The translations under genes were made by a program, and so were the position numbers. A DNA stretch of 64,000 nucleotides from Verrucomicrobia bacterium LW23 (GTDB lineage: Bacteria > Verrucomicrobiota > Verrucomicrobiia > Methylacidiphilales > UBA1321): contig QAZA01000012.1 of assembly GCA_003054695.1 (NCBI GenBank), forward strand, positions 62,001-126,000, in the 5' to 3' direction. Under the pieces are notes generated by a model that was not told the DNA's origin, did no database searches, and worked only from the letters and a program-made list of their open reading frames with translations. Positions 1 through 64,000 of this stretch are shown piece after piece. Each line of letters opens with the position of its first letter. Within the stretch, counting starts at the first letter, position 1.

Positions 1-63
1 GGGCCGAAGACGGAACCCGCGCCGACCGCCGCCGGCAACGCCGCCCCCTCCGACCCCGGCGCC

Positions 64-2316
64 ATGCCGCTTTTTGCGATGAGCACTGAGGAGAAGGCGC
101 CGGGTACCACGCCGGCACCCCGTGAACGCAAGCGGCCCGCCACACGAGGCGGATCCGCAACCGCCTCCACCGCAACCACTTCCTCGCCCGCCCCGGCTGC
201 CGCGGAGCCCACGAAGGCGGAGCCGCAGGGCATTGCCCCGGCGCCTGCCGTGAAGCGGGAGAGCGCCACCGGCACCACCGACGCGCGTCAGATGACGCGA
301 TCCATAGCCCAAAACTGGGGCGCCCCCGCGGTGCGTACCAGCGCACCAGCCGCAACGACGCCCGCCACTTGCTCTGCGCCCGCGGCTTCTACGGGCGGTA
401 CGGCACCGGCTGCGAAGACAGCACCGGCGCCCGCCGCAACATCCTCCCCCGCAACGCCTTCTACCAGCGCATCGGCAACCGGTCGCAGCGCGTCCGGCAG
501 CGCTGCCGCGACGCCTGCCACAGGCCCGGCAAACACACCTTCCGCCGCAGCAAGCTCCACGGGTGCAAACACTTCCATCAGCCAGGCGGTATCGACAACA
601 GCCATCCGCCCGCCGGGACCGACGTTTGCCTCCACGGCTATGCCGTCGCGTGGCGCCGGACAGCCGCTTCCGCGCTCGTCGGGCTTTTACATTCCGGACG
701 AGGAGCCACTGGGAGACTGGCCCTCGGCTTCCGCCAAAACAAGCGCAGGTCCGGCCACCGCTTTTGGCCCGGATGGCGTGAAGTCGTTCGGCAAGGCGGC
801 CGAAGCTCAGCCGGGCGTCGGAGCAGCGAAGCCCGGCGCGTCCGCATCGACAAGCGCCACGCCTCCACCTGCGACTTCCACATCTCCCTCCGGCGCAACG
901 CCTTCCGCGCACGGCAATCCGGTCGGGCCAGTTGCCGGAGCGCGGCCTGCATCGGGCATTGCCGCAGCGCCGGCATTCCGCGCCGGCCCGTCAGCGGGCG
1001 GCAACAAGCCGGAGGGTGGCGGCGCCCAGGCTTCCGCATCCGGCTCAACTCCTTCGCCCACAAAAGCTTCCGCGCCGCCCGCTGCCTCGGGCAGGATCGC
1101 CGCGCCTTCGCCGTTTTCGCCCAGCACGCCGGCCAAAGGGCCGGCCCAGTCGGGTAACAGCGGCGGCGCCGATAAATCCGACAAGAAGCCCGAGATCCTG
1201 GAAGTGAGCATGCCGCGCAGCATGATGGCCGGGATAGGGCCCGCGGGCGGCGCTGCCGTTGCGGGCGGCACCGCATCGCCGGCGCCGCAGCAGGCGGGCC
1301 AGCAGCAGCCGTTGCGGCCGGGCGGATCGTACTCCGCCGGCTTTGCCGCGGGCACTGCGGCGGGTGGCGCGCCGATCTCGCCCCAGCCCGTTGCCCCCGC
1401 GGGCGGCAGCGCGGTTTTGCCGGAGAAGGCGGAGTACCTGCCGGGTCGCACCCCTTCGCCGGATTCCACTCCGGGCTATGGGCGCCGCCACGCCCAGCCG
1501 CTGCCGGGGGAGACGCGGGAGGCGAGCGTTCCGGCTTCTTCCACAACCTCTTCGGGCTCAGGCACAAGCGCCGGCGGCGGTGCGGCAGCTTCGACCGGAG
1601 CGAGGCGCGCTCCGGGCACCTCGTTTATTCCCACCGTTCCACCCCCTCCCCAGGATAGCTCTGATATGCCTTCCGCCTCCGCATCCACTTCGTCCACGTC
1701 GTCCCGCCCTCGGGGTTCCACGCAGCCGCACAGCAGCGGCAGCGCCGCGTCTTCCTCCACCGCCACCGCCAAGCAGGCGGGGATGTCCGATTTTCGTCGC
1801 AACGCAGAGCGCCAGGCGGGGGAGCAGCAGAACGTTAACGGGCTGCTCAAAATCGTTGGCTTTGCCTTGCTGTCCGGCATTATGCTGGTGGCGGGCCTGG
1901 CCGGGTACGGCGGCTACGTGCTTTTCGAGCAAATCAAAGAGAACTCTGCCACGATTGCTGCGGCGGAAGCCAACCTGCGCGCGGAAACCGACGCGCTGCG
2001 CGGCGAATTGAAGCGCCTGGAACGCGCCCAGGGTGAGGCCGATCGCATCGCCCGCGAGCAGCAGGAGGTGCTGAGCCATCTGACCCGCAAAACCGACGAG
2101 ATTCTGGAGACGATCCGTAAGGAATCCGCCCAGCGCGGCAAGGAGCTGGCCGACGTGCGCGACGAACTGAAGGCGCGCAGCCGCGAGATTATGGACACCC
2201 GCTCCGAAACCCGCAAGGCGCAGCGCGACGCCGATGAGCTGCGCGAGCGCGTGGACCGCCTGACGACCCGCCCACGGACAACCTCGACCTCCGGCACCGC
2301 GCCCTCCGTGCACTGA
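64..2316 (+). CDS. Low-complexity, single-pass membrane coiled-coil protein
   Basis: Residues 1-590 are almost entirely Ala, Pro, Ser, Thr and Gly. One hydrophobic helix follows at about residues 594-621 (core FALLSGIMLVAGLAGYGGYV), then a charged coiled coil at about 630-735, rich in Glu, Arg and Lys with LKRLERAQ-type heptads. I infer a single-pass inner-membrane protein with a long disordered tail and a coiled coil on the other side, perhaps a scaffold. The reading frame stays open to base 1 and upstream codons have the same composition, so the true start may lie outside the window. ATG codons at 64 and 79 (MSTEEK...) are both possible and neither has a ribosome site. No family is recognised. 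Confidence 0.6.
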   Translation: MPLFAMSTEEKAPGTTPAPRERKRPATRGGSATASTATTSSPAPAAAEPTKAEPQGIAPAPAVKRESATGTTDARQMTRSIAQNWGAPAVRTSAPAATTPATCSAPAASTGGTAPAAKTAPAPAATSSPATPSTSASATGRSASGSAAATPATGPANTPSAAASSTGANTSISQAVSTTAIRPPGPTFASTAMPSRGAGQPLPRSSGFYIPDEEPLGDWPSASAKTSAGPATAFGPDGVKSFGKAAEAQPGVGAAKPGASASTSATPPPATSTSPSGATPSAHGNPVGPVAGARPASGIAAAPAFRAGPSAGGNKPEGGGAQASASGSTPSPTKASAPPAASGRIAAPSPFSPSTPAKGPAQSGNSGGADKSDKKPEILEVSMPRSMMAGIGPAGGAAVAGGTASPAPQQAGQQQPLRPGGSYSAGFAAGTAAGGAPISPQPVAPAGGSAVLPEKAEYLPGRTPSPDSTPGYGRRHAQPLPGETREASVPASSTTSSGSGTSAGGGAAASTGARRAPGTSFIPTVPPPPQDSSDMPSASASTSSTSSRPRGSTQPHSSGSAASSSTATAKQAGMSDFRRNAERQAGEQQNVNGLLKIVGFALLSGIMLVAGLAGYGGYVLFEQIKENSATIAAAEANLRAETDALRGELKRLERAQGEADRIAREQQEVLSHLTRKTDEILETIRKESAQRGKELADVRDELKARSREIMDTRSETRKAQRDADELRERVDRLTTRPRTTSTSGTAPSVH

Positions 2317-2588
2317 GCGGGCGGCGGGGCGATGCGGCGTGACGGGGGGACGCGGATCAGCAACGCGGGCTTGATTGGAAAGCGGAATGACGTTAATTAT
2401 TATTCGCACGAATAAACAGCGTAAGATAATAGCGGCGCTTTTCGATCTTTCCTGAAGCTCGCCCGACGGAATAGTGGATCGCTTCTTTCCACGCCCCATG
2501 CCTGCTTCCTGCCCGCTTCCCTGCTTCCTGCCCGCGCTTCCGCTCGATCGCTCTGCTCAGCAACCCTTTACCTTACACACGCACGCCT

Positions 2589-3182
2589 ATGTTCTCGCCC
2601 GTGGAAATCAAACGGCTTTTTAACGAATGGCGCCTGCGCTTCCGCCGCATGGCCGAGATTGCCAGCCCGCACGAGTGGAACGGCGACGAGTGGAAAGCCT
2701 TTGCCAAAGCGCTGACACTGCGCGTGCGCGATCGCGGCAGCAGCTGGCAGGCCGGCGATACCCACTACTGGGATCTGCGCTGGCAAATTGCCGGCGGCGG
2801 CGAGCTGATTTGCCAGGTGGAGCACATCCCCGGCGACAAAACGACGACCATTGTGGCGCAAACCGGGGGCTTTGCCAGCAACGTGGGCAGCTACACGTGG
2901 TTTTGGGCGGAGTTTGACGTGGTCGGCGACTTCTCCCGCCCGCCGTACTGGGTGGATGGCACTTGGAAAGACGCCCTCACCTCCATGCTGATGCCCGCCC
3001 ACCAGCGCGCCGCGTTTTTGCTGGAGGGGCCCATCGCCACCCCCGCCGCACTGCTGCTGCAAAGCGGGGCGGACGCCGCGGAGCCCGCAGGTGCCGCGCT
3101 GGACGGACGCGCCGAAACCGATGGCCGCGCCGGAGCGGAGAAGGAGGATGCTGTGCGCGAGCCCGAGCCCGCAGCGCGCTAA
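2589..3182 (+). CDS. Hypothetical protein with acidic Ala/Glu-rich tail
   Basis: The 197-residue product has a compact, Trp-rich body (residues 1-145, with HYWDLRWQI and YTWFWAEFDVV) and a low-complexity Ala/Glu tail from about residue 155. There is no signal peptide or membrane helix, so it is probably cytoplasmic. Codon use matches the neighbours. It heads a run of three small same-strand genes of unknown role. I do not recognise a family. Confidence 0.65.
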   Translation: MFSPVEIKRLFNEWRLRFRRMAEIASPHEWNGDEWKAFAKALTLRVRDRGSSWQAGDTHYWDLRWQIAGGGELICQVEHIPGDKTTTIVAQTGGFASNVGSYTWFWAEFDVVGDFSRPPYWVDGTWKDALTSMLMPAHQRAAFLLEGPIATPAALLLQSGADAAEPAGAALDGRAETDGRAGAEKEDAVREPEPAAR

Positions 3183-3266
3183 GGCTTTTTCGCTCAGGCT
3201 CTCTCGGTCAGGCTGGTTCGCTATCTTCGCTAAGGGCCTGTCAGGCTTTTAGGCTGTTTCTTTCCC

Positions 3267-3533
3267 ATGAAATTTGTCCTCTTCTATGATCTCGCACCTG
3301 ACGGGCTCCCCCGCATTATGGAGCATTTCCCCGGCCACCAGGCGCGGGTTAACGAGTTCCACGCGCGCGGTGTGCTGATCGGCGCCGGCCCGCTTGGCAG
3401 CCCGCCGCAGGGTGCCATGGCCATCTTTACCACGCGCGAGGCCGCCGAGGAGTTTGCGGCGGGCGACCCGTTTGTGATCCACCACGCGGTAAGCAACTGG
3501 CGCCTGACGCCGTGGAACGCGGCGTTTCTCTGA
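3267..3533 (+). CDS. YciI-like domain protein
   Basis: The 88-residue product has the size and pattern of the YciI/YCII family, a small dimeric ferredoxin-like fold. It opens with a beta strand (MKFVLFYDL), then a helix with a His (HFPGHQARVNEFHARGVL), the turn GAGPLGSPPQGAM, a second strand (AIFTTREAAEEF), and the ending DPFVIHHAVSNWRLTPW. Biochemical roles in this family are mostly unknown. ATG start, with no strong ribosome site, and only 30 bp before the next gene, so the two are likely co-transcribed. Confidence 0.8.
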   Translation: MKFVLFYDLAPDGLPRIMEHFPGHQARVNEFHARGVLIGAGPLGSPPQGAMAIFTTREAAEEFAAGDPFVIHHAVSNWRLTPWNAAFL

Positions 3534-3563
3534 TTTTTGCCGCGGAGACCATCATCCTGTCCT

Positions 3564-4022
3564 ATGTTTGAGCAACATCTCGCCTCGCTTGGGCCCAGGC
3601 TTCCCACCTCCGCCCAGGTGGCAGCGAGCAACACCTTGCCCAGCTACGAGTGGATGAGCGGCGCACTGATCTGGGACGACGAGGAGCCCTTGCGCAATCC
3701 GCAGCAATGGAAGGGGCTGACGATGGACGAGCTGGGCTGCCTGCGCGCCCTGCTGGCCCATCGCACGGCCCTGATTGTCGGCAACGGCGACGCGAGGTTT
3801 GCCGAGCTTTGGGCGCAGGCCAAAGCGCAGTACCCGGGGTGGATCGGCTTTGCGCCGGAGCGCTGCACGCCGAATGAAGTGCTTGCCGCCGTCTACCACC
3901 GCAGCGTGGATGCCATGATGAAGGACCTGGAAGCACTGATGGGCGAATTGCCGGATGAGGAGAAACAGGGCGAACAGAGGCAATTTCCCCCTCCCTCCTA
4001 CAGGCAGGAGGAAGCAACCTGA
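3564..4022 (+). CDS. Hypothetical protein, 152 residues
   Basis: I chose the ATG at 3564 (MFEQHLASLG) over an upstream in-frame TTG at 3537, because the TTG would add a Pro/Arg/Ser-rich stretch lying within the 30-bp spacer. The protein is soluble, with no signal peptide. Its middle (about residues 40-105, QQWKGLTMDELGCLRALLAHR, then WAQAKAQYPGWIGFAPERC) looks like a small alpha-helical fold, and the C-terminus is charged. It follows the YciI-like gene closely. No family is recognised. Confidence 0.6.
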   Translation: MFEQHLASLGPRLPTSAQVAASNTLPSYEWMSGALIWDDEEPLRNPQQWKGLTMDELGCLRALLAHRTALIVGNGDARFAELWAQAKAQYPGWIGFAPERCTPNEVLAAVYHRSVDAMMKDLEALMGELPDEEKQGEQRQFPPPSYRQEEAT

Positions 4023-4297
4023 ACTCCCGTGGAGGGTCTTGTTTTTACAGTTTTTTACATATAAACAAACTATCGCCTTGCCAACACTGCGCGGGCATGA
4101 TATGCGCTATTCCTGCGTACAACAACGCGTCTCCGCCAGGGGACGCTGCGCAAAAATGGCGCGGCGGGCCGTCTATCGTACACGACTTTTCTTTCCAATA
4201 CTGACCTGGAACTTGCGAATCAGCTTGGCTCTCTCGCGGCCTGACTCGCATCGCCTGGTGCCGGCACACACCTTACCCTTCCTCCTCCCCTCCCACT

Positions 4298-5179
4298 ATG
4301 AATCGCGCAGATTTTATCCGACGCATTGGTACCGGTTTTCTGGGTCTGACGGTGGCATCCGCCTCTGTATCCGAGGCGTTTGCGGCGGAGGAAAAGAAGA
4401 AGAAGAAAACCTCGGGCAAAAAGAAATCCGCCGCCAAAAGCGACGACAAGGCTGAAACCAAGCCCGCAGTCGCCAAGTCCGACGCCCCGAAGACGGAGGC
4501 CAAGACGGCCGCCGCCGAGCAGCCTACCACCAAACGCGAGCCGGAGCCCGAAGTGTACGGGCCCGACCGCGCGCACAAAGTAAACAGCGGCCCCGGCTTC
4601 GGCCGCCGCATCGCCCTTACCTTTGATGACGGTCCCGCGCCCGGCCTGACCGATCGCGTGCTGAAGGAGCTGGCGAAGCGCAACATGCGCGCCACCTTCT
4701 TCTGCATCGGCCAAAACGTGGCCCGCTGCCCCACCCTGGCCAAGGAAATTGTGGCCAGCGGCAACGAGATTGCCAACCACAGCTACACCCACCCGCAGCT
4801 CTCCAAATGCTCCGGAGAGAAGCTGAACGACGAGCTGCAGCGCACGCAGGAGGCCATTGCTACCGCCACGGGCGTCACCCCCATCTGGATGCGCCCCCCT
4901 TATGGCGCGTGGAGCAAATCCTGCGACCCCGCGGCGCGCAGCCGCAACCTGGGCGTGGCCATGTGGAGCGTCGATCCCCTGGATTGGAAGCGCCCCGGCA
5001 GCGACGTGGTGGTGCAGCGCATCATGGCCGGCGTGCGCCCCGGTGCCATCATCCTGATGCATGACATCCATAAAGGCACGGTCGACTGCCTGAGCGATCT
5101 GTTCGACCGCCTGCAGGATCAGGGCTACGAGACGGCCACGATGTCCAACTTTATCGGCGCGCCCTACCCGATCGGCTAG
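4298..5179 (+). CDS. Secreted polysaccharide deacetylase (NodB domain, CE4)
   Basis: Predicted metal-dependent N- or O-deacetylase of peptidoglycan, chitooligosaccharide or exopolysaccharide. The 293-residue product has a signal peptide at 1-29, a Lys/Ala-rich spacer at 30-95, and a NodB domain. All CE4 motifs are present: TFDDGP (108-113), HSYTHP (161-166, two metal-binding His), RPPYG (199-203), DPLDW (226-230) and LMHD (253-256). The signal resembles a Tat signal but reads NRADFIRR, so the usual twin Arg before Asp-Phe is broken. Sec export is therefore as likely. A cell-wall peptidase follows 85 bp downstream, suggesting shared envelope work. Confidence 0.9.
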   Translation: MNRADFIRRIGTGFLGLTVASASVSEAFAAEEKKKKKTSGKKKSAAKSDDKAETKPAVAKSDAPKTEAKTAAAEQPTTKREPEPEVYGPDRAHKVNSGPGFGRRIALTFDDGPAPGLTDRVLKELAKRNMRATFFCIGQNVARCPTLAKEIVASGNEIANHSYTHPQLSKCSGEKLNDELQRTQEAIATATGVTPIWMRPPYGAWSKSCDPAARSRNLGVAMWSVDPLDWKRPGSDVVVQRIMAGVRPGAIILMHDIHKGTVDCLSDLFDRLQDQGYETATMSNFIGAPYPIG

Positions 5180-5264
5180 ACGCGCGCGCCGTGGGTATCC
5201 CCCTCCCCCAGAGGGTGTTACGCACCGCTCCGCTCGCTCGCCCGCTCGTCGTCCACGCTACCTC

Positions 5265-6152
5265 GTGCTAACCCGCGCCCTTTACCTGCTGATACTGGCC
5301 GCGTGGTGCGGCGGCGTGTGGGCCGTAACAGGCACGTTCCGGGCGGGCAACACGCCCGGCGCCGGTCGGCCGTTTGCCACGGACGGGCCCTCGTACATCA
5401 CCACGGAAAGCGGCGTGCGGCAAACGCGGCGCGACGTGGCGTTCTCCGACTTTTTTGAGCAGCACATCCTCGCCTCGCTGCCCCGGAACGAGACCCTGGA
5501 CTTTCCCATGCGCCTGCCCGACGGCGACGGAGTGTTCATCAGCACCCACTTTCAGGAAAACGGCTCCGCCGGCGAAGACTGGAATACCGCGATGGGCGAC
5601 GGCGACATCGGCGAACCCGTGTACGCCACCGGCGACGGCATGGTAACGCTGGCGCAGGATTTTGAAGCCGCTTGGGGCAAGGTCGTCATCATCGCCATGC
5701 GCCTGCCGGAGGATACCATGCCGCGCGGCAGCGGCAGAGCCGGCATCCCCCCCACCCCAGCGCCGGGCACCGCTACCAACGCCGGCACCACCGCAAGCCT
5801 CACGCCCCCCACCGGCACGCCCGTGCCTGCCGCGGTGGAGGTGATGTACTCGCACCTGGATACGATGGCCGTGCAGCCGATGCAGATGGTAAAGCGCGGC
5901 GACAAAATCGGCACGGTCGGCAACGCCAACGGCCTGTACAAAGCCCACCTGCACTGGGAGGTACGCCGCGTCGTCGGCCTCGGCCTGGCCTCCAGCCTGG
6001 ACCCCATGGCGCCGGATACCATCTGGCTGCCGCCCACCCCCACCATCCTACGCTACCGCGGGGAGTCCGCCGCTCCCCCCAAAATGCGCAAAGTCCCGCC
6101 CACGGAGCGCCTGGAGTGGGGCTCCACCGCGCCCTCCAGCAGCGTGCGCTAG
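5265..6152 (+). CDS. M23/LytM-family peptidase, exported
   Basis: The 295-residue product starts with GTG (5265) and has an N-terminal signal segment (LLILAAWCGGVWAV). The LytM-type metallopeptidase domain runs from about residue 95 to 235. HFQENGSAGEDWN (95-107) gives the first metal ligands, YSHLD (195-199) the HxD-like pair, and AHLHWEV (227-233) the HxH motif. The expected zinc ligands are all visible, so it may be an active peptidoglycan endopeptidase. A Pro/Thr/Gly insertion (about 150-185, IPPTPAPGTATNAGTT) interrupts the domain and is unusual. It sits next to the deacetylase gene. Confidence 0.85.
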   Translation: MLTRALYLLILAAWCGGVWAVTGTFRAGNTPGAGRPFATDGPSYITTESGVRQTRRDVAFSDFFEQHILASLPRNETLDFPMRLPDGDGVFISTHFQENGSAGEDWNTAMGDGDIGEPVYATGDGMVTLAQDFEAAWGKVVIIAMRLPEDTMPRGSGRAGIPPTPAPGTATNAGTTASLTPPTGTPVPAAVEVMYSHLDTMAVQPMQMVKRGDKIGTVGNANGLYKAHLHWEVRRVVGLGLASSLDPMAPDTIWLPPTPTILRYRGESAAPPKMRKVPPTERLEWGSTAPSSSVR

Positions 6153-6281
6153 GGGTGCCGGGGCCCCGGGGGCGTCCGGGGAGCGCGCAATCCCCCGATT
6201 TCCCTGCGGCCCCCGGGTTTTCCTGCTTGCAAACCGCGCCCCGTCCCTGCACAATACCGCTTCGTTTCGTTTCCCTCTCCT

Positions 6282-6364
6282 GCCGGCGTGGTGAAATGGC
6301 AGACACGATAGACTCAAAATCTGTTACAGGCAACTGTGTGTCGGTTCGAGTCCGACCGCCGGCA
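6282..6364 (+). tRNA. tRNA-Leu, anticodon CAA
   Basis: A class II tRNA. The acceptor arm GCCGGCG (6282-6288) pairs with CGCCGGC (6357-6363). The anticodon stem (6308-6312 with 6320-6324) encloses loop CTCAAAA, giving anticodon CAA. A long variable arm (6325-6339) and a T arm with TTCGAGT follow. The 3' CCA is not encoded. Confidence 0.95.
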
Positions 6365-6385
6365 CTCCTTCTTACTGAATGAGTT

Positions 6386-6549
6386 AGACCAATGAGCAGA
6401 GTTATTTGCTCTTTATGCGGAGCTGATTTTGGGCTATGGGTGCGCTGAAACGGAGGGAGTGCATTAGAATAATGCTCGACCGGAGTTTCAGTGCGGCCAT
6501 AGCCCAAAAGCGGCCCGCATAAAGAGCAAATAACTTTGCTCATTGGTCT
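6386..6549. mobile_element. MITE-like palindromic element, copy 1
   Basis: This 164-bp imperfect palindrome begins agaccaatgagcagagttat and ends with its near inverse, taactttgctcattggtct. Internal arms also pair: ctctttatgcgg with ccgcataaagag, and tttgggctatgg with ccatagcccaaa. The centre (gagggagtgcattagaat, then aatgctcgacc) is asymmetric and fixes its orientation. No transposase is encoded, so this is a non-autonomous element. It follows tRNA-Leu directly. Confidence 0.8.
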
Positions 6550-6550
6550 T

Positions 6551-6713
6551 AGACCAATGAGCAGAGTTATCTGGAAGAAGTAGCGGGTGCTTTTGAGTCC
6601 GTGCCGCGTTGGGCTTTCGGTCGAGTATTGCTCTCATACACTCCCTCAAACCCGCCTTGCTCGCATCTCAAAATCCCCGCGCTATCTCTCCCAAATAAAT
6701 CTGCTCATTGGTC
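6551..6713. mobile_element. MITE-like palindromic element, copy 2 (inverted)
   Basis: This 163-bp element abuts copy 1. It starts agaccaatgagcagagttat and ends aatctgctcattggtc. Its centre (ggtcgagtattgctctcata, then cactccctc) is the reverse complement of the centre of copy 1 with a few changes, so the two are homologous and oppositely oriented. The inner arms have drifted more than in copy 1. No protein is encoded. Confidence 0.75.
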
Positions 6714-6771
6714 ATACGAAGAAGGGCACGCAAGGGGAATCGCTATCCTAAAGTATAAGAATGACATATAG

Positions 6772-9700
6772 CTAGGGATTCCGGCCGTTACGGCCGTTAA
6801 TGGCGGGCGGCACTACTTCGGCGCTGTTGAGGTGAAGGAGTGCGCCGCCGCTGGTGGTGGGGGGGGTGCCTTCGTAGGAGATGGTGTAGGTGCCGTAGAG
6901 GTTGTCCACCAGGTAGTACGCTTCGTTTTCGTTATTGCGGCCGCGCGTGGCGTTGAACGCGGTGGTATCGAGCGTGGGAAGGGCCACAACGGGGGGAGCT
7001 TCGGCAATAGTCAGCGTGCCGGGGATGTACAGAAAGCGGTAGTTGCGGGCGAAGGCTCCGCCCGGGATTATCGCGTACATTCCTGCGGGCGAAGCCGCTG
7101 TCGCGTTGGTGACGTACGTCAGGCCGAAGATCACCTCCGCAGAATCCGCAAACTGGAAGCCGGAGATCGTGCCGCCGAGCGTGGGAAACGGCTGGCCGGA
7201 GGTGCCCGAGCTATCAGTGGCGGTCACCGTCAGCAGCGCGGGGGAGATGGTGAAGACGGAAGTTCCTGCCAGGGAGATCACATAGTTGCCGTTAAGCGCG
7301 GCAAGCTGACTGATATCGAAGCCGTACGCGCCGACATCCTCGCCGCCAAAGCGCAGAAGGTTGCCGTTAAGCGTGATGCTGAGCGGCGCACCGCTGGAAT
7401 CGACGAGCGAGTAGCCAAAGCTGCCCGGGTCCGCCTGGCCGTAGGTCTTGCCCTGTCCAGAGCTGGCCCGCACCACCACCGGTATCGCCGCGTTGGTGAG
7501 CGTGAAGGCGAGATCACCCGGCAGCGCGTTGGTGACGCCGACCTTGTAGGTGCCCAGCGCCGTGCTGGCGGTGAGGAGGAACGTCGCGTCGTTGTTGCCG
7601 TTGGAGAAGATTAGCGGCATGGTGAGCGCACCCGCGGCGGTGGCGCCGGCGCCGGGTACGCTGAGCGTGATGGTGCCGCCGGCGAGGCTGATCAAGCCGG
7701 GGTCCAGCGCCGCCACGCGTACCACCAGCGGCTGCGCAAAGGTGGTGCCCAGCACCGCGGTCTGGTTGTCGCCGCCCACGATGGTGTAGGTAAAGCCGCG
7801 GCTCTCAAAGGCGCCGATGTCCGGGGCGCCGTCGTTGCGGAGCACGCCGCGCTGGTCCTGGCTGGTGCCGTTAAGCGCGGGGTTGGCCTGGCCAAGCGCC
7901 GGGCTGCCGGGCAGCAGGCCCATGGTCTCTGTCAGTCCGCCGTAGCTGCCCAGCGGCGCCAGGCCGGGGTTAAGCACGCCCACCGCGGTGGTGCCTGCCA
8001 CGCCCGGGAGATTATGGATGCCGAGCAGATTATAGCCGTTGTCGGAGAACGCGCCGCCTGTTCTCGAGACGTCGTTAGGGCCGGCATTGCCGGCAATGAT
8101 GGTGTTGCTGAGGGTGAGTGCGCCACCCGTGAGACTGAGCCCGCCGCCCGTCGGGCCCGTGTTGGCCGAGATGGTGCTGGTGTTGAGCGTGGTGGTGCCA
8201 AAGCCTACCGTAATACCTCCGCCGTGCCCGCCGGACGTGGCCTGGTTGTAGGCAAAGGTGGATCGGCTCAGCAGGAGAGTCGCATCCGTAAAGAGGCCGC
8301 CGCCACTATTGGCCATGTTGTAGGAGAACGTGGAGGAGTCGACCGTTTGCGTGCCCGTCGCTGCCGCGTTCAGCATCAGTCCGCCGCCGTTAACCAGCGC
8401 ACGGTTGCCGCGGAATGTTGTGTAGGTAATGGTGGAGGCCGTGCCGGTGTGATAGATGCCCGCGCCCCACTGGTCCACAAAGTTACCCACCAGCGTGGAC
8501 TGATCCAGCGTCAACGTGCCGCTGTTCCAGATACCGCCCCCGAAGATTGACACATTGCCCGCAAAAGTAGTGTTGGAGATATTGGACCAGGCACCGGAGG
8601 AAACGGCCAGGCCGCCTCCAGTCGCGCTGAGGTTCAGGATAAAACGGGTGTCGCCACTGATGGTGGCCGAGCCCGCGGTAACGTAAACACCGCCACCCGT
8701 ATTCAGGCCATAGTTGGAGGCCACCGTGGTGACACCAGCCCCGGAGGGCCCGAGGGTGAGCGAGCCCGCGCTCTGCACGCCGCCACCGGTGCTGGCCTTG
8801 TTGGAGGCAATGGTGCCGCCATTGACGATTAGCGTCCGCGAACCGTTGACGCGAATACCGCCGCCCTGCAGGCGGGCCACGTTGGAGATCACACGGGTGT
8901 CGGTGAGCGTGAGGTGGCCGTTAGTGCCGTAAATCTGTATGCCGCCGCCGTCCTGCGCCTGGTTGCCTACCACCAGGGAGTCGGTCATCGTGCCGATACT
9001 CGTCATGGCAATGCCGCCACCCTGCTGGGTGTTGCTTGCCCGGTTGTAGGAGATGGTGGCGCGGGTAGCAGTAAGCTGCCCGTCCGTGTTCATGAAAATG
9101 CCGCCGCCATCCCCCGTGGTGATGGAGTTGCCGGTAACGGAAGTGTCCGTTAGGATAAGCCTTCCGCTGCTGAAAATGCCGCCGCCATCCTGGCCGGCTG
9201 AGTTGTTCGCGACGATGGTATCCGTGAGTGTCAGGGTGCGCACCCCCGCGGTGTCCGTGTTATCCCGAATATAGACGCCGCCACCCTGAAAGTTGACGTT
9301 ATTGTCGTAGATACGAGAGTTGAAGACCCGCATGGACCCACTCTGGAGATAGATGCCGCCGCCCGCTCTGTTTGAGCCGGAGAGCCGCCCCGCGCCGTTG
9401 GTTATATCCAGCGAGTCCATGGTGACCGACTTGCCGGTGCCAAAGCCGGGGTTGACGTAGAACACGCTGTCCAGGTTGTTGCCGTCGATAACGATGCGCG
9501 GGCCGTTGGCCGCCGTGGGGCCCGCGGGCTGCGCCACGCCATCCAGCAGCACGCCATTGGTGATGGTGAAGCTGCCGCCGGCGGAGGTGATTGTCCACTG
9601 GCCGGTAATGGGGTTGTAGCCGGCGTCCATGCTCGGGATATTGAAGTTGACGGTGGCGCCCTCCGCCAGCCCGGCGGCGTTGATGGCCAGGCCGAGGCGC

Positions 9701-12700
9701 AGCGAGCCATCGATATGCGTCACCGTTGCGGGATTATAGTCCTGCGTGTTGGTGACGGTGTAGAACGAGCGGCTCTCAAACGCGCCGGAATCCGTCACGG
9801 CCGCCGCGAGGCGCTGAACGCCGCGCTGGTCGGTGGTATTGGCGGGGTAAACCCCGGCATCCACGCGGTTAAGGGCAGCGCTGCCCGGCAGAAGGCCAAG
9901 CGTTTGCGTGGGGCCGCCATACCAGCCCAATGCGGAGAGCAGGGCAGGCTGGCCGATAACAGTTCCTGTGCCAACGGTGCTTGTGTTGGTGGATTCGATG
10001 ACATTATAGCCCAGGTCCTGATAAATCCCGTCGATCAAGTCAATATCGAGAGAGGCGGCGCTGTCGGCAAAAATGGAGCGGGCGACCCGCACGTCGGCAC
10101 CAAAAATCCTCAGTCCGTTGCCACCCGTTGTCATGCCCAGGGTGGACGAGTTAATGTTGATGACTGATCCGACAAGCCCATTGATGTGCCCCACATTACC
10201 GTAAAAGGTGGAGTTGGTGATGGTCGTGGTTCCCCCGCCAAGCTGAAAGGCGTACCCGTTGAGGTTGTTGATGAAGGAGGATCCCGTGATATCCAGGGTT
10301 CCACTGTTAGCCCTCTGGATTGCAGCGCCAAGGGGCGAGCTGTTTGCCGAGAATGTTGAATATTCCACCACGCCTTTGCTGGTGCTGGAGAGGTACACGG
10401 CTCCACCGCCCACTGTCGCCGCGTTGCTGGTGAGCACGGAGTTGCGGATGATGAGCTCACCGCTGGTGATGCTGATCGCGCCGCCGGTCGTCGACAAACC
10501 TCTGGTCAGGTGGAGCGCGTTAAAGATGAACTGCTCGGTGGCGACGGTTGCCGTAATGCTGGCGAAGCGGTTCGCATTCCCCATATCGATCACAATGACG
10601 GGCTTGCCGCTGTTTGCCACGTAGCCCGGCTGCGTGCTGCCGTCGATGGTTATCCCGTCAAAGAGGTTGGCCTGGCCGTTGGTAAAGTTGATGGTCCATA
10701 CCCCCGTGGCCGGGTTGTAGCCGTCGCTGGTGGGGATGTTAAAGGTGATGTTGTTGATCCGCTCCGCGTGGCTGTTGTTCAACCCGTAGCGCAGGCTTCC
10801 CGCAACGGCGCTGGCGGGGAGATAGTCCGCCGCGCTGGTGACCACGTACGAGCCGCCGCTGGTGTGCACCTCAAACGCGCCGATATCCACGGCGCCGGCG
10901 AACGAGGCCGCGTCGCGCCCACGGCCGCGCTGGTCGATGGAGCCGCCCGTCGCCAGCGCGGGGTTGCCCGCATTGAGCGCAGGGCTGCCGGTGAGCAGTG
11001 CGTACGTGCGCGTCGGCCCGCCGTAATAGCCCAGTGGCGAAAGCCGAAGCGAGACGCCGGTGACGTCGATGGAGTTGTTGCCAAAGCCTGTAAAGTCCGT
11101 ACCACGGTTGCCGGTTCCGATCAGATTGTGGGTGCTTGAGTTCAGGGTGGTCCCAATGCTGTAGTCCTGGCCAACATTGTTATTACCGGCAAGTATGGTA
11201 TTATTGATCGTTACGCTGTTGGTAACGCCGTCATAGAAGATGCCGCCGCCGTCCGCCCCCGAGTTGCCGTAAATGGTGGAGCTCTGAATCGTCAGATCCG
11301 TGCCACTGGCCCGAATCCCGCCGCCCTGTTGGGTGGCAACATTGAGTGCCAGCGTGCTGTTGCGCACCAGCAGCAGCGCAGGTCCGCTTATGTACACACC
11401 GCCGCCGTGAGTGCCCGCGGTGTTGCTGTACACAAGCGACTCAGTAACCTCTCCAGAGCCGGCCGAGATATAGATACCGCCGCCGCTGACATCGCTGTTG
11501 TTGCCCTCCACGGTGGAGTTCGACATCTTCATGACGCCGTTGAAATGCATAACGCCGCCACCGCTACCGCCCGCGTGATTGTTCCGCAGTGTGGTGCCGG
11601 AGATGGTAAGCGTGGCCTCGGCTTCCGAGGGCATGAAGTAGATGCCGCCGCCGTTGGACCCCGCGGTATTTCCCTGAAACGTGGAGTCCGTCACCGTAAT
11701 CGTGTCCGCTGTCGCATAAATGCCCCCGCCGTGACGTGAAGCGGTATTCCCGTCCAGGGTGGTCCTCGTCAGATTCAGGAATCTGTCGGTAAGCAGGATG
11801 GCACCGCCATCCCGCGCCGAGGTGTTCAGCGTCAACGTTGAGTCCGTGAGAGTCACCGCGCGCATCGCGTGGATGGCACCGCCGCCGAAACCGGATCCCG
11901 TCGCCGTAGTCGAGTTGCCCTCAAACAGAGTGCCGGACACCGTAAGATCTCTAAAAAGAGAGCTGATGGCTCCCCCCTGTTGCTGCGCGCTGTTGGTGCG
12001 GAAAGTGGAGTTACTGATACTCAGAGTCGAATAACTATAAATCGCACCACCCGACATTTGCGCAACGTTGGACTCAAACACCGAGTCCGCAACGACTGCG
12101 ACGGACGGCGCATCAATAAACAAGGCTCCACCGGCCGAACCCGTTGCCTGGTTGCTGGTAAAGAGGCTCCCCGAGATCGACAGCGTTGATCCGTTATGGA
12201 AAATAGCGCCACCACGATAGCCCGTGTTGCCCGTAAACGTAGAGTCGATAATCGTCAGTGCCGACGTACCCATCGATATAGCCCCGCCATCCGAGACGGT
12301 GGCACCATTTGTCGTAAAGGTGGAATTGGTAATGTACGTCGGGCCGCTGCCCTGAATGCCGCCACCGTTGGCGGCCGTATTGTTGAGAAAAACGACATCC
12401 GACACCGACAGCAGCCCCGTACTGGTATGGCGGATGCCGCCACCATCGCTGTCACCCGTCGCACTGTTGGCACTAAGCCGGGCATGGCTAAGCGAGAGCG
12501 CACCGGCGAGCAGCTGAATGCCGCCGCCGCCAATGGGGCTCTGGCCCCCCGTAATCCCCAGGCCCTGCATGTTTACCTGGCCGCCGGGCGCGTTGACGAC
12601 AAACACGCTTGCCGGCGTGGCGCTGCCGTCCACAATAGTATGGTCCGCCCCCGCGCCGTACAGGCTCAGCCCCTTGGTTATCTGAATGTTGTTCTCCGCA

Positions 12701-14439
12701 TACGTGCCGGCCTGAAGCCACACGTTTCCGCCGGCCACCACCGCATCCACCGCGTTTTGGATGCGCCCACCCCCGCTGACGTACACGTTAAGCAGCGAGG
12801 CCGTGCCTGCCAGCGTGCCACCGCCCAGGCTGATAGGCGCGTAGAGATGCAGCGCCGCCGTATCCAGCGTAAGGTTGCTGCCGGATGCGGAGCTAACCGC
12901 GGAGCGTACCGCAATAAAGTGAGTAGCCTGCAGCGTAACGTTGCCCGAAGCCAGCAGGCTGACGAGATCCGCCGCGCTCAGCGTGGAGTCATTCGTCGCC
13001 GACGTGGGCGAGCCGGGGTTGGAGGTCAGGCCGTCCGTAATGGTGAGACTGAACGGATCAAGCAGCAACGTTCCGCCGCCCGTCTCCACAACACCGCGGA
13101 AGTTCAGCAGGCCCTTGCTGCTCACCTCCACAAAACCGGCGCCCAGCGCCGAGATATGGCCGCCAAAATCCGTGCGCTCATCGCTCCAGACAATGGCCGT
13201 GCCACCCAGGCCGGGCGCTTCCGATCCGCCATCCACATTTATCCGCGCGCCGCCCTCTATCTCCGTCGTACGCGCGTTAGCCACCGTCGCATCCTTGCCC
13301 TGAAAGCCGCCGCCAATCTTCACCTCACCGCCCTTGCCAAAGTCGCTGCCCGCGTCGACTACGGAGCCGCTGGCCAGGCGCACCCGGTCCCCGCCTACCG
13401 CAATCGATCCACCGCTCTTGCCCGGGGCGCGTCCGCGCGCCACCAGGCGGCCGGAGTTCACCACCGTACCACCCTGCGCCTTCAGCACAATGCGGCCGCC
13501 ACTGTGGTCAGCACCCGTGGCGCGAATGACACCCGTGTTGTTGATCGCCAGCGCATACTCATTGCCCCCCGCGGCGCGCAGCTCGGCAGCCGTGGCGCGT
13601 ATGGAGCCCGTGTTGACCACAGCGCCGCCTTCCCCCGGCCCCGCCCCGCCGTTGGCGCCCGAGCCGCGGATAAACACCCGCTGGCCCTCCGTGCCGCTCG
13701 GCTTTACCAACACCTCGGAGCCGCCCGCTGCCAGATGCACCTGGCCCTTCCTTGCCGTAATGCGGCCGTGATTCTCCACCTGGCGCGCGATCAGCGTCAC
13801 ATCGCCATCCGCTGCCTTAATCTTGCCATAATTCACCACCGCGGCGGAGGAGTTGCCGGAGAACGTCAGGTCGCCCCCCTTCATAAACTGCGCATTGTCC
13901 AGGTCGCGCGTACTGGCCGTAAAACCGCCCGTGTTCACCCGGCCCGTCTTGCCCACCATCACACCATTCTTGTTTACCAGATAGACCTGCCCATTCGCCT
14001 TAAGGCTACCATCAATCTGCGAAGCGCCACCGCCGCCCGTCACACGGTTCAGCACAGCGCTCTTCACCCCCGGCTGCACAAAGGTCGTCGTCTCGCCCTG
14101 GCGGATATCAAAACTTTTCCAGTTAATAACGGCCCGATCGCTCTGTTGCGTCACCGTCACCTGCCCCGGCCTGGAGGTAATGCCCGCCGAGCCCGTCGCC
14201 ACCGCACCCCCCTCTGGATTCGCCAGCAACACCTGCACCGGCACCACCCCGCCCGGCATCAACAGCACCAGACCGCACAGCAGCAATGCGACTATCCCCC
14301 GCTGCAGCCCAGGTGCCAGCCGATACAACAAGAAGGTAAGCATGATGATGATGAAGATTAAAATCCGGCATGACATGCAATGTCCGCCGGCAACCCCACG
14401 CCGAGTCAACAACCCACCACGCCAACCGGCCGGGCACAC
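6772..14439 (-). CDS. Giant filamentous-haemagglutinin-type secreted beta-helix protein
   Basis: Up to 2,555 residues. A hydrophobic signal region (to about residue 70) precedes a two-partner-secretion (TPS/haemagglutinin activity) domain at about 75-270, with NKNGVMVGKTGRVNTGGF as the typical core. A right-handed beta-helix follows, with many Pmp-like GGAI/GGGI and NSTFxxN repeats. Three choice-of-anchor-Q segments lie near residues 1130, 1500 and 2160 (YYGGPTRTYALL, WYGGPTQTLGLL, SYGGLTETMGLL). MBG-type repeats (KTYGQADPGSFGY) start near 2320. ATGs at 14439, 14376 and 14343 are all possible starts; 14376 or 14343 give more normal signals. No TpsB transporter gene is in the window. Probably an adhesin or surface structure. 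MITE sequences lie on both sides. Confidence 0.88.
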   Translation of the reverse strand: MCPAGWRGGLLTRRGVAGGHCMSCRILIFIIIMLTFLLYRLAPGLQRGIVALLLCGLVLLMPGGVVPVQVLLANPEGGAVATGSAGITSRPGQVTVTQQSDRAVINWKSFDIRQGETTTFVQPGVKSAVLNRVTGGGGASQIDGSLKANGQVYLVNKNGVMVGKTGRVNTGGFTASTRDLDNAQFMKGGDLTFSGNSSAAVVNYGKIKAADGDVTLIARQVENHGRITARKGQVHLAAGGSEVLVKPSGTEGQRVFIRGSGANGGAGPGEGGAVVNTGSIRATAAELRAAGGNEYALAINNTGVIRATGADHSGGRIVLKAQGGTVVNSGRLVARGRAPGKSGGSIAVGGDRVRLASGSVVDAGSDFGKGGEVKIGGGFQGKDATVANARTTEIEGGARINVDGGSEAPGLGGTAIVWSDERTDFGGHISALGAGFVEVSSKGLLNFRGVVETGGGTLLLDPFSLTITDGLTSNPGSPTSATNDSTLSAADLVSLLASGNVTLQATHFIAVRSAVSSASGSNLTLDTAALHLYAPISLGGGTLAGTASLLNVYVSGGGRIQNAVDAVVAGGNVWLQAGTYAENNIQITKGLSLYGAGADHTIVDGSATPASVFVVNAPGGQVNMQGLGITGGQSPIGGGGIQLLAGALSLSHARLSANSATGDSDGGGIRHTSTGLLSVSDVVFLNNTAANGGGIQGSGPTYITNSTFTTNGATVSDGGAISMGTSALTIIDSTFTGNTGYRGGAIFHNGSTLSISGSLFTSNQATGSAGGALFIDAPSVAVVADSVFESNVAQMSGGAIYSYSTLSISNSTFRTNSAQQQGGAISSLFRDLTVSGTLFEGNSTTATGSGFGGGAIHAMRAVTLTDSTLTLNTSARDGGAILLTDRFLNLTRTTLDGNTASRHGGGIYATADTITVTDSTFQGNTAGSNGGGIYFMPSEAEATLTISGTTLRNNHAGGSGGGVMHFNGVMKMSNSTVEGNNSDVSGGGIYISAGSGEVTESLVYSNTAGTHGGGVYISGPALLLVRNSTLALNVATQQGGGIRASGTDLTIQSSTIYGNSGADGGGIFYDGVTNSVTINNTILAGNNNVGQDYSIGTTLNSSTHNLIGTGNRGTDFTGFGNNSIDVTGVSLRLSPLGYYGGPTRTYALLTGSPALNAGNPALATGGSIDQRGRGRDAASFAGAVDIGAFEVHTSGGSYVVTSAADYLPASAVAGSLRYGLNNSHAERINNITFNIPTSDGYNPATGVWTINFTNGQANLFDGITIDGSTQPGYVANSGKPVIVIDMGNANRFASITATVATEQFIFNALHLTRGLSTTGGAISITSGELIIRNSVLTSNAATVGGGAVYLSSTSKGVVEYSTFSANSSPLGAAIQRANSGTLDITGSSFINNLNGYAFQLGGGTTTITNSTFYGNVGHINGLVGSVININSSTLGMTTGGNGLRIFGADVRVARSIFADSAASLDIDLIDGIYQDLGYNVIESTNTSTVGTGTVIGQPALLSALGWYGGPTQTLGLLPGSAALNRVDAGVYPANTTDQRGVQRLAAAVTDSGAFESRSFYTVTNTQDYNPATVTHIDGSLRLGLAINAAGLAEGATVNFNIPSMDAGYNPITGQWTITSAGGSFTITNGVLLDGVAQPAGPTAANGPRIVIDGNNLDSVFYVNPGFGTGKSVTMDSLDITNGAGRLSGSNRAGGGIYLQSGSMRVFNSRIYDNNVNFQGGGVYIRDNTDTAGVRTLTLTDTIVANNSAGQDGGGIFSSGRLILTDTSVTGNSITTGDGGGIFMNTDGQLTATRATISYNRASNTQQGGGIAMTSIGTMTDSLVVGNQAQDGGGIQIYGTNGHLTLTDTRVISNVARLQGGGIRVNGSRTLIVNGGTIASNKASTGGGVQSAGSLTLGPSGAGVTTVASNYGLNTGGGVYVTAGSATISGDTRFILNLSATGGGLAVSSGAWSNISNTTFAGNVSIFGGGIWNSGTLTLDQSTLVGNFVDQWGAGIYHTGTASTITYTTFRGNRALVNGGGLMLNAAATGTQTVDSSTFSYNMANSGGGLFTDATLLLSRSTFAYNQATSGGHGGGITVGFGTTTLNTSTISANTGPTGGGLSLTGGALTLSNTIIAGNAGPNDVSRTGGAFSDNGYNLLGIHNLPGVAGTTAVGVLNPGLAPLGSYGGLTETMGLLPGSPALGQANPALNGTSQDQRGVLRNDGAPDIGAFESRGFTYTIVGGDNQTAVLGTTFAQPLVVRVAALDPGLISLAGGTITLSVPGAGATAAGALTMPLIFSNGNNDATFLLTASTALGTYKVGVTNALPGDLAFTLTNAAIPVVVRASSGQGKTYGQADPGSFGYSLVDSSGAPLSITLNGNLLRFGGEDVGAYGFDISQLAALNGNYVISLAGTSVFTISPALLTVTATDSSGTSGQPFPTLGGTISGFQFADSAEVIFGLTYVTNATAASPAGMYAIIPGGAFARNYRFLYIPGTLTIAEAPPVVALPTLDTTAFNATRGRNNENEAYYLVDNLYGTYTISYEGTPPTTSGGALLHLNSAEVVPPAINGRNGRNP

Positions 14440-14534
14440 AACCGTAACAGTAGCATTACATCACACACATTTATCATGTCCAGCACAGATAATGCCGTTT
14501 TGCAGACTACGAGCCTCAGCGCTTTCTATATACT

Positions 14535-14552
14535 CTTCGTCACTTGACGAAG
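14535..14552. promoter_or_regulatory. Operator-like perfect palindrome
   Basis: CTTCGTCA-CT-TGACGAAG is a perfect inverted repeat with 8-bp arms and a 2-bp centre, lying 96-113 bp upstream of the earliest start of the giant secreted protein. The geometry suits a dimeric repressor site. The binding protein is unknown. Confidence 0.4.
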
Positions 14553-14648
14553 TGAGCATAGAGCCAACCGTCTTCCAGAAAACAATCTGCCGAAGTAGCT
14601 GCAAACAAACAAGTAACAGAGCCAGGCGGAAAGCCGGATTTGCATGAA

Positions 14649-14698
14649 AATCATGCTCAACCGTAGCTCCCGCGCAGCTATCGCTCAAAAGCGGCGCC
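14649..14698. mobile_element. Possible relic of the MITE-like element
   Basis: Aligned by eye, this stretch matches the second half of MITE copy 1 (from 6469) at roughly three of four positions over 50 bp. Shared blocks include atgctc, accg and caaaagcggc. The terminal repeat is largely lost. It could be an old decayed copy or a chance GC-rich match. Confidence 0.4.
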
Positions 14699-14748
14699 TT
14701 AATTGGTGCTGATTACTATGGCAAGATTCCTAAACATGCCTGGTGAGC

Positions 14749-15207
14749 TTACGGCACCAGGAAAATCTTCTGCGTGTACGGGCACTTTACCATGCTGCCG
14801 GAGGGGAAGCCGCTCACGTCGACAGGGCCCGCGTAGGGGGCGTACGGGCTCTTCACGCGGCCCTTCTGCCCCGTGGCCTGGCCGGTGGGGTAGCTGGACG
14901 TGCTGGTCGGAGGCGTGGTGGGAGGGGGAGGCGGCGGCGTGGTGGGAGGAGGTGTGGGAGGGGGCGTGCTGGGCGGCGTTGTCGCACTACTGGCGTCCGC
15001 GGGGGGCGTCTGGTTTTGCGCGGTAGACTGCGCAGTGTCGCCAATCGCATCGCTCGCGGGCGTGTTCGGCCGGCCCTGGTTTGCCGGAGTCGGCTGGGTG
15101 TTACCCGTCGCCGCAGTTTTCTCCTGATCGTCCCGGCCCCGGTCCTTCTCACAGGCCGTCAGCGTGACAGCCAGGCCCAGAATCAAGCAGATGCGCAACG
15201 GTTTCAT
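14749..15207 (-). CDS. Proline-rich lipoprotein
   Basis: I chose the ATG at 15207 over 15243 because it gives a clean lipoprotein signal ([19 protein letters not shown]) with lipobox LTAC at residues 16-19. The mature part is a Thr/Pro/Ser/Asn-rich linker with long Pro runs ([15 protein letters not shown]). A short ordered C-terminus follows ([18 protein letters not shown], ending [11 protein letters not shown]). That tail looks like a conserved terminal motif, possibly for binding the cell wall or a partner; I recall similar tails in Verrucomicrobia but cannot verify it here. It is divergent from polA. Confidence 0.75.
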
Positions 15208-15418
15208 ATCTTCGAGTAATACATAAAGCATTCCCCGTCGCAATAGCGAAAATTCGAACTTCTTATGACATCGAGTTCAGCATAAACGCTTATACTCGCC
15301 TTACTTGCAATCACCTCGCCCTTCCGCGGCGCACCTCCCTCTCTCCAACGCCCCGCCGATTATCCTCGTCCCCGCCCGGCAAGTTCCCTAGCATGGAGCA
15401 CGTCGGCCTCCCCTTCTC

Positions 15419-18400
15419 ATGAACAAGCTCTTCCTCCTCGACGGCATGGCGCTGGCTTACCGCGCGCATTTTGCGCTGGCCACCAATCCCATCTTTACGT
15501 CGCGCGGCTTCAACACGTCGGCGGTCTACGGATTCACCAACACGCTGGTGGATCTCCTTCGTAATCAAAAACCTACGCACCTGGCCGTGGCCCTCGATAC
15601 CTCCGCGCCCACGCAGCGCCACGTGGATTATCCCGAGTACAAGGCCCAGCGCGAGGCGATGCCGGAGGAGCTTAGCGCCGCCCTGCCCTACGTGCGCCGC
15701 CTGGTGGAAGCCTTTAACATCCCCGTGCTTGTGATGGACGGCTACGAGGCCGACGACATCATCGGCACCTACGCCCTGCGCGCGGAGCAAGTGACTGAGC
15801 CGGAACCCTTTACAACGTACATGGTAACGCCGGACAAAGACTTCGGCCAGCTCGTATCCGACCGCACGCTCATCTATAAGCCCGGCCGCTCCGGCGAGGG
15901 CGTGGAGATCCTGGGCGTGAAGGAAGTGCTGGAAAAATGGGGCATTGCGGACGTGTCGCAAGTTGTTGATATCCTGGCACTTTGGGGCGATGCCTCCGAC
16001 AACATCCCCGGCGTGCCCGGCATCGGCGAGAAGACGGCGCAAAAGCTCATCGCCCAGTTTGGAAGCGTGGAGGGCCTGCTGGCCAACACCGCCCAGCTCA
16101 AGGGCAAGCAGAAGGAAAATGTGGAGGCCAACCGCGATCAGGCGCTCCTGTGCAAGAAGCTCGCCACCATCCTGCGCGACGTGCCCATCGAGCAGGACCT
16201 GGAGGCGCTGCGCGTGCGCCCGTGGGACGAAGCGCGGCTGAAGCCCTTGTTTATGGAGTTGGAGTTCAACAGCTTAGGACGCCGCCTGTTTGGCGAGGAC
16301 TTCCGGGCCGGCCGCAGTGGCACCGCGGGTATGGAGCAAAGCCTCTTTACCCCCGCCACCGGTCGCGCGGCGTCCTCCTCCGTCTTCTCATCTCCTTTGG
16401 CCGGAACAACTTCTGCATCACGCGCGCAAGCGGCGGCCATTGGCGATGACGGCAGCGGCGGCGATCTCTTTGAGCTCGGCGCCGCAGCCCGCGCCAAAGC
16501 TGCAGGCCAGTCCTCGCAACCTGCTGATGCATCGGAACTTGCGAGCGACACCGAAGGTGGGGAAGGCGATGACGGGGCAGCTTTTGACGAAGGCGCCGAC
16601 GTCGTCGTGGATTCCGCAAATCTCCTTAATATTACGCAGGTTACGCACGAGTACAGCATCGCGGCAACCCCCGCCGAACGCGCCGCGCTGCTTGCCGAGA
16701 TGCAAAAGCAGCCCGCCGTCTCGTTTGACCTGGAGACGACGAGCCTGGACGCCCGCACGTGCGAAATTGTCGGCCTGGCCGTATGCTGGGAGGACCATAA
16801 AGCCGCGTATGTGCCTTTCCCGCAAGGATCTGCGCGCGACGAAGAAGTGCTTGAGCTGATGGGCGCGATCAGCCCGGCAACGGCGGCTTCGGCGGCGTAT
16901 CACGCTGTGGTGGAGGAGTTTCGACCGTTTTTTGAGAACGCCGCCATCACCAAAATCGGCCACAACATCAAGTTCGACTACACCGTGCTGCGCTGGCACG
17001 GCATTACCGTCCGCGGCCCGCTGTTCGACACCATGCTGGCCCACAGCCTGCTGGAGCCCGAGCAGCGGCACGGCATGGACTATCTGTCGGAAGTCTTTCT
17101 GGGATATACACCTATACCGATTTCCGCGCTTATTGGCGAGAAGCGCCCCGCCACGGGCCGAGGCAGCCGCTCCACCCCGCAAACCCCGCAGCTGAACATC
17201 CGCGATGTAGCCGTGGCGAAGGTGGCCGAGTATGCCGCCGAGGACGCCGACGTGGCCTGGCAACTTCGCGGCAAGCTGGCGCCGATGCTGACGGAGAAGC
17301 ATCAGGAAAAGGTATTTTTTGAGATCGAATGCCCGCTTTTGCCCGTGCTGGTGGCCATGGAAGCCGAGGGCGTCACCCTCGATACCGGCGCGCTTTCGGA
17401 CTTCTCCGGCAAACTGGGTCGCAACATTGTAGCGCTGGAATCGCGCATTTACGAGATTGCAGGCGCACCCTTTAACATCAACTCCACCAGACAGTTAGGC
17501 GAAGTTCTGGCCCGCGTTCTGGAGTTGACAGGAAAGACAAAGAAGACGCGCACCGGCCTGATGGCGACCGACGAAGCCACGCTTCTCTCTCTGGCCGGAA
17601 AGCACGAGATTGTGCAGAAAGTCCTCGATTTTCGCGAAGCAACCAAGCTGAAAGCGACCTACGTTGACGCGCTGCCGTCCGCCATCCTGCCGAAGACCGG
17701 CCGCGTGCATACCACGTATAATCAGGCGGTTACAGCGACGGGCCGCCTCAATTCGTCGGACCCTAATCTGCAGAACATCCCGATCCGCACCGATCAGGGA
17801 AAGGAAATCCGCCGCGCTTTTGTGTCGCGAGGCGATGGGTGGTTACTGCTCTCCGCGGACTACTCGCAGATCGAGCTGCGGATCATTGCCGCGCTGGCCG
17901 GCGACGAGAATATGCGGGCCGCATTCGAGAGCGGCATGGATATCCACAAAGCCACCGCCGCGCGTGTGTATGGCGTTGAGCCCGAGAATGTTAGCGCGGA
18001 AATGCGCCGCAGCGCCAAGATGGTGAATTTCGGCATCGCGTACGGCCTTACCGCCTTTGGCCTGGCGCAGCGCCTGGGGATTCCCCGCAAGGAGGCGGCG
18101 GGGATTATCAGCGCGTATTTCCGGCAGTACCCGGGCATTAGCGATTACATGCGCGAAACGATCGACTTTGCGCGGGCCAACGGCTTTGTGCAGACCATTA
18201 CCGGCCGCCGCCGCTATTTGCGTAACATCAACAGCAGCAACGCGATGGTACGCGGGGCTGCGGAGCGTAACGCGATTAACGCGCCTATCCAGGGCACTGC
18301 GGCGGACATGATCAAGATCGCGATGACCAATATCCAGAAAGCTTTGGAGGAGAAGCGCTTGCGCTCCAGGATGATCCTGCAGGTGCACGACGAACTCGTC

Positions 18401-18535
18401 TTTGAGCTGGCGGAGGACGAGAAGACGGAAGTGTTTGCGCTGGTGGAAGATGGAATGAAAAACGCCATCCCCAACCTGCGCGTACCGATTGTTGTGGAGA
18501 TGGGGGTGGGCCGCGACTGGCTTACGGCCCACTAA
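15419..18535 (+). CDS. polA: DNA polymerase I
   Basis: Replication and repair polymerase that removes primers and fills gaps. The 1,038-residue product has a 5'-3' nuclease domain (1 to about 290; DGYEADDIIG and WGDASDNIPGVPGIGEKTA), a low-complexity acidic linker (about 300-405), and a 3'-5' exonuclease domain with all catalytic motifs (DLETT near 437, NIKFDY near 516, YAAEDAD near 604). The polymerase domain has motif A DYSQIELR (near 813), motif B RRSAKMVNFGIAYG (near 863) and motif C VHDEL (near 987). Proofreading should be active. The length is above the roughly 930 residues of E. coli Pol I, mainly because of the linker. The stop overlaps the convergent AraC gene by 4 bp. Confidence 0.97.
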   Translation: MNKLFLLDGMALAYRAHFALATNPIFTSRGFNTSAVYGFTNTLVDLLRNQKPTHLAVALDTSAPTQRHVDYPEYKAQREAMPEELSAALPYVRRLVEAFNIPVLVMDGYEADDIIGTYALRAEQVTEPEPFTTYMVTPDKDFGQLVSDRTLIYKPGRSGEGVEILGVKEVLEKWGIADVSQVVDILALWGDASDNIPGVPGIGEKTAQKLIAQFGSVEGLLANTAQLKGKQKENVEANRDQALLCKKLATILRDVPIEQDLEALRVRPWDEARLKPLFMELEFNSLGRRLFGEDFRAGRSGTAGMEQSLFTPATGRAASSSVFSSPLAGTTSASRAQAAAIGDDGSGGDLFELGAAARAKAAGQSSQPADASELASDTEGGEGDDGAAFDEGADVVVDSANLLNITQVTHEYSIAATPAERAALLAEMQKQPAVSFDLETTSLDARTCEIVGLAVCWEDHKAAYVPFPQGSARDEEVLELMGAISPATAASAAYHAVVEEFRPFFENAAITKIGHNIKFDYTVLRWHGITVRGPLFDTMLAHSLLEPEQRHGMDYLSEVFLGYTPIPISALIGEKRPATGRGSRSTPQTPQLNIRDVAVAKVAEYAAEDADVAWQLRGKLAPMLTEKHQEKVFFEIECPLLPVLVAMEAEGVTLDTGALSDFSGKLGRNIVALESRIYEIAGAPFNINSTRQLGEVLARVLELTGKTKKTRTGLMATDEATLLSLAGKHEIVQKVLDFREATKLKATYVDALPSAILPKTGRVHTTYNQAVTATGRLNSSDPNLQNIPIRTDQGKEIRRAFVSRGDGWLLLSADYSQIELRIIAALAGDENMRAAFESGMDIHKATAARVYGVEPENVSAEMRRSAKMVNFGIAYGLTAFGLAQRLGIPRKEAAGIISAYFRQYPGISDYMRETIDFARANGFVQTITGRRRYLRNINSSNAMVRGAAERNAINAPIQGTAADMIKIAMTNIQKALEEKRLRSRMILQVHDELVFELAEDEKTEVFALVEDGMKNAIPNLRVPIVVEMGVGRDWLTAH

Positions 18536-19329
18536 CGGTCGGCGGCGCCACCCTCGCGCCCGTGCCGAAAGACGCCGGGCGTGCGGCCTGTCGCCTTCTT
18601 CACCATCCGCGTCAGGTGGCTGGCGGAGTCGTGCCCGGTGAGTTCGGCCACCGCCTCGAGCTTGAGGCTGGAGGTTTTGAGCAGCGCAAGTGCCTGATGC
18701 AGACGGACTTCCTGCAGGAAGGCGCGGGCGCTGGTGCGACGCTCCGCCGCAAAGGCCTGTCGCAGCGTGGCCGGGCAGGTGCCGAGTTCCCGGGCCACCT
18801 CGGCCAAGCGGACGGGCTGCGCGCTGCGCTCGCGCAGGATGCGCTCCGCGCGGGTTACCAGTCGCTGGCGCGGCGTTATGGTGCGCTCCTCTGCGCCGCG
18901 GCGCAGGTGAATGGCAAGTTGCTGCAGCAGAAGGGATTGCATCGTGCTTCTCTGGGGATCGGGCACCGGATAGCCCTGGTCGGCGCCCTGCTCGGCAATG
19001 AGCGCGCGGCAAATGTTGGCGATTGACTGGTGCTGATCGTCCTCCACCCAGCGCGGCCAGGGCGTGTCCTCCGGCATATCCAGGCCGATGTAAAAGCAGG
19101 AGAATGCGGTGAGCGCAAGCTCTCCGTGCATCGTGCGGGGCGGCGTCAGCCATGCCACGCCAGGGATTGCCGTGCGTGTCGGATGTTGTAAGTCGCTGGG
19201 CAACTGAGAGATAATGCTACCTTTTATGTAGTAAACAAACTCCCAGGAGGAGTGCTGGTGAAGCGCCGTGTGCTGACCAGGGCGCGCGTTGTGGCGTCCG
19301 GCAAAAAGCACCCGTGGTAAATGCGACAT
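18532..19329 (-). CDS. AraC-family transcriptional regulator
   Basis: The 265-residue product has an N-terminal cupin-like sensor (HQHSSWEFVYYIKG near residue 23) and a C-terminal double helix-turn-helix (from about 160: VRLAEVARELGTCPATLRQ, then LEAVAELTGHDSASHLTRM). It is divergently transcribed from the dioxygenase-like gene across a 106-bp spacer, so it likely controls that gene, itself, or both. The inducer is unknown. Its 3' end overlaps the polA stop codon. Confidence 0.88.
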   Translation of the reverse strand: MSHLPRVLFAGRHNARPGQHTALHQHSSWEFVYYIKGSIISQLPSDLQHPTRTAIPGVAWLTPPRTMHGELALTAFSCFYIGLDMPEDTPWPRWVEDDQHQSIANICRALIAEQGADQGYPVPDPQRSTMQSLLLQQLAIHLRRGAEERTITPRQRLVTRAERILRERSAQPVRLAEVARELGTCPATLRQAFAAERRTSARAFLQEVRLHQALALLKTSSLKLEAVAELTGHDSASHLTRMVKKATGRTPGVFRHGREGGAADR

Positions 19330-19435
19330 AAGCGCGAGGATTTAGCGATTGGTGCAATGCATGCAGCGTTACCTGCATGGACGTTGCTGATGCGATAAGG
19401 CAGGATGCTTGTCAACAATCTGACCCTATTTCCTT

Positions 19436-20206
19436 ATGATTACAACCCCCGTTTCGGACGCTCTTCCAGCGCTTGGTGTTGATGATAATACCTTAAGCGT
19501 CAGCGAGAAACAACATCTCGATGAGCAAGGCTTTCTCCATCTTCCCGGCCTGATTCCTCCCGCCATCATCGATGGTATGCGTCGCCGGACCTCGGAGCTT
19601 CTGGCAATGGAAGGAGACAACGCGTGCAGCGAATTCCACAAAGAGGACGGCGCGGATCGCCTGGCCAATCTGGTGGACAAGGGCGACGTTTTTCGAATCT
19701 GCTACACGCACCCGCGCGTGCTGGCGGCGGTGGCTCATGTGCTGCAGGGCGACATGAAGCTGTCGTCGCTCAATAGTCGCTTTGCGTTGCCCGGCAAGGG
19801 TTTACAGGCGCTGCATGCGGACTGGGGAGGCGCCGTTGCGCCCGGCAATTACCAGGTGTGCAACTCCATTTGGCTGCTGGACGACTTTACGCCCGAGAAT
19901 GGCGCCACCCGCTTTGTGCGCGCCAGCCACCGCCTGGGCCGCACCCCGCAGCAGGAGATGGCCGACCCGACGGCGCCGCACCCGCGGGAGGAGCTGATTC
20001 TGGCGCCGGCCGGCACGGTGGTCGTCTTTAACAGCCACCTGTGGCACGGCGGCACGCTCAATCGCACGGATGCTCCGCGCCGGGCGGTGCACAGTTACTG
20101 GACGCGCCGGGGCCAGGCGCAGCAGCAAAATCAGCGCAAGCTGTTGCGCGAAAGCACAATAGCCGGCCTGAACGAGGCAGAGCGCATTCTGCTGGATGTG
20201 GATTAG
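19436..20206 (+). CDS. Phytanoyl-CoA dioxygenase (PhyH)-family oxygenase
   Basis: A predicted Fe(II)/2-oxoglutarate-dependent hydroxylase of 256 residues. The first metal motif is HADW (His127, Asp129). The distal His lies in HLWHGG (about 201-206), and an Arg in RRAVHSYWTRR near residue 215 probably binds 2-oxoglutarate. The N-terminal segment LDEQGFLHLPGLI is typical of the family. Bacterial members act on diverse small molecules, so the substrate cannot be read from sequence. The divergent AraC regulator next door suggests inducible expression. Confidence 0.87.
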   Translation: MITTPVSDALPALGVDDNTLSVSEKQHLDEQGFLHLPGLIPPAIIDGMRRRTSELLAMEGDNACSEFHKEDGADRLANLVDKGDVFRICYTHPRVLAAVAHVLQGDMKLSSLNSRFALPGKGLQALHADWGGAVAPGNYQVCNSIWLLDDFTPENGATRFVRASHRLGRTPQQEMADPTAPHPREELILAPAGTVVVFNSHLWHGGTLNRTDAPRRAVHSYWTRRGQAQQQNQRKLLRESTIAGLNEAERILLDVD

Positions 20207-20388
20207 GCGCAGGCAGGCTGGGCTGCCGCGGAAGCATGGAGCAGCACGTTTTTGCCGTGCCGCACAGCTTCAAGGTTGAATGTTGGGAGATACCGTCTAT
20301 ATCACGGTAAGGTCATGTCGCGTCTACATGACGCATTGATGGGGCGCGACGATCGCCGGGCGCCGGCCCGGGCTGGGATATTTTCCGC

Positions 20389-22230
20389 GTGAGCATTCTA
20401 TTTTCCAATCCATGGGGCTTTCTGGCGTTGCTGGGCATTCCGGCGGTGCTGGCCATCCACTTTTTGCAGCAGGAGTCGCGCACCGTGCGCATCAGCACGC
20501 TGTTTATGCTGGAGGCGCTGGCGCCGGAGAGCGTGGAGGGGCGGCGCTTTCAGCAGTTGCGTAACTCTGTGCCGCTGTGGCTGCAGTTGCTGAGCGTGCT
20601 GCTGCTGACGTGGCTGCTGGTTCAGCCGCGCTTCCTTACGGCGGGGTCCACGCAACGCATTACTATTGTGCTGGATAGCGCGGTTGCCATGCGCGCTTTT
20701 CAGCCGGTGATCGCCGAGAAACTGGCGCCGCGGCTGCGGGAGATCTCCGGCGCCGCGCAGAAGACCGAGTGGCTGTTGCTGGAGACGGACCCGACCCGGC
20801 CCGCGCTTTACACGGGCACGCAGCTGGTGCCGATGCTCGCCGCCATCGACAAGTGGCTGCCCGCTCTGGGCAAGCACGATCCGGCGCTTGCGCTGCGCAA
20901 CGCCATCTCCACGGGCGATCGCAAAGGCATGGTCATTTTCGTTACCGACGAGCAGATGGAGCTGCCTGTGGGCGTGGATCTTTTTGCGGTGGGCCGGCCG
21001 ATCTCCAACGGCGGCTTTACGGGGCTACGCATTACGGAGCCCGACAGCGCGTCGCCGGGCTGGCAGGTGCTGGTCAAAAATTTTAGCAAGGAGCCGATGA
21101 AGCGGGAGTGCACCATCACCTCGGCCAACGCGCAGCCGCGCACGCTGGTGGTGGAGCTGGGGCCGGGCGAGGCGCGGCCGATCAAAGGGAGCTTTCCGGC
21201 GGACTCGCCCGGGGTGGAGCTGCGGCTGAACCCGGACGAGTTTACGTTTGACGACACGTTTAGCATCGTGCGGCCGCGGCTGAAGCCGATGGCGTTGACG
21301 ATCCAGAGCGGGACGCCGGCGACAACGTTTTTTCAGCGCTTTGCGGCCAGCTTTCTCAGCAGCAGGCTGGTGGCGGGGAGCGAGGGGCCGGACTTGTATC
21401 TTGGCACCGCCCCGGCCGCCGACTTTACACCGCCGCCTCCCCCACCGGCCGCGCCGGCCGCCGGAGGTGCGCCCGCCGCGCCGAAGCCTGCACCACCGGC
21501 CGCGCCGTCGCGCGGGGCGGGCATCTTTATGATTGTGGGGGATCGCACGAACACGAATATCCTTCGCGATCAACTACTTGTGGAGCGATCGGCGCTGACG
21601 CAGGACTTGCGCTTTAACGGGTTGCTGCCCCGCTTTACCTCCCCCATTGCGCTTCGCCCGGAGGACCAGGCGCTGCTGTGGGCCGGCAATACGCCGCTTA
21701 TCTTCCGCCGGCTGGAGGCGGGCAAGCCGCAGCTGTATCTTAACTTTGACGTGCTGGAGTCGCAGGGCGATCAGGCGGCGGCGCTCGTCGTGCTGCTCTC
21801 CCGCTTTGCGGAAACGGTGCGGGCGGCCAAGATTGCGGAGCAGGCGATAAACGCCGATACGGGCCAGCGCCTTTTTGTGGCGGCACAGCCGGGGGGGGCC
21901 GGGCTGGTGGTTACGTCCAGCGCGGAAGGTGTTGCACCGCAGGAGTTTCCCTCCACAGGCGAGCGCACGCCGATCCGCGCGCCGCTGGAGCCCGGGCTCT
22001 TTACCGTTAAGCAGGGCAACACCGTGCTGGTGCGTGGCGCGGCCTCTTTTTCGGATGCTCGCGAGCTGGACTTTACGGCCGCCTCCACCTTTGACGGCCT
22101 GGAGGGCAAAACGGCCGAGCTCCTTAAGCAAAACACGTATGAGGACACCAACCAGCAGCTCTGGTTGTGCCTGCTTACGGCCCTTCTGCTGGCCAACTGG
22201 GCCTGGCTGGGGCGCAAGCGGACGTTATAG
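20389..22230 (+). CDS. BatA-domain membrane protein with degenerate VWA
   Basis: The 613-residue product starts with GTG. The aerotolerance-regulator (BatA) N-terminus (SNPWGFLALLGIPAVLAIHF) has two membrane helices (about 8-25 and 60-80). A VWA-like domain follows, but its metal site reads VLDSAVAMRA where DxSxS is expected, so it has probably lost the MIDAS. Pro/Ala-rich linkers lie near residue 350, and a last helix (CLLTALLLANWAWLG) ends the protein. It precedes the 948-residue VWA gene by 63 bp, probably in an operon. Such pairs often accompany MoxR ATPases, but none is present here. Confidence 0.8.
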   Translation: MSILFSNPWGFLALLGIPAVLAIHFLQQESRTVRISTLFMLEALAPESVEGRRFQQLRNSVPLWLQLLSVLLLTWLLVQPRFLTAGSTQRITIVLDSAVAMRAFQPVIAEKLAPRLREISGAAQKTEWLLLETDPTRPALYTGTQLVPMLAAIDKWLPALGKHDPALALRNAISTGDRKGMVIFVTDEQMELPVGVDLFAVGRPISNGGFTGLRITEPDSASPGWQVLVKNFSKEPMKRECTITSANAQPRTLVVELGPGEARPIKGSFPADSPGVELRLNPDEFTFDDTFSIVRPRLKPMALTIQSGTPATTFFQRFAASFLSSRLVAGSEGPDLYLGTAPAADFTPPPPPPAAPAAGGAPAAPKPAPPAAPSRGAGIFMIVGDRTNTNILRDQLLVERSALTQDLRFNGLLPRFTSPIALRPEDQALLWAGNTPLIFRRLEAGKPQLYLNFDVLESQGDQAAALVVLLSRFAETVRAAKIAEQAINADTGQRLFVAAQPGGAGLVVTSSAEGVAPQEFPSTGERTPIRAPLEPGLFTVKQGNTVLVRGAASFSDARELDFTAASTFDGLEGKTAELLKQNTYEDTNQQLWLCLLTALLLANWAWLGRKRTL

Positions 22231-22293
22231 GCCTGGCTTGGCTTTTTTGCTTACCTTTTTTCCTCTTTTTCCTTTGCTCCCTCCCCTGACCGC

Positions 22294-25140
22294 ATGAAAT
22301 TCCTTGCCCCAGAATGGCTTATCTTTCTGCCGCTGCTTGTGCTGGCGTGGTGGTTCTTTCCCCGGCTGGGGCTGGGGCGGCCATGGCGGTTTGTGACGCT
22401 GGCGCTGCTGGCGCTGGCAATGGTGCACCCGCAGCTGCGCAAAATCAGTGCGGGGCTGGATCTCTACGTCATGGTGGATCGCTCCAGCTCCGCGGCTGAG
22501 CCCATGGCGGCGCAGCTGAGCGAGTGGGAGGGGATTCTGCAGCGCAGCAAGGGCGATCAGGACACGATTACGCACATTGACTACGCAGAAATTGCGATTG
22601 TGCGGGAGCACAACGCGGGCGGCAAGTACCCGGCCGGCCGCGACGCTACGCGTACTGCGGAGGCGATCCAGTACACGCTCTCCCGCACCAAGCCCGACCG
22701 TGCCTCTCGCATTTTACTGCTGAGCGACGGCTACAGCACGGAGCCTCTCAACGACATCGCCGAGCGGCTGATCCGCCAGAACGTGGCGCTGGATTACCGG
22801 CTGGTAGGCTCCGAGCTGGCCAATGACTACCGCGTGCAGGAGTTTAACCTGCCCACCCGCGTTGCCCTGGGCGAGCCGTTTCTCATCGAGCTGCTGATTA
22901 CCGGCACGCCGGAGGCCGAGGTAACCTACGAGCTGCATCGCGACAAACAGCGCATCGGCAAGTTCGAGAAGCTTTCGGACGGCACCATTAAGTTTGAGGA
23001 GACAAAAGCGCAAGTTAAGGATGGCCGCGCGCTGGTGCGCTTTACGGACGTGCTGACCAAAGGCGGCGCCCATTTGTACGAAGTGATGATTACCCACGCC
23101 AAAGATAAGCGCACCGGCAATAACTCCGCCATGCGCTGGGTGGAGGTCGCCGCCGGCCCACGTGTCATCCTTATCACGTCCTATCCTAACGATCCAACGA
23201 TAGAAGCGCTTCGCAAGCAAGGCTTTACGGTGGACGTGGTGACCGACTACACGCGGCTGAATCCCGGCAGCCTTACGGGCGCGCGCGGCGTTATTATCAA
23301 CAACGTGCCGGCCTACAAACTGCCCCTGGCGTTTATCGATTCGCTCGACTTCTACGTCAACAACCAGGGCGGCGGCCTGCTAATGACGGGCGGCAAGTTC
23401 TCCTTTGGCAGCGGCGGCTACTTCCAGACCAGCGTCGATCCGCTCCTGCCCGTCTCCATGGAGCTGCGCGAGGATCACATGAAGCTGAGCGCGGCCATCG
23501 CCATCGTTATCGACAAATCGGGCTCCATGGGCGCCAGCGTCCCCGGCGCACCGCCCGGCATCATGAAGATCAACCTGGCGGCCGAAGGCGCGGCCAAATC
23601 GGTGGAGCTGCTGGGGCCGAACGACTGGGTCAGCGTTATTGCGGTGGACAGCTCGCCGGAGTACATCTTCCGCCTCAGCAAAATCAGCACGCAGCGTGAC
23701 GTGCTGGCGAGCAAAGTGCGGCGCCTGGCCGTGGGCGGCGGCGGCATCTTCTGCTTTACAGGCCTGGTGGCGGCGTATGACGAGATCCGGGACTCCACGG
23801 CCGGCACGCGCCATATCATTCTGTTTGCCGACGCCGCCGACGCGGAGGAGCCGGGTGACTACATCAACTTTCTGGCCAAGCTGCGCAAGGAGCAGATTAC
23901 CGTCAGCGTCATCGGCATGGGCAATCCGCAGGATAGCGACGCGCTGTTTCTGGAGGACGTTGCGAAGCGAGGCGGCGGACGCATGTTTTACAGCGCCAAC
24001 AGTGCGGACCTGCCGGCCATTTTCTCGCAGGAGGTCGTCTCCGTGGCGCGCTCCGCATTTATTGAGGACGTGACGCCGCTGAAAGGGACGCAGGGGTGGC
24101 TGACCATCTCGGCAGGCACCACCAAGTGGTTACAGGCTGTAAATGGCTATAACCTCAGCTACTTGCGCAGCAAGGCCACGGGCGGGGTTGTCTCTGAGGA
24201 CGAGTACAAGGCGCCGCTGGTCAGCTTCTGGCAAAGGGGCTCCGGCCGCGCCGCCGCCGTACTGTTCCCCATCGCGGGCGAGAAATCCGACCTGGTGCGC
24301 GCCTGGCCGGGCTATGGCGATTTTCTCCAGACGATTACGCGCTGGACGGTAGGCAACGAGACGCCCGCCGGCACCCGCCTGAGCAGCCGCGTGGATGGCA
24401 CGGAGCTGACCATCGAGTTCCTTTACGCGGCCAGCTGGGAGGATAAAATCTCCTCCAACCCGCCCAAACTGCTGCTGACCGAAGGCAGCAACCAGCCCGC
24501 CAGGGAGCACACGTGGCAGCGCATCGCCCCCGGCCGCTACGAGGCCAAAGTTGAGCTCTCGCCCAGCTCCGTAGTGCGCGGCAGCGTACTGATTGAGAAG
24601 GAGGCGGTGCCCTTCGGCCCCATAGTGGCGGGCGGCGACCCGGAGTGGGCGGTGGAACACTCCCGCATTACGGAGCTGCAAAAAACTTCGCAGCTGAGCG
24701 GCGGCCAGCAACGGCTGGAGCTGCCGGAAATCTGGAAAGCCCCCCGCGACACCGGCACCTTTGACCTGCGCCCACTGCTGCTATGGATCGCCCTGGCCGC
24801 TTTCGTCATGGACATCCTGTGGACGCGCGTCGGCTGGTCGCACCGCTGGCCCGGGCTGGCGGGACTGAGCAAAGCCATGGCATTCTCGACGCCGTCGTCG
24901 TCGGCCGGATCGTCCGGCAACACGCCGTCCTCCCGCGGCGGTGCGGGCGGCGGCGGTGGTGGATCGGGCGGTGGTGCCGGCCGAAAGGAGCCGGCCGTTG
25001 CAGCATCGCCTACTGCCATGGCCCCGGCCCCCTCCGCTCCCGCGCCAGGCCCCGCACCAAAGCCGGCGCCTGCGGCCAATCCGCCGGGGCCGGCCAAACC
25101 CAAAGGCGGGTCCCTCGGCCTTGGGGGCGCCAAGATCTAA
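22294..25140 (+). CDS. Large membrane protein with two VWA-type domains
   Basis: The 948-residue product has two N-terminal membrane helices (LIFLPLLVLAWWFF, FVTLALLALAMVH), then a VWA-like domain with DRSSS at about residue 67. A segment resembling a class I glutamine-amidotransferase-like fold follows (GPRVILITSYPNDPTIEAL). A second VWA has an intact MIDAS DKSGSMG near 408. A final helix (LLLWIALAAFVMDILW, near 830) precedes a Gly/Ala/Pro tail. The family resembles BatA/VWA proteins of the envelope, with complex-assembly roles suspected but unproven. It follows its BatA partner. Confidence 0.82.
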   Translation: MKFLAPEWLIFLPLLVLAWWFFPRLGLGRPWRFVTLALLALAMVHPQLRKISAGLDLYVMVDRSSSAAEPMAAQLSEWEGILQRSKGDQDTITHIDYAEIAIVREHNAGGKYPAGRDATRTAEAIQYTLSRTKPDRASRILLLSDGYSTEPLNDIAERLIRQNVALDYRLVGSELANDYRVQEFNLPTRVALGEPFLIELLITGTPEAEVTYELHRDKQRIGKFEKLSDGTIKFEETKAQVKDGRALVRFTDVLTKGGAHLYEVMITHAKDKRTGNNSAMRWVEVAAGPRVILITSYPNDPTIEALRKQGFTVDVVTDYTRLNPGSLTGARGVIINNVPAYKLPLAFIDSLDFYVNNQGGGLLMTGGKFSFGSGGYFQTSVDPLLPVSMELREDHMKLSAAIAIVIDKSGSMGASVPGAPPGIMKINLAAEGAAKSVELLGPNDWVSVIAVDSSPEYIFRLSKISTQRDVLASKVRRLAVGGGGIFCFTGLVAAYDEIRDSTAGTRHIILFADAADAEEPGDYINFLAKLRKEQITVSVIGMGNPQDSDALFLEDVAKRGGGRMFYSANSADLPAIFSQEVVSVARSAFIEDVTPLKGTQGWLTISAGTTKWLQAVNGYNLSYLRSKATGGVVSEDEYKAPLVSFWQRGSGRAAAVLFPIAGEKSDLVRAWPGYGDFLQTITRWTVGNETPAGTRLSSRVDGTELTIEFLYAASWEDKISSNPPKLLLTEGSNQPAREHTWQRIAPGRYEAKVELSPSSVVRGSVLIEKEAVPFGPIVAGGDPEWAVEHSRITELQKTSQLSGGQQRLELPEIWKAPRDTGTFDLRPLLLWIALAAFVMDILWTRVGWSHRWPGLAGLSKAMAFSTPSSSAGSSGNTPSSRGGAGGGGGGSGGGAGRKEPAVAASPTAMAPAPSAPAPGPAPKPAPAANPPGPAKPKGGSLGLGGAKI

Positions 25141-25175
25141 AGCTCTTTAAGGAGGGTGTGATCAAGCCGCTCTGA

Positions 25176-25238
25176 GAACCTCAACGAGGTTCCATCATCC
25201 AGCCCAGGGTTCCCTCGTTACGCGCGGGAACCCTGGGC
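25176..25238. terminator. Two hairpins between convergent genes
   Basis: gaacctc-aac-gaggttc (25176-25192) is followed by a 13-bp perfect stem, gcccagggttccc with gggaaccctgggc (25202-25214 and 25226-25238). Both lie between the VWA stop (25140) and the GH4 stop (25252). There is no T tract, so bidirectional termination or mRNA end protection is an inference. Confidence 0.6.
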
Positions 25239-25251
25239 CGGCTCTATCGAC

Positions 25252-26739
25252 TTAGAACAGCTGCGGCACCAGCTTCGGCGCAGGAGCCGGCTCGACCGAT
25301 TTGATCGCGACGCCAGTCTCGCTCATCTTCATAGAGTCCGGCACGGGCGTGGCGGGCGGTGTGCCTTCCGGCTTGTGCACCCAGGCGGGCAGGATCTCCT
25401 TCTCCTCGCGGTAGGTCTCCTCGATGATCGCTTCCGCTGTGGCGATGGAATTGATGATCGGGTCCATGGCCAGAGCGCGCACCAGCAGGTTGCGGTCCTG
25501 CTTCACAATCGCGTCGATCGTAAGCTCATGCACATCAAGGATTAAGTACTGCTGGGCGCGCAGGCCGAGCGGAAAGGCGCCGACGGGCAGCGGCTTCGGG
25601 CCGTTGCGGTCCAGCTTGCACTCCATCTCCAGAAAGGCGTCCTCCGGCAGGTTGGTGACGGGGCGTCCGGAGCCGTCCGTGGCCTCGGTGTTGGGGCGGT
25701 TGATGAAGTACGTACGGCCATCTTCCACCACCATGGTATGGATAATATCGGTGGCGTGATCCGTTTTCTCACGCTTATGGAAATCTTCCATGGTGTGCGT
25801 GCCGTCCAGCCACTCGTCGATCTCGCGCCAGAACTTCGCGGTCTCGCCGTCCCGCTTGTCCGCGTCAAACACGGTAAGCGGCGGGATCGCTTCCTTAACT
25901 TCCGCACGTCCTTGATAATAAGGCACATACTCCTTGGTGTGGCCCGTGCAGGTGGGCACGGCGCCAAACACGTCGCCCAGCTGCGCCGTAATGTAGTTGT
26001 TAAACACGGCTTTGCTGTGCCCCTGATCGGTATCGTGCACGGCTGCGGCGGCAAACGCATCTCGCACGCGGGGAAGCACATCCACACCTTCCAGCTCAGC
26101 CTTCAGCAGCCAGGTAAAGTGGTTGACGCCGGCGATGCGCATGTCGAAGTTGTTGATTTTAGAGACATCTTCGCCGATTAGTTTCAGATAGCTCTCCTTT
26201 TTCCACGGCATGTGATGACTGTCACACAGCGCAAACGCCTTTACCTTGCTGTACTTCGCCACGCCAATGCCCATGATGGCCGACGGGTTGACGTAGTTCA
26301 CCACCCACGCATCGGGGCAGATCTCCTCGACGGCTTTGCACATCTCCAGAATCTTCGGGAACTCGCGCACGGTGCGGAAAACGCCGCCGTTGCCGATCGT
26401 ATCGCCGGAGCACATGCGGACACCAAACTTCTCGCCTATGCGGCAGTCAATGCGGCGATAATGCGCATTGCGCTCCGAGAAGCTCAGAATCACAAAGTCA
26501 GCGCCCGGCAGGGCGTCGCGGTAGTTGGCAAAGCCTTCCACAATGGTGCCGGAGCCTGAGCTTTCAGCGGCCATTTTGCCCAGACGCACCATTTTGTCCA
26601 GGTGCGCCGGGTTGTTATCCACAAGCGTGAGGGTGCAGCCTCTGAGGCCCGGGAGGTTGTTAACGGCCCATACCGCCTTGCGGCCAAAAAAGAGGCTGCC
26701 GGCACCAATGATGACAATCTTAGGCAATTTGTTGCGCAT
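25252..26739 (-). CDS. Glycoside hydrolase family 4 protein (alpha-galactosidase/glucosidase type)
   Basis: GH4 enzymes cleave glycosides by an NAD+- and Mn2+-dependent redox mechanism in the cytoplasm. Visible are an NAD-binding GAGSLFFGR near the N-terminus, SFSERNAHYRRIDCRIGEKF, NYVNPSAIMG, a metal Cys in FALCDSHH, and the metal His in GVNHFTW. The usual family motif after the Cys is CHS; here it is CDS followed by two His, a variant. The ATG at 26739 (MRNKLPKIVIIGAG) puts the Rossmann strand near the N-terminus; 26760 is an alternative. A 25-residue Pro-rich tail is extra. It is divergent from an AraC gene that probably regulates it. Confidence 0.85.
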   Translation of the reverse strand: MRNKLPKIVIIGAGSLFFGRKAVWAVNNLPGLRGCTLTLVDNNPAHLDKMVRLGKMAAESSGSGTIVEGFANYRDALPGADFVILSFSERNAHYRRIDCRIGEKFGVRMCSGDTIGNGGVFRTVREFPKILEMCKAVEEICPDAWVVNYVNPSAIMGIGVAKYSKVKAFALCDSHHMPWKKESYLKLIGEDVSKINNFDMRIAGVNHFTWLLKAELEGVDVLPRVRDAFAAAAVHDTDQGHSKAVFNNYITAQLGDVFGAVPTCTGHTKEYVPYYQGRAEVKEAIPPLTVFDADKRDGETAKFWREIDEWLDGTHTMEDFHKREKTDHATDIIHTMVVEDGRTYFINRPNTEATDGSGRPVTNLPEDAFLEMECKLDRNGPKPLPVGAFPLGLRAQQYLILDVHELTIDAIVKQDRNLLVRALAMDPIINSIATAEAIIEETYREEKEILPAWVHKPEGTPPATPVPDSMKMSETGVAIKSVEPAPAPKLVPQLF

Positions 26740-26769
26740 GGGTAGAAATGTAACCGTCATCTTGCTGTC

Positions 26770-26786
26770 TTGACAACAGGACGCTG

Positions 26787-26799
<13 letters not shown>
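26770..26799 (+). promoter_or_regulatory. Possible promoter in the GH4/AraC divergent spacer
   Basis: TTGACA at 26770-26775 is followed after 18 bp by the weak TACTAG (26794-26799). If used, transcription would begin near 26806, downstream of the GTG assigned to the AraC gene. That would favour the in-frame TTG at 26808. Confidence 0.3.
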
Positions 26800-29151
<2,352 letters not shown>

Positions 29152-29229
29152 GAGCCGCAATTCGGAACAGAACAACCCACCGGGTCGGGCGCTGAAACCT
29201 GCCCCGGCCCGCCTCTGCGCGACTGTGTC

Positions 29230-29841
29230 TTAACCACGGCTTTGGGCCGCCGCCTCCCGCGCCAGTATCCACTCCACGGCGCCACTCAGCCCGGGCGCGA
29301 TGTGGTGGGCGCGGGATTTGGCGCGCTCGAGCTCCTCGGGGGAGTCGCACGTGCCGGTGAGGACGAGGATGGGGGTGGCGCCGGCGTTGAGGGCGCAATC
29401 GACGTCCGCAATGCGGTCGCCGATGAAGTAGGAGCGCGCCAGGTCGACGCCGTGCTCGCGTTCAGCGCGCAGGAGTAGGCCGGGAGCGGGTTTGCGGTCG
29501 GGGCTGTCGGGGGCCTCGCGGGGGGAGTCGAAGCAGTTGTAGACTTCGCGAAACCAGCCGCCGCGGGGCTCGGCTTCGGACGACGCATTTGCCTGATCCT
29601 CTGCAATTTGCGCAAAAAGCGCCTGGTTGACGGCAGCCACTTGCTCGCGGGTGATGTAGCCACGGCCCACGCCGCTCTGGTTGCTGACGATGAACAGCAG
29701 GAAGCCGGCATCGCGCAGCAAACGCAGCGCCGCGCGGGCGTCGGGAAACGCCTCTACCAGGGCGGGGTCGCCCAGGTAGGGTACGTTGCGCATCAGGGTA
29801 TCGTCGCGGTCAAAGAAGACAGCCGGCTGCCGGGATTGCAT
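29230..29841 (-). CDS. HAD-family phosphatase, GmhB-like (heptose bisphosphate)
   Basis: A probable D-glycero-D-manno-heptose 1,7-bisphosphate 7-phosphatase or other histidinol-phosphatase-type HAD enzyme, 203 residues. HAD motifs are FFDRDDTL (DxDxT, residues 9-16), SNQSGVGRG, RKPAPGLLL and GDRIADVDCALNAG. In GmhB a zinc loop with CxH and CxC lies before RKP; here that segment reads NCFDSPREAPDSPDRKP, so only one Cys remains and the zinc is likely lost. A heptose adenylyltransferase gene lies 3 kb away on the same strand, which supports an LPS-core heptose role. Confidence 0.78.
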   Translation of the reverse strand: MQSRQPAVFFDRDDTLMRNVPYLGDPALVEAFPDARAALRLLRDAGFLLFIVSNQSGVGRGYITREQVAAVNQALFAQIAEDQANASSEAEPRGGWFREVYNCFDSPREAPDSPDRKPAPGLLLRAEREHGVDLARSYFIGDRIADVDCALNAGATPILVLTGTCDSPEELERAKSRAHHIAPGLSGAVEWILAREAAAQSRG

Positions 29842-29933
29842 AGGCGTGCCATTATGGGCTGTCCCCTGCCGCTTGCCGAGGCGAATTCACGGGCGAGATT
29901 TGGTTTTCTGCTTCTTTTCTGTTTCCGAGATTT

Positions 29934-30044
29934 CCGCCTTAGCGGCTTTGTCCCCCTTAGCGTGAATAAATCAGCCTCTGCTGTCTGCTTGCACGTGCTG
30001 AAAAGGGGAAGGATTCGGAGTTTATCACGCGAAGGGGGACAAAG
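29934..30044. repeat. Nonamer-type palindrome P1
   Basis: The left arm (ccgccttagcggctttgtcc, then cccttagcgtga) pairs with the right arm (tcacgcgaaggggg, then acaaag). The arms read in roughly 9-bp steps ending aag or aaa. It lies just downstream of the orphan gp36-like gene, and P2 is its inverted homologue on the other side. Confidence 0.7.
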
Positions 30045-30091
30045 ATGCCCGACCGTGCGCCCGTCGTTGCCCCCGGGCTTGGCCGCCCGCC

Positions 30092-30565
30092 TTACCGCAG
30101 GCCGCGCAGGGTGCGGCGGGTGGCCTGGCGTTTGCCGGCGGTGCGGACGACCTGGATGGTGCCGGGGGACTGGACGTCGCCATCGACGGGGTTGGCGGGC
30201 TGGGAGACCACCAAATCGCCGCCGGCCACGCGTTCCAGAGTGCGGACGTCATTGTCCCAGTGGCGGCGGTCGTCGTCGGTAAGGGCCAGGGCGCGGCCGG
30301 CAACGTCCAGGCGTTGGTGAAGCTCGCGATAGGCCATGCGCAGGGCCAGGCTGCGCAGCTCGGCGGGGATGCTGGCCGGGTCGGCGTCCAGGCGGTTGGC
30401 GCGGTAGCTGCGCACGCTTTGGCGGATGTGCAGCACGGTGCGGGCCAGCGCGTCCTCGGCGGGATCGGCCTGGCCGGCGGCCAGTGCGGCAGTGCGCAGG
30501 GCGGCCACCTGCGGCCCGGCTTTGGCAATATCGATATCGGCAGGAGAAAGGGTAATCCAGGACAT
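30092..30565 (-). CDS. Orphan Mu gp36-like phage protein (DUF1320-like)
   Basis: The 157-residue product resembles the gp36/DUF1320 family of Mu-like phages, thought to act at the head-tail junction. It opens MSWITLSPADIDIAKAG and has a helical core with ARTVLHIRQSVRSYRANRL and ELRSLALRMAYRELHQRL, then a basic tail. I chose ATG 30565 because the longer frame has no phage-like N-terminus. It lies 7 kb from the main head-gene cluster, where gp36 normally sits near gp34 and gp37, and is bracketed by palindromes P1 and P2. The family assignment is by pattern memory. Confidence 0.6.
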   Translation of the reverse strand: MSWITLSPADIDIAKAGPQVAALRTAALAAGQADPAEDALARTVLHIRQSVRSYRANRLDADPASIPAELRSLALRMAYRELHQRLDVAGRALALTDDDRRHWDNDVRTLERVAGGDLVVSQPANPVDGDVQSPGTIQVVRTAGKRQATRRTLRGLR

Positions 30566-30684
30566 AGGCCCGCATCCTGCCACGGCCCAGACGCCCCGCA
30601 CAGGGATGCCGGGGAGCCGGGGGAGCGCGGGGAAGCAGAATGCGCGCAATGAGCGGAACGAAGATCTCAACCGGGGAGGGCAAG

Positions 30685-30790
30685 TTTTCCCCCTTTGCGG
30701 CTTTGCCCCACTTCGCGTGAAATCATTCCGATTTCGAACCAGCGGAGGCAGATTTTATCACGCTAAGGGGGACAAAGCCGCGAAGGAGGA
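30685..30790. repeat. Nonamer-type palindrome P2
   Basis: An inverted repeat: ccctttgcggctttgcccc and acttcgcgtga against tcacgctaaggggg and acaaagccgcgaag. Its loop (ccagcggaggcag) is the reverse complement of part of the P1 loop (tcagcctctgctg, with changes), so P1 and P2 are homologous and in opposite orientation. Confidence 0.7.
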
Positions 30791-30815
30791 ACGGATGGGG
30801 ACGCCCTCATCATCA

Positions 30816-31301
30816 CTACTCCCCTCGAATGGCCGCTTCGATCTTCGCCACATCGATTTTGCTCATATCAAACATGGCGGTAAAGGCGCGACGCGCGGCC
30901 TCGCCGCCCTGGGACATGGCGTTGAGGAGGACGCGCGGGGTGATTTGCCAGGAGATGCCCCATTTGTCCTTGCACCAGCCGCACTCGCTGGCCTCGCCGC
31001 CGTTGTTGAGGATGGCGTTCCAGTAGCGGTCCGTTTCCTCCTGTGTGTCGGTGGCAATCTGGAACGAGAAAGCCTCGCAGTGCTTGAAGACGTCGCCGCC
31101 GTTAAGGCCAACGCAGTGGACTCCGCACACGGTGAATTCCACTACAATAATGTCGCCCGCCTTGCCGCCGGGGTAGTCGGTGGGCGACGGGATGAGGGCG
31201 CCGACGGAGCTGTCGGGGAAGGTGGAGGCGTAAAAGCGGGCGGCTTCTTCCGCGTCATCCTTAAACCAGAGGCAGATTGTGTTCTTGTGCATCACACCCA
31301 T
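30816..31301 (-). CDS. VOC/PhnB-like glyoxalase-superfamily protein
   Basis: About 161 residues of the PhnB/3-demethylubiquinone-methyltransferase-like branch of the VOC fold. It starts MGVMHKNTICLWFKDDAEEA, then FYASTFPDSSVG, VVEFTVCGVHCVGLNGGD, EAFSFQIATDTQEETDRYW and the C-terminal WCKDKWGISWQITPRVL, all typical. Members often lack catalytic metal and many have no known function. The ATG at 31301 or 31292 fits the family start better than 31328. Minus strand, 28 bp before the next gene's stop codon. Confidence 0.82.
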   Translation of the reverse strand: MGVMHKNTICLWFKDDAEEAARFYASTFPDSSVGALIPSPTDYPGGKAGDIIVVEFTVCGVHCVGLNGGDVFKHCEAFSFQIATDTQEETDRYWNAILNNGGEASECGWCKDKWGISWQITPRVLLNAMSQGGEAARRAFTAMFDMSKIDVAKIEAAIRGE

Positions 31302-31329
31302 TATACCGCCCGCGGGGAGCATTGCCAAA

Positions 31330-31755
31330 TCACGACTTCGCGTCGGTGCCCCCGCCAGCGGGCGGTTGCTCGGGAAAGCGCTTTTCGAAATCGGCCAGAA
31401 AGCGGTGCTCGAACTTGAGGGCGCCTTCGTGCGCCTCGGGAAACTTCTCCTTCATCCACTGGTTGGCGCGGGCCAGAATGGGCACATTGGGCGCGAGGAC
31501 GGAGGCGCCGATGAGCAGCAGCGGCCATCCCGGCACGCCGGGCACGGCCAGGCCCAGCACGCCGCCGGCCAGGCACACGGCGCCTACCATAGGGCTAAGG
31601 CGCTTGCGCGGGGCGCCGTCCGCCGTGCCGGAGGCATCGGCGGTGCACGTGGCCTCAGCAGCGGCGGCGGCGGTGGCTTCGCCCGGGTACTCCGCGTCGT
31701 CGCGCTGCGGCAACTGCTGCGTGTCGTCGTCGAGGGAGTCGGATGCGGGGCTCAT
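31330..31755 (-). CDS. Small membrane protein with PGPGW-like segment
   Basis: The 141-residue product has an Ala/Asp/Glu-rich N-terminus (1-55). Two adjacent hydrophobic helices follow (about 58-95, MVGAVCLAGGVLGLAVPGVP, then GWPLLLIGASVLAP), then an amphipathic charged C-terminus (WMKEKFPEAHEGALKFEHRF). The VPGVPGW turn resembles the PGPGW motif of putative transmembrane proteins. I placed the start at 31755 (MSPASDSLDDD) because the frame extends upstream through other genes without a good start. Function unknown. Confidence 0.65.
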   Translation of the reverse strand: MSPASDSLDDDTQQLPQRDDAEYPGEATAAAAAEATCTADASGTADGAPRKRLSPMVGAVCLAGGVLGLAVPGVPGWPLLLIGASVLAPNVPILARANQWMKEKFPEAHEGALKFEHRFLADFEKRFPEQPPAGGGTDAKS

Positions 31756-31956
31756 GGCGGGGGATGGGGTGCGGGGCGGTGCGTTCAGGCGGGCTGTCGG
31801 CCGGCCGTTTCTTCGAAATTTCCATACATCGGCCCGGCGTGCAAGGCGTTGTGTAACAATTATGTGGCGCGAGCGGGAGGCCGGCCGGGGGGGCGCCTGC
31901 AAAAAATCCGGCGGCGACACTTGCCGGGCGGCGGTGCAGTACGCTAAAAAGGCACA

Positions 31957-32832
31957 ATGTTGCAATCGACTCCCGTTTCGCTTTCCTCCCCGTCGCGCCG
32001 CCGCTCCGCCAACGCCGCCCGTGCCGCGCAACTGTTGCTCCCCACGCTCGGTTGCATCACCCTGGTGACGTTGCTCACCGCGTGCGGCGGGCCGGCGCTG
32101 GAGTCCTCGCGGATTGTGCAAAACAAGGCCAAAGATACCTCCGCCAGCACGGCCGAGAAGCTGCACGAGGCGATTGACGCCGGCGATGTGGCCCAGGTGC
32201 GGCAGCGGCTGAACCAGCGGGCCGATCCCAATCAGCCCGTCGGCCCCGACGAGGACACCGCCATGCACGCCGCTGTTCGGGAAGGCAACGAGGATATTTT
32301 GAACCTGATTATGAGCAAGGGCGGCAAGACGGACGCGCTGAACGCCCGAAAGAAGTCGCCCCTGATGGTGGCGGTGGAGATGGGCAGGCTGCCCCTGGTC
32401 AAGATCCTCGTCTCCGGCGGTGCTGATATCAATGAAAAGGGCCCCGGCCATATAACGCCCCTGATGCAGGCCGCGCTGAAGAACCGGCTGCAAGTGATCC
32501 GATTTCTGGTGGAAAGCAGCGCGCAAACCGAGGCCGAGGACGGGCGCCAGCGAACCGTGCTCTTTTATGGGGCGGAAGGCGCCGATGAGGAAACCATGAA
32601 GTATCTGCTGACGCTGGGCCTGGACGTGAACGCGCACGACCGCCAGGGCCAGACGCCGCTGATGGAGGCGGCCCGCACCAACAACGCCGACGCCATCCGC
32701 GCTATGGTGGCCGAGGGCGCGGACATCAATAACCCCAAGAACGACAAAGGCCGCACCGCCCTGGACATCGCCAGAAACCGCAAGAGCGAGGATGCCGAGA
32801 AAGCGCTGCTGGAGCTGGGCGCCAAGCCGTAA
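31957..32832 (+). CDS. Ankyrin-repeat lipoprotein
   Basis: The 291-residue product has a lipoprotein-type signal ending LTAC at about 40-43 and then five or so ankyrin repeats: DTAMHAAVREGNEDILNLIM, KSPLMVAVEMGRLPLVKIL, ITPLMQAALKNRLQVIRFL, QTPLMEAARTNNADAIRAMV, RTALDIARNRKSEDAEKALL. Ankyrin repeats bind proteins, so an envelope partner is likely but not identifiable. The N-terminus before the signal is long (about 22 residues, Ser/Arg-rich), so a later start is possible. Confidence 0.85.
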   Translation: MLQSTPVSLSSPSRRRSANAARAAQLLLPTLGCITLVTLLTACGGPALESSRIVQNKAKDTSASTAEKLHEAIDAGDVAQVRQRLNQRADPNQPVGPDEDTAMHAAVREGNEDILNLIMSKGGKTDALNARKKSPLMVAVEMGRLPLVKILVSGGADINEKGPGHITPLMQAALKNRLQVIRFLVESSAQTEAEDGRQRTVLFYGAEGADEETMKYLLTLGLDVNAHDRQGQTPLMEAARTNNADAIRAMVAEGADINNPKNDKGRTALDIARNRKSEDAEKALLELGAKP

Positions 32833-32860
32833 GGCTGCGCGCGCCCAGGCGAGGAGCGCG

Positions 32861-33406
32861 CTACATCGACAGCCGGCGCAGCGTGTCGGTTGTCGAGCGG
32901 CCGGCGACGAGCTGGAGGATGCGGATCTGCGCGCCGCAGGCATGCAGCGCGGTGCGCTCTTCGGGGTCGAGCGTCTCGGGCGTGTAATCGCCGCCTTTGA
33001 CGTAGATGGTGGGCGCGGCCAGGGTGAGGAAGCTGGTGGCGCGCACGTCGGGAAAGATGGTGACGGCATCCACAACCCGCAGGGCCAGAAGCAGTTCCGC
33101 GCGCTCCTCTGCGGGAAACACGGGGCGCGCGGGGCCTTTGAGACGGCGCACCGATTCGTCGCTGTTAACGCCAAGCCAGAGGTAATCGCCCAGAGCGCGC
33201 GCGCTGGTGAGGTAGCGCAGGTGGCCGGTGTGCAGCACGTCAAAGCAGCCGTTCGTCGCGACAACGCGCACGCCGCGCTCGCGCAACGCGGCCCGGTGCG
33301 CCTCGGCCTCCGCGCCAAAGGGCACCAGCACGCCGGGGGCGGGCGCGGGGATTGCGGCAGGGGACGTCAGGGACGCAGTATCAGTATTGAGTAAGTTCAG
33401 TGCCAT
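32861..33406 (-). CDS. rfaE2: D-glycero-beta-D-manno-heptose 1-phosphate adenylyltransferase
   Basis: Makes ADP-heptose for the LPS inner core. The nucleotidyltransferase motifs are clear: TNGCFDVLHTGHLRYL (51-66, HTGH at 59-62), NSDESVRRLKGPARPV, and YVKGGDYTPETL. At about 181 residues it matches the stand-alone RfaE domain II (HldE C-terminal half); the kinase half is not fused. I chose ATG 33406 (MALNLLNTD) over 33433. With the GmhB-like gene at 29.2 kb it suggests a heptose-containing LPS. Confidence 0.88.
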   Translation of the reverse strand: MALNLLNTDTASLTSPAAIPAPAPGVLVPFGAEAEAHRAALRERGVRVVATNGCFDVLHTGHLRYLTSARALGDYLWLGVNSDESVRRLKGPARPVFPAEERAELLLALRVVDAVTIFPDVRATSFLTLAAPTIYVKGGDYTPETLDPEERTALHACGAQIRILQLVAGRSTTDTLRRLSM

Positions 33407-33465
33407 GCAAATGACGTGCTTTCCCCCATTCAAGCGAACGCGCCCGCAGGATGCAACCCAGATTC

Positions 33466-33580
33466 CGCCGTCCCCTGGTCCCCTCCGTGTAATCCGTGGT
33501 TTAAATTTCCCTTTCGCGGGACCAGGGAGTGTTTAACCACGGATTGCACGGATGACACGGAGGGGACCAGGGGACGGGCG
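33466..33580. repeat. Nonamer-type palindrome P3
   Basis: The arms pair along gtcccctggtcccctccgtg and the matching part at the right. The right arm holds one extra 9-bp unit (tcatccgtg in arm orientation), which is otherwise repeated as taatccgtg and caatccgtg. It ends at 33580, directly before the DnaG reading frame's first ATG. Confidence 0.8.
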
Positions 33581-33628
33581 ATGAATCCTCGCGTGAATTC
33601 GAATCGACGAGCGCCGCACGGGACCGGC

Positions 33629-35716
33629 ATGATGGCTGCTATGGGCAGGATGATTCCAGACGAAATCGTACAGCAGGTGCGCAGCGCCAGCGATGTCGTG
33701 GACGTTATCCAGAGCTACGTGCCGCTTAAACGCGCGGGGGCGTCGTGGAAGGCGCTGAGCCCTTTTCAGAAGGAAAAGACGCCGAGCTTCCATGTCTCCC
33801 CGGCGCGGCAAACGTGGCATTGTTTCTCCAGCAACCGCGGCGGCGATGTCTTCAAGTTTGTGATGCTCTACGAGAATGTGGACTTCCCCACCGCCGTGCG
33901 CAAGCTGGCAGATCGCGCGGGCATACCCGTACCCGACGACGGGCCGGACGACGGCGGCGCCTCGCGCAACCTGCGCAAGGCGTTGCTGGAGGTGCACAAC
34001 CTGGTGGCCGGCTGGTGGGCGCGCCTGCTCCACACCAGCAAAAAGGCGGAGCCCGCGCGCGAATACCTGCGCAGCCGCGCCATGGGCAAGGAGCTGGCCC
34101 GCGAGTGGGGCCTGGGCTATGCGCCGGACGAGTGGGAGGCCACCCTGGAGTACGTGCGCCAGCGCGGCTATCGCGACGAAGTGCTGCGCGAATCCGGCCT
34201 GTTCTCCGAGAAGGAGGCGGAGGGGGGCAGGCGCGCGCGCATTTACGATCGGTTTCGCGGGCGGCTGATGTTTCCCATCTGCGACGACTCCGGCCAGGTT
34301 ATCGCCTTTAGTGGGCGCACGCTGGATCCCAACCTGAAGGGGGCGAAGTACGTCAACTCCGGCGCATCGCCGCTGTTTCGCAAAAGCGAGGTTTTCTTTG
34401 GCCTGCACAAAACAAAGCGCACCATTCTGGATACGCGCCGCGCCGTGCTGTGCGAGGGGCAGATCGACCTCATCCGCATGTGGGAGCACGGCATCCGCAA
34501 CGCCGTGGCCCCGCAGGGCACCGCGTTTACGGAGGTGCACGGGAAGATGCTCAAGCGCCTGGCCGATGAGGTCATCATCTGCTTCGACGCCGACCGCGCC
34601 GGCCAAAAGGCGAGCGAGAAGAGCGTGGAGATCTTGCTGGAGAGCGATCTCTCCATCCGCATCGCCCGCATGCCGCCCGGCGAGGACCCGGACAGCCTGC
34701 TGCGCAAGCACGGCAAGGAGGCGATGGAGAAAGTGCTGGCCGACGCGCCGGACTTTGTGGATCACCTGCTGGATGTGGTTACGGCGGAGAATGATACGTC
34801 GACACCGCGCGGCCTTACCACCGCCACGCATCACATGGCCGGCATTCTGCGCCGCGTCAAGAATCCCACCATGCGCGAGGCCGTCGGCCACCGAATCGCC
34901 AACCGCCTGCGCCAAACCTACGCCACGCTGATGCGCGAAGTGGAGAAAGCGCAGGGCCCCAAACCGCGCTTTGCGGAGATGGCCGGGACTTCCGGACAAC
35001 ACCAGCAAGGCCCGCCGCCGCGCCCGCGCGGGGAGTGGGTGCCGGGCGGCGCCGGCCACGGACACGGCGCTGGCCAGGGCGGACAGGGCGGCGGTTTCTC
35101 CTCCGCAACCAGCAGCGGCGGCGGCGCCGTAACAGTTGCCGGCGCCGACACGGATGCACGCCCGGGCCCCGGCTTCGGCCCCGGCGCTGGCGCGGCGGAT
35201 TTGCAGTCCGGCGGCGCGGATGTAGGGGAGGTGCCCGCAGGGCATGTGACCAAAGCGCCTCCGTTTGTGTGCTCCGCCATCGTGCGGGATATGCTCAGCC
35301 TGCTCCTCCCCCGCCCCGAGCTGGTGCCCGTCATCCATCGCGGCCTGCTGCCCGAGTGGCTGGCCGGCCTGGAAGGCGCGCACCTGCTGGAGGAAGTGCT
35401 GAGCGCCCACTCCGACGACGCGCTGGACGACATCGCCACGTTCCTAAGCGGCCTGCCCGACTCCGAGCAAAACTTCCTGAGCGAACTCCTCGTCTCCCCC
35501 GCCCCCCTGCCCGACGACCTGAAGCCCGAGGACTACGAGGCCTACGCCCAAAAGCTGCTCCTGCGCATGGAGGAGCGCTTTCACCTCACCCGCCGCCAAA
35601 TCCTGCAAGAGGAAATCAAACGCGCCAACCTCCCCGCCGACGAGCTGATGGCCAGGATGAAGGAACTCGCCGCCATCACCAGCAAAATGCAGAACAGCAA
35701 GCACTTTGGGGCGTAG
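33629..35716 (+). CDS. dnaG: DNA primase with degenerate zinc-binding site
   Basis: Synthesises primers for replication. The CHC2 zinc site normally uses Cys-Xaa2-His and Cys-Xaa2-Cys. Here those positions are Ser44, Gln47, Cys65 and Ser68 (ALSPFQKEK and HCFSSNRGGD), so the zinc should not bind as usual. The TOPRIM core is intact: CEGQID (275-280), FDADRAG (319-325) and EDPDSLL. A Gly/Pro/Ala-rich linker (about 455-550) precedes the C-terminal helicase-binding region. ATGs at 33581, 33629, 33632 and 33641 are possible; the palindrome to 33580 argues against earlier starts, and MGRMIPDEIVQQV at 33641 fits the family best. Confidence 0.9.
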   Translation: MMAAMGRMIPDEIVQQVRSASDVVDVIQSYVPLKRAGASWKALSPFQKEKTPSFHVSPARQTWHCFSSNRGGDVFKFVMLYENVDFPTAVRKLADRAGIPVPDDGPDDGGASRNLRKALLEVHNLVAGWWARLLHTSKKAEPAREYLRSRAMGKELAREWGLGYAPDEWEATLEYVRQRGYRDEVLRESGLFSEKEAEGGRRARIYDRFRGRLMFPICDDSGQVIAFSGRTLDPNLKGAKYVNSGASPLFRKSEVFFGLHKTKRTILDTRRAVLCEGQIDLIRMWEHGIRNAVAPQGTAFTEVHGKMLKRLADEVIICFDADRAGQKASEKSVEILLESDLSIRIARMPPGEDPDSLLRKHGKEAMEKVLADAPDFVDHLLDVVTAENDTSTPRGLTTATHHMAGILRRVKNPTMREAVGHRIANRLRQTYATLMREVEKAQGPKPRFAEMAGTSGQHQQGPPPRPRGEWVPGGAGHGHGAGQGGQGGGFSSATSSGGGAVTVAGADTDARPGPGFGPGAGAADLQSGGADVGEVPAGHVTKAPPFVCSAIVRDMLSLLLPRPELVPVIHRGLLPEWLAGLEGAHLLEEVLSAHSDDALDDIATFLSGLPDSEQNFLSELLVSPAPLPDDLKPEDYEAYAQKLLLRMEERFHLTRRQILQEEIKRANLPADELMARMKELAAITSKMQNSKHFGA

Positions 35717-35859
35717 CGCAAGCTCACGGCGATGGCTCGCCGCGTGTTGCACCTGGCTGCACACAGCTGCACCCAATAGAGCATTTTCCAGATAGCTTGT
35801 CGCGAACTCGCCCATCTCCGAGAACGGCGGGAGCCTGGCAAAATCACCCCGGCGGCAGC

Positions 35860-37023
35860 TTACAGCTTCATAAAGCTGATGTACTGCTGGCCGCGGCCCC
35901 AGAGGGCGCCGAATTCGGGAAAGTCGGGCCAGGTGCCTTGGTAGGTGGTAAGCGCCTGAATGACTTCTTCGAGGGCGAGGCTGGTGCGGCTGGAGGGCTC
36001 GTTGAGCAGGGCTTTGAGTTCGGTGAGATCGGCGGCGAGTTCGGCCATGGGGTAGAGGACGTTCTGTTTGTCCTGCTCCATAATCTTTTGATAGATCTTG
36101 TCGGCGTAGGCGAAGAACTTTTTGTTTACCTCCACGTCCCGCTCGCCAAAAACGGCGCGGAAATCGAGGAAGGAGTGGAGGTTGCGCCAGTAGCTGTTTT
36201 CCGCGCGGGATACGGACGCGACTTCCTCGCCGACGATGTTTTTGTACCAGCGCCAGTCCGACATAAAGTGGGGGTTGGAGCCGAGGACGACGAACTCGCC
36301 GGCCAGCGTCTGGATGGCTTCGGATACGCTGAGGAGGGAACCGGCCCAGGGGTGAATGATGTTGTCGATGACCCAGTCCTCGTGCCTGCGGGACATGCCG
36401 GGCAGCTTCTCAAAGTGCGGCTTGAGGAAGACCGTCAGTTTCGCAATGCGCTCTTTGACTTCCGTGGCCGGGCTGCACTCGTAGTAACACAGGTAGCGGC
36501 GCAGGGCCTCGCTGAGCACGGAGACGCTGTCCATACACGTAATCACCACAACGCCACCCTTATTGGCGAAGGAGGCCACGTGTTTGAGAAAACCGGAAGG
36601 ATCGAGCTGTACGGGGATAAGGCCTTCGCACAGAACCAGGTCGAACTTCTTGTCGGATGTGTACGTTAAAATGTCGTCCTTGATGATCTGAATCGGAACC
36701 TTATCGAAAAAGGGACGGAGCGTTTCCGTTGTCGTCTCTATGCTCTTACTATTGCCATCTACCAATACATACTCAGAGGGGCCGGAGCTGGCTGTTACAA
36801 TAGCGTTCTGCCCTGTGCCCGGTCCAAACTCCAGTACGGAGCAGTTGCGTATAAAGAGAGGGGGTACTCCGAGCTGGATATATAATCCGTGACGCCGGTT
36901 GAAGTGATTCTGCAGGTCGCTGATGTCCTGATGCGTGGGTATGACGTCAAGCTTTGTATAGAAGTCAAGGAAAGGCCGGCTCATAAGGTAGCGCGATTTT
37001 AGGGGCAATCCGCTTTTATTCAA
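35860..37023 (-). CDS. Class I SAM-dependent methyltransferase
   Basis: The 387-residue product has a Rossmann methyltransferase core at about 60-175. Motif I is VLEFGPGTGQN, the acidic strand-2 loop is YVLVDGNSKS, motif II is IIKDDILTY and motif III is DLVLCEGLIPVQ. A long helical C-terminal region (about 200-387) is family-specific. The substrate is not readable; similar domains modify sugars, lipids or small metabolites. No matching pathway genes lie next to it. An alternative ATG at 36984 (MSRPFLDFY) is possible. Its base composition and codon use look slightly less GC-rich at the 5' end. Confidence 0.8.
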   Translation of the reverse strand: MNKSGLPLKSRYLMSRPFLDFYTKLDVIPTHQDISDLQNHFNRRHGLYIQLGVPPLFIRNCSVLEFGPGTGQNAIVTASSGPSEYVLVDGNSKSIETTTETLRPFFDKVPIQIIKDDILTYTSDKKFDLVLCEGLIPVQLDPSGFLKHVASFANKGGVVVITCMDSVSVLSEALRRYLCYYECSPATEVKERIAKLTVFLKPHFEKLPGMSRRHEDWVIDNIIHPWAGSLLSVSEAIQTLAGEFVVLGSNPHFMSDWRWYKNIVGEEVASVSRAENSYWRNLHSFLDFRAVFGERDVEVNKKFFAYADKIYQKIMEQDKQNVLYPMAELAADLTELKALLNEPSSRTSLALEEVIQALTTYQGTWPDFPEFGALWGRGQQYISFMKL

Positions 37024-37174
37024 GAGGATATTAGGCGGGGTACAAGGGTTTCGGGTAGCTGTTATAGATGGAGAGTCTGGTGGGGATGGCGGGGCGTTTT
37101 CCGCCTTCGCGTCCCTGGCCGCCCCGCTGTCCGTGGGCGGCGGGGCGGGGGTGTGGCTTTATCGGGGGTAAATC

Positions 37175-38362
37175 ATGGCTGCTTACCCACTACACCCTGT
37201 ACCGGAGCGCGCTTTCTCGCACAGGAAGGCGCGGTTTAACCCTCTGCGGTCGCTCGACGCGGAGATATTGTCGCGGCATCTGGACGCGTTTCGCGCCGGA
37301 ACGCTGCGGGAGATGGCTCTCCTGATGGACGCCATTGAGGAGCGTGACGACATCGTCCGCGCCGTGTCACTCAAGCGCAAAAAGGCCGTATCGCGGTTGC
37401 CCTGGGAGATTGTGCTGACCGACGTGGGCGCCGATGAGGCGCTGCGTCGCCGCGCCCAGGAACACCGCGCCACGTTGCGTTCCTTCTTCGATCATCTTAC
37501 CGTCACCAACGCGCTGGACGAAAATGAGCGCGGCGGCGTGCGCCTGCTGGTGCGCCAGATGATGGACGCCGTGGGCAAACGCTATGCCGTGCACGAGATT
37601 GTGTGGCAACCACGCCAGGCGGCGGCACTCTCGGACGGGCCGATCGACGTGGCGCCCGCATCCCCCCTGCCCGAGAGCGCGGCAACGGACGGCGACTGGC
37701 GCCCTGGGGCTTCCTCTTCCGTATCCGCTACCGCATCCGCGTCCGTATCCCCCGCCGTGGCTTCCTTCGAGTCCTTTCCGCTTTCGCCGCTGCCTGATTC
37801 CCGCGCCGCGCGCCGCTCGGCCCCCGCGCTGGGCGCCACGCTGCGCTTTGTGCCGCTGTGGTTCTTTGAGTCCGAGACGGGAAAGCTGCGCTTTTTGCCT
37901 CACGAGGGCGCGCTGGAAGGCGAGGAGCTGGAGGAGGGCGCGTGGATGGTTACTGTGGGCGATGGCGTCATGGTGGCGTGCTGCGTGGCCTACATGTTTA
38001 AAAGCCTGCCTATGAAGGACTGGCTGAGCTATTGCGAGCGCCATGGCATGCCGGGCATCCGGGGCGTGACCAAAGCGGCGCCCGGCTCGCCCGAGTGGCA
38101 GAGCATGGCCGAGGCTGTGGATAACTTCGCTTCCGACTTTGCGGCGGTCATGAATCACGACGAAAGCATCGAGGCTATTGACCTGAGCGCCCCGGGCGAG
38201 ATCCCCTTCCCCGCCATGGTGGACCGCATGGACCGCGCGATGGCAACGCTGTGGCGCGGGGCCGATCTCTCCACGCTAAGTGCCGGCGCAGGCAGCGGCC
38301 AGGGCGCGAGCCTTACGGAGGAGATCCGCAAACGCAGCATCACCACCAGCGCGCTGCCCTGA
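37175..38362 (+). CDS. Mu gp29-like portal protein (DUF935)
   Basis: The 395-residue product forms the predicted dodecameric portal at the head vertex through which DNA is packaged. The N-terminal FNPLRSLDAEILSRHLDAF, then LLMDAIEERDDIVRAVSLKR and RRVPWEIV-like SRLPWEIVLT, is typical of DUF935. A low-complexity Ala/Ser/Pro insert (about 155-215) interrupts the middle, followed by VPLWFFESETGKLRFL and MKDWLSYCERHGMPGI, which is conserved in Mu-like portals. A length below the 450-510 residues usual for gp29 suggests a shorter C-terminus. It is the first plus-strand gene of the module. Confidence 0.85.
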   Translation: MAAYPLHPVPERAFSHRKARFNPLRSLDAEILSRHLDAFRAGTLREMALLMDAIEERDDIVRAVSLKRKKAVSRLPWEIVLTDVGADEALRRRAQEHRATLRSFFDHLTVTNALDENERGGVRLLVRQMMDAVGKRYAVHEIVWQPRQAAALSDGPIDVAPASPLPESAATDGDWRPGASSSVSATASASVSPAVASFESFPLSPLPDSRAARRSAPALGATLRFVPLWFFESETGKLRFLPHEGALEGEELEEGAWMVTVGDGVMVACCVAYMFKSLPMKDWLSYCERHGMPGIRGVTKAAPGSPEWQSMAEAVDNFASDFAAVMNHDESIEAIDLSAPGEIPFPAMVDRMDRAMATLWRGADLSTLSAGAGSGQGASLTEEIRKRSITTSALP

Positions 38363-38381
38363 GGCCGCCTGACCGATCCCC

Positions 38382-38429
38382 GGGGGTGGGACATCACATG
38401 TCCCACCCCCAAGGGACATACGATGTCCC
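38382..38429. repeat. Two GGGACAT hairpins after the portal gene
   Basis: The first has perfect 13-bp arms (gggggtgggacat and atgtcccaccccc) around cac (38382-38410). The second is gggacat-acg-atgtccc (38413-38429). They lie between the portal stop and the next start, in the position of an attenuator or processing site, but they belong to a dispersed family. Confidence 0.75.
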
Positions 38430-38461
38430 TGCCATCCATCCTCCGTCCATCCCCTCCCGCC

Positions 38462-38812
38462 ATGAACACCCCCTCCACCCTACCCGAACCCATCCGCCGC
38501 GCCCTCCCCGTCGTCTCGCCGCTGAGCGAAACGGCCCACCCCACCACCGACCCGGAGAGCCTCACCGGCGGCACCGTGTACCACGACATGACCCCCGCCG
38601 CCCGCGCCCTCATTCTGCTGACGCGCGTGCTTTACGTGCTGGGCCTGGCCTCCACCTACGGCGCCACCTGGGCTGGCATGCTGCCCGCCTCCTGGCGCCC
38701 GCTGGCCGCCTTTGCTCTGGCCCTTTTGCCTGCTCTGGAGTGGCTCATCCGCGTCGTCTGCGACTGGCTGGACAACGGAGCCATGGACCACAGCTACCCC
38801 GCCAAATCCTGA
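38462..38812 (+). CDS. Small phage membrane protein, holin candidate
   Basis: The 116-residue product has a Pro/Thr-rich N-terminus and two membrane helices (ALILLTRVLYVLGLASTYG, then LAAFALALLPALEWLI). Its size, helix count and position directly before the lysozyme gene suit a holin, but sequence gives no family. I chose ATG 38462 because the earlier ATG (38423) lies inside a GGGACAT hairpin. It is 21 bp from the lysozyme start. Confidence 0.55.
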   Translation: MNTPSTLPEPIRRALPVVSPLSETAHPTTDPESLTGGTVYHDMTPAARALILLTRVLYVLGLASTYGATWAGMLPASWRPLAAFALALLPALEWLIRVVCDWLDNGAMDHSYPAKS

Positions 38813-38833
38813 GCCCTCTCCCTCAACGCTATC

Positions 38834-39613
38834 ATGCCCACCACCCAACCGCTTCCCAATACCCTTACGCCGCGCCAAACCGATCTGCTCATCCGCGCCG
38901 CGCAGTCCCACCTTCGCGCGCTCGGCTACCCCCTCGGCGCCACCGGGCCGCACCGCGATGGCGTCGACGGCGACATCGCGCGCGGCACCCTTACCCTCGA
39001 CGCCCTGCGTCAGTGGGGCGACCAGTTATTTCCCGAGACAGCCGCGCCGCTGCCCGAGCGCGGCTCACTGGCCCACTACCAGCTGCTGTACGACACGATG
39101 CGCATCACCGGCCCCGCGGCGGAAATCGACGCCGTGGTGCGCCGCGCCCGCTCCGGACGGCCGCGCTACCAGGCCGTAGCCGAGCAAACCGGTGTGCCCT
39201 GGCATGTCATCGCCACACTGCACGCGCTGGAAAGCGACGGTTCCTTCGCCCATCACCTGCACAACGGCGATCCCCTTACCGCCCGCACCCGCCGCGTCCC
39301 CGCCGGTCGCCCCCCGGAGGGCAAGCCCCCCTTTACGTGGGAGCAAAGCGCCCGCGACGCCCTGACCCACGACGGCCTGGCCGGCCTGAGCCCCGCCGCA
39401 TGGACCATCCCCGCCACCCTGCGCCGCCTGGAGCTCTTCAACGGCCCCGGCTATCTGCGCCGCAACACGGCCAGCCCTTATCTCTGGAGCATGACGAGCC
39501 ACTACACGCGGGGCAAATTTGTACGCGACGGCGTGTACGACGCAACCGCCATCAGCCGGCAGGTCGGCGCTGCGGTGCTACTGCAACGCCTTCAGGACAA
39601 GGAGGTTGCATGA
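38834..39613 (+). CDS. Phage lysozyme-family peptidoglycan hydrolase (ZliS-like)
   Basis: The 259-residue product has an N-terminal peptidoglycan-binding-like segment (TDLLIRAAQSHLRALGYPLG, then DGVDGDIARGTL). The C-terminal half matches my memory of the COG3926 lysozyme family: VIATLHALESDGSFAHHLHN, then GDPLTARTRRVPAGRP. The Glu in HALESDGSF is the probable catalytic acid. As an endolysin it would cleave the cell wall at phage release. The stop overlaps the next start (ATGA). Confidence 0.72.
   Translation: MPTTQPLPNTLTPRQTDLLIRAAQSHLRALGYPLGATGPHRDGVDGDIARGTLTLDALRQWGDQLFPETAAPLPERGSLAHYQLLYDTMRITGPAAEIDAVVRRARSGRPRYQAVAEQTGVPWHVIATLHALESDGSFAHHLHNGDPLTARTRRVPAGRPPEGKPPFTWEQSARDALTHDGLAGLSPAAWTIPATLRRLELFNGPGYLRRNTASPYLWSMTSHYTRGKFVRDGVYDATAISRQVGAAVLLQRLQDKEVA
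39599..39605 (+). promoter_or_regulatory. Strong ribosome-binding site
   Basis: AAGGAGG lies 4 bp before the ATG at 39610. Strong Shine-Dalgarno sites are rare in this window, so it supports the 39610 start. Confidence 0.7.
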
Positions 39614-39936
39614 GAGACGCACCGACTTGCAACGAGATCCTGGCCGAAGTGCGCCGCCGCGCCATGGAGATGGTGCGCGATCACGATACTGATGCCGTCA
39701 AGGTCAAGGCCATCGTCAGCATTGTCCAAAAGGAGCGAGACCAGGACTTTGCGCGCCACCGCTTTGAGCACGACGCCGCCCAAGCCGCCCTGCGCGAGGC
39801 CGCCCGCCTGCAGGCCATCCAGAACGATCCCGCCCTGGCCACCGACGAAGCCCGAATCACCGCCGCGCGCCGGGTGCTGTTTGGCGAACTGCCTGACGAG
39901 GCTACCCTTCCGGACGTCACGGAAAGCAATGATTAA
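39610..39936 (+). CDS. Terminase small-subunit candidate
   Basis: The 108-residue product is almost all helical and charged (EILAEVRRRAMEMVRDHDTD, AIVSIVQKERDQDFARHRF, AALREAARLQAIQNDP). It overlaps the lysozyme stop by 4 bp and the terminase large-subunit start by 8 bp. That position is where the small subunit normally lies. No helix-turn-helix motif is clear, so the role is inferred from context alone. Confidence 0.6.
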   Translation: MRDAPTCNEILAEVRRRAMEMVRDHDTDAVKVKAIVSIVQKERDQDFARHRFEHDAAQAALREAARLQAIQNDPALATDEARITAARRVLFGELPDEATLPDVTESND

Positions 39937-41533
39937 CAAGCACTTACCTGCCCACATGAAATCGGACGACCCGCCCCTTCCCCAACCCCTGCAAGCCCAC
40001 CCCCAGGCCGCATCCGGTGCCATCCGGATGCGGCCTTTTCAGCGTGATGTTTTCCTCGATCGCACGACCGGAGTGCTGGTGCTGCACTGGTCGCGGCAAA
40101 TCGGCAAGTCCTACGTGCTGGCCGCCTGGGCGGTCGATCGGCTCCTGTCGCGGCCCGGCAGGCTGGTTACTGTGCTCTCCAACAGCCGCGACAATGGGGC
40201 CGAGTTTGTGCGTAAATGTGCGGAAGTCTGTGAGTTGCTGGGCGCCGGCGCCCGCGTCGATGTCGTCGACGCCACCCCTGCCGCGCCCGACCGCCCCGCG
40301 CACATTGAGTACGAAAACATGCGCATGGAAGTGCGCATTACGCTGGCCGGGCGCACGGGCCGGATCAAAGTACTCGCCGCCAATCCGCGCACGGCGCGAG
40401 GGTTCAGCGGCGACCTGATCCTCGACGAGTTCGCATTTCACGAAAACAGCTGGGCCATCTGGGACGCTGCCGAGCCGATCCTCGCGTCCAATCGCGATTA
40501 CCTCTGCCGCATCGCCAGCACCGGCAACGGCCGGCACAACGCGTTCTACGCGTTTGCTACCGGCGGCCAGTATCGCGTCAGCCGCGTCACCCGCACCCAG
40601 GCCTGGGAGCTGGGCGTGGAGATCTTTGATCCCGTAACCCGCCGCCCCGTTACCCCCGCCGAGGCACGGCGCGTGGCGCTCGACAAAGCCTCGTACGACC
40701 AGAACTACGAGTGCGCCTTCCGCAACGAAAGCAGCGCGCTTCTCACCACCGCGCTCATCACCGCCGCCGAGGCGGCCGGCGAGGGCGAAGGGGAAATCTG
40801 CTCGCAGGACTGGACGGCCGCCGCCCTGCAACGCCTGTGGGAGGCCGCCGGCCCCCTCTACGGCGGCTTTGACGTGGCGCGGCGCCGGGATTTCTCCGTG
40901 CTGAGTCTCTTTGAACGCGTGGAAGCGCCAGGACAGAGACATAAGATGTCCCAGGGACACGCTATGTCCCACCCCCATGCAGCCGGCCCCACCTACATCC
41001 TGCGCGCCTGTCTGCGAATGGAAAACATGCGGTTGCCTGAGCAGCAGGTGCGCCTGGGACAAGTCATGTCCCTGCCCGGTCTCCGGCGCGTCTGTATTGA
41101 CATGACCGGCCTTGGCCTGGGCCTGTGTGAGTACAGTCGCGAGCAGTACGGTCCGCGCATCCAGGGCGTCGATTTCGGCCGCACCATCCCCATCGCCGGC
41201 GCCCCGGCCATCGCAGCCGAAGGCCGCCGCGCGCCCACCGTGCGCGTTACGGAGGCCATGGCCACGCAGCTCCTGCAAATCTACGAGGCGGGCCGCATCC
41301 GCCACCCGTGGGACGCCCTGCTGCACGAGGACCTGCACAAGCCGGAGAAAATCGTGACGCCAGGCGGCCGCGTCAGCATCGCCGCAACCCGCACCGAGGC
41401 CGGCCACGCCGACCACTTCTGGAGCTTCGCCCTGGCCATCGAAGCCGCCGAATCCCCCGGCGCCAACGCCACCGAGTTCCACTACCAGCCCGTTGCCGTC
41501 TCGCGCCGCTTCTCAAGGCGGCGGACAATGTAA
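39929..41533 (+). CDS. Mu gp28-like terminase large subunit
   Basis: The DNA-packaging ATPase and nuclease, 534 residues. Walker A is SRQIGKS (55-61) and Walker B is DLILDE (162-167). The nuclease acidic clusters lie in FDVARRRDFS and CIDMTGLGLG, with DHFWSFALA at the end. Residues about 332-351 read EAPGQRHKMSQGHAMSHPHA and VRLGQVMSLPGL (about 374-385). These are translations of GGGACAT hairpins inside the gene and are not typical of the family, so the protein may have been altered by insertion. The ATG at 39929 overlaps the previous gene; 39956 is an alternative. Confidence 0.85.
   Translation: MINKHLPAHMKSDDPPLPQPLQAHPQAASGAIRMRPFQRDVFLDRTTGVLVLHWSRQIGKSYVLAAWAVDRLLSRPGRLVTVLSNSRDNGAEFVRKCAEVCELLGAGARVDVVDATPAAPDRPAHIEYENMRMEVRITLAGRTGRIKVLAANPRTARGFSGDLILDEFAFHENSWAIWDAAEPILASNRDYLCRIASTGNGRHNAFYAFATGGQYRVSRVTRTQAWELGVEIFDPVTRRPVTPAEARRVALDKASYDQNYECAFRNESSALLTTALITAAEAAGEGEGEICSQDWTAAALQRLWEAAGPLYGGFDVARRRDFSVLSLFERVEAPGQRHKMSQGHAMSHPHAAGPTYILRACLRMENMRLPEQQVRLGQVMSLPGLRRVCIDMTGLGLGLCEYSREQYGPRIQGVDFGRTIPIAGAPAIAAEGRRAPTVRVTEAMATQLLQIYEAGRIRHPWDALLHEDLHKPEKIVTPGGRVSIAATRTEAGHADHFWSFALAIEAAESPGANATEFHYQPVAVSRRFSRRRTM
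40936..40970. repeat. GGGACAT hairpins inside the terminase gene (pair)
   Basis: gagacat-aag-atgtccc (40936-40952) and gggacac-gct-atgtccc (40954-40970) sit back to back in the coding sequence without a frameshift. Compare the hairpin copies near 38.4, 41.55 and 42.15 kb. Confidence 0.7.
41056..41072. repeat. GGGACAT hairpin inside the terminase gene
   Basis: gggacaa-gtc-atgtccc, a third in-frame copy of the hairpin within the terminase coding region. Confidence 0.65.
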
Positions 41534-41549
41534 GCCCTCCAAGCAGCGC

Positions 41550-41576
41550 TACCAGGGACATAACATGTCCCTGGTA
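41550..41576. repeat. GGGACAT hairpin, left of cargo gene
   Basis: taccagggacat-aac-atgtccctggta, a perfect 12-bp-arm hairpin between the terminase stop (41533) and the stop of the minus-strand gene (41592). A further half site, atgtccc, follows at about 41583. Confidence 0.8.
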
Positions 41577-41591
41577 CACAAAATGTCCCTC

Positions 41592-42083
41592 TCACGTGTA
41601 ATTCCAGCTCTCACGCAACTTGCGATTGTTCATTTGCCCTCGCTGGCAAACGACACATCCGCACGGCTTAAAGCCGTGGGAACCAGGGAAATAGCGCCAC
41701 CCAACAACCTGTGGTGGCGTAAAAAATCTGTGGATCTCTTTCCTCAAAATGGCGCGGGGAATTATTACCTCAAACCCATGGGGATTCGCATCCTCCAAAA
41801 AAGTTCGCACCGATTCTGCGGCGGACATTTTGACGTGCTCCAGGTTGTAACGCCCGAACTCGACCTCCTGACTATCGTCGATCCGGAACTGGACGGCCGT
41901 GAAAATCTTGGTGCCGTTTCGACGCAACTCCCTCACCCACTGATACGTGTAGTAGAAGTGAGGCGTAACCGGCACAGCGAAAACACCCTGGTGGGCCCTC
42001 CAGTTCACTTTGCCTGGTTTGATCCCGTTTTTGCGGATCATGGCGAGATTCCTGGCATCGCAAAGATGGATGAATGAAGCCAT
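41592..42083 (-). CDS. Unknown protein, possible ADP-ribosyltransferase-type fold
   Basis: The 163-residue product is oppositely oriented to the terminase and sits between two GGGACAT hairpins. It opens MASFIHLCDARNLAMIRKNG, then GVFAVPVTPHFYYTYQWV and TAVQFRIDDSQEVEFGRYN. Next come GFEVIIPRAILRKEIHRFF and a Cys-rich end (KPCGCVVCQRG). The N-terminal His followed by an I..NGI turn and GVF recalls ART-fold proteins such as DarT, but this is a weak resemblance and I cannot name a family. I chose ATG 42083 because the frame upstream enters the hairpin at 42141-42179. A cargo (moron) gene is a reasonable guess. Confidence 0.65.
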   Translation of the reverse strand: MASFIHLCDARNLAMIRKNGIKPGKVNWRAHQGVFAVPVTPHFYYTYQWVRELRRNGTKIFTAVQFRIDDSQEVEFGRYNLEHVKMSAAESVRTFLEDANPHGFEVIIPRAILRKEIHRFFTPPQVVGWRYFPGSHGFKPCGCVVCQRGQMNNRKLRESWNYT

Positions 42084-42140
42084 AGTGCCCGGTAAGTTCC
42101 TCAACGACTGTGCAACAGACTGGCACAATACACACGCAAA

Positions 42141-42179
42141 ATCTCCTGCCAGGGACATTACGTGTTCCCGGCAGGAGAT
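42141..42179. repeat. GGGACAT hairpin, right of cargo gene
   Basis: atctcctgccagggacat-tac-gtgttcccggcaggagat. The outer 10 bp are perfectly complementary, and the inner core deviates from the consensus only by wobble pairs and one mismatch. Confidence 0.75.
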
Positions 42180-42211
42180 GCATGCTTTCTATCTAACTGC
42201 GCTTGAGCGTG

Positions 42212-43204
42212 TTAGCTTACCGTAAACTTGCGGATGCCGATGCTGCTGGTCACCACGATATGGCTGTAGTGCTCCACCGTAAGGGCAATGCGCTTGGCGT
42301 CCAGCTGCTGCTCGTACACCCGCGTGCGGGTGCCGGCAAGGGTGGGGCTGACGAAGCGCTTGATGTGGCTGGCGTCCTCGGTGGTGGCGTTGTCCAGGGC
42401 GTAGAACATCAGGACCAGGTTGTTGACGATCTGCGACTTGGAGCTGGCGCCGGACTGCCAGCGCTCGCGCGAAACATGGACGCCTTCGACGCCCAGCAGC
42501 GCGGCCACGGCCTCGGGCGAAAGCGCTGCGCTGCCGTAAGCGCCGGCGTTGTTCTGGGCACGGTGGCTCAGCGCGCGCTTCTGCCAGGCGGTGTCGCCGA
42601 ACAGCACGCGGTTGGGGCGAACGCCGGTGGCGTCGGTGGCGGTCACCAGCTCGGCGATGACGTCCATGTCAGGGTCCTTGCCGGTGGTGGTGTCCCATGT
42701 TTTGGCGGTGTTGACGGCGGCGGCGGCGAGGGCGTCGACGGCGCGGCGCAAGTCGTTGCGGTAGAGGCGCTGGAGCAGGCGGCCGGTGTAGAGGTTGCGC
42801 CAGTCCGCACTGGCGGCGGGCACGTTGTCCAGGTCAACGACGATGGTAAGTCCCTTGTTATGAGTCTTTTCCATCACCGAGTCGCCGGTGTACTCCACCG
42901 TTTTAAAGGAGGCGTGTGCGGCGCGCAGGTCGTCCGTCTCGCTGAGGAAGGCCTCCGCGTTGTTGTGGGTTTTGTACTCAAACCGGCGGTTTACCTCCAC
43001 CGCGGGGGCGATGAAGTTGAGCGTCTGCTCGACGCCGGAGGGATCGCGCCAGCCGGCCGTGTACGTCGTAAGCGGCTCGCTGTAAAAGCTTTCCGCAAAA
43101 CGCGACTCGTTGGAGGCGTGGATGACATTGGGCGGGAGAAAGCCGCCGTTGTCCACCGGCATGGCGGCGGCAGAGGTTGCGATATTGGTCAGGGAAGTCG
43201 TCAT
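42212..43204 (-). CDS. Phage major capsid protein (Mu gp34-like)
   Basis: The 330-residue product is the size of a HK97-fold capsid subunit. FESFYSEPLTTY-like AESFYSEPLTTYTAGW, FEYKTHNNAEAFLSETDDLR, GLTIVVDLDNVPAASADWR and RPNRVLFGDTAWQKRALS are typical of Mu gpT-like capsids. The ending HIVVTSSIGIRKFTVS is conserved in position. I chose ATG 43204 (MTTSLTN) over 43246. It is last in the minus-strand run, after the decoration and protease genes. Confidence 0.82.
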   Translation of the reverse strand: MTTSLTNIATSAAAMPVDNGGFLPPNVIHASNESRFAESFYSEPLTTYTAGWRDPSGVEQTLNFIAPAVEVNRRFEYKTHNNAEAFLSETDDLRAAHASFKTVEYTGDSVMEKTHNKGLTIVVDLDNVPAASADWRNLYTGRLLQRLYRNDLRRAVDALAAAAVNTAKTWDTTTGKDPDMDVIAELVTATDATGVRPNRVLFGDTAWQKRALSHRAQNNAGAYGSAALSPEAVAALLGVEGVHVSRERWQSGASSKSQIVNNLVLMFYALDNATTEDASHIKRFVSPTLAGTRTRVYEQQLDAKRIALTVEHYSHIVVTSSIGIRKFTVS

Positions 43205-43264
43205 AATATGTTGTTGGGGAAAGAGATGGAATGTTCGTGAAAGCATCGGCGCCCAAGTCGGCGC

Positions 43265-43756
43265 TTAAGACACCACGCGCTGCACCGGCACGCACGGGTC
43301 CATCTCCACAAGTGCGCCAGAGGCGGCAGTGGCGATGGCCCGGCCCACGATGTAGTACGTACCGGCCGCCACAGGCAGCGTGCGCACAGCGCCGGAGGCC
43401 GCGGGCACCACGTAATCGCCGGCGGTTACGGTTCCCGACGCCACGGCACGCAGGGTGCCGGCGGCGGCGCCCAGCAGGGCCACGGCCACGGGCTCCTCGG
43501 CGGCGGCCGGTTCGTCCAGGCAAATGCCCAGGGGGATGTCGGAGACGCCGGTGACGGCAACGTGCGCGGCATCGGAGCCGACCTTGACTAGGCTGTGGCG
43601 CGCGGCAATCGCGGCGTCGGAGAGGCGGGTGATGGCGCCGTAGTGCATACCTTCGGCAACGTCGTTGGCGCACAGAACGCGCGCCCCGGCGGCGGGTTTG
43701 AGGCTGCGCCGCACGTTGTGAAGCAGGAGACGCAGGGAATGAGAGCTTTTCTTCAT
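43265..43756 (-). CDS. Phage decoration-like protein (DUF2190 type)
   Basis: The 163-residue product has beta-rich, Ala/Gly/Val-rich sequence of the DUF2190/head-decoration kind (GTVTAGDYVVPAASGAV, then YYIVGRAIATAASGALVEMD). Decoration proteins stabilise the capsid. The order protease, decoration, capsid fits. I chose ATG 43756 (MKKSSHSLRL) because the longer frame to 44059 enters the protease gene. Confidence 0.72.
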   Translation of the reverse strand: MKKSSHSLRLLLHNVRRSLKPAAGARVLCANDVAEGMHYGAITRLSDAAIAARHSLVKVGSDAAHVAVTGVSDIPLGICLDEPAAAEEPVAVALLGAAAGTLRAVASGTVTAGDYVVPAASGAVRTLPVAAGTYYIVGRAIATAASGALVEMDPCVPVQRVVS

Positions 43757-43955
43757 GAAGTAAGGATGAGGTTGTGGGTGGGGTGGAGCGGCCAGACTTC
43801 GGCGCGCAACCGGACAAACCAGCGCACACGCAACGTCTTGATGCCGAAAGAGATGCCGGATCGGGCGCGGACGAGGTGCCCGTTGTATCGTGGCCCTGGG
43901 GAGGATGTGAGCCAGGCCGTCCGGCGCGGCGGAAAGCGTTAGAAGCCGCAACGCG

Positions 43956-45053
43956 CTACGCGGGGAAGGAAGCCGAGCGCTTGCCCGGCCCCTGCATTTG
44001 CGCAAAAAGCGCGGCGTTGCTTGCCTGGACGTGCGTGAACGCCGTCGTGTAATCCTCACCGGTTTGCGACATACGCGCCGCCACCAGCTGCTGCACGCGG
44101 GCCATACGCCCGTTCGCGGCGTTTACCTCCCGCTTGCGCTCGCCCAGCCCGGCGGAGACGGCCTGCGTGTGCAGGTGCGGCCGGGTGGCGCGCAGCGCGG
44201 CGTTGGCGGCGGTAAAGCGAGCGGGATCGGTAAGGCGCTGAGCCCAGGCGGCCTCCTCGGCGGGGGTGATGCGGCCTTCTGCCACGGCGCACGCGGTAAT
44301 CAGGGCGATGCGCGCAGCGCGCTCCTGGCGCCAGGCGGCGTTGGCGCGCTCGGCTTCGGCGCGCAGGGCGGCGATTTCCTCGCGGAGCGCTTCGCAAGTG
44401 CAGTCGCCAGGCGCGGTGGCCGCGGTGGCCGCGGCGGCGGTTGAAGGCTCGGGAGGCGCCTCTTCTTCCGCCGGGGCGGCGGGCGGCACAACATCCACGT
44501 AAGGCTTTGCCGTGCTTGCTGTTGCGTCGGGATTGATGCGCAGGTTGGAAAGCGCCAGCACGGGGATGTTGGGGCTGTTCGTCAGGCCCACGGAGATGAG
44601 GCGATCGGGCGTGAGGCGGCGGCGGCCGTCGATGGTGCCGGTAACGCGGCAGGCCCAGTAGGGGGAGAAGAATTTGTACGCACCGCTCTCCACCAGGGCG
44701 CGGCCTTCGGCTGTCCAGCGCACGCCGCAGTACAGGCCGTCGTCGCGCGCCTCCAGGGCGGTAATCCACCCGTAAGCGCGGTCGCCCGAGGTGCCCGGCG
44801 CGGAGTCGCCGGTACTGGCGGCATCGGGGTGGCCTACGTAGAAGGGGATGCCGCCGAATGTGCGGCCCAGGCGCGCCAGCAGGGAGTTAAACCCGCGCGC
44901 CATCGCATCCGCCGCCGCGCGATCGACCACTTGCAGGCCCATGCGGTGGGGAAACTCGCCGTAAGGGCTCAGCTGGATCCACTGCGAGGCCGCGCCCGCC
45001 TGATGCTGCGCGTTGGCCAGTCCAAAACCGTAGATGAAGTCCGTATATGTCAT
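43956..45053 (-). CDS. Mu I-like prohead protease/scaffold
   Basis: The 365-residue product matches the Mu I protein: an N-terminal protease domain with GYGEFPH-like YGEFPHRMGLQVVDRAAADA and the family block WTAEGRALVESGAYKFFSPY. A low-complexity Ala/Pro/Glu segment (about 185-215) is followed by a coiled coil (REEIAALRAEAERANAAWRQ) typical of the scaffold part. In Mu the protease matures the prohead and the scaffold is removed. No catalytic-residue assignment is safe from sequence alone. Confidence 0.82.
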   Translation of the reverse strand: MTYTDFIYGFGLANAQHQAGAASQWIQLSPYGEFPHRMGLQVVDRAAADAMARGFNSLLARLGRTFGGIPFYVGHPDAASTGDSAPGTSGDRAYGWITALEARDDGLYCGVRWTAEGRALVESGAYKFFSPYWACRVTGTIDGRRRLTPDRLISVGLTNSPNIPVLALSNLRINPDATASTAKPYVDVVPPAAPAEEEAPPEPSTAAAATAATAPGDCTCEALREEIAALRAEAERANAAWRQERAARIALITACAVAEGRITPAEEAAWAQRLTDPARFTAANAALRATRPHLHTQAVSAGLGERKREVNAANGRMARVQQLVAARMSQTGEDYTTAFTHVQASNAALFAQMQGPGKRSASFPA

Positions 45054-45090
45054 TGATAATGAGTAGGTTGAGGGAGAGTGAAAGGAAGCG

Positions 45091-45501
45091 CTACACAGGC
45101 GGCGCCGTCAGCAGAGCGCCGCCCTGGATGGTGTAGCTGTGCCGCGTGGTAAGGCCGGCGTAGCGGCTTTGCGGGGTAACCGAGGCGGCCGGCAGATAGA
45201 CGGAGACCTCCGCCCCGCCCGGCGACCTGGCCGTAAGAGTGACGAGGCCCGAGCGGGGCAAATCGCGCTCGTGTGTCAGCAGAAAATGCTCCGCGTCGCG
45301 TAGCGAGGCGTGGCGGCGCACCACGGTAAAGCTCAGCGCCGTTTGCCGGTTGCCGCGGTTAAAGGACGCCATGGAGGTGGCGCGCAACAAGGCGGCATGC
45401 TGCACCTGGTCGGCGCCGGAGATCTGCAACCCGCCAGGCCCTGTAAGCAGCTGCGCATCAAGGTCATCCGCGAGCGTGTAGGTGCCGATGGTGATTTTCA
45501 T
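45091..45501 (-). CDS. Hypothetical phage protein, 136 residues
   Basis: The product starts MKITIGTYTLADDLDAQLL and continues with SFTVVRRHASLRDAEHFLLT and LTTRHSYTIQGGALLTAPPV. It looks beta-rich and soluble. Its position between protease and tail genes suggests a tail or head-completion part. I chose ATG 45501 over the upstream frame, which runs into the next gene. Confidence 0.6.
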   Translation of the reverse strand: MKITIGTYTLADDLDAQLLTGPGGLQISGADQVQHAALLRATSMASFNRGNRQTALSFTVVRRHASLRDAEHFLLTHERDLPRSGLVTLTARSPGGAEVSVYLPAASVTPQSRYAGLTTRHSYTIQGGALLTAPPV

Positions 45502-45556
45502 GGGAGAAAGGGAGAAGAAGGGAAGTTGAGAGCGCGAAGGGAGCACGGCACACGCG

Positions 45557-46489
45557 CTACGGCGCCGCGGTGCCGACATACGCGAGCGGCCCGGGCACGC
45601 CTGCCTCAAAGACGCGGGAGGCCACCCACTCCAGATCACCAATGCGCGCAGCGGCGCGGCCGAAGAGTTGCGGTCCGCTGCGCAGGGCGGCCGCGTAGAG
45701 GCGGATGTGGACTCCGTCGCCGGTGATGACGAGGTTGTCGGAGCCGTCTGCCAGGGAGCGCCCGCGATCCGCACCGGCGCCTTGCAAGAGCATGCGCTGC
45801 AGCACGTCAGCCTCCGTTACGCCAAGCACGGCGGCGCGCGCGGTGGCCTCCAGCCGGGTGATTTGCTGGGTAACGACGCCGTCGCGGTCGGTCTCGACGG
45901 GCGAGAGGCCAAGCGACCACTCAAGGGTAAAGCCATCGCGCGTGGCCATGGCATCCCACGGGGCGGAGGCGCCCCACGCCAGCGTATAAGGTTGCATCAC
46001 AACGGCTTGCGGGTTGAAGGATGCGTCGGAAAGCGGGGCGGAGTCGACCGTGTAGCGGGCGGCGGCAGCCGAGCGCGCCGTGTTGTTGCGCGTAAAGGCG
46101 GTAAACTCCACCTCCCCCAGCAAAGGGCGGCGCGTGCTGCCGCGGATGGTGGGCATGCGAGTAACGGCGGCGTTGTGCAGCGTAATGCGCGTGCCCTGCA
46201 CGGTGTGGATGACCAGGGGTGAATCGCCCGCGCCGGTAATGTAGCTGCCCACCGGCACGGCCAGCCAGGGGAACAGGACGCCGAGCGCCTCCCACTCGCC
46301 GGCCGGGGTAAAGCGCACGCGCACATCGCTGTCCAGCACGCGCTCGTCCACCTTGCCAAAGCGATCCGTCTCGACATCGACGGTGCGGTGCGTGACGGAG
46401 AGCGTGATTTCGCCCCGCGAGTAAAAGGTGGCGCCGCCAAAGCGGACAATCGCCGGCCCCTGCAACAGGGTTGTGACATCGATAGCCAT
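45557..46489 (-). CDS. Phage tail-type protein, 310 residues
   Basis: The beta-rich product (MAIDVTTLLQGPAIVRFGG, then FTPAGEWEALGVLFPWLAVP and GVLNRV-like repeats of VVTQQITRLEATARAAVLG) has the feel of a tail tube or tail-surface protein. I recognise no named family. Downstream of the gp37-like gene by 90 bp and likely co-transcribed. Confidence 0.6.
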   Translation of the reverse strand: MAIDVTTLLQGPAIVRFGGATFYSRGEITLSVTHRTVDVETDRFGKVDERVLDSDVRVRFTPAGEWEALGVLFPWLAVPVGSYITGAGDSPLVIHTVQGTRITLHNAAVTRMPTIRGSTRRPLLGEVEFTAFTRNNTARSAAAARYTVDSAPLSDASFNPQAVVMQPYTLAWGASAPWDAMATRDGFTLEWSLGLSPVETDRDGVVTQQITRLEATARAAVLGVTEADVLQRMLLQGAGADRGRSLADGSDNLVITGDGVHIRLYAAALRSGPQLFGRAAARIGDLEWVASRVFEAGVPGPLAYVGTAAP

Positions 46490-46579
46490 GTGGATTTCTT
46501 CCGTAAAATGCTGTTGGTGTGTGTGATAGGGAAAGGGGTCGGGCGGCGGCGGGCGGCCGTGGTCCCAGCGCAGGAGGCG

Positions 46580-47326
46580 CTAGGCCTCGTACCGAAGCCG
46601 CAGCACGTTGCTGCCCGCGCGGTCGGGCAGATAAGCCGCCGCGCGCACCTGGCCGGCGCCGCCGGGTAAGGCAATCGGCGCCGAGTACAGGGCGGAGCCC
46701 GCGCCGCCGGGCCGGGGGAAAGTTCCGTCGACCGTGTACCAGATGGCCGCGCCGCCGGTGGCTTCAAGCTCCACGGCGGAGGCGGGGCCGGTGCCGGTGG
46801 GCGTGGCGCAGCGCGCTTCCGGGGCCAGGCCAAAGTCAACTTCCAGCGCGGCGTCGTAGATGACGAATCCGGGCCGGGCTCCGTCGGCCTCGCGCTCCAC
46901 GGGGGTGAGGGCGCGGCGGGCGGCGCTGAGAACGGCGCCGTAGCCGGGGCTCCACTGATGCAGCGTGTGCAGCACGGCCAGGGCAATGGCTTCGGCGCTT
47001 TGGCCGGTGCCGCCGGGGCCCATGTTAACCAGGGGGTACTCCACCACGCGCACGATGACTTCGGCGCTGAGGTAGGGGCCGGGAAGCGCGGCGTCGGCGC
47101 TGCGGGCGGAGGGCATCAGCACCATGCAGGCGGCACCGCTTTTGGGAGGCGGGCCGGAGTCCGCGGCAGGGGCCAGGCCCATCAGCGCGGTATCGATGTG
47201 CGAGCGGATGTGGACCGCTTCGCCTTCATCGCGCGGCCGCAGCAGGTACAGGGCAACATCGGCAAACGCGGCGCCGGCGCGGAGGCGGCCGAGGACGTCG
47301 GCCTGCAGGGTTTCCAGGGGGCTCAC
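46580..47326 (-). CDS. Tail-completion (gp37-like) protein with C-terminal CHB_HEX_C-type domain
   Basis: The 248-residue product starts like Mu gp37/DUF1834 tail-terminator proteins (MSPLETLQADVLGRLRAGAA, then EVIVRVVEYPLVNMGPGGTG). The C-terminal part (about 175-248) reads VELEATGGAAIWYTVDGTFP, then LPGGAGQVRAAAYLPDRAGS, the signature of the chitobiase/hexosaminidase C-terminal (FN3-associated) domain. A sugar- or surface-related add-on to a tail gene is unusual and suggests a host-binding role. First gene of the minus-strand run. Confidence 0.7.
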   Translation of the reverse strand: MSPLETLQADVLGRLRAGAAFADVALYLLRPRDEGEAVHIRSHIDTALMGLAPAADSGPPPKSGAACMVLMPSARSADAALPGPYLSAEVIVRVVEYPLVNMGPGGTGQSAEAIALAVLHTLHQWSPGYGAVLSAARRALTPVEREADGARPGFVIYDAALEVDFGLAPEARCATPTGTGPASAVELEATGGAAIWYTVDGTFPRPGGAGSALYSAPIALPGGAGQVRAAAYLPDRAGSNVLRLRYEA

Positions 47327-47521
47327 GCGCGCTCCCTTCGCCGCGGGGCGCCGTGGGGTGTTGAGGTGGCTAGGGCTGTGTCATTCATCGCCGCCCATCA
47401 AGCCACACTCCGCCCGCACCCACCACGGAGCCCCGTGCGCCCAGGGACGCGAAGGAGGGAAACGTGCGGATGCTGCGTACCTGAGGAGCTTTCCCACATA
47501 CTTGCGGAGATTCCATCCCCC

Positions 47522-47614
47522 CCTCCCCTTCCGCGCAATCCGTGTGATCCGTCGTTTAAGCTTCTGCTTTCAGATGGCTGGAGCTTTACGACGGATCACA
47601 CGGAAAGGGGAGGC
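47522..47614. repeat. Nonamer-type palindrome P4
   Basis: The left arm (cctccccttccg, cgcaatccg, tgtgatccgtcg) pairs with the right arm (cctcccctttccg and tgtgatccgtcg in arm orientation). The left arm carries an extra unit, cgcaatccg, so the arms differ by about one 9-bp unit. Confidence 0.75.
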
Positions 47615-47684
47615 AGGAGAATTAACGAAAGCGATTGGGGGGTATAGTCTCCAGAATTCATGTTTTACTATTCTATTCAGACAA

Positions 47685-47818
47685 TCTCCCCTTTGCGTCC
47701 ATAACGTCCTCTGCGCGAACTCAGTTCCACGTATCGCGACACCTGTTCGTTCGTCACTATCTTTAACCGATTTCGCGCAAAGGACGCTATGGACGCAAGG
47801 GTCGCAAAGGGGGGAGGG
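47685..47818. repeat. Nonamer-type palindrome P5
   Basis: The arms pair along ccctttgcg and tccatarcgtcctytgcgcg. The right arm has exactly one more 9-bp unit (acccttgcg in arm orientation). Within the arm, units read cgcaaagga, cgctatgga, cgcaagggt and cgcaaaggg. Confidence 0.8.
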
Positions 47819-48009
47819 GGCACAAGAAAAAGGAGTATCCTCTTCGACTCAGGAGAATCTCCACAATGCTCCGAAAGTGCGCCATTCATTATGGTGCGCC
47901 GATTAAACGCGCGATTGTATCCCGCCTTGGTATCCTCCCCGGTACACGCCGCGCGCTTCATCGCCCGCATTTTTACGCGACAACGCGTCAAACCGCATTA
48001 CGTTAGGGG

Positions 48010-48603
48010 ATGAGCCAGCTCTTCGCCGCCGCCGCGTCCGATTCCGATTCGCCCCGTTTTGCACCCTCCGCCACGCCGGTCCGCTCCATTGCCCCGCCTG
48101 CGGGCGATGCCGGGGAGCCGCCGGCCCTGCACTGGATGGCCGTGGCCGGGCTGGGCGCCGTTACGCTGGGCGCCTTTACGGCGGCGTGGGGGCTGCATCA
48201 GCTCAACTGGATTCGCCGCATGGATGGCGACGGGCGTCCGCTGATGCTCGGCGCGGCCGGCCTGGCCGTGCAGCTGGCTGTCATCGCCACCGCCATGGCA
48301 GGCCCGGAACTGGGAAACTCCGACTCCCTCTTCAGCGCGCTGAACGCCATGCGCGTGCTGATGCTCGCCGCAATTGCCGCGCAGCTAGCCTCCTTCTGGA
48401 TGGCCCGTGCCGCACTGATGCGCCGCGTCGATACCGCGCACCGCCTCACCACCGCCGCCCGCCTCGGCGCCGAGCGCCGCGATGTGTACGGCCTGGCAGC
48501 GCCCCTGCGCCTCAGCGCCGTGCTTACGCTGGTGGTGCCCGTACCCTACCTGCAGTATCATCTCAGCCAGATTGCCTCTGCCCGGCGAGACTCCGCACTG
48601 TAA
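48010..48603 (+). CDS. Multi-pass membrane protein, unknown
   Basis: The 197-residue product has a Ser/Ala/Pro-rich N-terminus (1-40) and about four hydrophobic helices: MAVAGLGAVTLGAFTAAWGL, GAAGLAVQLAVIATAMAGPE, NAMRVLMLAAIAAQLASFW, LSAVLTLVVPVPYLQYHLS. No family is recognised. An alpha/beta hydrolase gene follows 115 bp downstream on the same strand. Confidence 0.7.
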   Translation: MSQLFAAAASDSDSPRFAPSATPVRSIAPPAGDAGEPPALHWMAVAGLGAVTLGAFTAAWGLHQLNWIRRMDGDGRPLMLGAAGLAVQLAVIATAMAGPELGNSDSLFSALNAMRVLMLAAIAAQLASFWMARAALMRRVDTAHRLTTAARLGAERRDVYGLAAPLRLSAVLTLVVPVPYLQYHLSQIASARRDSAL

Positions 48604-48718
48604 AGGAAATGGAATCGCGCCGGCGGCATTGCGAGCCTCACGAGCACAGCCCGCGGCAATCAGTGCATCGCGTAAACCTTGTCGACCGGCGCAAAATAAG
48701 CAATGATGCCCGTGCCCT

Positions 48719-49813
48719 ATGTCCCAGCAACCGCCGCCAGCGCCGTCCCCCGCCACCTCTCCGGAAGGAGGCGTTACGCTCTGGCGGCGGATAAGCGAGG
48801 TGGCAATCCACGGGCCCGGGGAGATGCTCCTGGCCGCACTGCCCCTGCCGCCGCTGGCCCGCACCATCCTGCGCCCTATGCTTACTGCCTTGTGGATGGC
48901 CCTGCGCATTTATGTGCTTCTGGTTGTCATCCTGTGGTTTATCCAGGATAGCCTCCTCTATTTCCCGCGGCGATTCAGTCCGGATGAGGCGGAGCAATTG
49001 CTGAAGAACAACCACCTTACCCCGTACGTGCCGGCCTCGGCACCCGGCAAGGCGCGCGACGACCTCCGCAACGCAGCAGCCGGGTTCAACGATATTGCCT
49101 ACACGACCTCCGACGCGCCGGACCCGCACGCGCCCGGCACGCGTGGCACCATTATTGTAGCCCACGGCAACGGCGGCACCGCGCTGATGAGCGCCGGCTT
49201 TGCCGAAGCCCTGCAACCGCTCGGCTTCCGCGTCATCCTCTACGAGTACCCCGGCTACGGCACCAACCCCGGCACGCCCAGCGAGCGCGCCAACGTGGAG
49301 CCGCTGCGCAGCCTGGTGCGCGCCGCGGCGGCCGAGCACGCGGCGGCGGGGCGGGGCGGCGTGTATCTCTTTGGGCAATCGCTGGGCTGCGGCGTGGTGT
49401 GCTCCGCGCTCAGCGACACGACGCTGCCGGTGGCGGGCGTGATTCTGCTTCAGCCCTGGGACAGCCTGGGCGGCGTGGCGGCCGTGCAGTATCCCTTTCT
49501 GCCGGCGCGGCTTATGACCTGGGGCAAATACAACACCATCAAGCACTTGCCGGCGTTTCTGGACGCCAGCGCGGATCGCTCCGCCTCGCCGCCCGCCTCC
49601 CGCGTGCCGGTCGCCATCATCACCTGCGCGGACGACACCACCATCCCCCCGCACCTCAGCCGCCGCGTGTACGATGCCATCCCCGAGCCCAAACTATGGC
49701 TGCAATTTCCCAACGCCAACCACAATACCTGGCCCCACGACGCCCACGAGCCCTGGTGGAAGCAGGTAACCGACTTTGTAGCGCCGCCAGCGAAGGCTCC
49801 TGCCACGCCTTAA
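48719..49813 (+). CDS. Membrane-anchored alpha/beta hydrolase
   Basis: The 364-residue product has an N-terminal helix (LRIYVLLVVILWFIQDSLLY near residue 62) and an alpha/beta-hydrolase domain. VAHGNGGTALMS gives the oxyanion-hole loop, GQSLGCGV the nucleophile elbow (Ser in GxSxG), CADDTTIPP the Asp, and NHNTW the His. The FYFPRR-like YFPRRFSP after the helix resembles YqkD/BEM46-type serine hydrolases. Likely an esterase or thioesterase at the inner membrane; the substrate is unknown. Confidence 0.85.
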   Translation: MSQQPPPAPSPATSPEGGVTLWRRISEVAIHGPGEMLLAALPLPPLARTILRPMLTALWMALRIYVLLVVILWFIQDSLLYFPRRFSPDEAEQLLKNNHLTPYVPASAPGKARDDLRNAAAGFNDIAYTTSDAPDPHAPGTRGTIIVAHGNGGTALMSAGFAEALQPLGFRVILYEYPGYGTNPGTPSERANVEPLRSLVRAAAAEHAAAGRGGVYLFGQSLGCGVVCSALSDTTLPVAGVILLQPWDSLGGVAAVQYPFLPARLMTWGKYNTIKHLPAFLDASADRSASPPASRVPVAIITCADDTTIPPHLSRRVYDAIPEPKLWLQFPNANHNTWPHDAHEPWWKQVTDFVAPPAKAPATP

Positions 49814-50220
49814 GTCTGTTTAGCGCCGTTTAAGTATAGGCATATGCATCTCAACCGCGCCGAAGCGCTATAGGCGCGAAAGCCTATAGCCGAGGGGCGT
49901 AGGCCCTGGGTTAGAGGCTGTCGACACTTCGGCTGTCTGCGGTTCCCCCTGGCGATCTTTCCGTCCTTGGCGTTAAAAATCTGTTGGATTGTATGGCGAG
50001 GGGATTTTTAACGCCAAGGACGAAAAGATCGCCAAGACTGAGGAGGGAATAATTCGAATGTCGACAGCCTCTGAATCTAGATATCGCGTCGTGCAGAGAC
50101 GCAACAGCCTCTGCCTGGAGATGTTGCGTTCCTGCAGAACGCTACGGATTTCATTCTCACCGAGTGCTTACGACGTGAGCTGCAGGCTATCGCGCCTTTG
50201 GCGCTTCAGAGTCCCCGCCA
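49814..50220. other. Gene-free interval with palindrome P6
   Basis: No gene. It holds P6 (49911-50076) and a short stretch ahead of the solute-binding protein's stop codon, with no other recognisable feature. Confidence 0.6.
49911..50076. repeat. Nonamer-type palindrome P6
   Basis: Outer arms share agaggctgtcgaca and its inverse. Inner arms share ggcgatcttt and cgtccttggcgttaaaaatc. The right arm holds about one extra unit in a variable stretch. Units inside read acgccaagg, acgaaaaga and tcgccaaga. Confidence 0.75.
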
Positions 50221-51081
50221 TCAAAACACAAACGGAACTCCCTCTGCCGCAAAGGCTTTCTTTGCTTCGCCCAGGTATTTCTCGCCCAGCTTGTCAAAGC
50301 CGCCGTCGGCGCGGAACTGCTTCAGGAACGCGTTGACCTGGTCCTTAAGCTCCGTATTGCCCTGGCGCAGCCCCATGGCCCACGATTCCTCGCGGATCGG
50401 CTTGAGGATAGCGCGCGTGTTGGCTTTGTGGCGCTGCCAGTGCTGGAGGATGGCGATCTGGTCGTAGATGTATGCATCGGCGCGCCCCTGCAGCACGCTC
50501 ACCACGCAGGCGGCCTCCTCGTCCAGCACAATCACCTTCGCTTTGGGCAGGTGATCGCGCGCGTAAGTCTGGCTGGTGGTGGCGGAGCGTACGGCAACGG
50601 TAACCCCTTGCTGGTTAAGATCTTCCGCTTTAACCACCTTGCTGTTTTTGCCCACCAGCGCGCACAGCCCGGTGTTGAGATAGGTGTCGGAAAAATCGAT
50701 CGACTTGCGCCGCTCGTCTGTCGCCGTCATGGAGCTGAGGATAATGTCGATCTTCCCCGTCTTCAGCGCCGGAATCAGCCCGTCAAACGTCATGTTACGG
50801 ATCTCCACCGGCCGGTTCAGGAACTTGCCCAGCGCGTGCGCCATCTCCACGGACACGCCGGTCGGTTGCCCGCTCTTGTCCAGCATCTCAAACGGCGCAA
50901 ACGAGAGCTCCATGCCAAAGACAAGCGGCTTGCCGGGGGGCTTTTCCTCGGCCATTGCGTTGCCGCAAAGCAGGCATGCCAACAACACAAACCCTAGCAG
51001 CGCAAGAAGATATGCGGCAACGCAAAGAAACGCTCCGCGTACCGCACCGGCATGGCCGGGCGATTGCAATAAATGACTCAT
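50221..51081 (-). CDS. Periplasmic amino-acid-type solute-binding protein (SBP_bac_3)
   Basis: The 286-residue product has a signal region at 1-44 and then a cluster-3 binding fold. GMELSFAPFEMLDKSGQPTG, VSVEMAHALGKFLNRPVEIR, GLIPALKTGKIDIILSSMTA and TDERRKSIDFSDTYLNTG are typical of glutamine/polar-amino-acid binding proteins. No permease or ATPase gene is adjacent, so it is an orphan. I chose ATG 51081 over the longer frame because it starts just before the hydrophobic segment. Confidence 0.88.
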   Translation of the reverse strand: MSHLLQSPGHAGAVRGAFLCVAAYLLALLGFVLLACLLCGNAMAEEKPPGKPLVFGMELSFAPFEMLDKSGQPTGVSVEMAHALGKFLNRPVEIRNMTFDGLIPALKTGKIDIILSSMTATDERRKSIDFSDTYLNTGLCALVGKNSKVVKAEDLNQQGVTVAVRSATTSQTYARDHLPKAKVIVLDEEAACVVSVLQGRADAYIYDQIAILQHWQRHKANTRAILKPIREESWAMGLRQGNTELKDQVNAFLKQFRADGGFDKLGEKYLGEAKKAFAAEGVPFVF

Positions 51082-51220
51082 AGCGCCGGGACTGTACCTG
51101 TACAGAATGCGAGTGACGAGGCATTTCAGCACAGCGAGCGCTCTTTGTGCTTCCCTTCCGGTATCTCCACCATATTCACCACCTGGCCGCCGAGCAAGTG
51201 CTGGCAATCGGGATAATATC

Positions 51221-51580
51221 TCAGCTTTCCCTCCGTAAGATGGAGATGGCAGTTGGGGTATTGTACTCAAAGTCAGTGTCCCCGTCTTCATCAATAAGGC
51301 GGAAGACATGAAGCCCATACTCCGCACCTATGCTTGCGCATCCGGGACACCAGATCGCAACATTGGTTATCTCCCCATCCTTCCTGCGAAAGATAAAAGG
51401 CAGATCCGATTCCCGCGAATCGATAGTGCCAAGGCCATACTGGCCGGATTGCCCGAGAGCTTCCTCTATTGCTTCGTCCATGGAGAGCCCTTCTCCAACG
51501 TAATGCTCTACCCGTTGCAAAAAGGGTTGAACTTCATCATCGTCAAGACCAAGTGCCTGCGCCAGTTCACGCGTTGTCAT
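51221..51580 (-). CDS. Hypothetical protein with CPGC motif
   Basis: The 119-residue product starts MTTRELAQALGLDDDEVQPF and has an acidic helical N-terminus, then IWCPGCASIGAEYG, a possible metal- or redox-active Cys pair, and an acidic end (DEDGDTDFEYNTPTAISILR). No family is recognised. I chose 51580 because the upstream frame overlaps the next gene. Confidence 0.6.
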   Translation of the reverse strand: MTTRELAQALGLDDDEVQPFLQRVEHYVGEGLSMDEAIEEALGQSGQYGLGTIDSRESDLPFIFRRKDGEITNVAIWCPGCASIGAEYGLHVFRLIDEDGDTDFEYNTPTAISILRRES

Positions 51581-51668
51581 GTATGGACTATACAGAAGAG
51601 GGAGAGAATTGCCTATGCAATCATCTCCCTTTCCTTCTACAGAAACTGGACGTGACAACCGCCCCGGC

Positions 51669-52010
51669 CTACTTGTCCTTCTTCTTGGGTTTGGGGGCAA
51701 TCTTTACGGACTCGGCCGCGGCGTCGGGGGTGGCGCCGGGTTTTACCATGACTTTCATGTCGGCCTTCAGGTCCTTGACGGTAAGCGCTTCGCCTTCGGC
51801 CCCAATGACTTTCGTCTTGTCATCCAGCTTAAAGGTCTTGTCGCCATCCTTTTTGTTGGAGACGGTGATCGACGTCTCGGAAACCGCCGACGCTTTGCCC
51901 TTAAAGCCATCGTAGCCCTTTTCGCCCTCCTTGGCTTGGGCGTTAGAGAAGCCGAGGCTGATGGTGATGAGAAACGCGGCAACGAGGCCGAGGATCGATT
52001 GGATTCGCAT
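51669..52010 (-). CDS. Small exported protein, DUF5666/OB-like
   Basis: The 113-residue product has a signal peptide (cut after SNAQA, residue 26). The mature part is a short beta-barrel-like domain: GKASAVSETSITVSNKKDGD, then TFKLDDKTKVIG and VKDLKADMKVMVKPG. The pattern resembles DUF5666-type periplasmic domains. The C-terminus is Lys-rich (PKPKKKDK). Function is unknown. Confidence 0.75.
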   Translation of the reverse strand: MRIQSILGLVAAFLITISLGFSNAQAKEGEKGYDGFKGKASAVSETSITVSNKKDGDKTFKLDDKTKVIGAEGEALTVKDLKADMKVMVKPGATPDAAAESVKIAPKPKKKDK

Positions 52011-52216
52011 GGTGATGTGGTTGGTTTTCAGGAGCTTCGCGGGCCGCGTTTAGAAGGCGGCACTCTGTATTAAACTCTGTAGCGCCGGTTTAGTTGCTAT
52101 CCATCACACTTTTTGCGAATTTAAGTGCCAGGCAAGCGGGGGGCGGGGGGAGCCGACGACGCCGCGCCGGCTTCCCACACAAGCGCCACACAAGCGCCCC
52201 CGTCCCCTGCCTGCGC

Positions 52217-53806
52217 TCAGGCCTTCACCTTCTTCTTCACCTCCACGATTTGCGGGACGCCGTCCACAATCTCGATGGGCTGGAAGAGGATGCTGGGCTC
52301 GCCGATTTTATGCAGCGCGAGGGACTTACCGAACAGCGCATCCTCCACGGCGTAAGGCACATCCGCAAGGTTAAGCTGCGTGCGGATGGCCGCGGCGGTG
52401 CCGGGCAGCACGGGGCTGATGAGCACTGTGATGCGCCGCACCGTCTCGGCCAGGTGGGCCAGAATCAGGTCCACGCGGCCGGCCGCCGCCGGGTCCTTGG
52501 CCAGCTTAAAGGGCTGCGTCTCCTCGATATAGAGGTTGCCGGCCTGCACCAGCTTCCACGCCTCCTGCAGCGCGGTGCTCACCTGGTAGTTGTCCAGCGC
52601 GGCGCGCCAGCCGTCCACGGCTTCGTTGTTGCGCAGGGGCACCTCCTGCACGCCGACAGTCGCCGTATCATACACGGGCACAACGCCTTCGCGATACCGA
52701 TTGATCATCGACACCACGCGGTTAACGAGGTTGCCCAGTTGATTGCGCAGCTCGCTGTTGTACAGGTCCACAAAGCGCTGGTCGGAGAAATCGGCGTCCT
52801 GGCCAATCACCATTTCACGCGTCACAAAAAAGCGGAAGGTATCGGCGCCAAAGGCGGAGATGTACGCTTTGGGGTCCACCACGTTGCCCTTGCTTTTGCT
52901 CATTTTGGCGCCGGAGTTAAGCCACCACCCATGCACCAGCAGAGTGCGCGGCAGCGGCAGCCCCAGAGCATGCAGCATAATCGGCCAGTACACGCCGTGC
53001 GGCGGCACCAGGATGTCCTTGCCGATGACGTGCACGTCGGCCGGCCAGTAGTCGAACGGCTGACCGTTGGCGTCCGTGCCGCGGGCAAACGAGACGTAGT
53101 TGACGAGCGCATCGAACCACACGTAGGTGACGTACTGCTCGTCGAACGGCAGCGGGATGCCCCACTCCAGACGGGCGCGGGGGCGGGAGATGCAGAGGTC
53201 CGGCAGCGGCTGCTCCAGCGCGTTCAGCACGTCGCGGCGGCGAAAGGCGGGAAGGATAAACTCCTCGTGATCAAGCACATACTGCTTCAGCCACTCCTGG
53301 TACCGGGAGAGGCGGAAGTAATAATTGGGCTCTTTAAAGGGCACCACTTCGCCAAAAATCTCCGGCCACTCGCCGTCCACCTTGTCCTTTTCCGTCACAA
53401 ACTGCTCCTGGCGCACGGAGTAGAAGCCTTCGTACTCCTGCAGGTAAATCTCGCCCTTATCGTACAGCTGTTGCAAGAAGCTGCGCACCACAGCTTTATG
53501 ATGCGGATCGGTGGTGCGCACCCAGCGGTCGTAGCCAATGCCCACGCTGTCCGCCAGCGCGCGGAAATCGGCCTGCACACGATCGCAAAACTGTTGCGGC
53601 GCAACGCCTTCCTTCTGCGCGGACTGCTGGACCTTTTGCCCATGCTCATCCACCCCGGTAAGGAAGAAAACGCGCCGGCCGGAAAGCCGCTTATAGCGCG
53701 CAATCACATCCGCGAGAATCTTCTCATAAGCATGCCCCAGGTGCGGCTGGCCGTTCACGTAATCGATGGCTGTGGTGATGAGAAATGATGGTGTTTCGAG
53801 AGGCAT
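52217..53806 (-). CDS. metG: Methionine-tRNA ligase
   Basis: Charges tRNA-Met. HIGH appears as HLGH (22-25) and KMSKS is present near 300. The Rossmann core carries VDEHGQKV and WFDALVNYVSFARG. The length (529 residues) matches the short form, without the C-terminal tRNA-binding domain of E. coli MetG. I chose ATG 53806 (MPLETPSFLITTAIDYVNG) because the 53905 frame adds a hydrophobic leader that is not homologous. Confidence 0.95.
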   Translation of the reverse strand: MPLETPSFLITTAIDYVNGQPHLGHAYEKILADVIARYKRLSGRRVFFLTGVDEHGQKVQQSAQKEGVAPQQFCDRVQADFRALADSVGIGYDRWVRTTDPHHKAVVRSFLQQLYDKGEIYLQEYEGFYSVRQEQFVTEKDKVDGEWPEIFGEVVPFKEPNYYFRLSRYQEWLKQYVLDHEEFILPAFRRRDVLNALEQPLPDLCISRPRARLEWGIPLPFDEQYVTYVWFDALVNYVSFARGTDANGQPFDYWPADVHVIGKDILVPPHGVYWPIMLHALGLPLPRTLLVHGWWLNSGAKMSKSKGNVVDPKAYISAFGADTFRFFVTREMVIGQDADFSDQRFVDLYNSELRNQLGNLVNRVVSMINRYREGVVPVYDTATVGVQEVPLRNNEAVDGWRAALDNYQVSTALQEAWKLVQAGNLYIEETQPFKLAKDPAAAGRVDLILAHLAETVRRITVLISPVLPGTAAAIRTQLNLADVPYAVEDALFGKSLALHKIGEPSILFQPIEIVDGVPQIVEVKKKVKA

Positions 53807-55854
<2,048 letters not shown>

Positions 55855-55875
55855 GGCTGATTGAGACCTGTAAAC

Positions 55876-55908
55876 GGCCGCGAATCCTATATTCGCGGCC
55901 CTTTTTTT
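55876..55908 (+). terminator. Intrinsic terminator of purA
   Basis: The perfect 10-bp stem ggccgcgaat/attcgcggcc, with loop cctat, is followed by c and seven T. It is 22 bp after the purA stop and is the clearest intrinsic terminator in the window. Confidence 0.9.
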
Positions 55909-56032
55909 GTGGCGGGCACGCCACCCCAAGAAGTTCCCTAGGGACACTGGAGCACCTCACCCCCAGTTTTGCGACTACTTCTATTGCAAGTGCGCAGATT
56001 TTGTGCGTAGATTTACCATAAAGCCCATTTTT

Positions 56033-57295
56033 ATGCTAATCTCGTTCACGGTTCGCAATTTCTTGTCTATCAGAGATCTCCAAACCCTGAATCTGGAGGC
56101 GAGAACAGATGACCATCTCGAATGGAGCAATGTCATACAGAACGGAAAGCATCGCTTGGTAAAATCGGTCGCCCTGTTCGGGCCAAACGCTTCCGGAAAA
56201 TCGAATCTCCTGGACGCCTTGTTGTGGTTTAGGTTCCTCGTGGTAACGTCATCCAGAGATTCGCAGGCAAAAGACCTAATCCCTGTACACCCGTTTGCGT
56301 TCTCCACAGAGACGGAAGCGTCTCCTTCCTACGCCGAAATTGAGTTTATCCAGAATGAAATGGTTTATCGTTACGGATTTCAAGTAACGGCTGAGAAGGT
56401 TATATCGGAATGGCTGTATCGAAAGAGATCCTCAGCAAGGGAAGCTAAGCTTTTTACCAGGAGCGAGCAGGAGATTCACGTTTCTGGGTGGTTAAAAGAG
56501 GCCAAGGGACTGGAAAAGCACACCCGCGAGAACTCCCTATTTCTCTCTGTATGTTCCCAGCTCAATGTTCCTGAGGCAAAAAGCATCATGGAATGGATGC
56601 AGCAACTCCGTTATATTTCTGGCTTGGCTGAACAGAGATACTTTAGGTTCACAGCTAAAGAGTTTCAAAGGGAATCTAAAAACACGCTTTTGGCCGACAT
56701 CGCGAGGATCGCTGATCCCACCATTGTTTCAATACGAAGTGAAATAGAAGAGCCTGATATGGAAACTCGGCTTCAGAAGGCCGATCTGCTAGCAGCCAAA
56801 AGCCCACGAGCAGAGATCAAGGTCACGAGACAAAAGTACGATGCAAACGGAGAAGCTGCAGGATCCGTCGAGTTTGATCTTAAGGAAGATGAAAGCCAAG
56901 GGACACGGAAATTCATCGCGCTCTGCGGCCCGATTGTCCAAACTCTTGAGGAGGGGCTTGTTCTCATCGTGGATGAAATGGAAGCGAGACTTCATCCAAA
57001 ATTAACGCAAGCCATCGTGGATTTGTTCCATAGCTCTACAAATACAAAGAACGCTCAACTTATCTTTGCTACCCACGATGTGACATTGCTTGACCCAGAC
57101 CGATTTAGACGCGATCAAATCTGGTTTTGTGAGAAGGATGCGAAAGGAGGTACGGATGTTTTCCAGCTAGCGGAGTTCGATAGTGATCTGGTCAGGCCGA
57201 CATCAAAGTTTGGCAAGCAATATATGCTTGGCATTTTTGGTGCTGTGCCCGAGCTTTTGCACCTTGAGGAGGCTGTGTCTAATGCAAAGAAATAA
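56033..57295 (+). CDS. RloA-like AAA ATPase
   Basis: The 420-residue product belongs to the OLD/RecF-type ABC-ATPase branch (AAA_15/21). Walker A is GPNASGKS (50-57), Walker B is LVLIVDEMEARLHP (near 312), and the H-loop is FATHDVTLL (near 345). It starts MLISFTVRNFLSIRDLQTL, typical for RloA. It overlaps the RloB-like gene by 14 bp. The pair is visibly AT-richer than the flanks, which suggests acquisition. RloAB-type pairs are linked to restriction or anti-phage loci in other bacteria. Confidence 0.85.
   Translation: MLISFTVRNFLSIRDLQTLNLEARTDDHLEWSNVIQNGKHRLVKSVALFGPNASGKSNLLDALLWFRFLVVTSSRDSQAKDLIPVHPFAFSTETEASPSYAEIEFIQNEMVYRYGFQVTAEKVISEWLYRKRSSAREAKLFTRSEQEIHVSGWLKEAKGLEKHTRENSLFLSVCSQLNVPEAKSIMEWMQQLRYISGLAEQRYFRFTAKEFQRESKNTLLADIARIADPTIVSIRSEIEEPDMETRLQKADLLAAKSPRAEIKVTRQKYDANGEAAGSVEFDLKEDESQGTRKFIALCGPIVQTLEEGLVLIVDEMEARLHPKLTQAIVDLFHSSTNTKNAQLIFATHDVTLLDPDRFRRDQIWFCEKDAKGGTDVFQLAEFDSDLVRPTSKFGKQYMLGIFGAVPELLHLEEAVSNAKK
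57266..57272 (+). promoter_or_regulatory. Ribosome-binding site for the RloB-like gene
   Basis: GAGGAGG lies 9 bp before the ATG at 57282, inside the end of the ATPase gene. It fixes the start and supports translational coupling. Confidence 0.65.
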
Positions 57296-57890
57296 TGGGC
57301 CGGAACAAGGTAAGAAAGCGTTCACTCCAAGAAGCATTCGCCGAGTTCTCATTGTATGTGAAGACACAAAAAGCTCCTGCTACTATTTTGAGAGCTTTCC
57401 CTACAATAAAAGCCTTGTAGAACTAAAGATACTTGGGACGGGAAGCAATACGGACAGCCTGATGACTGAGGCAATCAGGCTAAAAAATGAAGCATATCAA
57501 CATAAACGTCCATACTCAAAAGTTTGGGTTGTCTTCGACCGGGACAGCTTTCCAAAAAGTAACTACTCGAGAGCATTTGATCTTGCAAGAGCTCATTCAG
57601 AAGTTGAAGCGTGCTGGTCGAACGAGTGTTTTGAGTTATGGTACCTGCTTCATTTTCAATACCAAAACGCAGCAATTGGCAGGGAGGCTATTAACAGGAA
57701 GCTTTCAAAACTTCTTGGCGCGACTTACAATAAGGCGGATAAAACCATTTACTCAAAGCTTACAGAACTACAACCAATAGCCTTAAAAAACGCAAAGAAA
57801 CTCGCCTTTGAAATGCAACATTACGATAACCCATCCACAAAAGTACACGAGCTGGTTGATGAGCTGAATTCACATAATCAATTGAAGTAA
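57282..57890 (+). CDS. RloB-like protein (TOPRIM-type nuclease candidate)
   Basis: The 202-residue product fits RloB (PF13707) and has TOPRIM-like features: RRVLIVCEDTKSSCYYFESF, with Glu27 as the conserved acid, and WVVFDRDSF with Asp86 and Asp88 as a DxD pair. SNECFELWYLLHF is a conserved RloB block. It probably works with the ATPase upstream, as OLD-type ATPase/TOPRIM pairs do, in cutting or blocking foreign nucleic acid. Activity is inferred, not shown. AT-rich like its partner. Confidence 0.85.
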   Translation: MQRNNGPEQGKKAFTPRSIRRVLIVCEDTKSSCYYFESFPYNKSLVELKILGTGSNTDSLMTEAIRLKNEAYQHKRPYSKVWVVFDRDSFPKSNYSRAFDLARAHSEVEACWSNECFELWYLLHFQYQNAAIGREAINRKLSKLLGATYNKADKTIYSKLTELQPIALKNAKKLAFEMQHYDNPSTKVHELVDELNSHNQLK

Positions 57891-57910
57891 ATCTAAGCGC
57901 CTGATTGTGC

Positions 57911-57945
57911 GCGGGGGGCGGAGGATATCCTCCTCTTCCCCCCGC
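57911..57945. terminator. Hairpin between the RloB-like gene and lpdA
   Basis: gcgggggg-c-ggaggat pairs with atcctcc-tctt-ccccccgc in a stem of 15 bp with small bulges, placed between the convergent stops at 57890 and 57968. It may serve both genes. Confidence 0.65.
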
Positions 57946-57967
57946 AATGGTGCCAATATCGATTTCC

Positions 57968-59380
57968 CTACGCCCCGTGCAGGGCCTTCCCGCTTACTGC
58001 CCAGGCGGCTTCTTTCAGCACTTCCGTCATCGTGGGGTGGCTGTGCATGGTGCGGGCGATGTCTTCCGCCGCGCCGCCGAATTCCATGACGCTTACCGCT
58101 TCGCCGAGGAGCTCCGACGCCTGGCTGCTGAGGATGTGGACGCCGAGGACTTTGTCGGTCTTGGCATCGGCCAGAATTTTCGCGAAGCCTTCGGACATGT
58201 CGTTGGCGAGGGCGCGGCCGTTGGCGGCGAAGTTGAACTTGCCGACCTTGTAGGCGATGCCCTTTTCCTTCAGCTGGTCTTCGGTTAGGCCGACACCGGC
58301 GGCCTCCGGGTGGGTGTAGATGACGTTGGGGATGATGTCGTAGTTGACGTGTCCGGCCTGGCCGGCCAGTTGTTCCACCAGGGCCACGCCTTCTTCCTCG
58401 GCTTTGTGGGCCAGCATGGGGCCGTCGATAACGTCGCCAATGGCGTAGATGCCGGGAGCGCTGGTTTTGTAGTGGCCGTCCACTTTAATGCGGCCGCGCT
58501 GGGTCAGCTCCACGCCGGCGGTATCCAGACCCAGGTTTTTGGTAAAGGGTTTGCGGCCCACGGCCACCAGCACGGCGTCGCCGAAAAAGTCGACCGCTTT
58601 GCCATCCTGCGTGGTGCGCAGCGTAACACCCTGGTCGGTAATGTCGGCGGACTCCACCTTGGTGTTGACGTGGATATCGATGCCCTGCTTGCGCAGGTGC
58701 TTGTCCAGCTCGCGGGACACGTCCGCGTCGTTCAGCGCGGCGATGCGCGGCAGGAACTCGATGACGGTAACCTTGGCGCCCAGGCGCGACCACACGGAGC
58801 CGAGCTCCAGCCCGATGGCGCCGCCGCCGATAACCAGGAGCGAGCCGGGCACTTTATCCAGCGCAATGGCGTGGTCGGAGCTGATGACCGTTTTGCCGTT
58901 GTAGGGCAGGAAGGGCAGCTCGATAACCTCCGAGCCGGTGGCCAGAATGATCGCGTCGGCCGTCACGGTCTTCGTCTCGCCGTCGGTGGTGGCCACCTCT
59001 ACAGCGTTGCCGCCCAGCAGTTTGCCAAAGCCTTCCAGGCGCGTGACCTTGTTCTTTTTGATGAGGAAATCGATGCCCTTGGTCAGCTGCGTCACCACGT
59101 CGGTCTTGCGCTTCATCAGCGCGCCCAGGTCCAGGGAGATCGCGTCGTCCTTAATAATAACGCCGTGCTTCGCCAGCCTGTTTTTGGCCACGTAATAGTG
59201 CTCCGACGACGTCAGCAGCGCCTTGCTGGGGATGCACCCGACGTTAAGGCACGTGCCGCCCAGCGGCTTCATCTTCTCGATAAGCACGGTGCTCATGCCC
59301 AGCTGCCCGGCCCGAATGGCCGCCAGATATCCCGCGGGACCGCCGCCGATAACGGCAATCTTGTAGTGGTTTTCGCTCAT
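57968..59380 (-). CDS. lpdA: Dihydrolipoyl dehydrogenase
   Basis: The FAD-dependent E3 of 2-oxo-acid dehydrogenase complexes, regenerating lipoate with NAD+. FAD-binding GGGPAGY lies at the N-terminus, the redox disulfide is in GGTCLNVGCIPSK (Cys44, Cys49), a second GxGxxG is VIGGGAIGLELG, and the C-terminal His/Glu pair is in HSHPTMTEVLKEA. The 470-residue length is normal. The sucB-like E2 is 0.6 kb away on the same strand, with a small gene between, so they probably form a functional group. Confidence 0.96.
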   Translation of the reverse strand: MSENHYKIAVIGGGPAGYLAAIRAGQLGMSTVLIEKMKPLGGTCLNVGCIPSKALLTSSEHYYVAKNRLAKHGVIIKDDAISLDLGALMKRKTDVVTQLTKGIDFLIKKNKVTRLEGFGKLLGGNAVEVATTDGETKTVTADAIILATGSEVIELPFLPYNGKTVISSDHAIALDKVPGSLLVIGGGAIGLELGSVWSRLGAKVTVIEFLPRIAALNDADVSRELDKHLRKQGIDIHVNTKVESADITDQGVTLRTTQDGKAVDFFGDAVLVAVGRKPFTKNLGLDTAGVELTQRGRIKVDGHYKTSAPGIYAIGDVIDGPMLAHKAEEEGVALVEQLAGQAGHVNYDIIPNVIYTHPEAAGVGLTEDQLKEKGIAYKVGKFNFAANGRALANDMSEGFAKILADAKTDKVLGVHILSSQASELLGEAVSVMEFGGAAEDIARTMHSHPTMTEVLKEAAWAVSGKALHGA

Positions 59381-59404
59381 TGTAATGTGTCTTTGGTAAA
59401 AGGG

Positions 59405-59848
59405 TTAGAGATTGGGGGTATCAGGACTGTCAGGCGTCGGGTCTGGATCTTCCCGCATGATGTATAGATCCAAATCAAGCCCTGCCTTCATACGCCCGAT
59501 CTGTTGAATTTGATCCGGAGAAAAATAAATGGGCGGCGCGCTAATCATATAGACTGCACATCCAAACTGGACGTAGCACCCCCTGTCTGCAAGAGATGCA
59601 ATTCCCTCCACGTGGGGCTCTAGTCGCGCAAGCAGATTGGCGATATGCAGTTCGATGGATTCCGTGTTAGCAAGTGTGGAACTGAACGATATGCCGAACT
59701 CTTCACCCTCATAAGGCTTCGGCATTCGTGGTAATCTGGGATTCTTTGGATTCCACTTCCGATTGTATTCCAGCGGTACTCTTTCATACATCTCATCATC
59801 TGTAATCACAGAGCTGATGATAGCGAGATGGGCAAAGTACTCTTCCAT
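59405..59848 (-). CDS. DUF4279-like protein
   Basis: The 147-residue product resembles DUF4279 proteins: EEFGISFSSTLANTESIELH, then IANLLARLEPHVEGIASLAD and QQIGRMKAGLDLDLYIM. The usual small-domain pattern (long helix, then a lAxLGxxLDlDxY-like end) is visible. The family role is unknown. It lies between the E2 and E3 genes on the same strand, 24 bp from lpdA's start, so it is probably co-transcribed with lpdA, but nothing suggests it acts in the same complex. Confidence 0.6.
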   Translation of the reverse strand: MEEYFAHLAIISSVITDDEMYERVPLEYNRKWNPKNPRLPRMPKPYEGEEFGISFSSTLANTESIELHIANLLARLEPHVEGIASLADRGCYVQFGCAVYMISAPPIYFSPDQIQQIGRMKAGLDLDLYIMREDPDPTPDSPDTPNL

Positions 59849-59898
59849 ACTGTTTCCACGATGCTCCGGCTCCAGCCAAGCCTGGCAATCCCGCGAGC

Positions 59899-59963
59899 GA
59901 CGGCCCCCCCCCGAAGGGGCCGTCAGCTACATTGGTCCAGCGCCCCGTGCTGGCGCGCGGGGC
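59899..59963. terminator. Two GC-rich hairpins after sucB
   Basis: gacggcccc...ggggccgtc (59899-59924) and gccccgtgc-tggc-gcgcggggc (59942-59963, perfect 9-bp arms) lie directly downstream of the minus-strand sucB stop (59970). There is no T run. Confidence 0.55.
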
Positions 59964-59969
59964 TTAGGC

Positions 59970-61334
59970 TCAAACATCCAGCAGAGCAACCGCCGGCTGC
60001 TCCACGTACTCCTTCACGCGCACCAGGAAGGTGACGGCTTCCTTGCCGTCGACCAGGCGGTGATCGTAGGTGAGGGCCAGGTACATCATCGGGCGGATCT
60101 CCACGCGGCCGCTGATGGCCACGGGGCGCTCCTGAATGCTGTGCATACCAAGGATGCCGCTCTGCGGGGGATTCAGGATCGGCGTGCTCAGCAGGCTGCC
60201 GAACGTGCCGCCGTTGGTGATGGTGAAGCTGCCGCCGTCCAGGTCCGCCAGCGTAATCTTGCCGTCGCGCGCCTTTTTGGCGTAGGAGGCGATCGCCTTC
60301 TCAATATCCGCCAGGGACATCTGGTCCGCGTCGCGCAGCACCGGCACCATCAGGCCGCGGTCGGTGGAGATAGCCACGCCGATGTCGTAGAAGTTATTCA
60401 CGACAATCTCCTGGCCATCGATGCGCGCGTTGATGTTCGGCACCGCCTTCAGCGCGGAAATCACCGCCTTAACAAAGATCGACATGAAGCCCAGCTTGGT
60501 GCCGTACTTGGCCACAAAGCGGTCCTGAAAACGGGCGCGCAGGGCCATCACATTGCTCAGGTCCGCCTCATTAAAGGTCGTCAGGCTGGCCGTCTCATGC
60601 TGGCTGGCCAGCAGGCGATTGGCGATTTTGCTGCGCAGGCTCGTCATCCGCTTGCGCGTGGTGCGCTCCCCGCTGGCGGCGGAGCTGGTGGGCGCGGAGC
60701 TTGGCGCGGCGGCGGGCGGCGTGGGCAGCTCCGTCGGGCGCTCGATACCCGCGCTGCGGGTGGTGGCGGCGGTGCCGCTCGCGGTCGTCTGCGCAATAAC
60801 GGCGGGCGTGGCGGGCACAAAATTGCGCGAGGCCTTCGCCTTCTCACCGTCGCCGCTGGATTCCTCGCCGCCTTTTTCTTTCTGCGCAATGACATCGCCC
60901 TTGGTAATGCGACCGCCCTTGCCCGTGCCGGCAATATCGGCGGGATTCACGCCACTCTCCTCCACCGCCTTACGCACGGCGGGGCTCAGCGGGCCATCAA
61001 AGGGCCTGGCCTCGGCCTGGGGAGCGGGCGCTGCTTCAGCTTTGGGCGCGGGCGCGTCGGCCTTAGCCGGGGCGGCGGCCCCGCCGGCGGGCGCCTTGCC
61101 GTCCGGATCAATCGTGGCCACCACCTGGCCCACGTCCACCGTCGTGCCCGAGGGCACCAACTGATGCAGAATGCCGGAAACGTCGGCGTAGACTTCGGAG
61201 GTGACCTTATCGGTCTCGACTTCGAAAAGCACATCGCCGGATTTGACGAATTCGCCCTCCTGCTTGCTCCAATTTCCGATGACACCTGTGGTGATCGACT
61301 CGCCCACGCTGGGCACTTTGACATCAACTGGCAT
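59970..61334 (-). CDS. sucB: 2-oxoglutarate dehydrogenase E2 (dihydrolipoyl succinyltransferase)
   Basis: Core of the oxoglutarate dehydrogenase complex in the TCA cycle. A single lipoyl domain has the lipoyl Lys43 in [13 protein letters not shown], followed by an Ala/Pro linker, a peripheral-subunit-binding domain ([20 protein letters not shown], then [12 protein letters not shown]) and the catalytic domain. The active-site motif is DHRLVDG (424-430). The sequence IQERPVAI before it and the E(T/S)DKV lipoyl motif fit the succinyl branch better than acetyl. The E1 gene (sucA) is not within the window upstream, so it lies elsewhere. Confidence 0.92.
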
Positions 61335-61661
61335 GTTCGTAATTCAATAGATGGGGTTTAAAATGCCCGACTGCAATTCGCCAGGCATCCGCGCCGCACG
61401 GCCCCCGACAAAGCCTGGGGAAAGTCCGTCGCAGAGTTCTATCTAAACAAATACTGCGCTGGCGGGCAACAAGGGATGTTGTATTATAAAATCTAATACT
61501 TGATAGCACGAAACGGAAAAGGGGGTGAAGCACTACCTTTACGAGTGAAAGTGGCCAGTACCCCACCATAAATCCCCGCAACCATCAGCCAGGCTTATAA
61601 CATCACACAACGCCCGCCCCTTCCCCCTTGCAACGCCACGCACCAGCATGTAACAACAGGA
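61335..61661. other. Intergenic region, sucB and VOC upstream sequences
   Basis: A 327-bp interval with no gene. It holds an AT-rich stretch (ttgtattataaaatctaata near 61480) that could carry the promoters of sucB and, on the other strand, the VOC gene. No exact promoter is asserted. Confidence 0.5.
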
Positions 61662-62024
61662 ATGCCGCCCCTCACACCACAAGCCGTCAAATACGTGCTG
61701 ATGGCACAAGATATGGACCGCGCCGTCGCCTTCTACCGCGACACCATGGGCTTTACCGAAAACTTCACCTCCCCCTACTGGTCCGAGCTCCGCTTCGGCA
61801 CCGCCATCCTCGGCCTGCACGGCGGCGGCGACGGACAACGCCAGCCCACCGGCCTCTCCCTTCAATACGAAAACGTGGCCGCCGCCTACCAAACCGCCCT
61901 CCAGGCCGGCGCCCAGGCCATCCACCCCCCCGAGCAACGCGAAGGCGAACCCATCATCCTCGCCACCATCCAGGACCCCGAAGGCAACGGCATCATGCTC
62001 ACCCAGTACCTCGGCCACGAGTAG
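61662..62024 (+). CDS. VOC-family glyoxalase-like protein
   Basis: The 120-residue single-module product has the vicinal-oxygen-chelate pattern: KYVLMAQDMDRAVAFYRDTM, then WSELRFGTAILGLHGGG, GLSLQYENVAAAYQTAL and IQDPEGNGIMLTQYL. His and Glu positions that could bind metal are present, though the metal site cannot be fixed. The role may be isomerase, detoxification or resistance; no neighbour decides it. Confidence 0.85.
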   Translation: MPPLTPQAVKYVLMAQDMDRAVAFYRDTMGFTENFTSPYWSELRFGTAILGLHGGGDGQRQPTGLSLQYENVAAAYQTALQAGAQAIHPPEQREGEPIILATIQDPEGNGIMLTQYLGHE

Positions 62025-62096
62025 CCCCGTCGCCACCGCCCCACCCCCCACATTTTGGGCTCGCAACCCCGGCCCGCCTTCCCTAGAAACCCGGGG

Positions 62097-62837
62097 ATGA
62101 TTCTCGCCAACAAGAAAGCCATCGTCACCGGCGCCAGCCGCGGCATAGGCCAGGCCATCGCCCTGCGCCTGGCGGCCGCCGGCGCCGACGTCGCCTGCGT
62201 CAGCCGCTCAGCCGAATCCGTCCAAAGCACCGTCGACGCCATCAAAGCCCTCGGCCGCGAAGCCTGGCCCGTCGCCGTCGACGTCGCCGACGGCAAAGCC
62301 GTCGAAAAGGCCGTCGAAGACATCCTGGCCCTGATGACCCGCGTCGACATCCTCGTCAACAACGCCGGCGTCACCCGCGACACCCTCCTGGCCCGCATGA
62401 CCGAAGCCGACTGGGACGCCGTGCTCGACACCAACCTCAAAGGCGCCTTCCACTGGACGAAACCCGTCAGCCGGCTTCTCATCAAACAACGCTCCGGCCG
62501 CATCATCAACATCTCGTCGGTCATCGGCCTCATCGGCAACGCCGGCCAGGCCAACTACGCCGCCAGCAAAGCCGGCCTCATCGGCTTCACCAAATCCATC
62601 GCGCGCGAATTTGCCAGCCGCAGCATCACCTGCAACGCCGTCTGCCCCGGCTTCATCGACACCGACATGACCAAAGGCCTCAGCGACGACCTCAAAAAAG
62701 TCATCCTCACCAAAGTCCCCCTCGCCCGCCTCGGCACCCCCGACGACATCGCCGCCACCGTCGAATTCCTCTGCAGCCCAGCCGCCAGCTACATCACCGG
62801 CCAGGCCATCGCGGTAGACGGCGGCATGGTGATGTAA
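62097..62837 (+). CDS. fabG: 3-oxoacyl-ACP reductase
   Basis: NADPH-dependent SDR acting in fatty-acid synthesis. Cofactor motif TGASRGIG (11-18), NNAGVT, catalytic ISS and YxxxK at Tyr154/Lys158 (in NYAASKAG), and the end TGQAIAVDGGM are all family-typical. Length 246 residues. I chose ATG 62097 (MILANKKAIVTG) over the TTG at 62055, which would add an unrelated Pro-rich leader. No other fab gene is adjacent, so another SDR substrate cannot be excluded. Confidence 0.88.
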   Translation: MILANKKAIVTGASRGIGQAIALRLAAAGADVACVSRSAESVQSTVDAIKALGREAWPVAVDVADGKAVEKAVEDILALMTRVDILVNNAGVTRDTLLARMTEADWDAVLDTNLKGAFHWTKPVSRLLIKQRSGRIINISSVIGLIGNAGQANYAASKAGLIGFTKSIAREFASRSITCNAVCPGFIDTDMTKGLSDDLKKVILTKVPLARLGTPDDIAATVEFLCSPAASYITGQAIAVDGGMVM

Positions 62838-62968
62838 GCCATCCGAGCGTGCCAAGCGATCCATCCGGGCCATGTGATCCACCTGCCGCCCGCTCACCGG
62901 GGGATACACTCCCCCCACCCCGCCGTCCGCAGACCGCGCCCCGTCCGCAAAAATGTCCAAAAAACATC

Positions 62969-62997
62969 TTGCACCCCCGGGGCGCCCCTGCTACAAC
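62969..62997 (+). promoter_or_regulatory. Possible tRNA-Gln promoter
   Basis: TTGCAC (62969-62974), exactly 17 bp, then TACAAC (62992-62997), 25 bp before the mature tRNA. Spacing is ideal and the boxes are moderate. Confidence 0.45.
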
Positions 62998-63022
62998 TAC
63001 CCCTCTCGTCACAGCACATCAC

Positions 63023-63095
63023 TGCCGCGTGGTGCAATCGGTAGCACACCAGATTCTGGATCTGGGTGTTCTAGGTTCGAGTCCTAGCGCGGCAG
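63023..63095 (+). tRNA. tRNA-Gln, anticodon CTG
   Basis: Acceptor TGCCGCG (63023-63029) pairs with CGCGGCA (63088-63094). Anticodon stem ccaga/tctgg encloses TTCTGGA, giving CTG. The T arm is ctagg-ttcgagt-cctag. A CCA follows the discriminator base in the DNA (63096-63098), unlike the tRNA-Leu gene. Confidence 0.95.
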
Positions 63096-63098
63096 CCA
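63068..63098 (+). other. Candidate integrase attachment site at the tRNA-Gln 3' end
   Basis: The T-arm and acceptor end of the tRNA lie 72 bp before an integrase gene pointing away. This is the usual arrangement of tRNA-targeted islands, but the second copy (attR) is not in the window. Confidence 0.4.
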
Positions 63099-63169
63099 CT
63101 TCCCCTCTGAAGCACAGGGGCAAAAAAGTCGAGATGGACAGAAAGTTTGCATAGATGCATAGATGGTGC

Positions 63170-64000
63170 ATGGCCAAGGCATCATCGGCGGAGATCGTCA
63201 AGAAGGGCGGCATTGAGTGGCGTGTCTACGAGGACGCCCGCAAGACGTGGCACCTCTATGCGCGAGTCGGCGGGAAGCAGATTCAGGTCAACCGCAAGAC
63301 GAAGCAAGCGGTGCTGGACGCGATCCCGCAAAAGCTCATGGAGCTGGGGAATACGGAGCAACGCCTTGTGCTGTCGATTTCGGAGGCCCGCGACTTTCAG
63401 GAAGCGCGGAAGCTTCTGGAACCATTCAAAGCCAGCCTGGCCGAAGCCGCGCGCGTCTATGTGGCGTCTATGCGCAAGGTGGATCGCGAATTAACGCTGA
63501 AAGCAGCCGGCGATGAGTTCCTTGCAGAGAAGCAAGCTGTGGGCGTCTCAGATGACTACGACACCACCCTTGGCGTCTACCTCCGCCGCTGGTGCAACGA
63601 ATTCGGCCACGTCAACCTCACAGCGCTGAAGGGTGCCGAGCTGGCCGCGTGGGCCATGGCGCAAGAACTTGGTCCGCACAGCAAAAATAATCTCCGCAAC
63701 ACGCTCATAACGCTACTGCGCTGGTGCCAGCGGAAAGGCTTATTGCCACGGGACGAGCCGCTGCCAACCGACGCCATCCCCCGTCTCAAAACGCGCAAAG
63801 AGCGCAATCCTCTCCTATCCCCCGAACAGCTTGACGCGATTCTGGAAGCAGCAAAAGGCCACTCCCAGGCGCGTCTTTTTTGTGCCTTCACGTGCCTGAC
63901 ATCGATAAGAAGCGGCGAGCTTGAGCGGCTAACGTGGACAAACGTCCATTTCGAGTCCAATGTCATCGAGGTGGGCGACGCGGACGCGAAGACAGGCGCC
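63170..64000 (+). CDS. Tyrosine-type site-specific integrase (3' end outside the window)
   Basis: An 831-base open frame continues past the window. The start ATG at 63170 gives MAKASSAEIVKKGGIEWRV. A helical core-binding region reads LKAAGDEFLAEKQAVGVSDD, then VYLRRWCNEFGHV and LRNTLITLLRWCQRKGL. The catalytic-domain start LSPEQLDAILEAAKGHS then TCLTSIRSGELERLTW supplies the first active-site Arg (RSGEL). Later active-site residues lie outside. Its position directly after tRNA-Gln fits a genomic-island or prophage integrase. Codon use is slightly less GC-rich than the fabG gene upstream. Confidence 0.88.
   Translation, partial: MAKASSAEIVKKGGIEWRVYEDARKTWHLYARVGGKQIQVNRKTKQAVLDAIPQKLMELGNTEQRLVLSISEARDFQEARKLLEPFKASLAEAARVYVASMRKVDRELTLKAAGDEFLAEKQAVGVSDDYDTTLGVYLRRWCNEFGHVNLTALKGAELAAWAMAQELGPHSKNNLRNTLITLLRWCQRKGLLPRDEPLPTDAIPRLKTRKERNPLLSPEQLDAILEAAKGHSQARLFCAFTCLTSIRSGELERLTWTNVHFESNVIEVGDADAKTGA

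Follow-up and report, generated by a model that had tools for sequence, protein, structure and literature searches.

A short, frame-neutral palindrome dispersed within and between the genes of a verrucomicrobial draft genome

The window covers 64 kb of a draft genome of 6.61 Mb that is 95.4% complete. Its palindromes belong to a family that is repeated throughout this genome, has a private distribution, is inserted in most of the genes tested and shows a bias in reading frame. We consider it probable (about 0.7) that the family is a lineage-private dispersed palindrome of the REP/RPE kind, which would insert as DNA and be filtered by selection on the proteins it enters.

Palindromic units in the window and in the genome

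Scanning the window for GGGACATNNNATGTCCC-like units with at most two mismatches yielded eight units between positions 38388 and 42168, where 0.18 were expected and none of 100 shuffles reached eight, in line with the original prediction of at least seven copies within 3.8 kb. Two perfect intergenic units open the cluster, namely GGGACATCACATGTCCC at 38388..38404, which is framed by the extra arms gggggt (38382-38387) and accccc (38405-38410), and GGGACATACGATGTCCC at 38413..38429, 25 nt past the former. Three units reside in the gene for a Mu-like phage terminase large subunit (39956..41533, plus strand) and all of them lie in its reading frame, as had been foreseen: GAGACATAAGATGTCCC (40936..40952) and GGGACACGCTATGTCCC (40954..40970) form a tandem pair with an 18-nt period, and GGGACAAGTCATGTCCC follows at 41056..41072. 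The perfect unit GGGACATAACATGTCCC at 41555..41571 lies 3' of the terminase stop codon, has extra arms tacca/tggta and is followed 18 nt further on by the degenerate unit GGTACACAAAATGTCCC (41573..41589), while the last unit, the likewise degenerate and intergenic GGGACATTACGTGTTCC at 42152..42168 with outer arms at 42141-42150 and 42170-42179, sits at the 3' end of a minus-strand gene (42212-43204). An ORF of 188 aa, which ends in a C-terminal region bearing a CGCVVC motif and matches nothing in Pfam or NCBIfam, lies on the minus strand between two palindrome sites (41592-42158). An Rfam search of the window matched nothing apart from two tRNAs, and a promoter/terminator scan of it gave a count no higher than in shuffles.

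The whole genome contains 188 units with at most one mismatch on many contigs, 65 of them perfect, as compared to a single unit in the reversed control. This refutes the option that the core is confined to a phage module, and the cluster in the window is rather a locally dense part of a genome-wide family. The family was absent from 28 of 29 relatives, the remaining one having one stray site with one mismatch, and 387 other sampled genomes from the phylum yielded only two single perfect sites. The array pattern was not found in any of about 85,000 species scanned; the 18-base extended core occurred in these species as eight scattered single sites in genome contigs and in viral contigs as one single site, both near chance. 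The dispersed palindrome that the original prediction had envisaged is hence found genome-wide and missing from relatives, and judged from these sequence comparisons the family is apparently private to one genome among those searched and new as a sequence family.

The anatomy of the units was analyzed in a sample of about 559 kb, comprising the window and 40 stretches, 36 around perfect sites and four at Y1 transposase genes. It contains 130 elements, i.e. 97 single units, 25 doubles and 8 triples, in which neighbouring units are spaced by 18 nt in 38 of 41 cases and by 19 nt in the other three. The family consensus reads GCA-GGGACAT-NNN-ATGTCCC-TGC, with a unit of approximately 18 nt and one base between neighbouring units. 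Positions 3-6 and 12-15 (GACA/TGTC) hardly change, variation is found at 2/16 and 7/11, and the loop is almost unconstrained; as sites were picked by core similarity, the overall conservation of the core is partly given by construction, which does not apply to the unevenness among core positions. In three window copies the arms match over a longer distance (about 6, 5 and 10 bp), and for these the predicted pattern of outer arms that vary yet stay complementary holds. It does not hold for the family, since beyond the consensus GCA-core-TGC (past about 4 bp) the arms of the 130 elements pair as often as re-dealt arms, with four contiguous extra arms of at least 5 bp observed versus about 2.5 expected. 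Covariation was also absent from the core stem, in which the commonest changes fall on 2/16 and 7/11 and double changes at 2/16 occur in 0 of 97 single units. The results from stem and outer arms thus lend no support to a hairpin selected as a structure, which had been suggested initially. The two loops of a double are perfectly complementary in six cases versus 1.3 by chance (p = 0.0004), and hence inverted copying may be the origin of some doubles. Clonal subfamilies were not detected, as the variable columns of the copies resemble each other no more than shuffled columns do, which would be odd if the copying were recent.

The sampled DNA showed no further palindrome family of a similar type. 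It does contain another repeat, roughly 165 bp long and with inverted ends (AGACCAATTgTCGGAATAAACCGGTACATTGG...), which is present in three copies (L026:4746-4885, L033:16333-16472 and L043:15870-16009) and looks like a MITE. A word around CCTTAGCGGCTTTGTCCCCCTTAGCGTGA occurs five times, at window positions 29952 (plus strand) and 30758 (minus strand), at L006:2114 and 2165, where it forms a close inverted pair, and at L016:333.

Units inside genes and comparison with homologues

Genes were called with a simple, uncurated three-periodic Markov caller, which assigned a coding fraction of 0.76. Inside these called genes lie 63 of the 130 sampled elements, distributed over 33 different genes, and 29 of the 65 perfect sites. 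Measured against the coding fraction, genes are under-hit by the elements, as expected from selection against insertions. The in-gene elements strongly favor one reading phase (p = 5e-8), with 42 in phase 0 (read as GTxxVP), 15 in phase 2 (QGHxMS) and six in phase 1, and their tandem spacing is always 18 nt, all three 19-nt spacings being intergenic. The consensus is identical inside and outside genes and across all three phases, which argues for spread as DNA and not for selection of the peptide. Many of the element-bearing genes belong to DNA repair, including those for MutS, UvrA, MutY, a RecB-like and a DinG/Rad3-like helicase, although enrichment was not formally tested (genes at L019:9352-12375, L039:781-6912, L040:9410-10390, L014:4149-7742 and L034:4655-7366); hrpA and a rluA-family gene also carry elements.

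Comparison with homologues indicates where the palindromes have added residues. The tandem pair in the terminase falls into an insertion, about 21 residues long, which is missing from all 24 IMG/VR homologues (up to 67% identity), whereas the unit at 41056 aligns to the same homologues without a change in length, and the proposal that the terminase copies are insertions is thereby upheld for the pair at 40936-40970 and contradicted for the third copy. Compared with same-family relatives, which lack both segments, MutS has about 90 additional residues in a linker that holds three elements, and UvrA about 30 additional residues that hold a triple; the inserts in MutS or UvrA would read as GTSHVPGTRNVP-like peptides. 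In MutY, three units face an 18-residue gap in three of three relatives, and two units in a RecB-like helicase face a gap of 12-13 residues. Insertions were also found in PbpC, in RluA and at a second RecB-like helicase site, some being longer than the units; as inserts often exceed the units, the boundaries of the element are not fixed. The PbpC copy at L039:12295 is in place with no length change, and judging by the conservation of HrpA, the site with two mismatches at its residue 957 may belong to the native protein or have arisen by chance. By these alignments, most of the tested in-gene copies are insertions and at least two, including the third terminase copy, are not. That the palindrome enters genes in frame, as the original prediction held, agrees with the homologues that lack the segments in the terminase, MutS, UvrA, MutY, RecB-like, PbpC and RluA proteins.

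Search for a mobiliser and weighing of explanations

Since the palindromes were initially proposed to spread in a REP/RAYT- or IS200/605-like manner, the results on a mobiliser bear directly on classical REP/REPIN elements moved by a RAYT, or by a resident IS200-type TnpA acting in trans. No RAYT exceeded the NF047646 cut-off in the 95.4% complete draft (best score 28 bits versus 80). The genome has five Y1_Tnp matches, which would suit such an origin, but both Y1 proteins that were scanned belong to the IS200 type, no palindrome unit lies within 1.5 kb of a Y1 transposase gene, no palindromes at IS200/IS605 ends were found near the Y1 genes, and the relatives possess Y1 genes yet no palindromes. 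A GTAG tag is present at only two of 260 element ends; GCAG (73/260) and CCAG (51/260) are found instead, the left and right flanks being alike and independent, and no target-site duplication was detected at the elements. Neither the Y1 neighbourhoods nor the RAYT profile nor the Y1 protein scan yielded a mobiliser protein. REP families as described in PMC3733652 are indeed matched in size, in the presence of dimers and intragenic copies and in the spread over the whole genome, but against the missing RAYT, the near-absence of GTAG and the Y1 genes without adjoining palindromes we consider this origin improbable, and the spread originally proposed is not borne out. Three short contigs (L010, L025 and L029) hold diverged RHS/YD-repeat gene tails with a palindrome at the corresponding place and with differing loop and flanks. 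They were considered as a carrier element and rejected, as what has the palindrome in common here is a set of diverged tails of paralogous genes and not a transposon.

Alternatively, the units might be sites to which a dimeric protein binds, for example a nucleoid-associated protein or global regulator; such sites would be kept by selection and would mostly have originated by point mutation. Their profile resembles that of a recognition site, with GACA/TGTC nearly invariant, changes concentrated at 2/16 and 7/11, a free 3-nt centre and symmetrical flanks. The lack of clonal structure and the two copies that are in place also suit a selected recognition site, and we have for this reason retained the explanation, albeit as an unlikely one. 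It is at odds with the location of most tested in-gene copies in segments missing from relatives, with half of the sampled elements lying in coding sequence and with tandem arrays of strict 18-nt period. We assign a low chance to a self-spreading 18-nt dyad (a hexacodon) that a DNA-binding enzyme would insert or convert in 18-nt multiples, such that length keeps the frame and each copy is drawn independently from a recognition profile instead of being a clonal relative of the others. Uptake words of competence systems occur as inverted pairs after genes, and some of the palindromes indeed lie directly 3' of stop codons; a reading as DNA uptake words paired as hairpins is nevertheless very improbable and largely refuted by word counts, because the 261 GGGACAT words in about 570 kb lie mostly within palindromes with no clear excess of single words, about half of the copies are in genes and convergent spacers are not strongly preferred.

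For the lineage-private, REP/RPE-like palindrome that we favor, we propose that a trans-acting protein might recognize the dyad GACA-N5-TGTC and insert the unit as DNA. The unit would enter intergenic DNA and genes alike, either alone or two or three at a time with an 18-nt period. Copies that break a protein would be purged, while those in loops and linkers would persist as hexapeptide repeats of the form (GTxxVP)n or (QGHxMS)n. The latter could survive because 18 is a multiple of three and because every frame of the palindrome can be read through, except where the loop creates a stop codon.

Comparison with known palindromic elements

To our knowledge, in-frame coding palindromes have been documented in few lineages, chiefly Rickettsia and Wolbachia as well as some REP-rich genomes. 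The present family is an unusually short, frame-neutral unit found in many core genes (mutS, uvrA, mutY, recB-like, hrpA), and it is thereby well suited to studying by what route such elements can spread when no RAYT is involved and how proteins accommodate inserted hexapeptides.

The best functional parallel appears to be the Rickettsia palindromic elements (RPEs; Ogata et al. 2000, 2002), which, as described in PMC10969869, occur both in intergenic DNA and, in frame, within protein genes that are unrelated to one another, the first-described family measuring about 150 bp. Compared by description only, both systems share in-frame palindromes in protein genes that are missing from homologues and intergenic copies, but the unit described here has approximately 18 nt instead of about 150 bp, occurs in tandem multiples and belongs to an unrelated lineage. 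CGTC-tagged REPs, among them RPE-4 and RPE-6, are described in PMC3733652 as short palindromes that lie within genes and have no transposase associated with them. Our family resembles them in both respects and differs from this description in that a terminal CGTC/TGTC tag is present at 0 of 260 ends and in its loop of 3 nt in place of 4-5 nt.

The many dispersed palindromes of 20-40 nt occurring as singles and dimers, which are typical for REP/REPIN elements, were found here, whereas a one-ended GTAG/GYAG-like tag and a cognate RAYT flanked by repeats were not. For GTAG REPs, PMC3733652 names Opitutus terrae as the species with the most intragenic copies, which are found in both uvrA genes, DNA ligase and RNA helicases among others, and lists recBCD and pseudouridine synthase genes for intragenic copies elsewhere. 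With these REPs, our family shares the short palindromes, their arrangement as singles, dimers and groups and the intragenic copies, and its gene list (uvrA, mutS, mutY, recB-like, hrpA, DinG/Rad3-like and rluA-family) seems strikingly similar to the genes named there for O. terrae and elsewhere. It departs from the GTAG REPs described there by GTAG at only 2/260 ends, by tag-like flanks on both sides and by the lack of a RAYT over the cut-off. The O. terrae precedent lowers the novelty of our family to that of a differently tagged, frame-neutral version of a known type. By analogy, its closest precedents would be the Rickettsia palindromic elements together with the intragenic REPs of Opitutus terrae.
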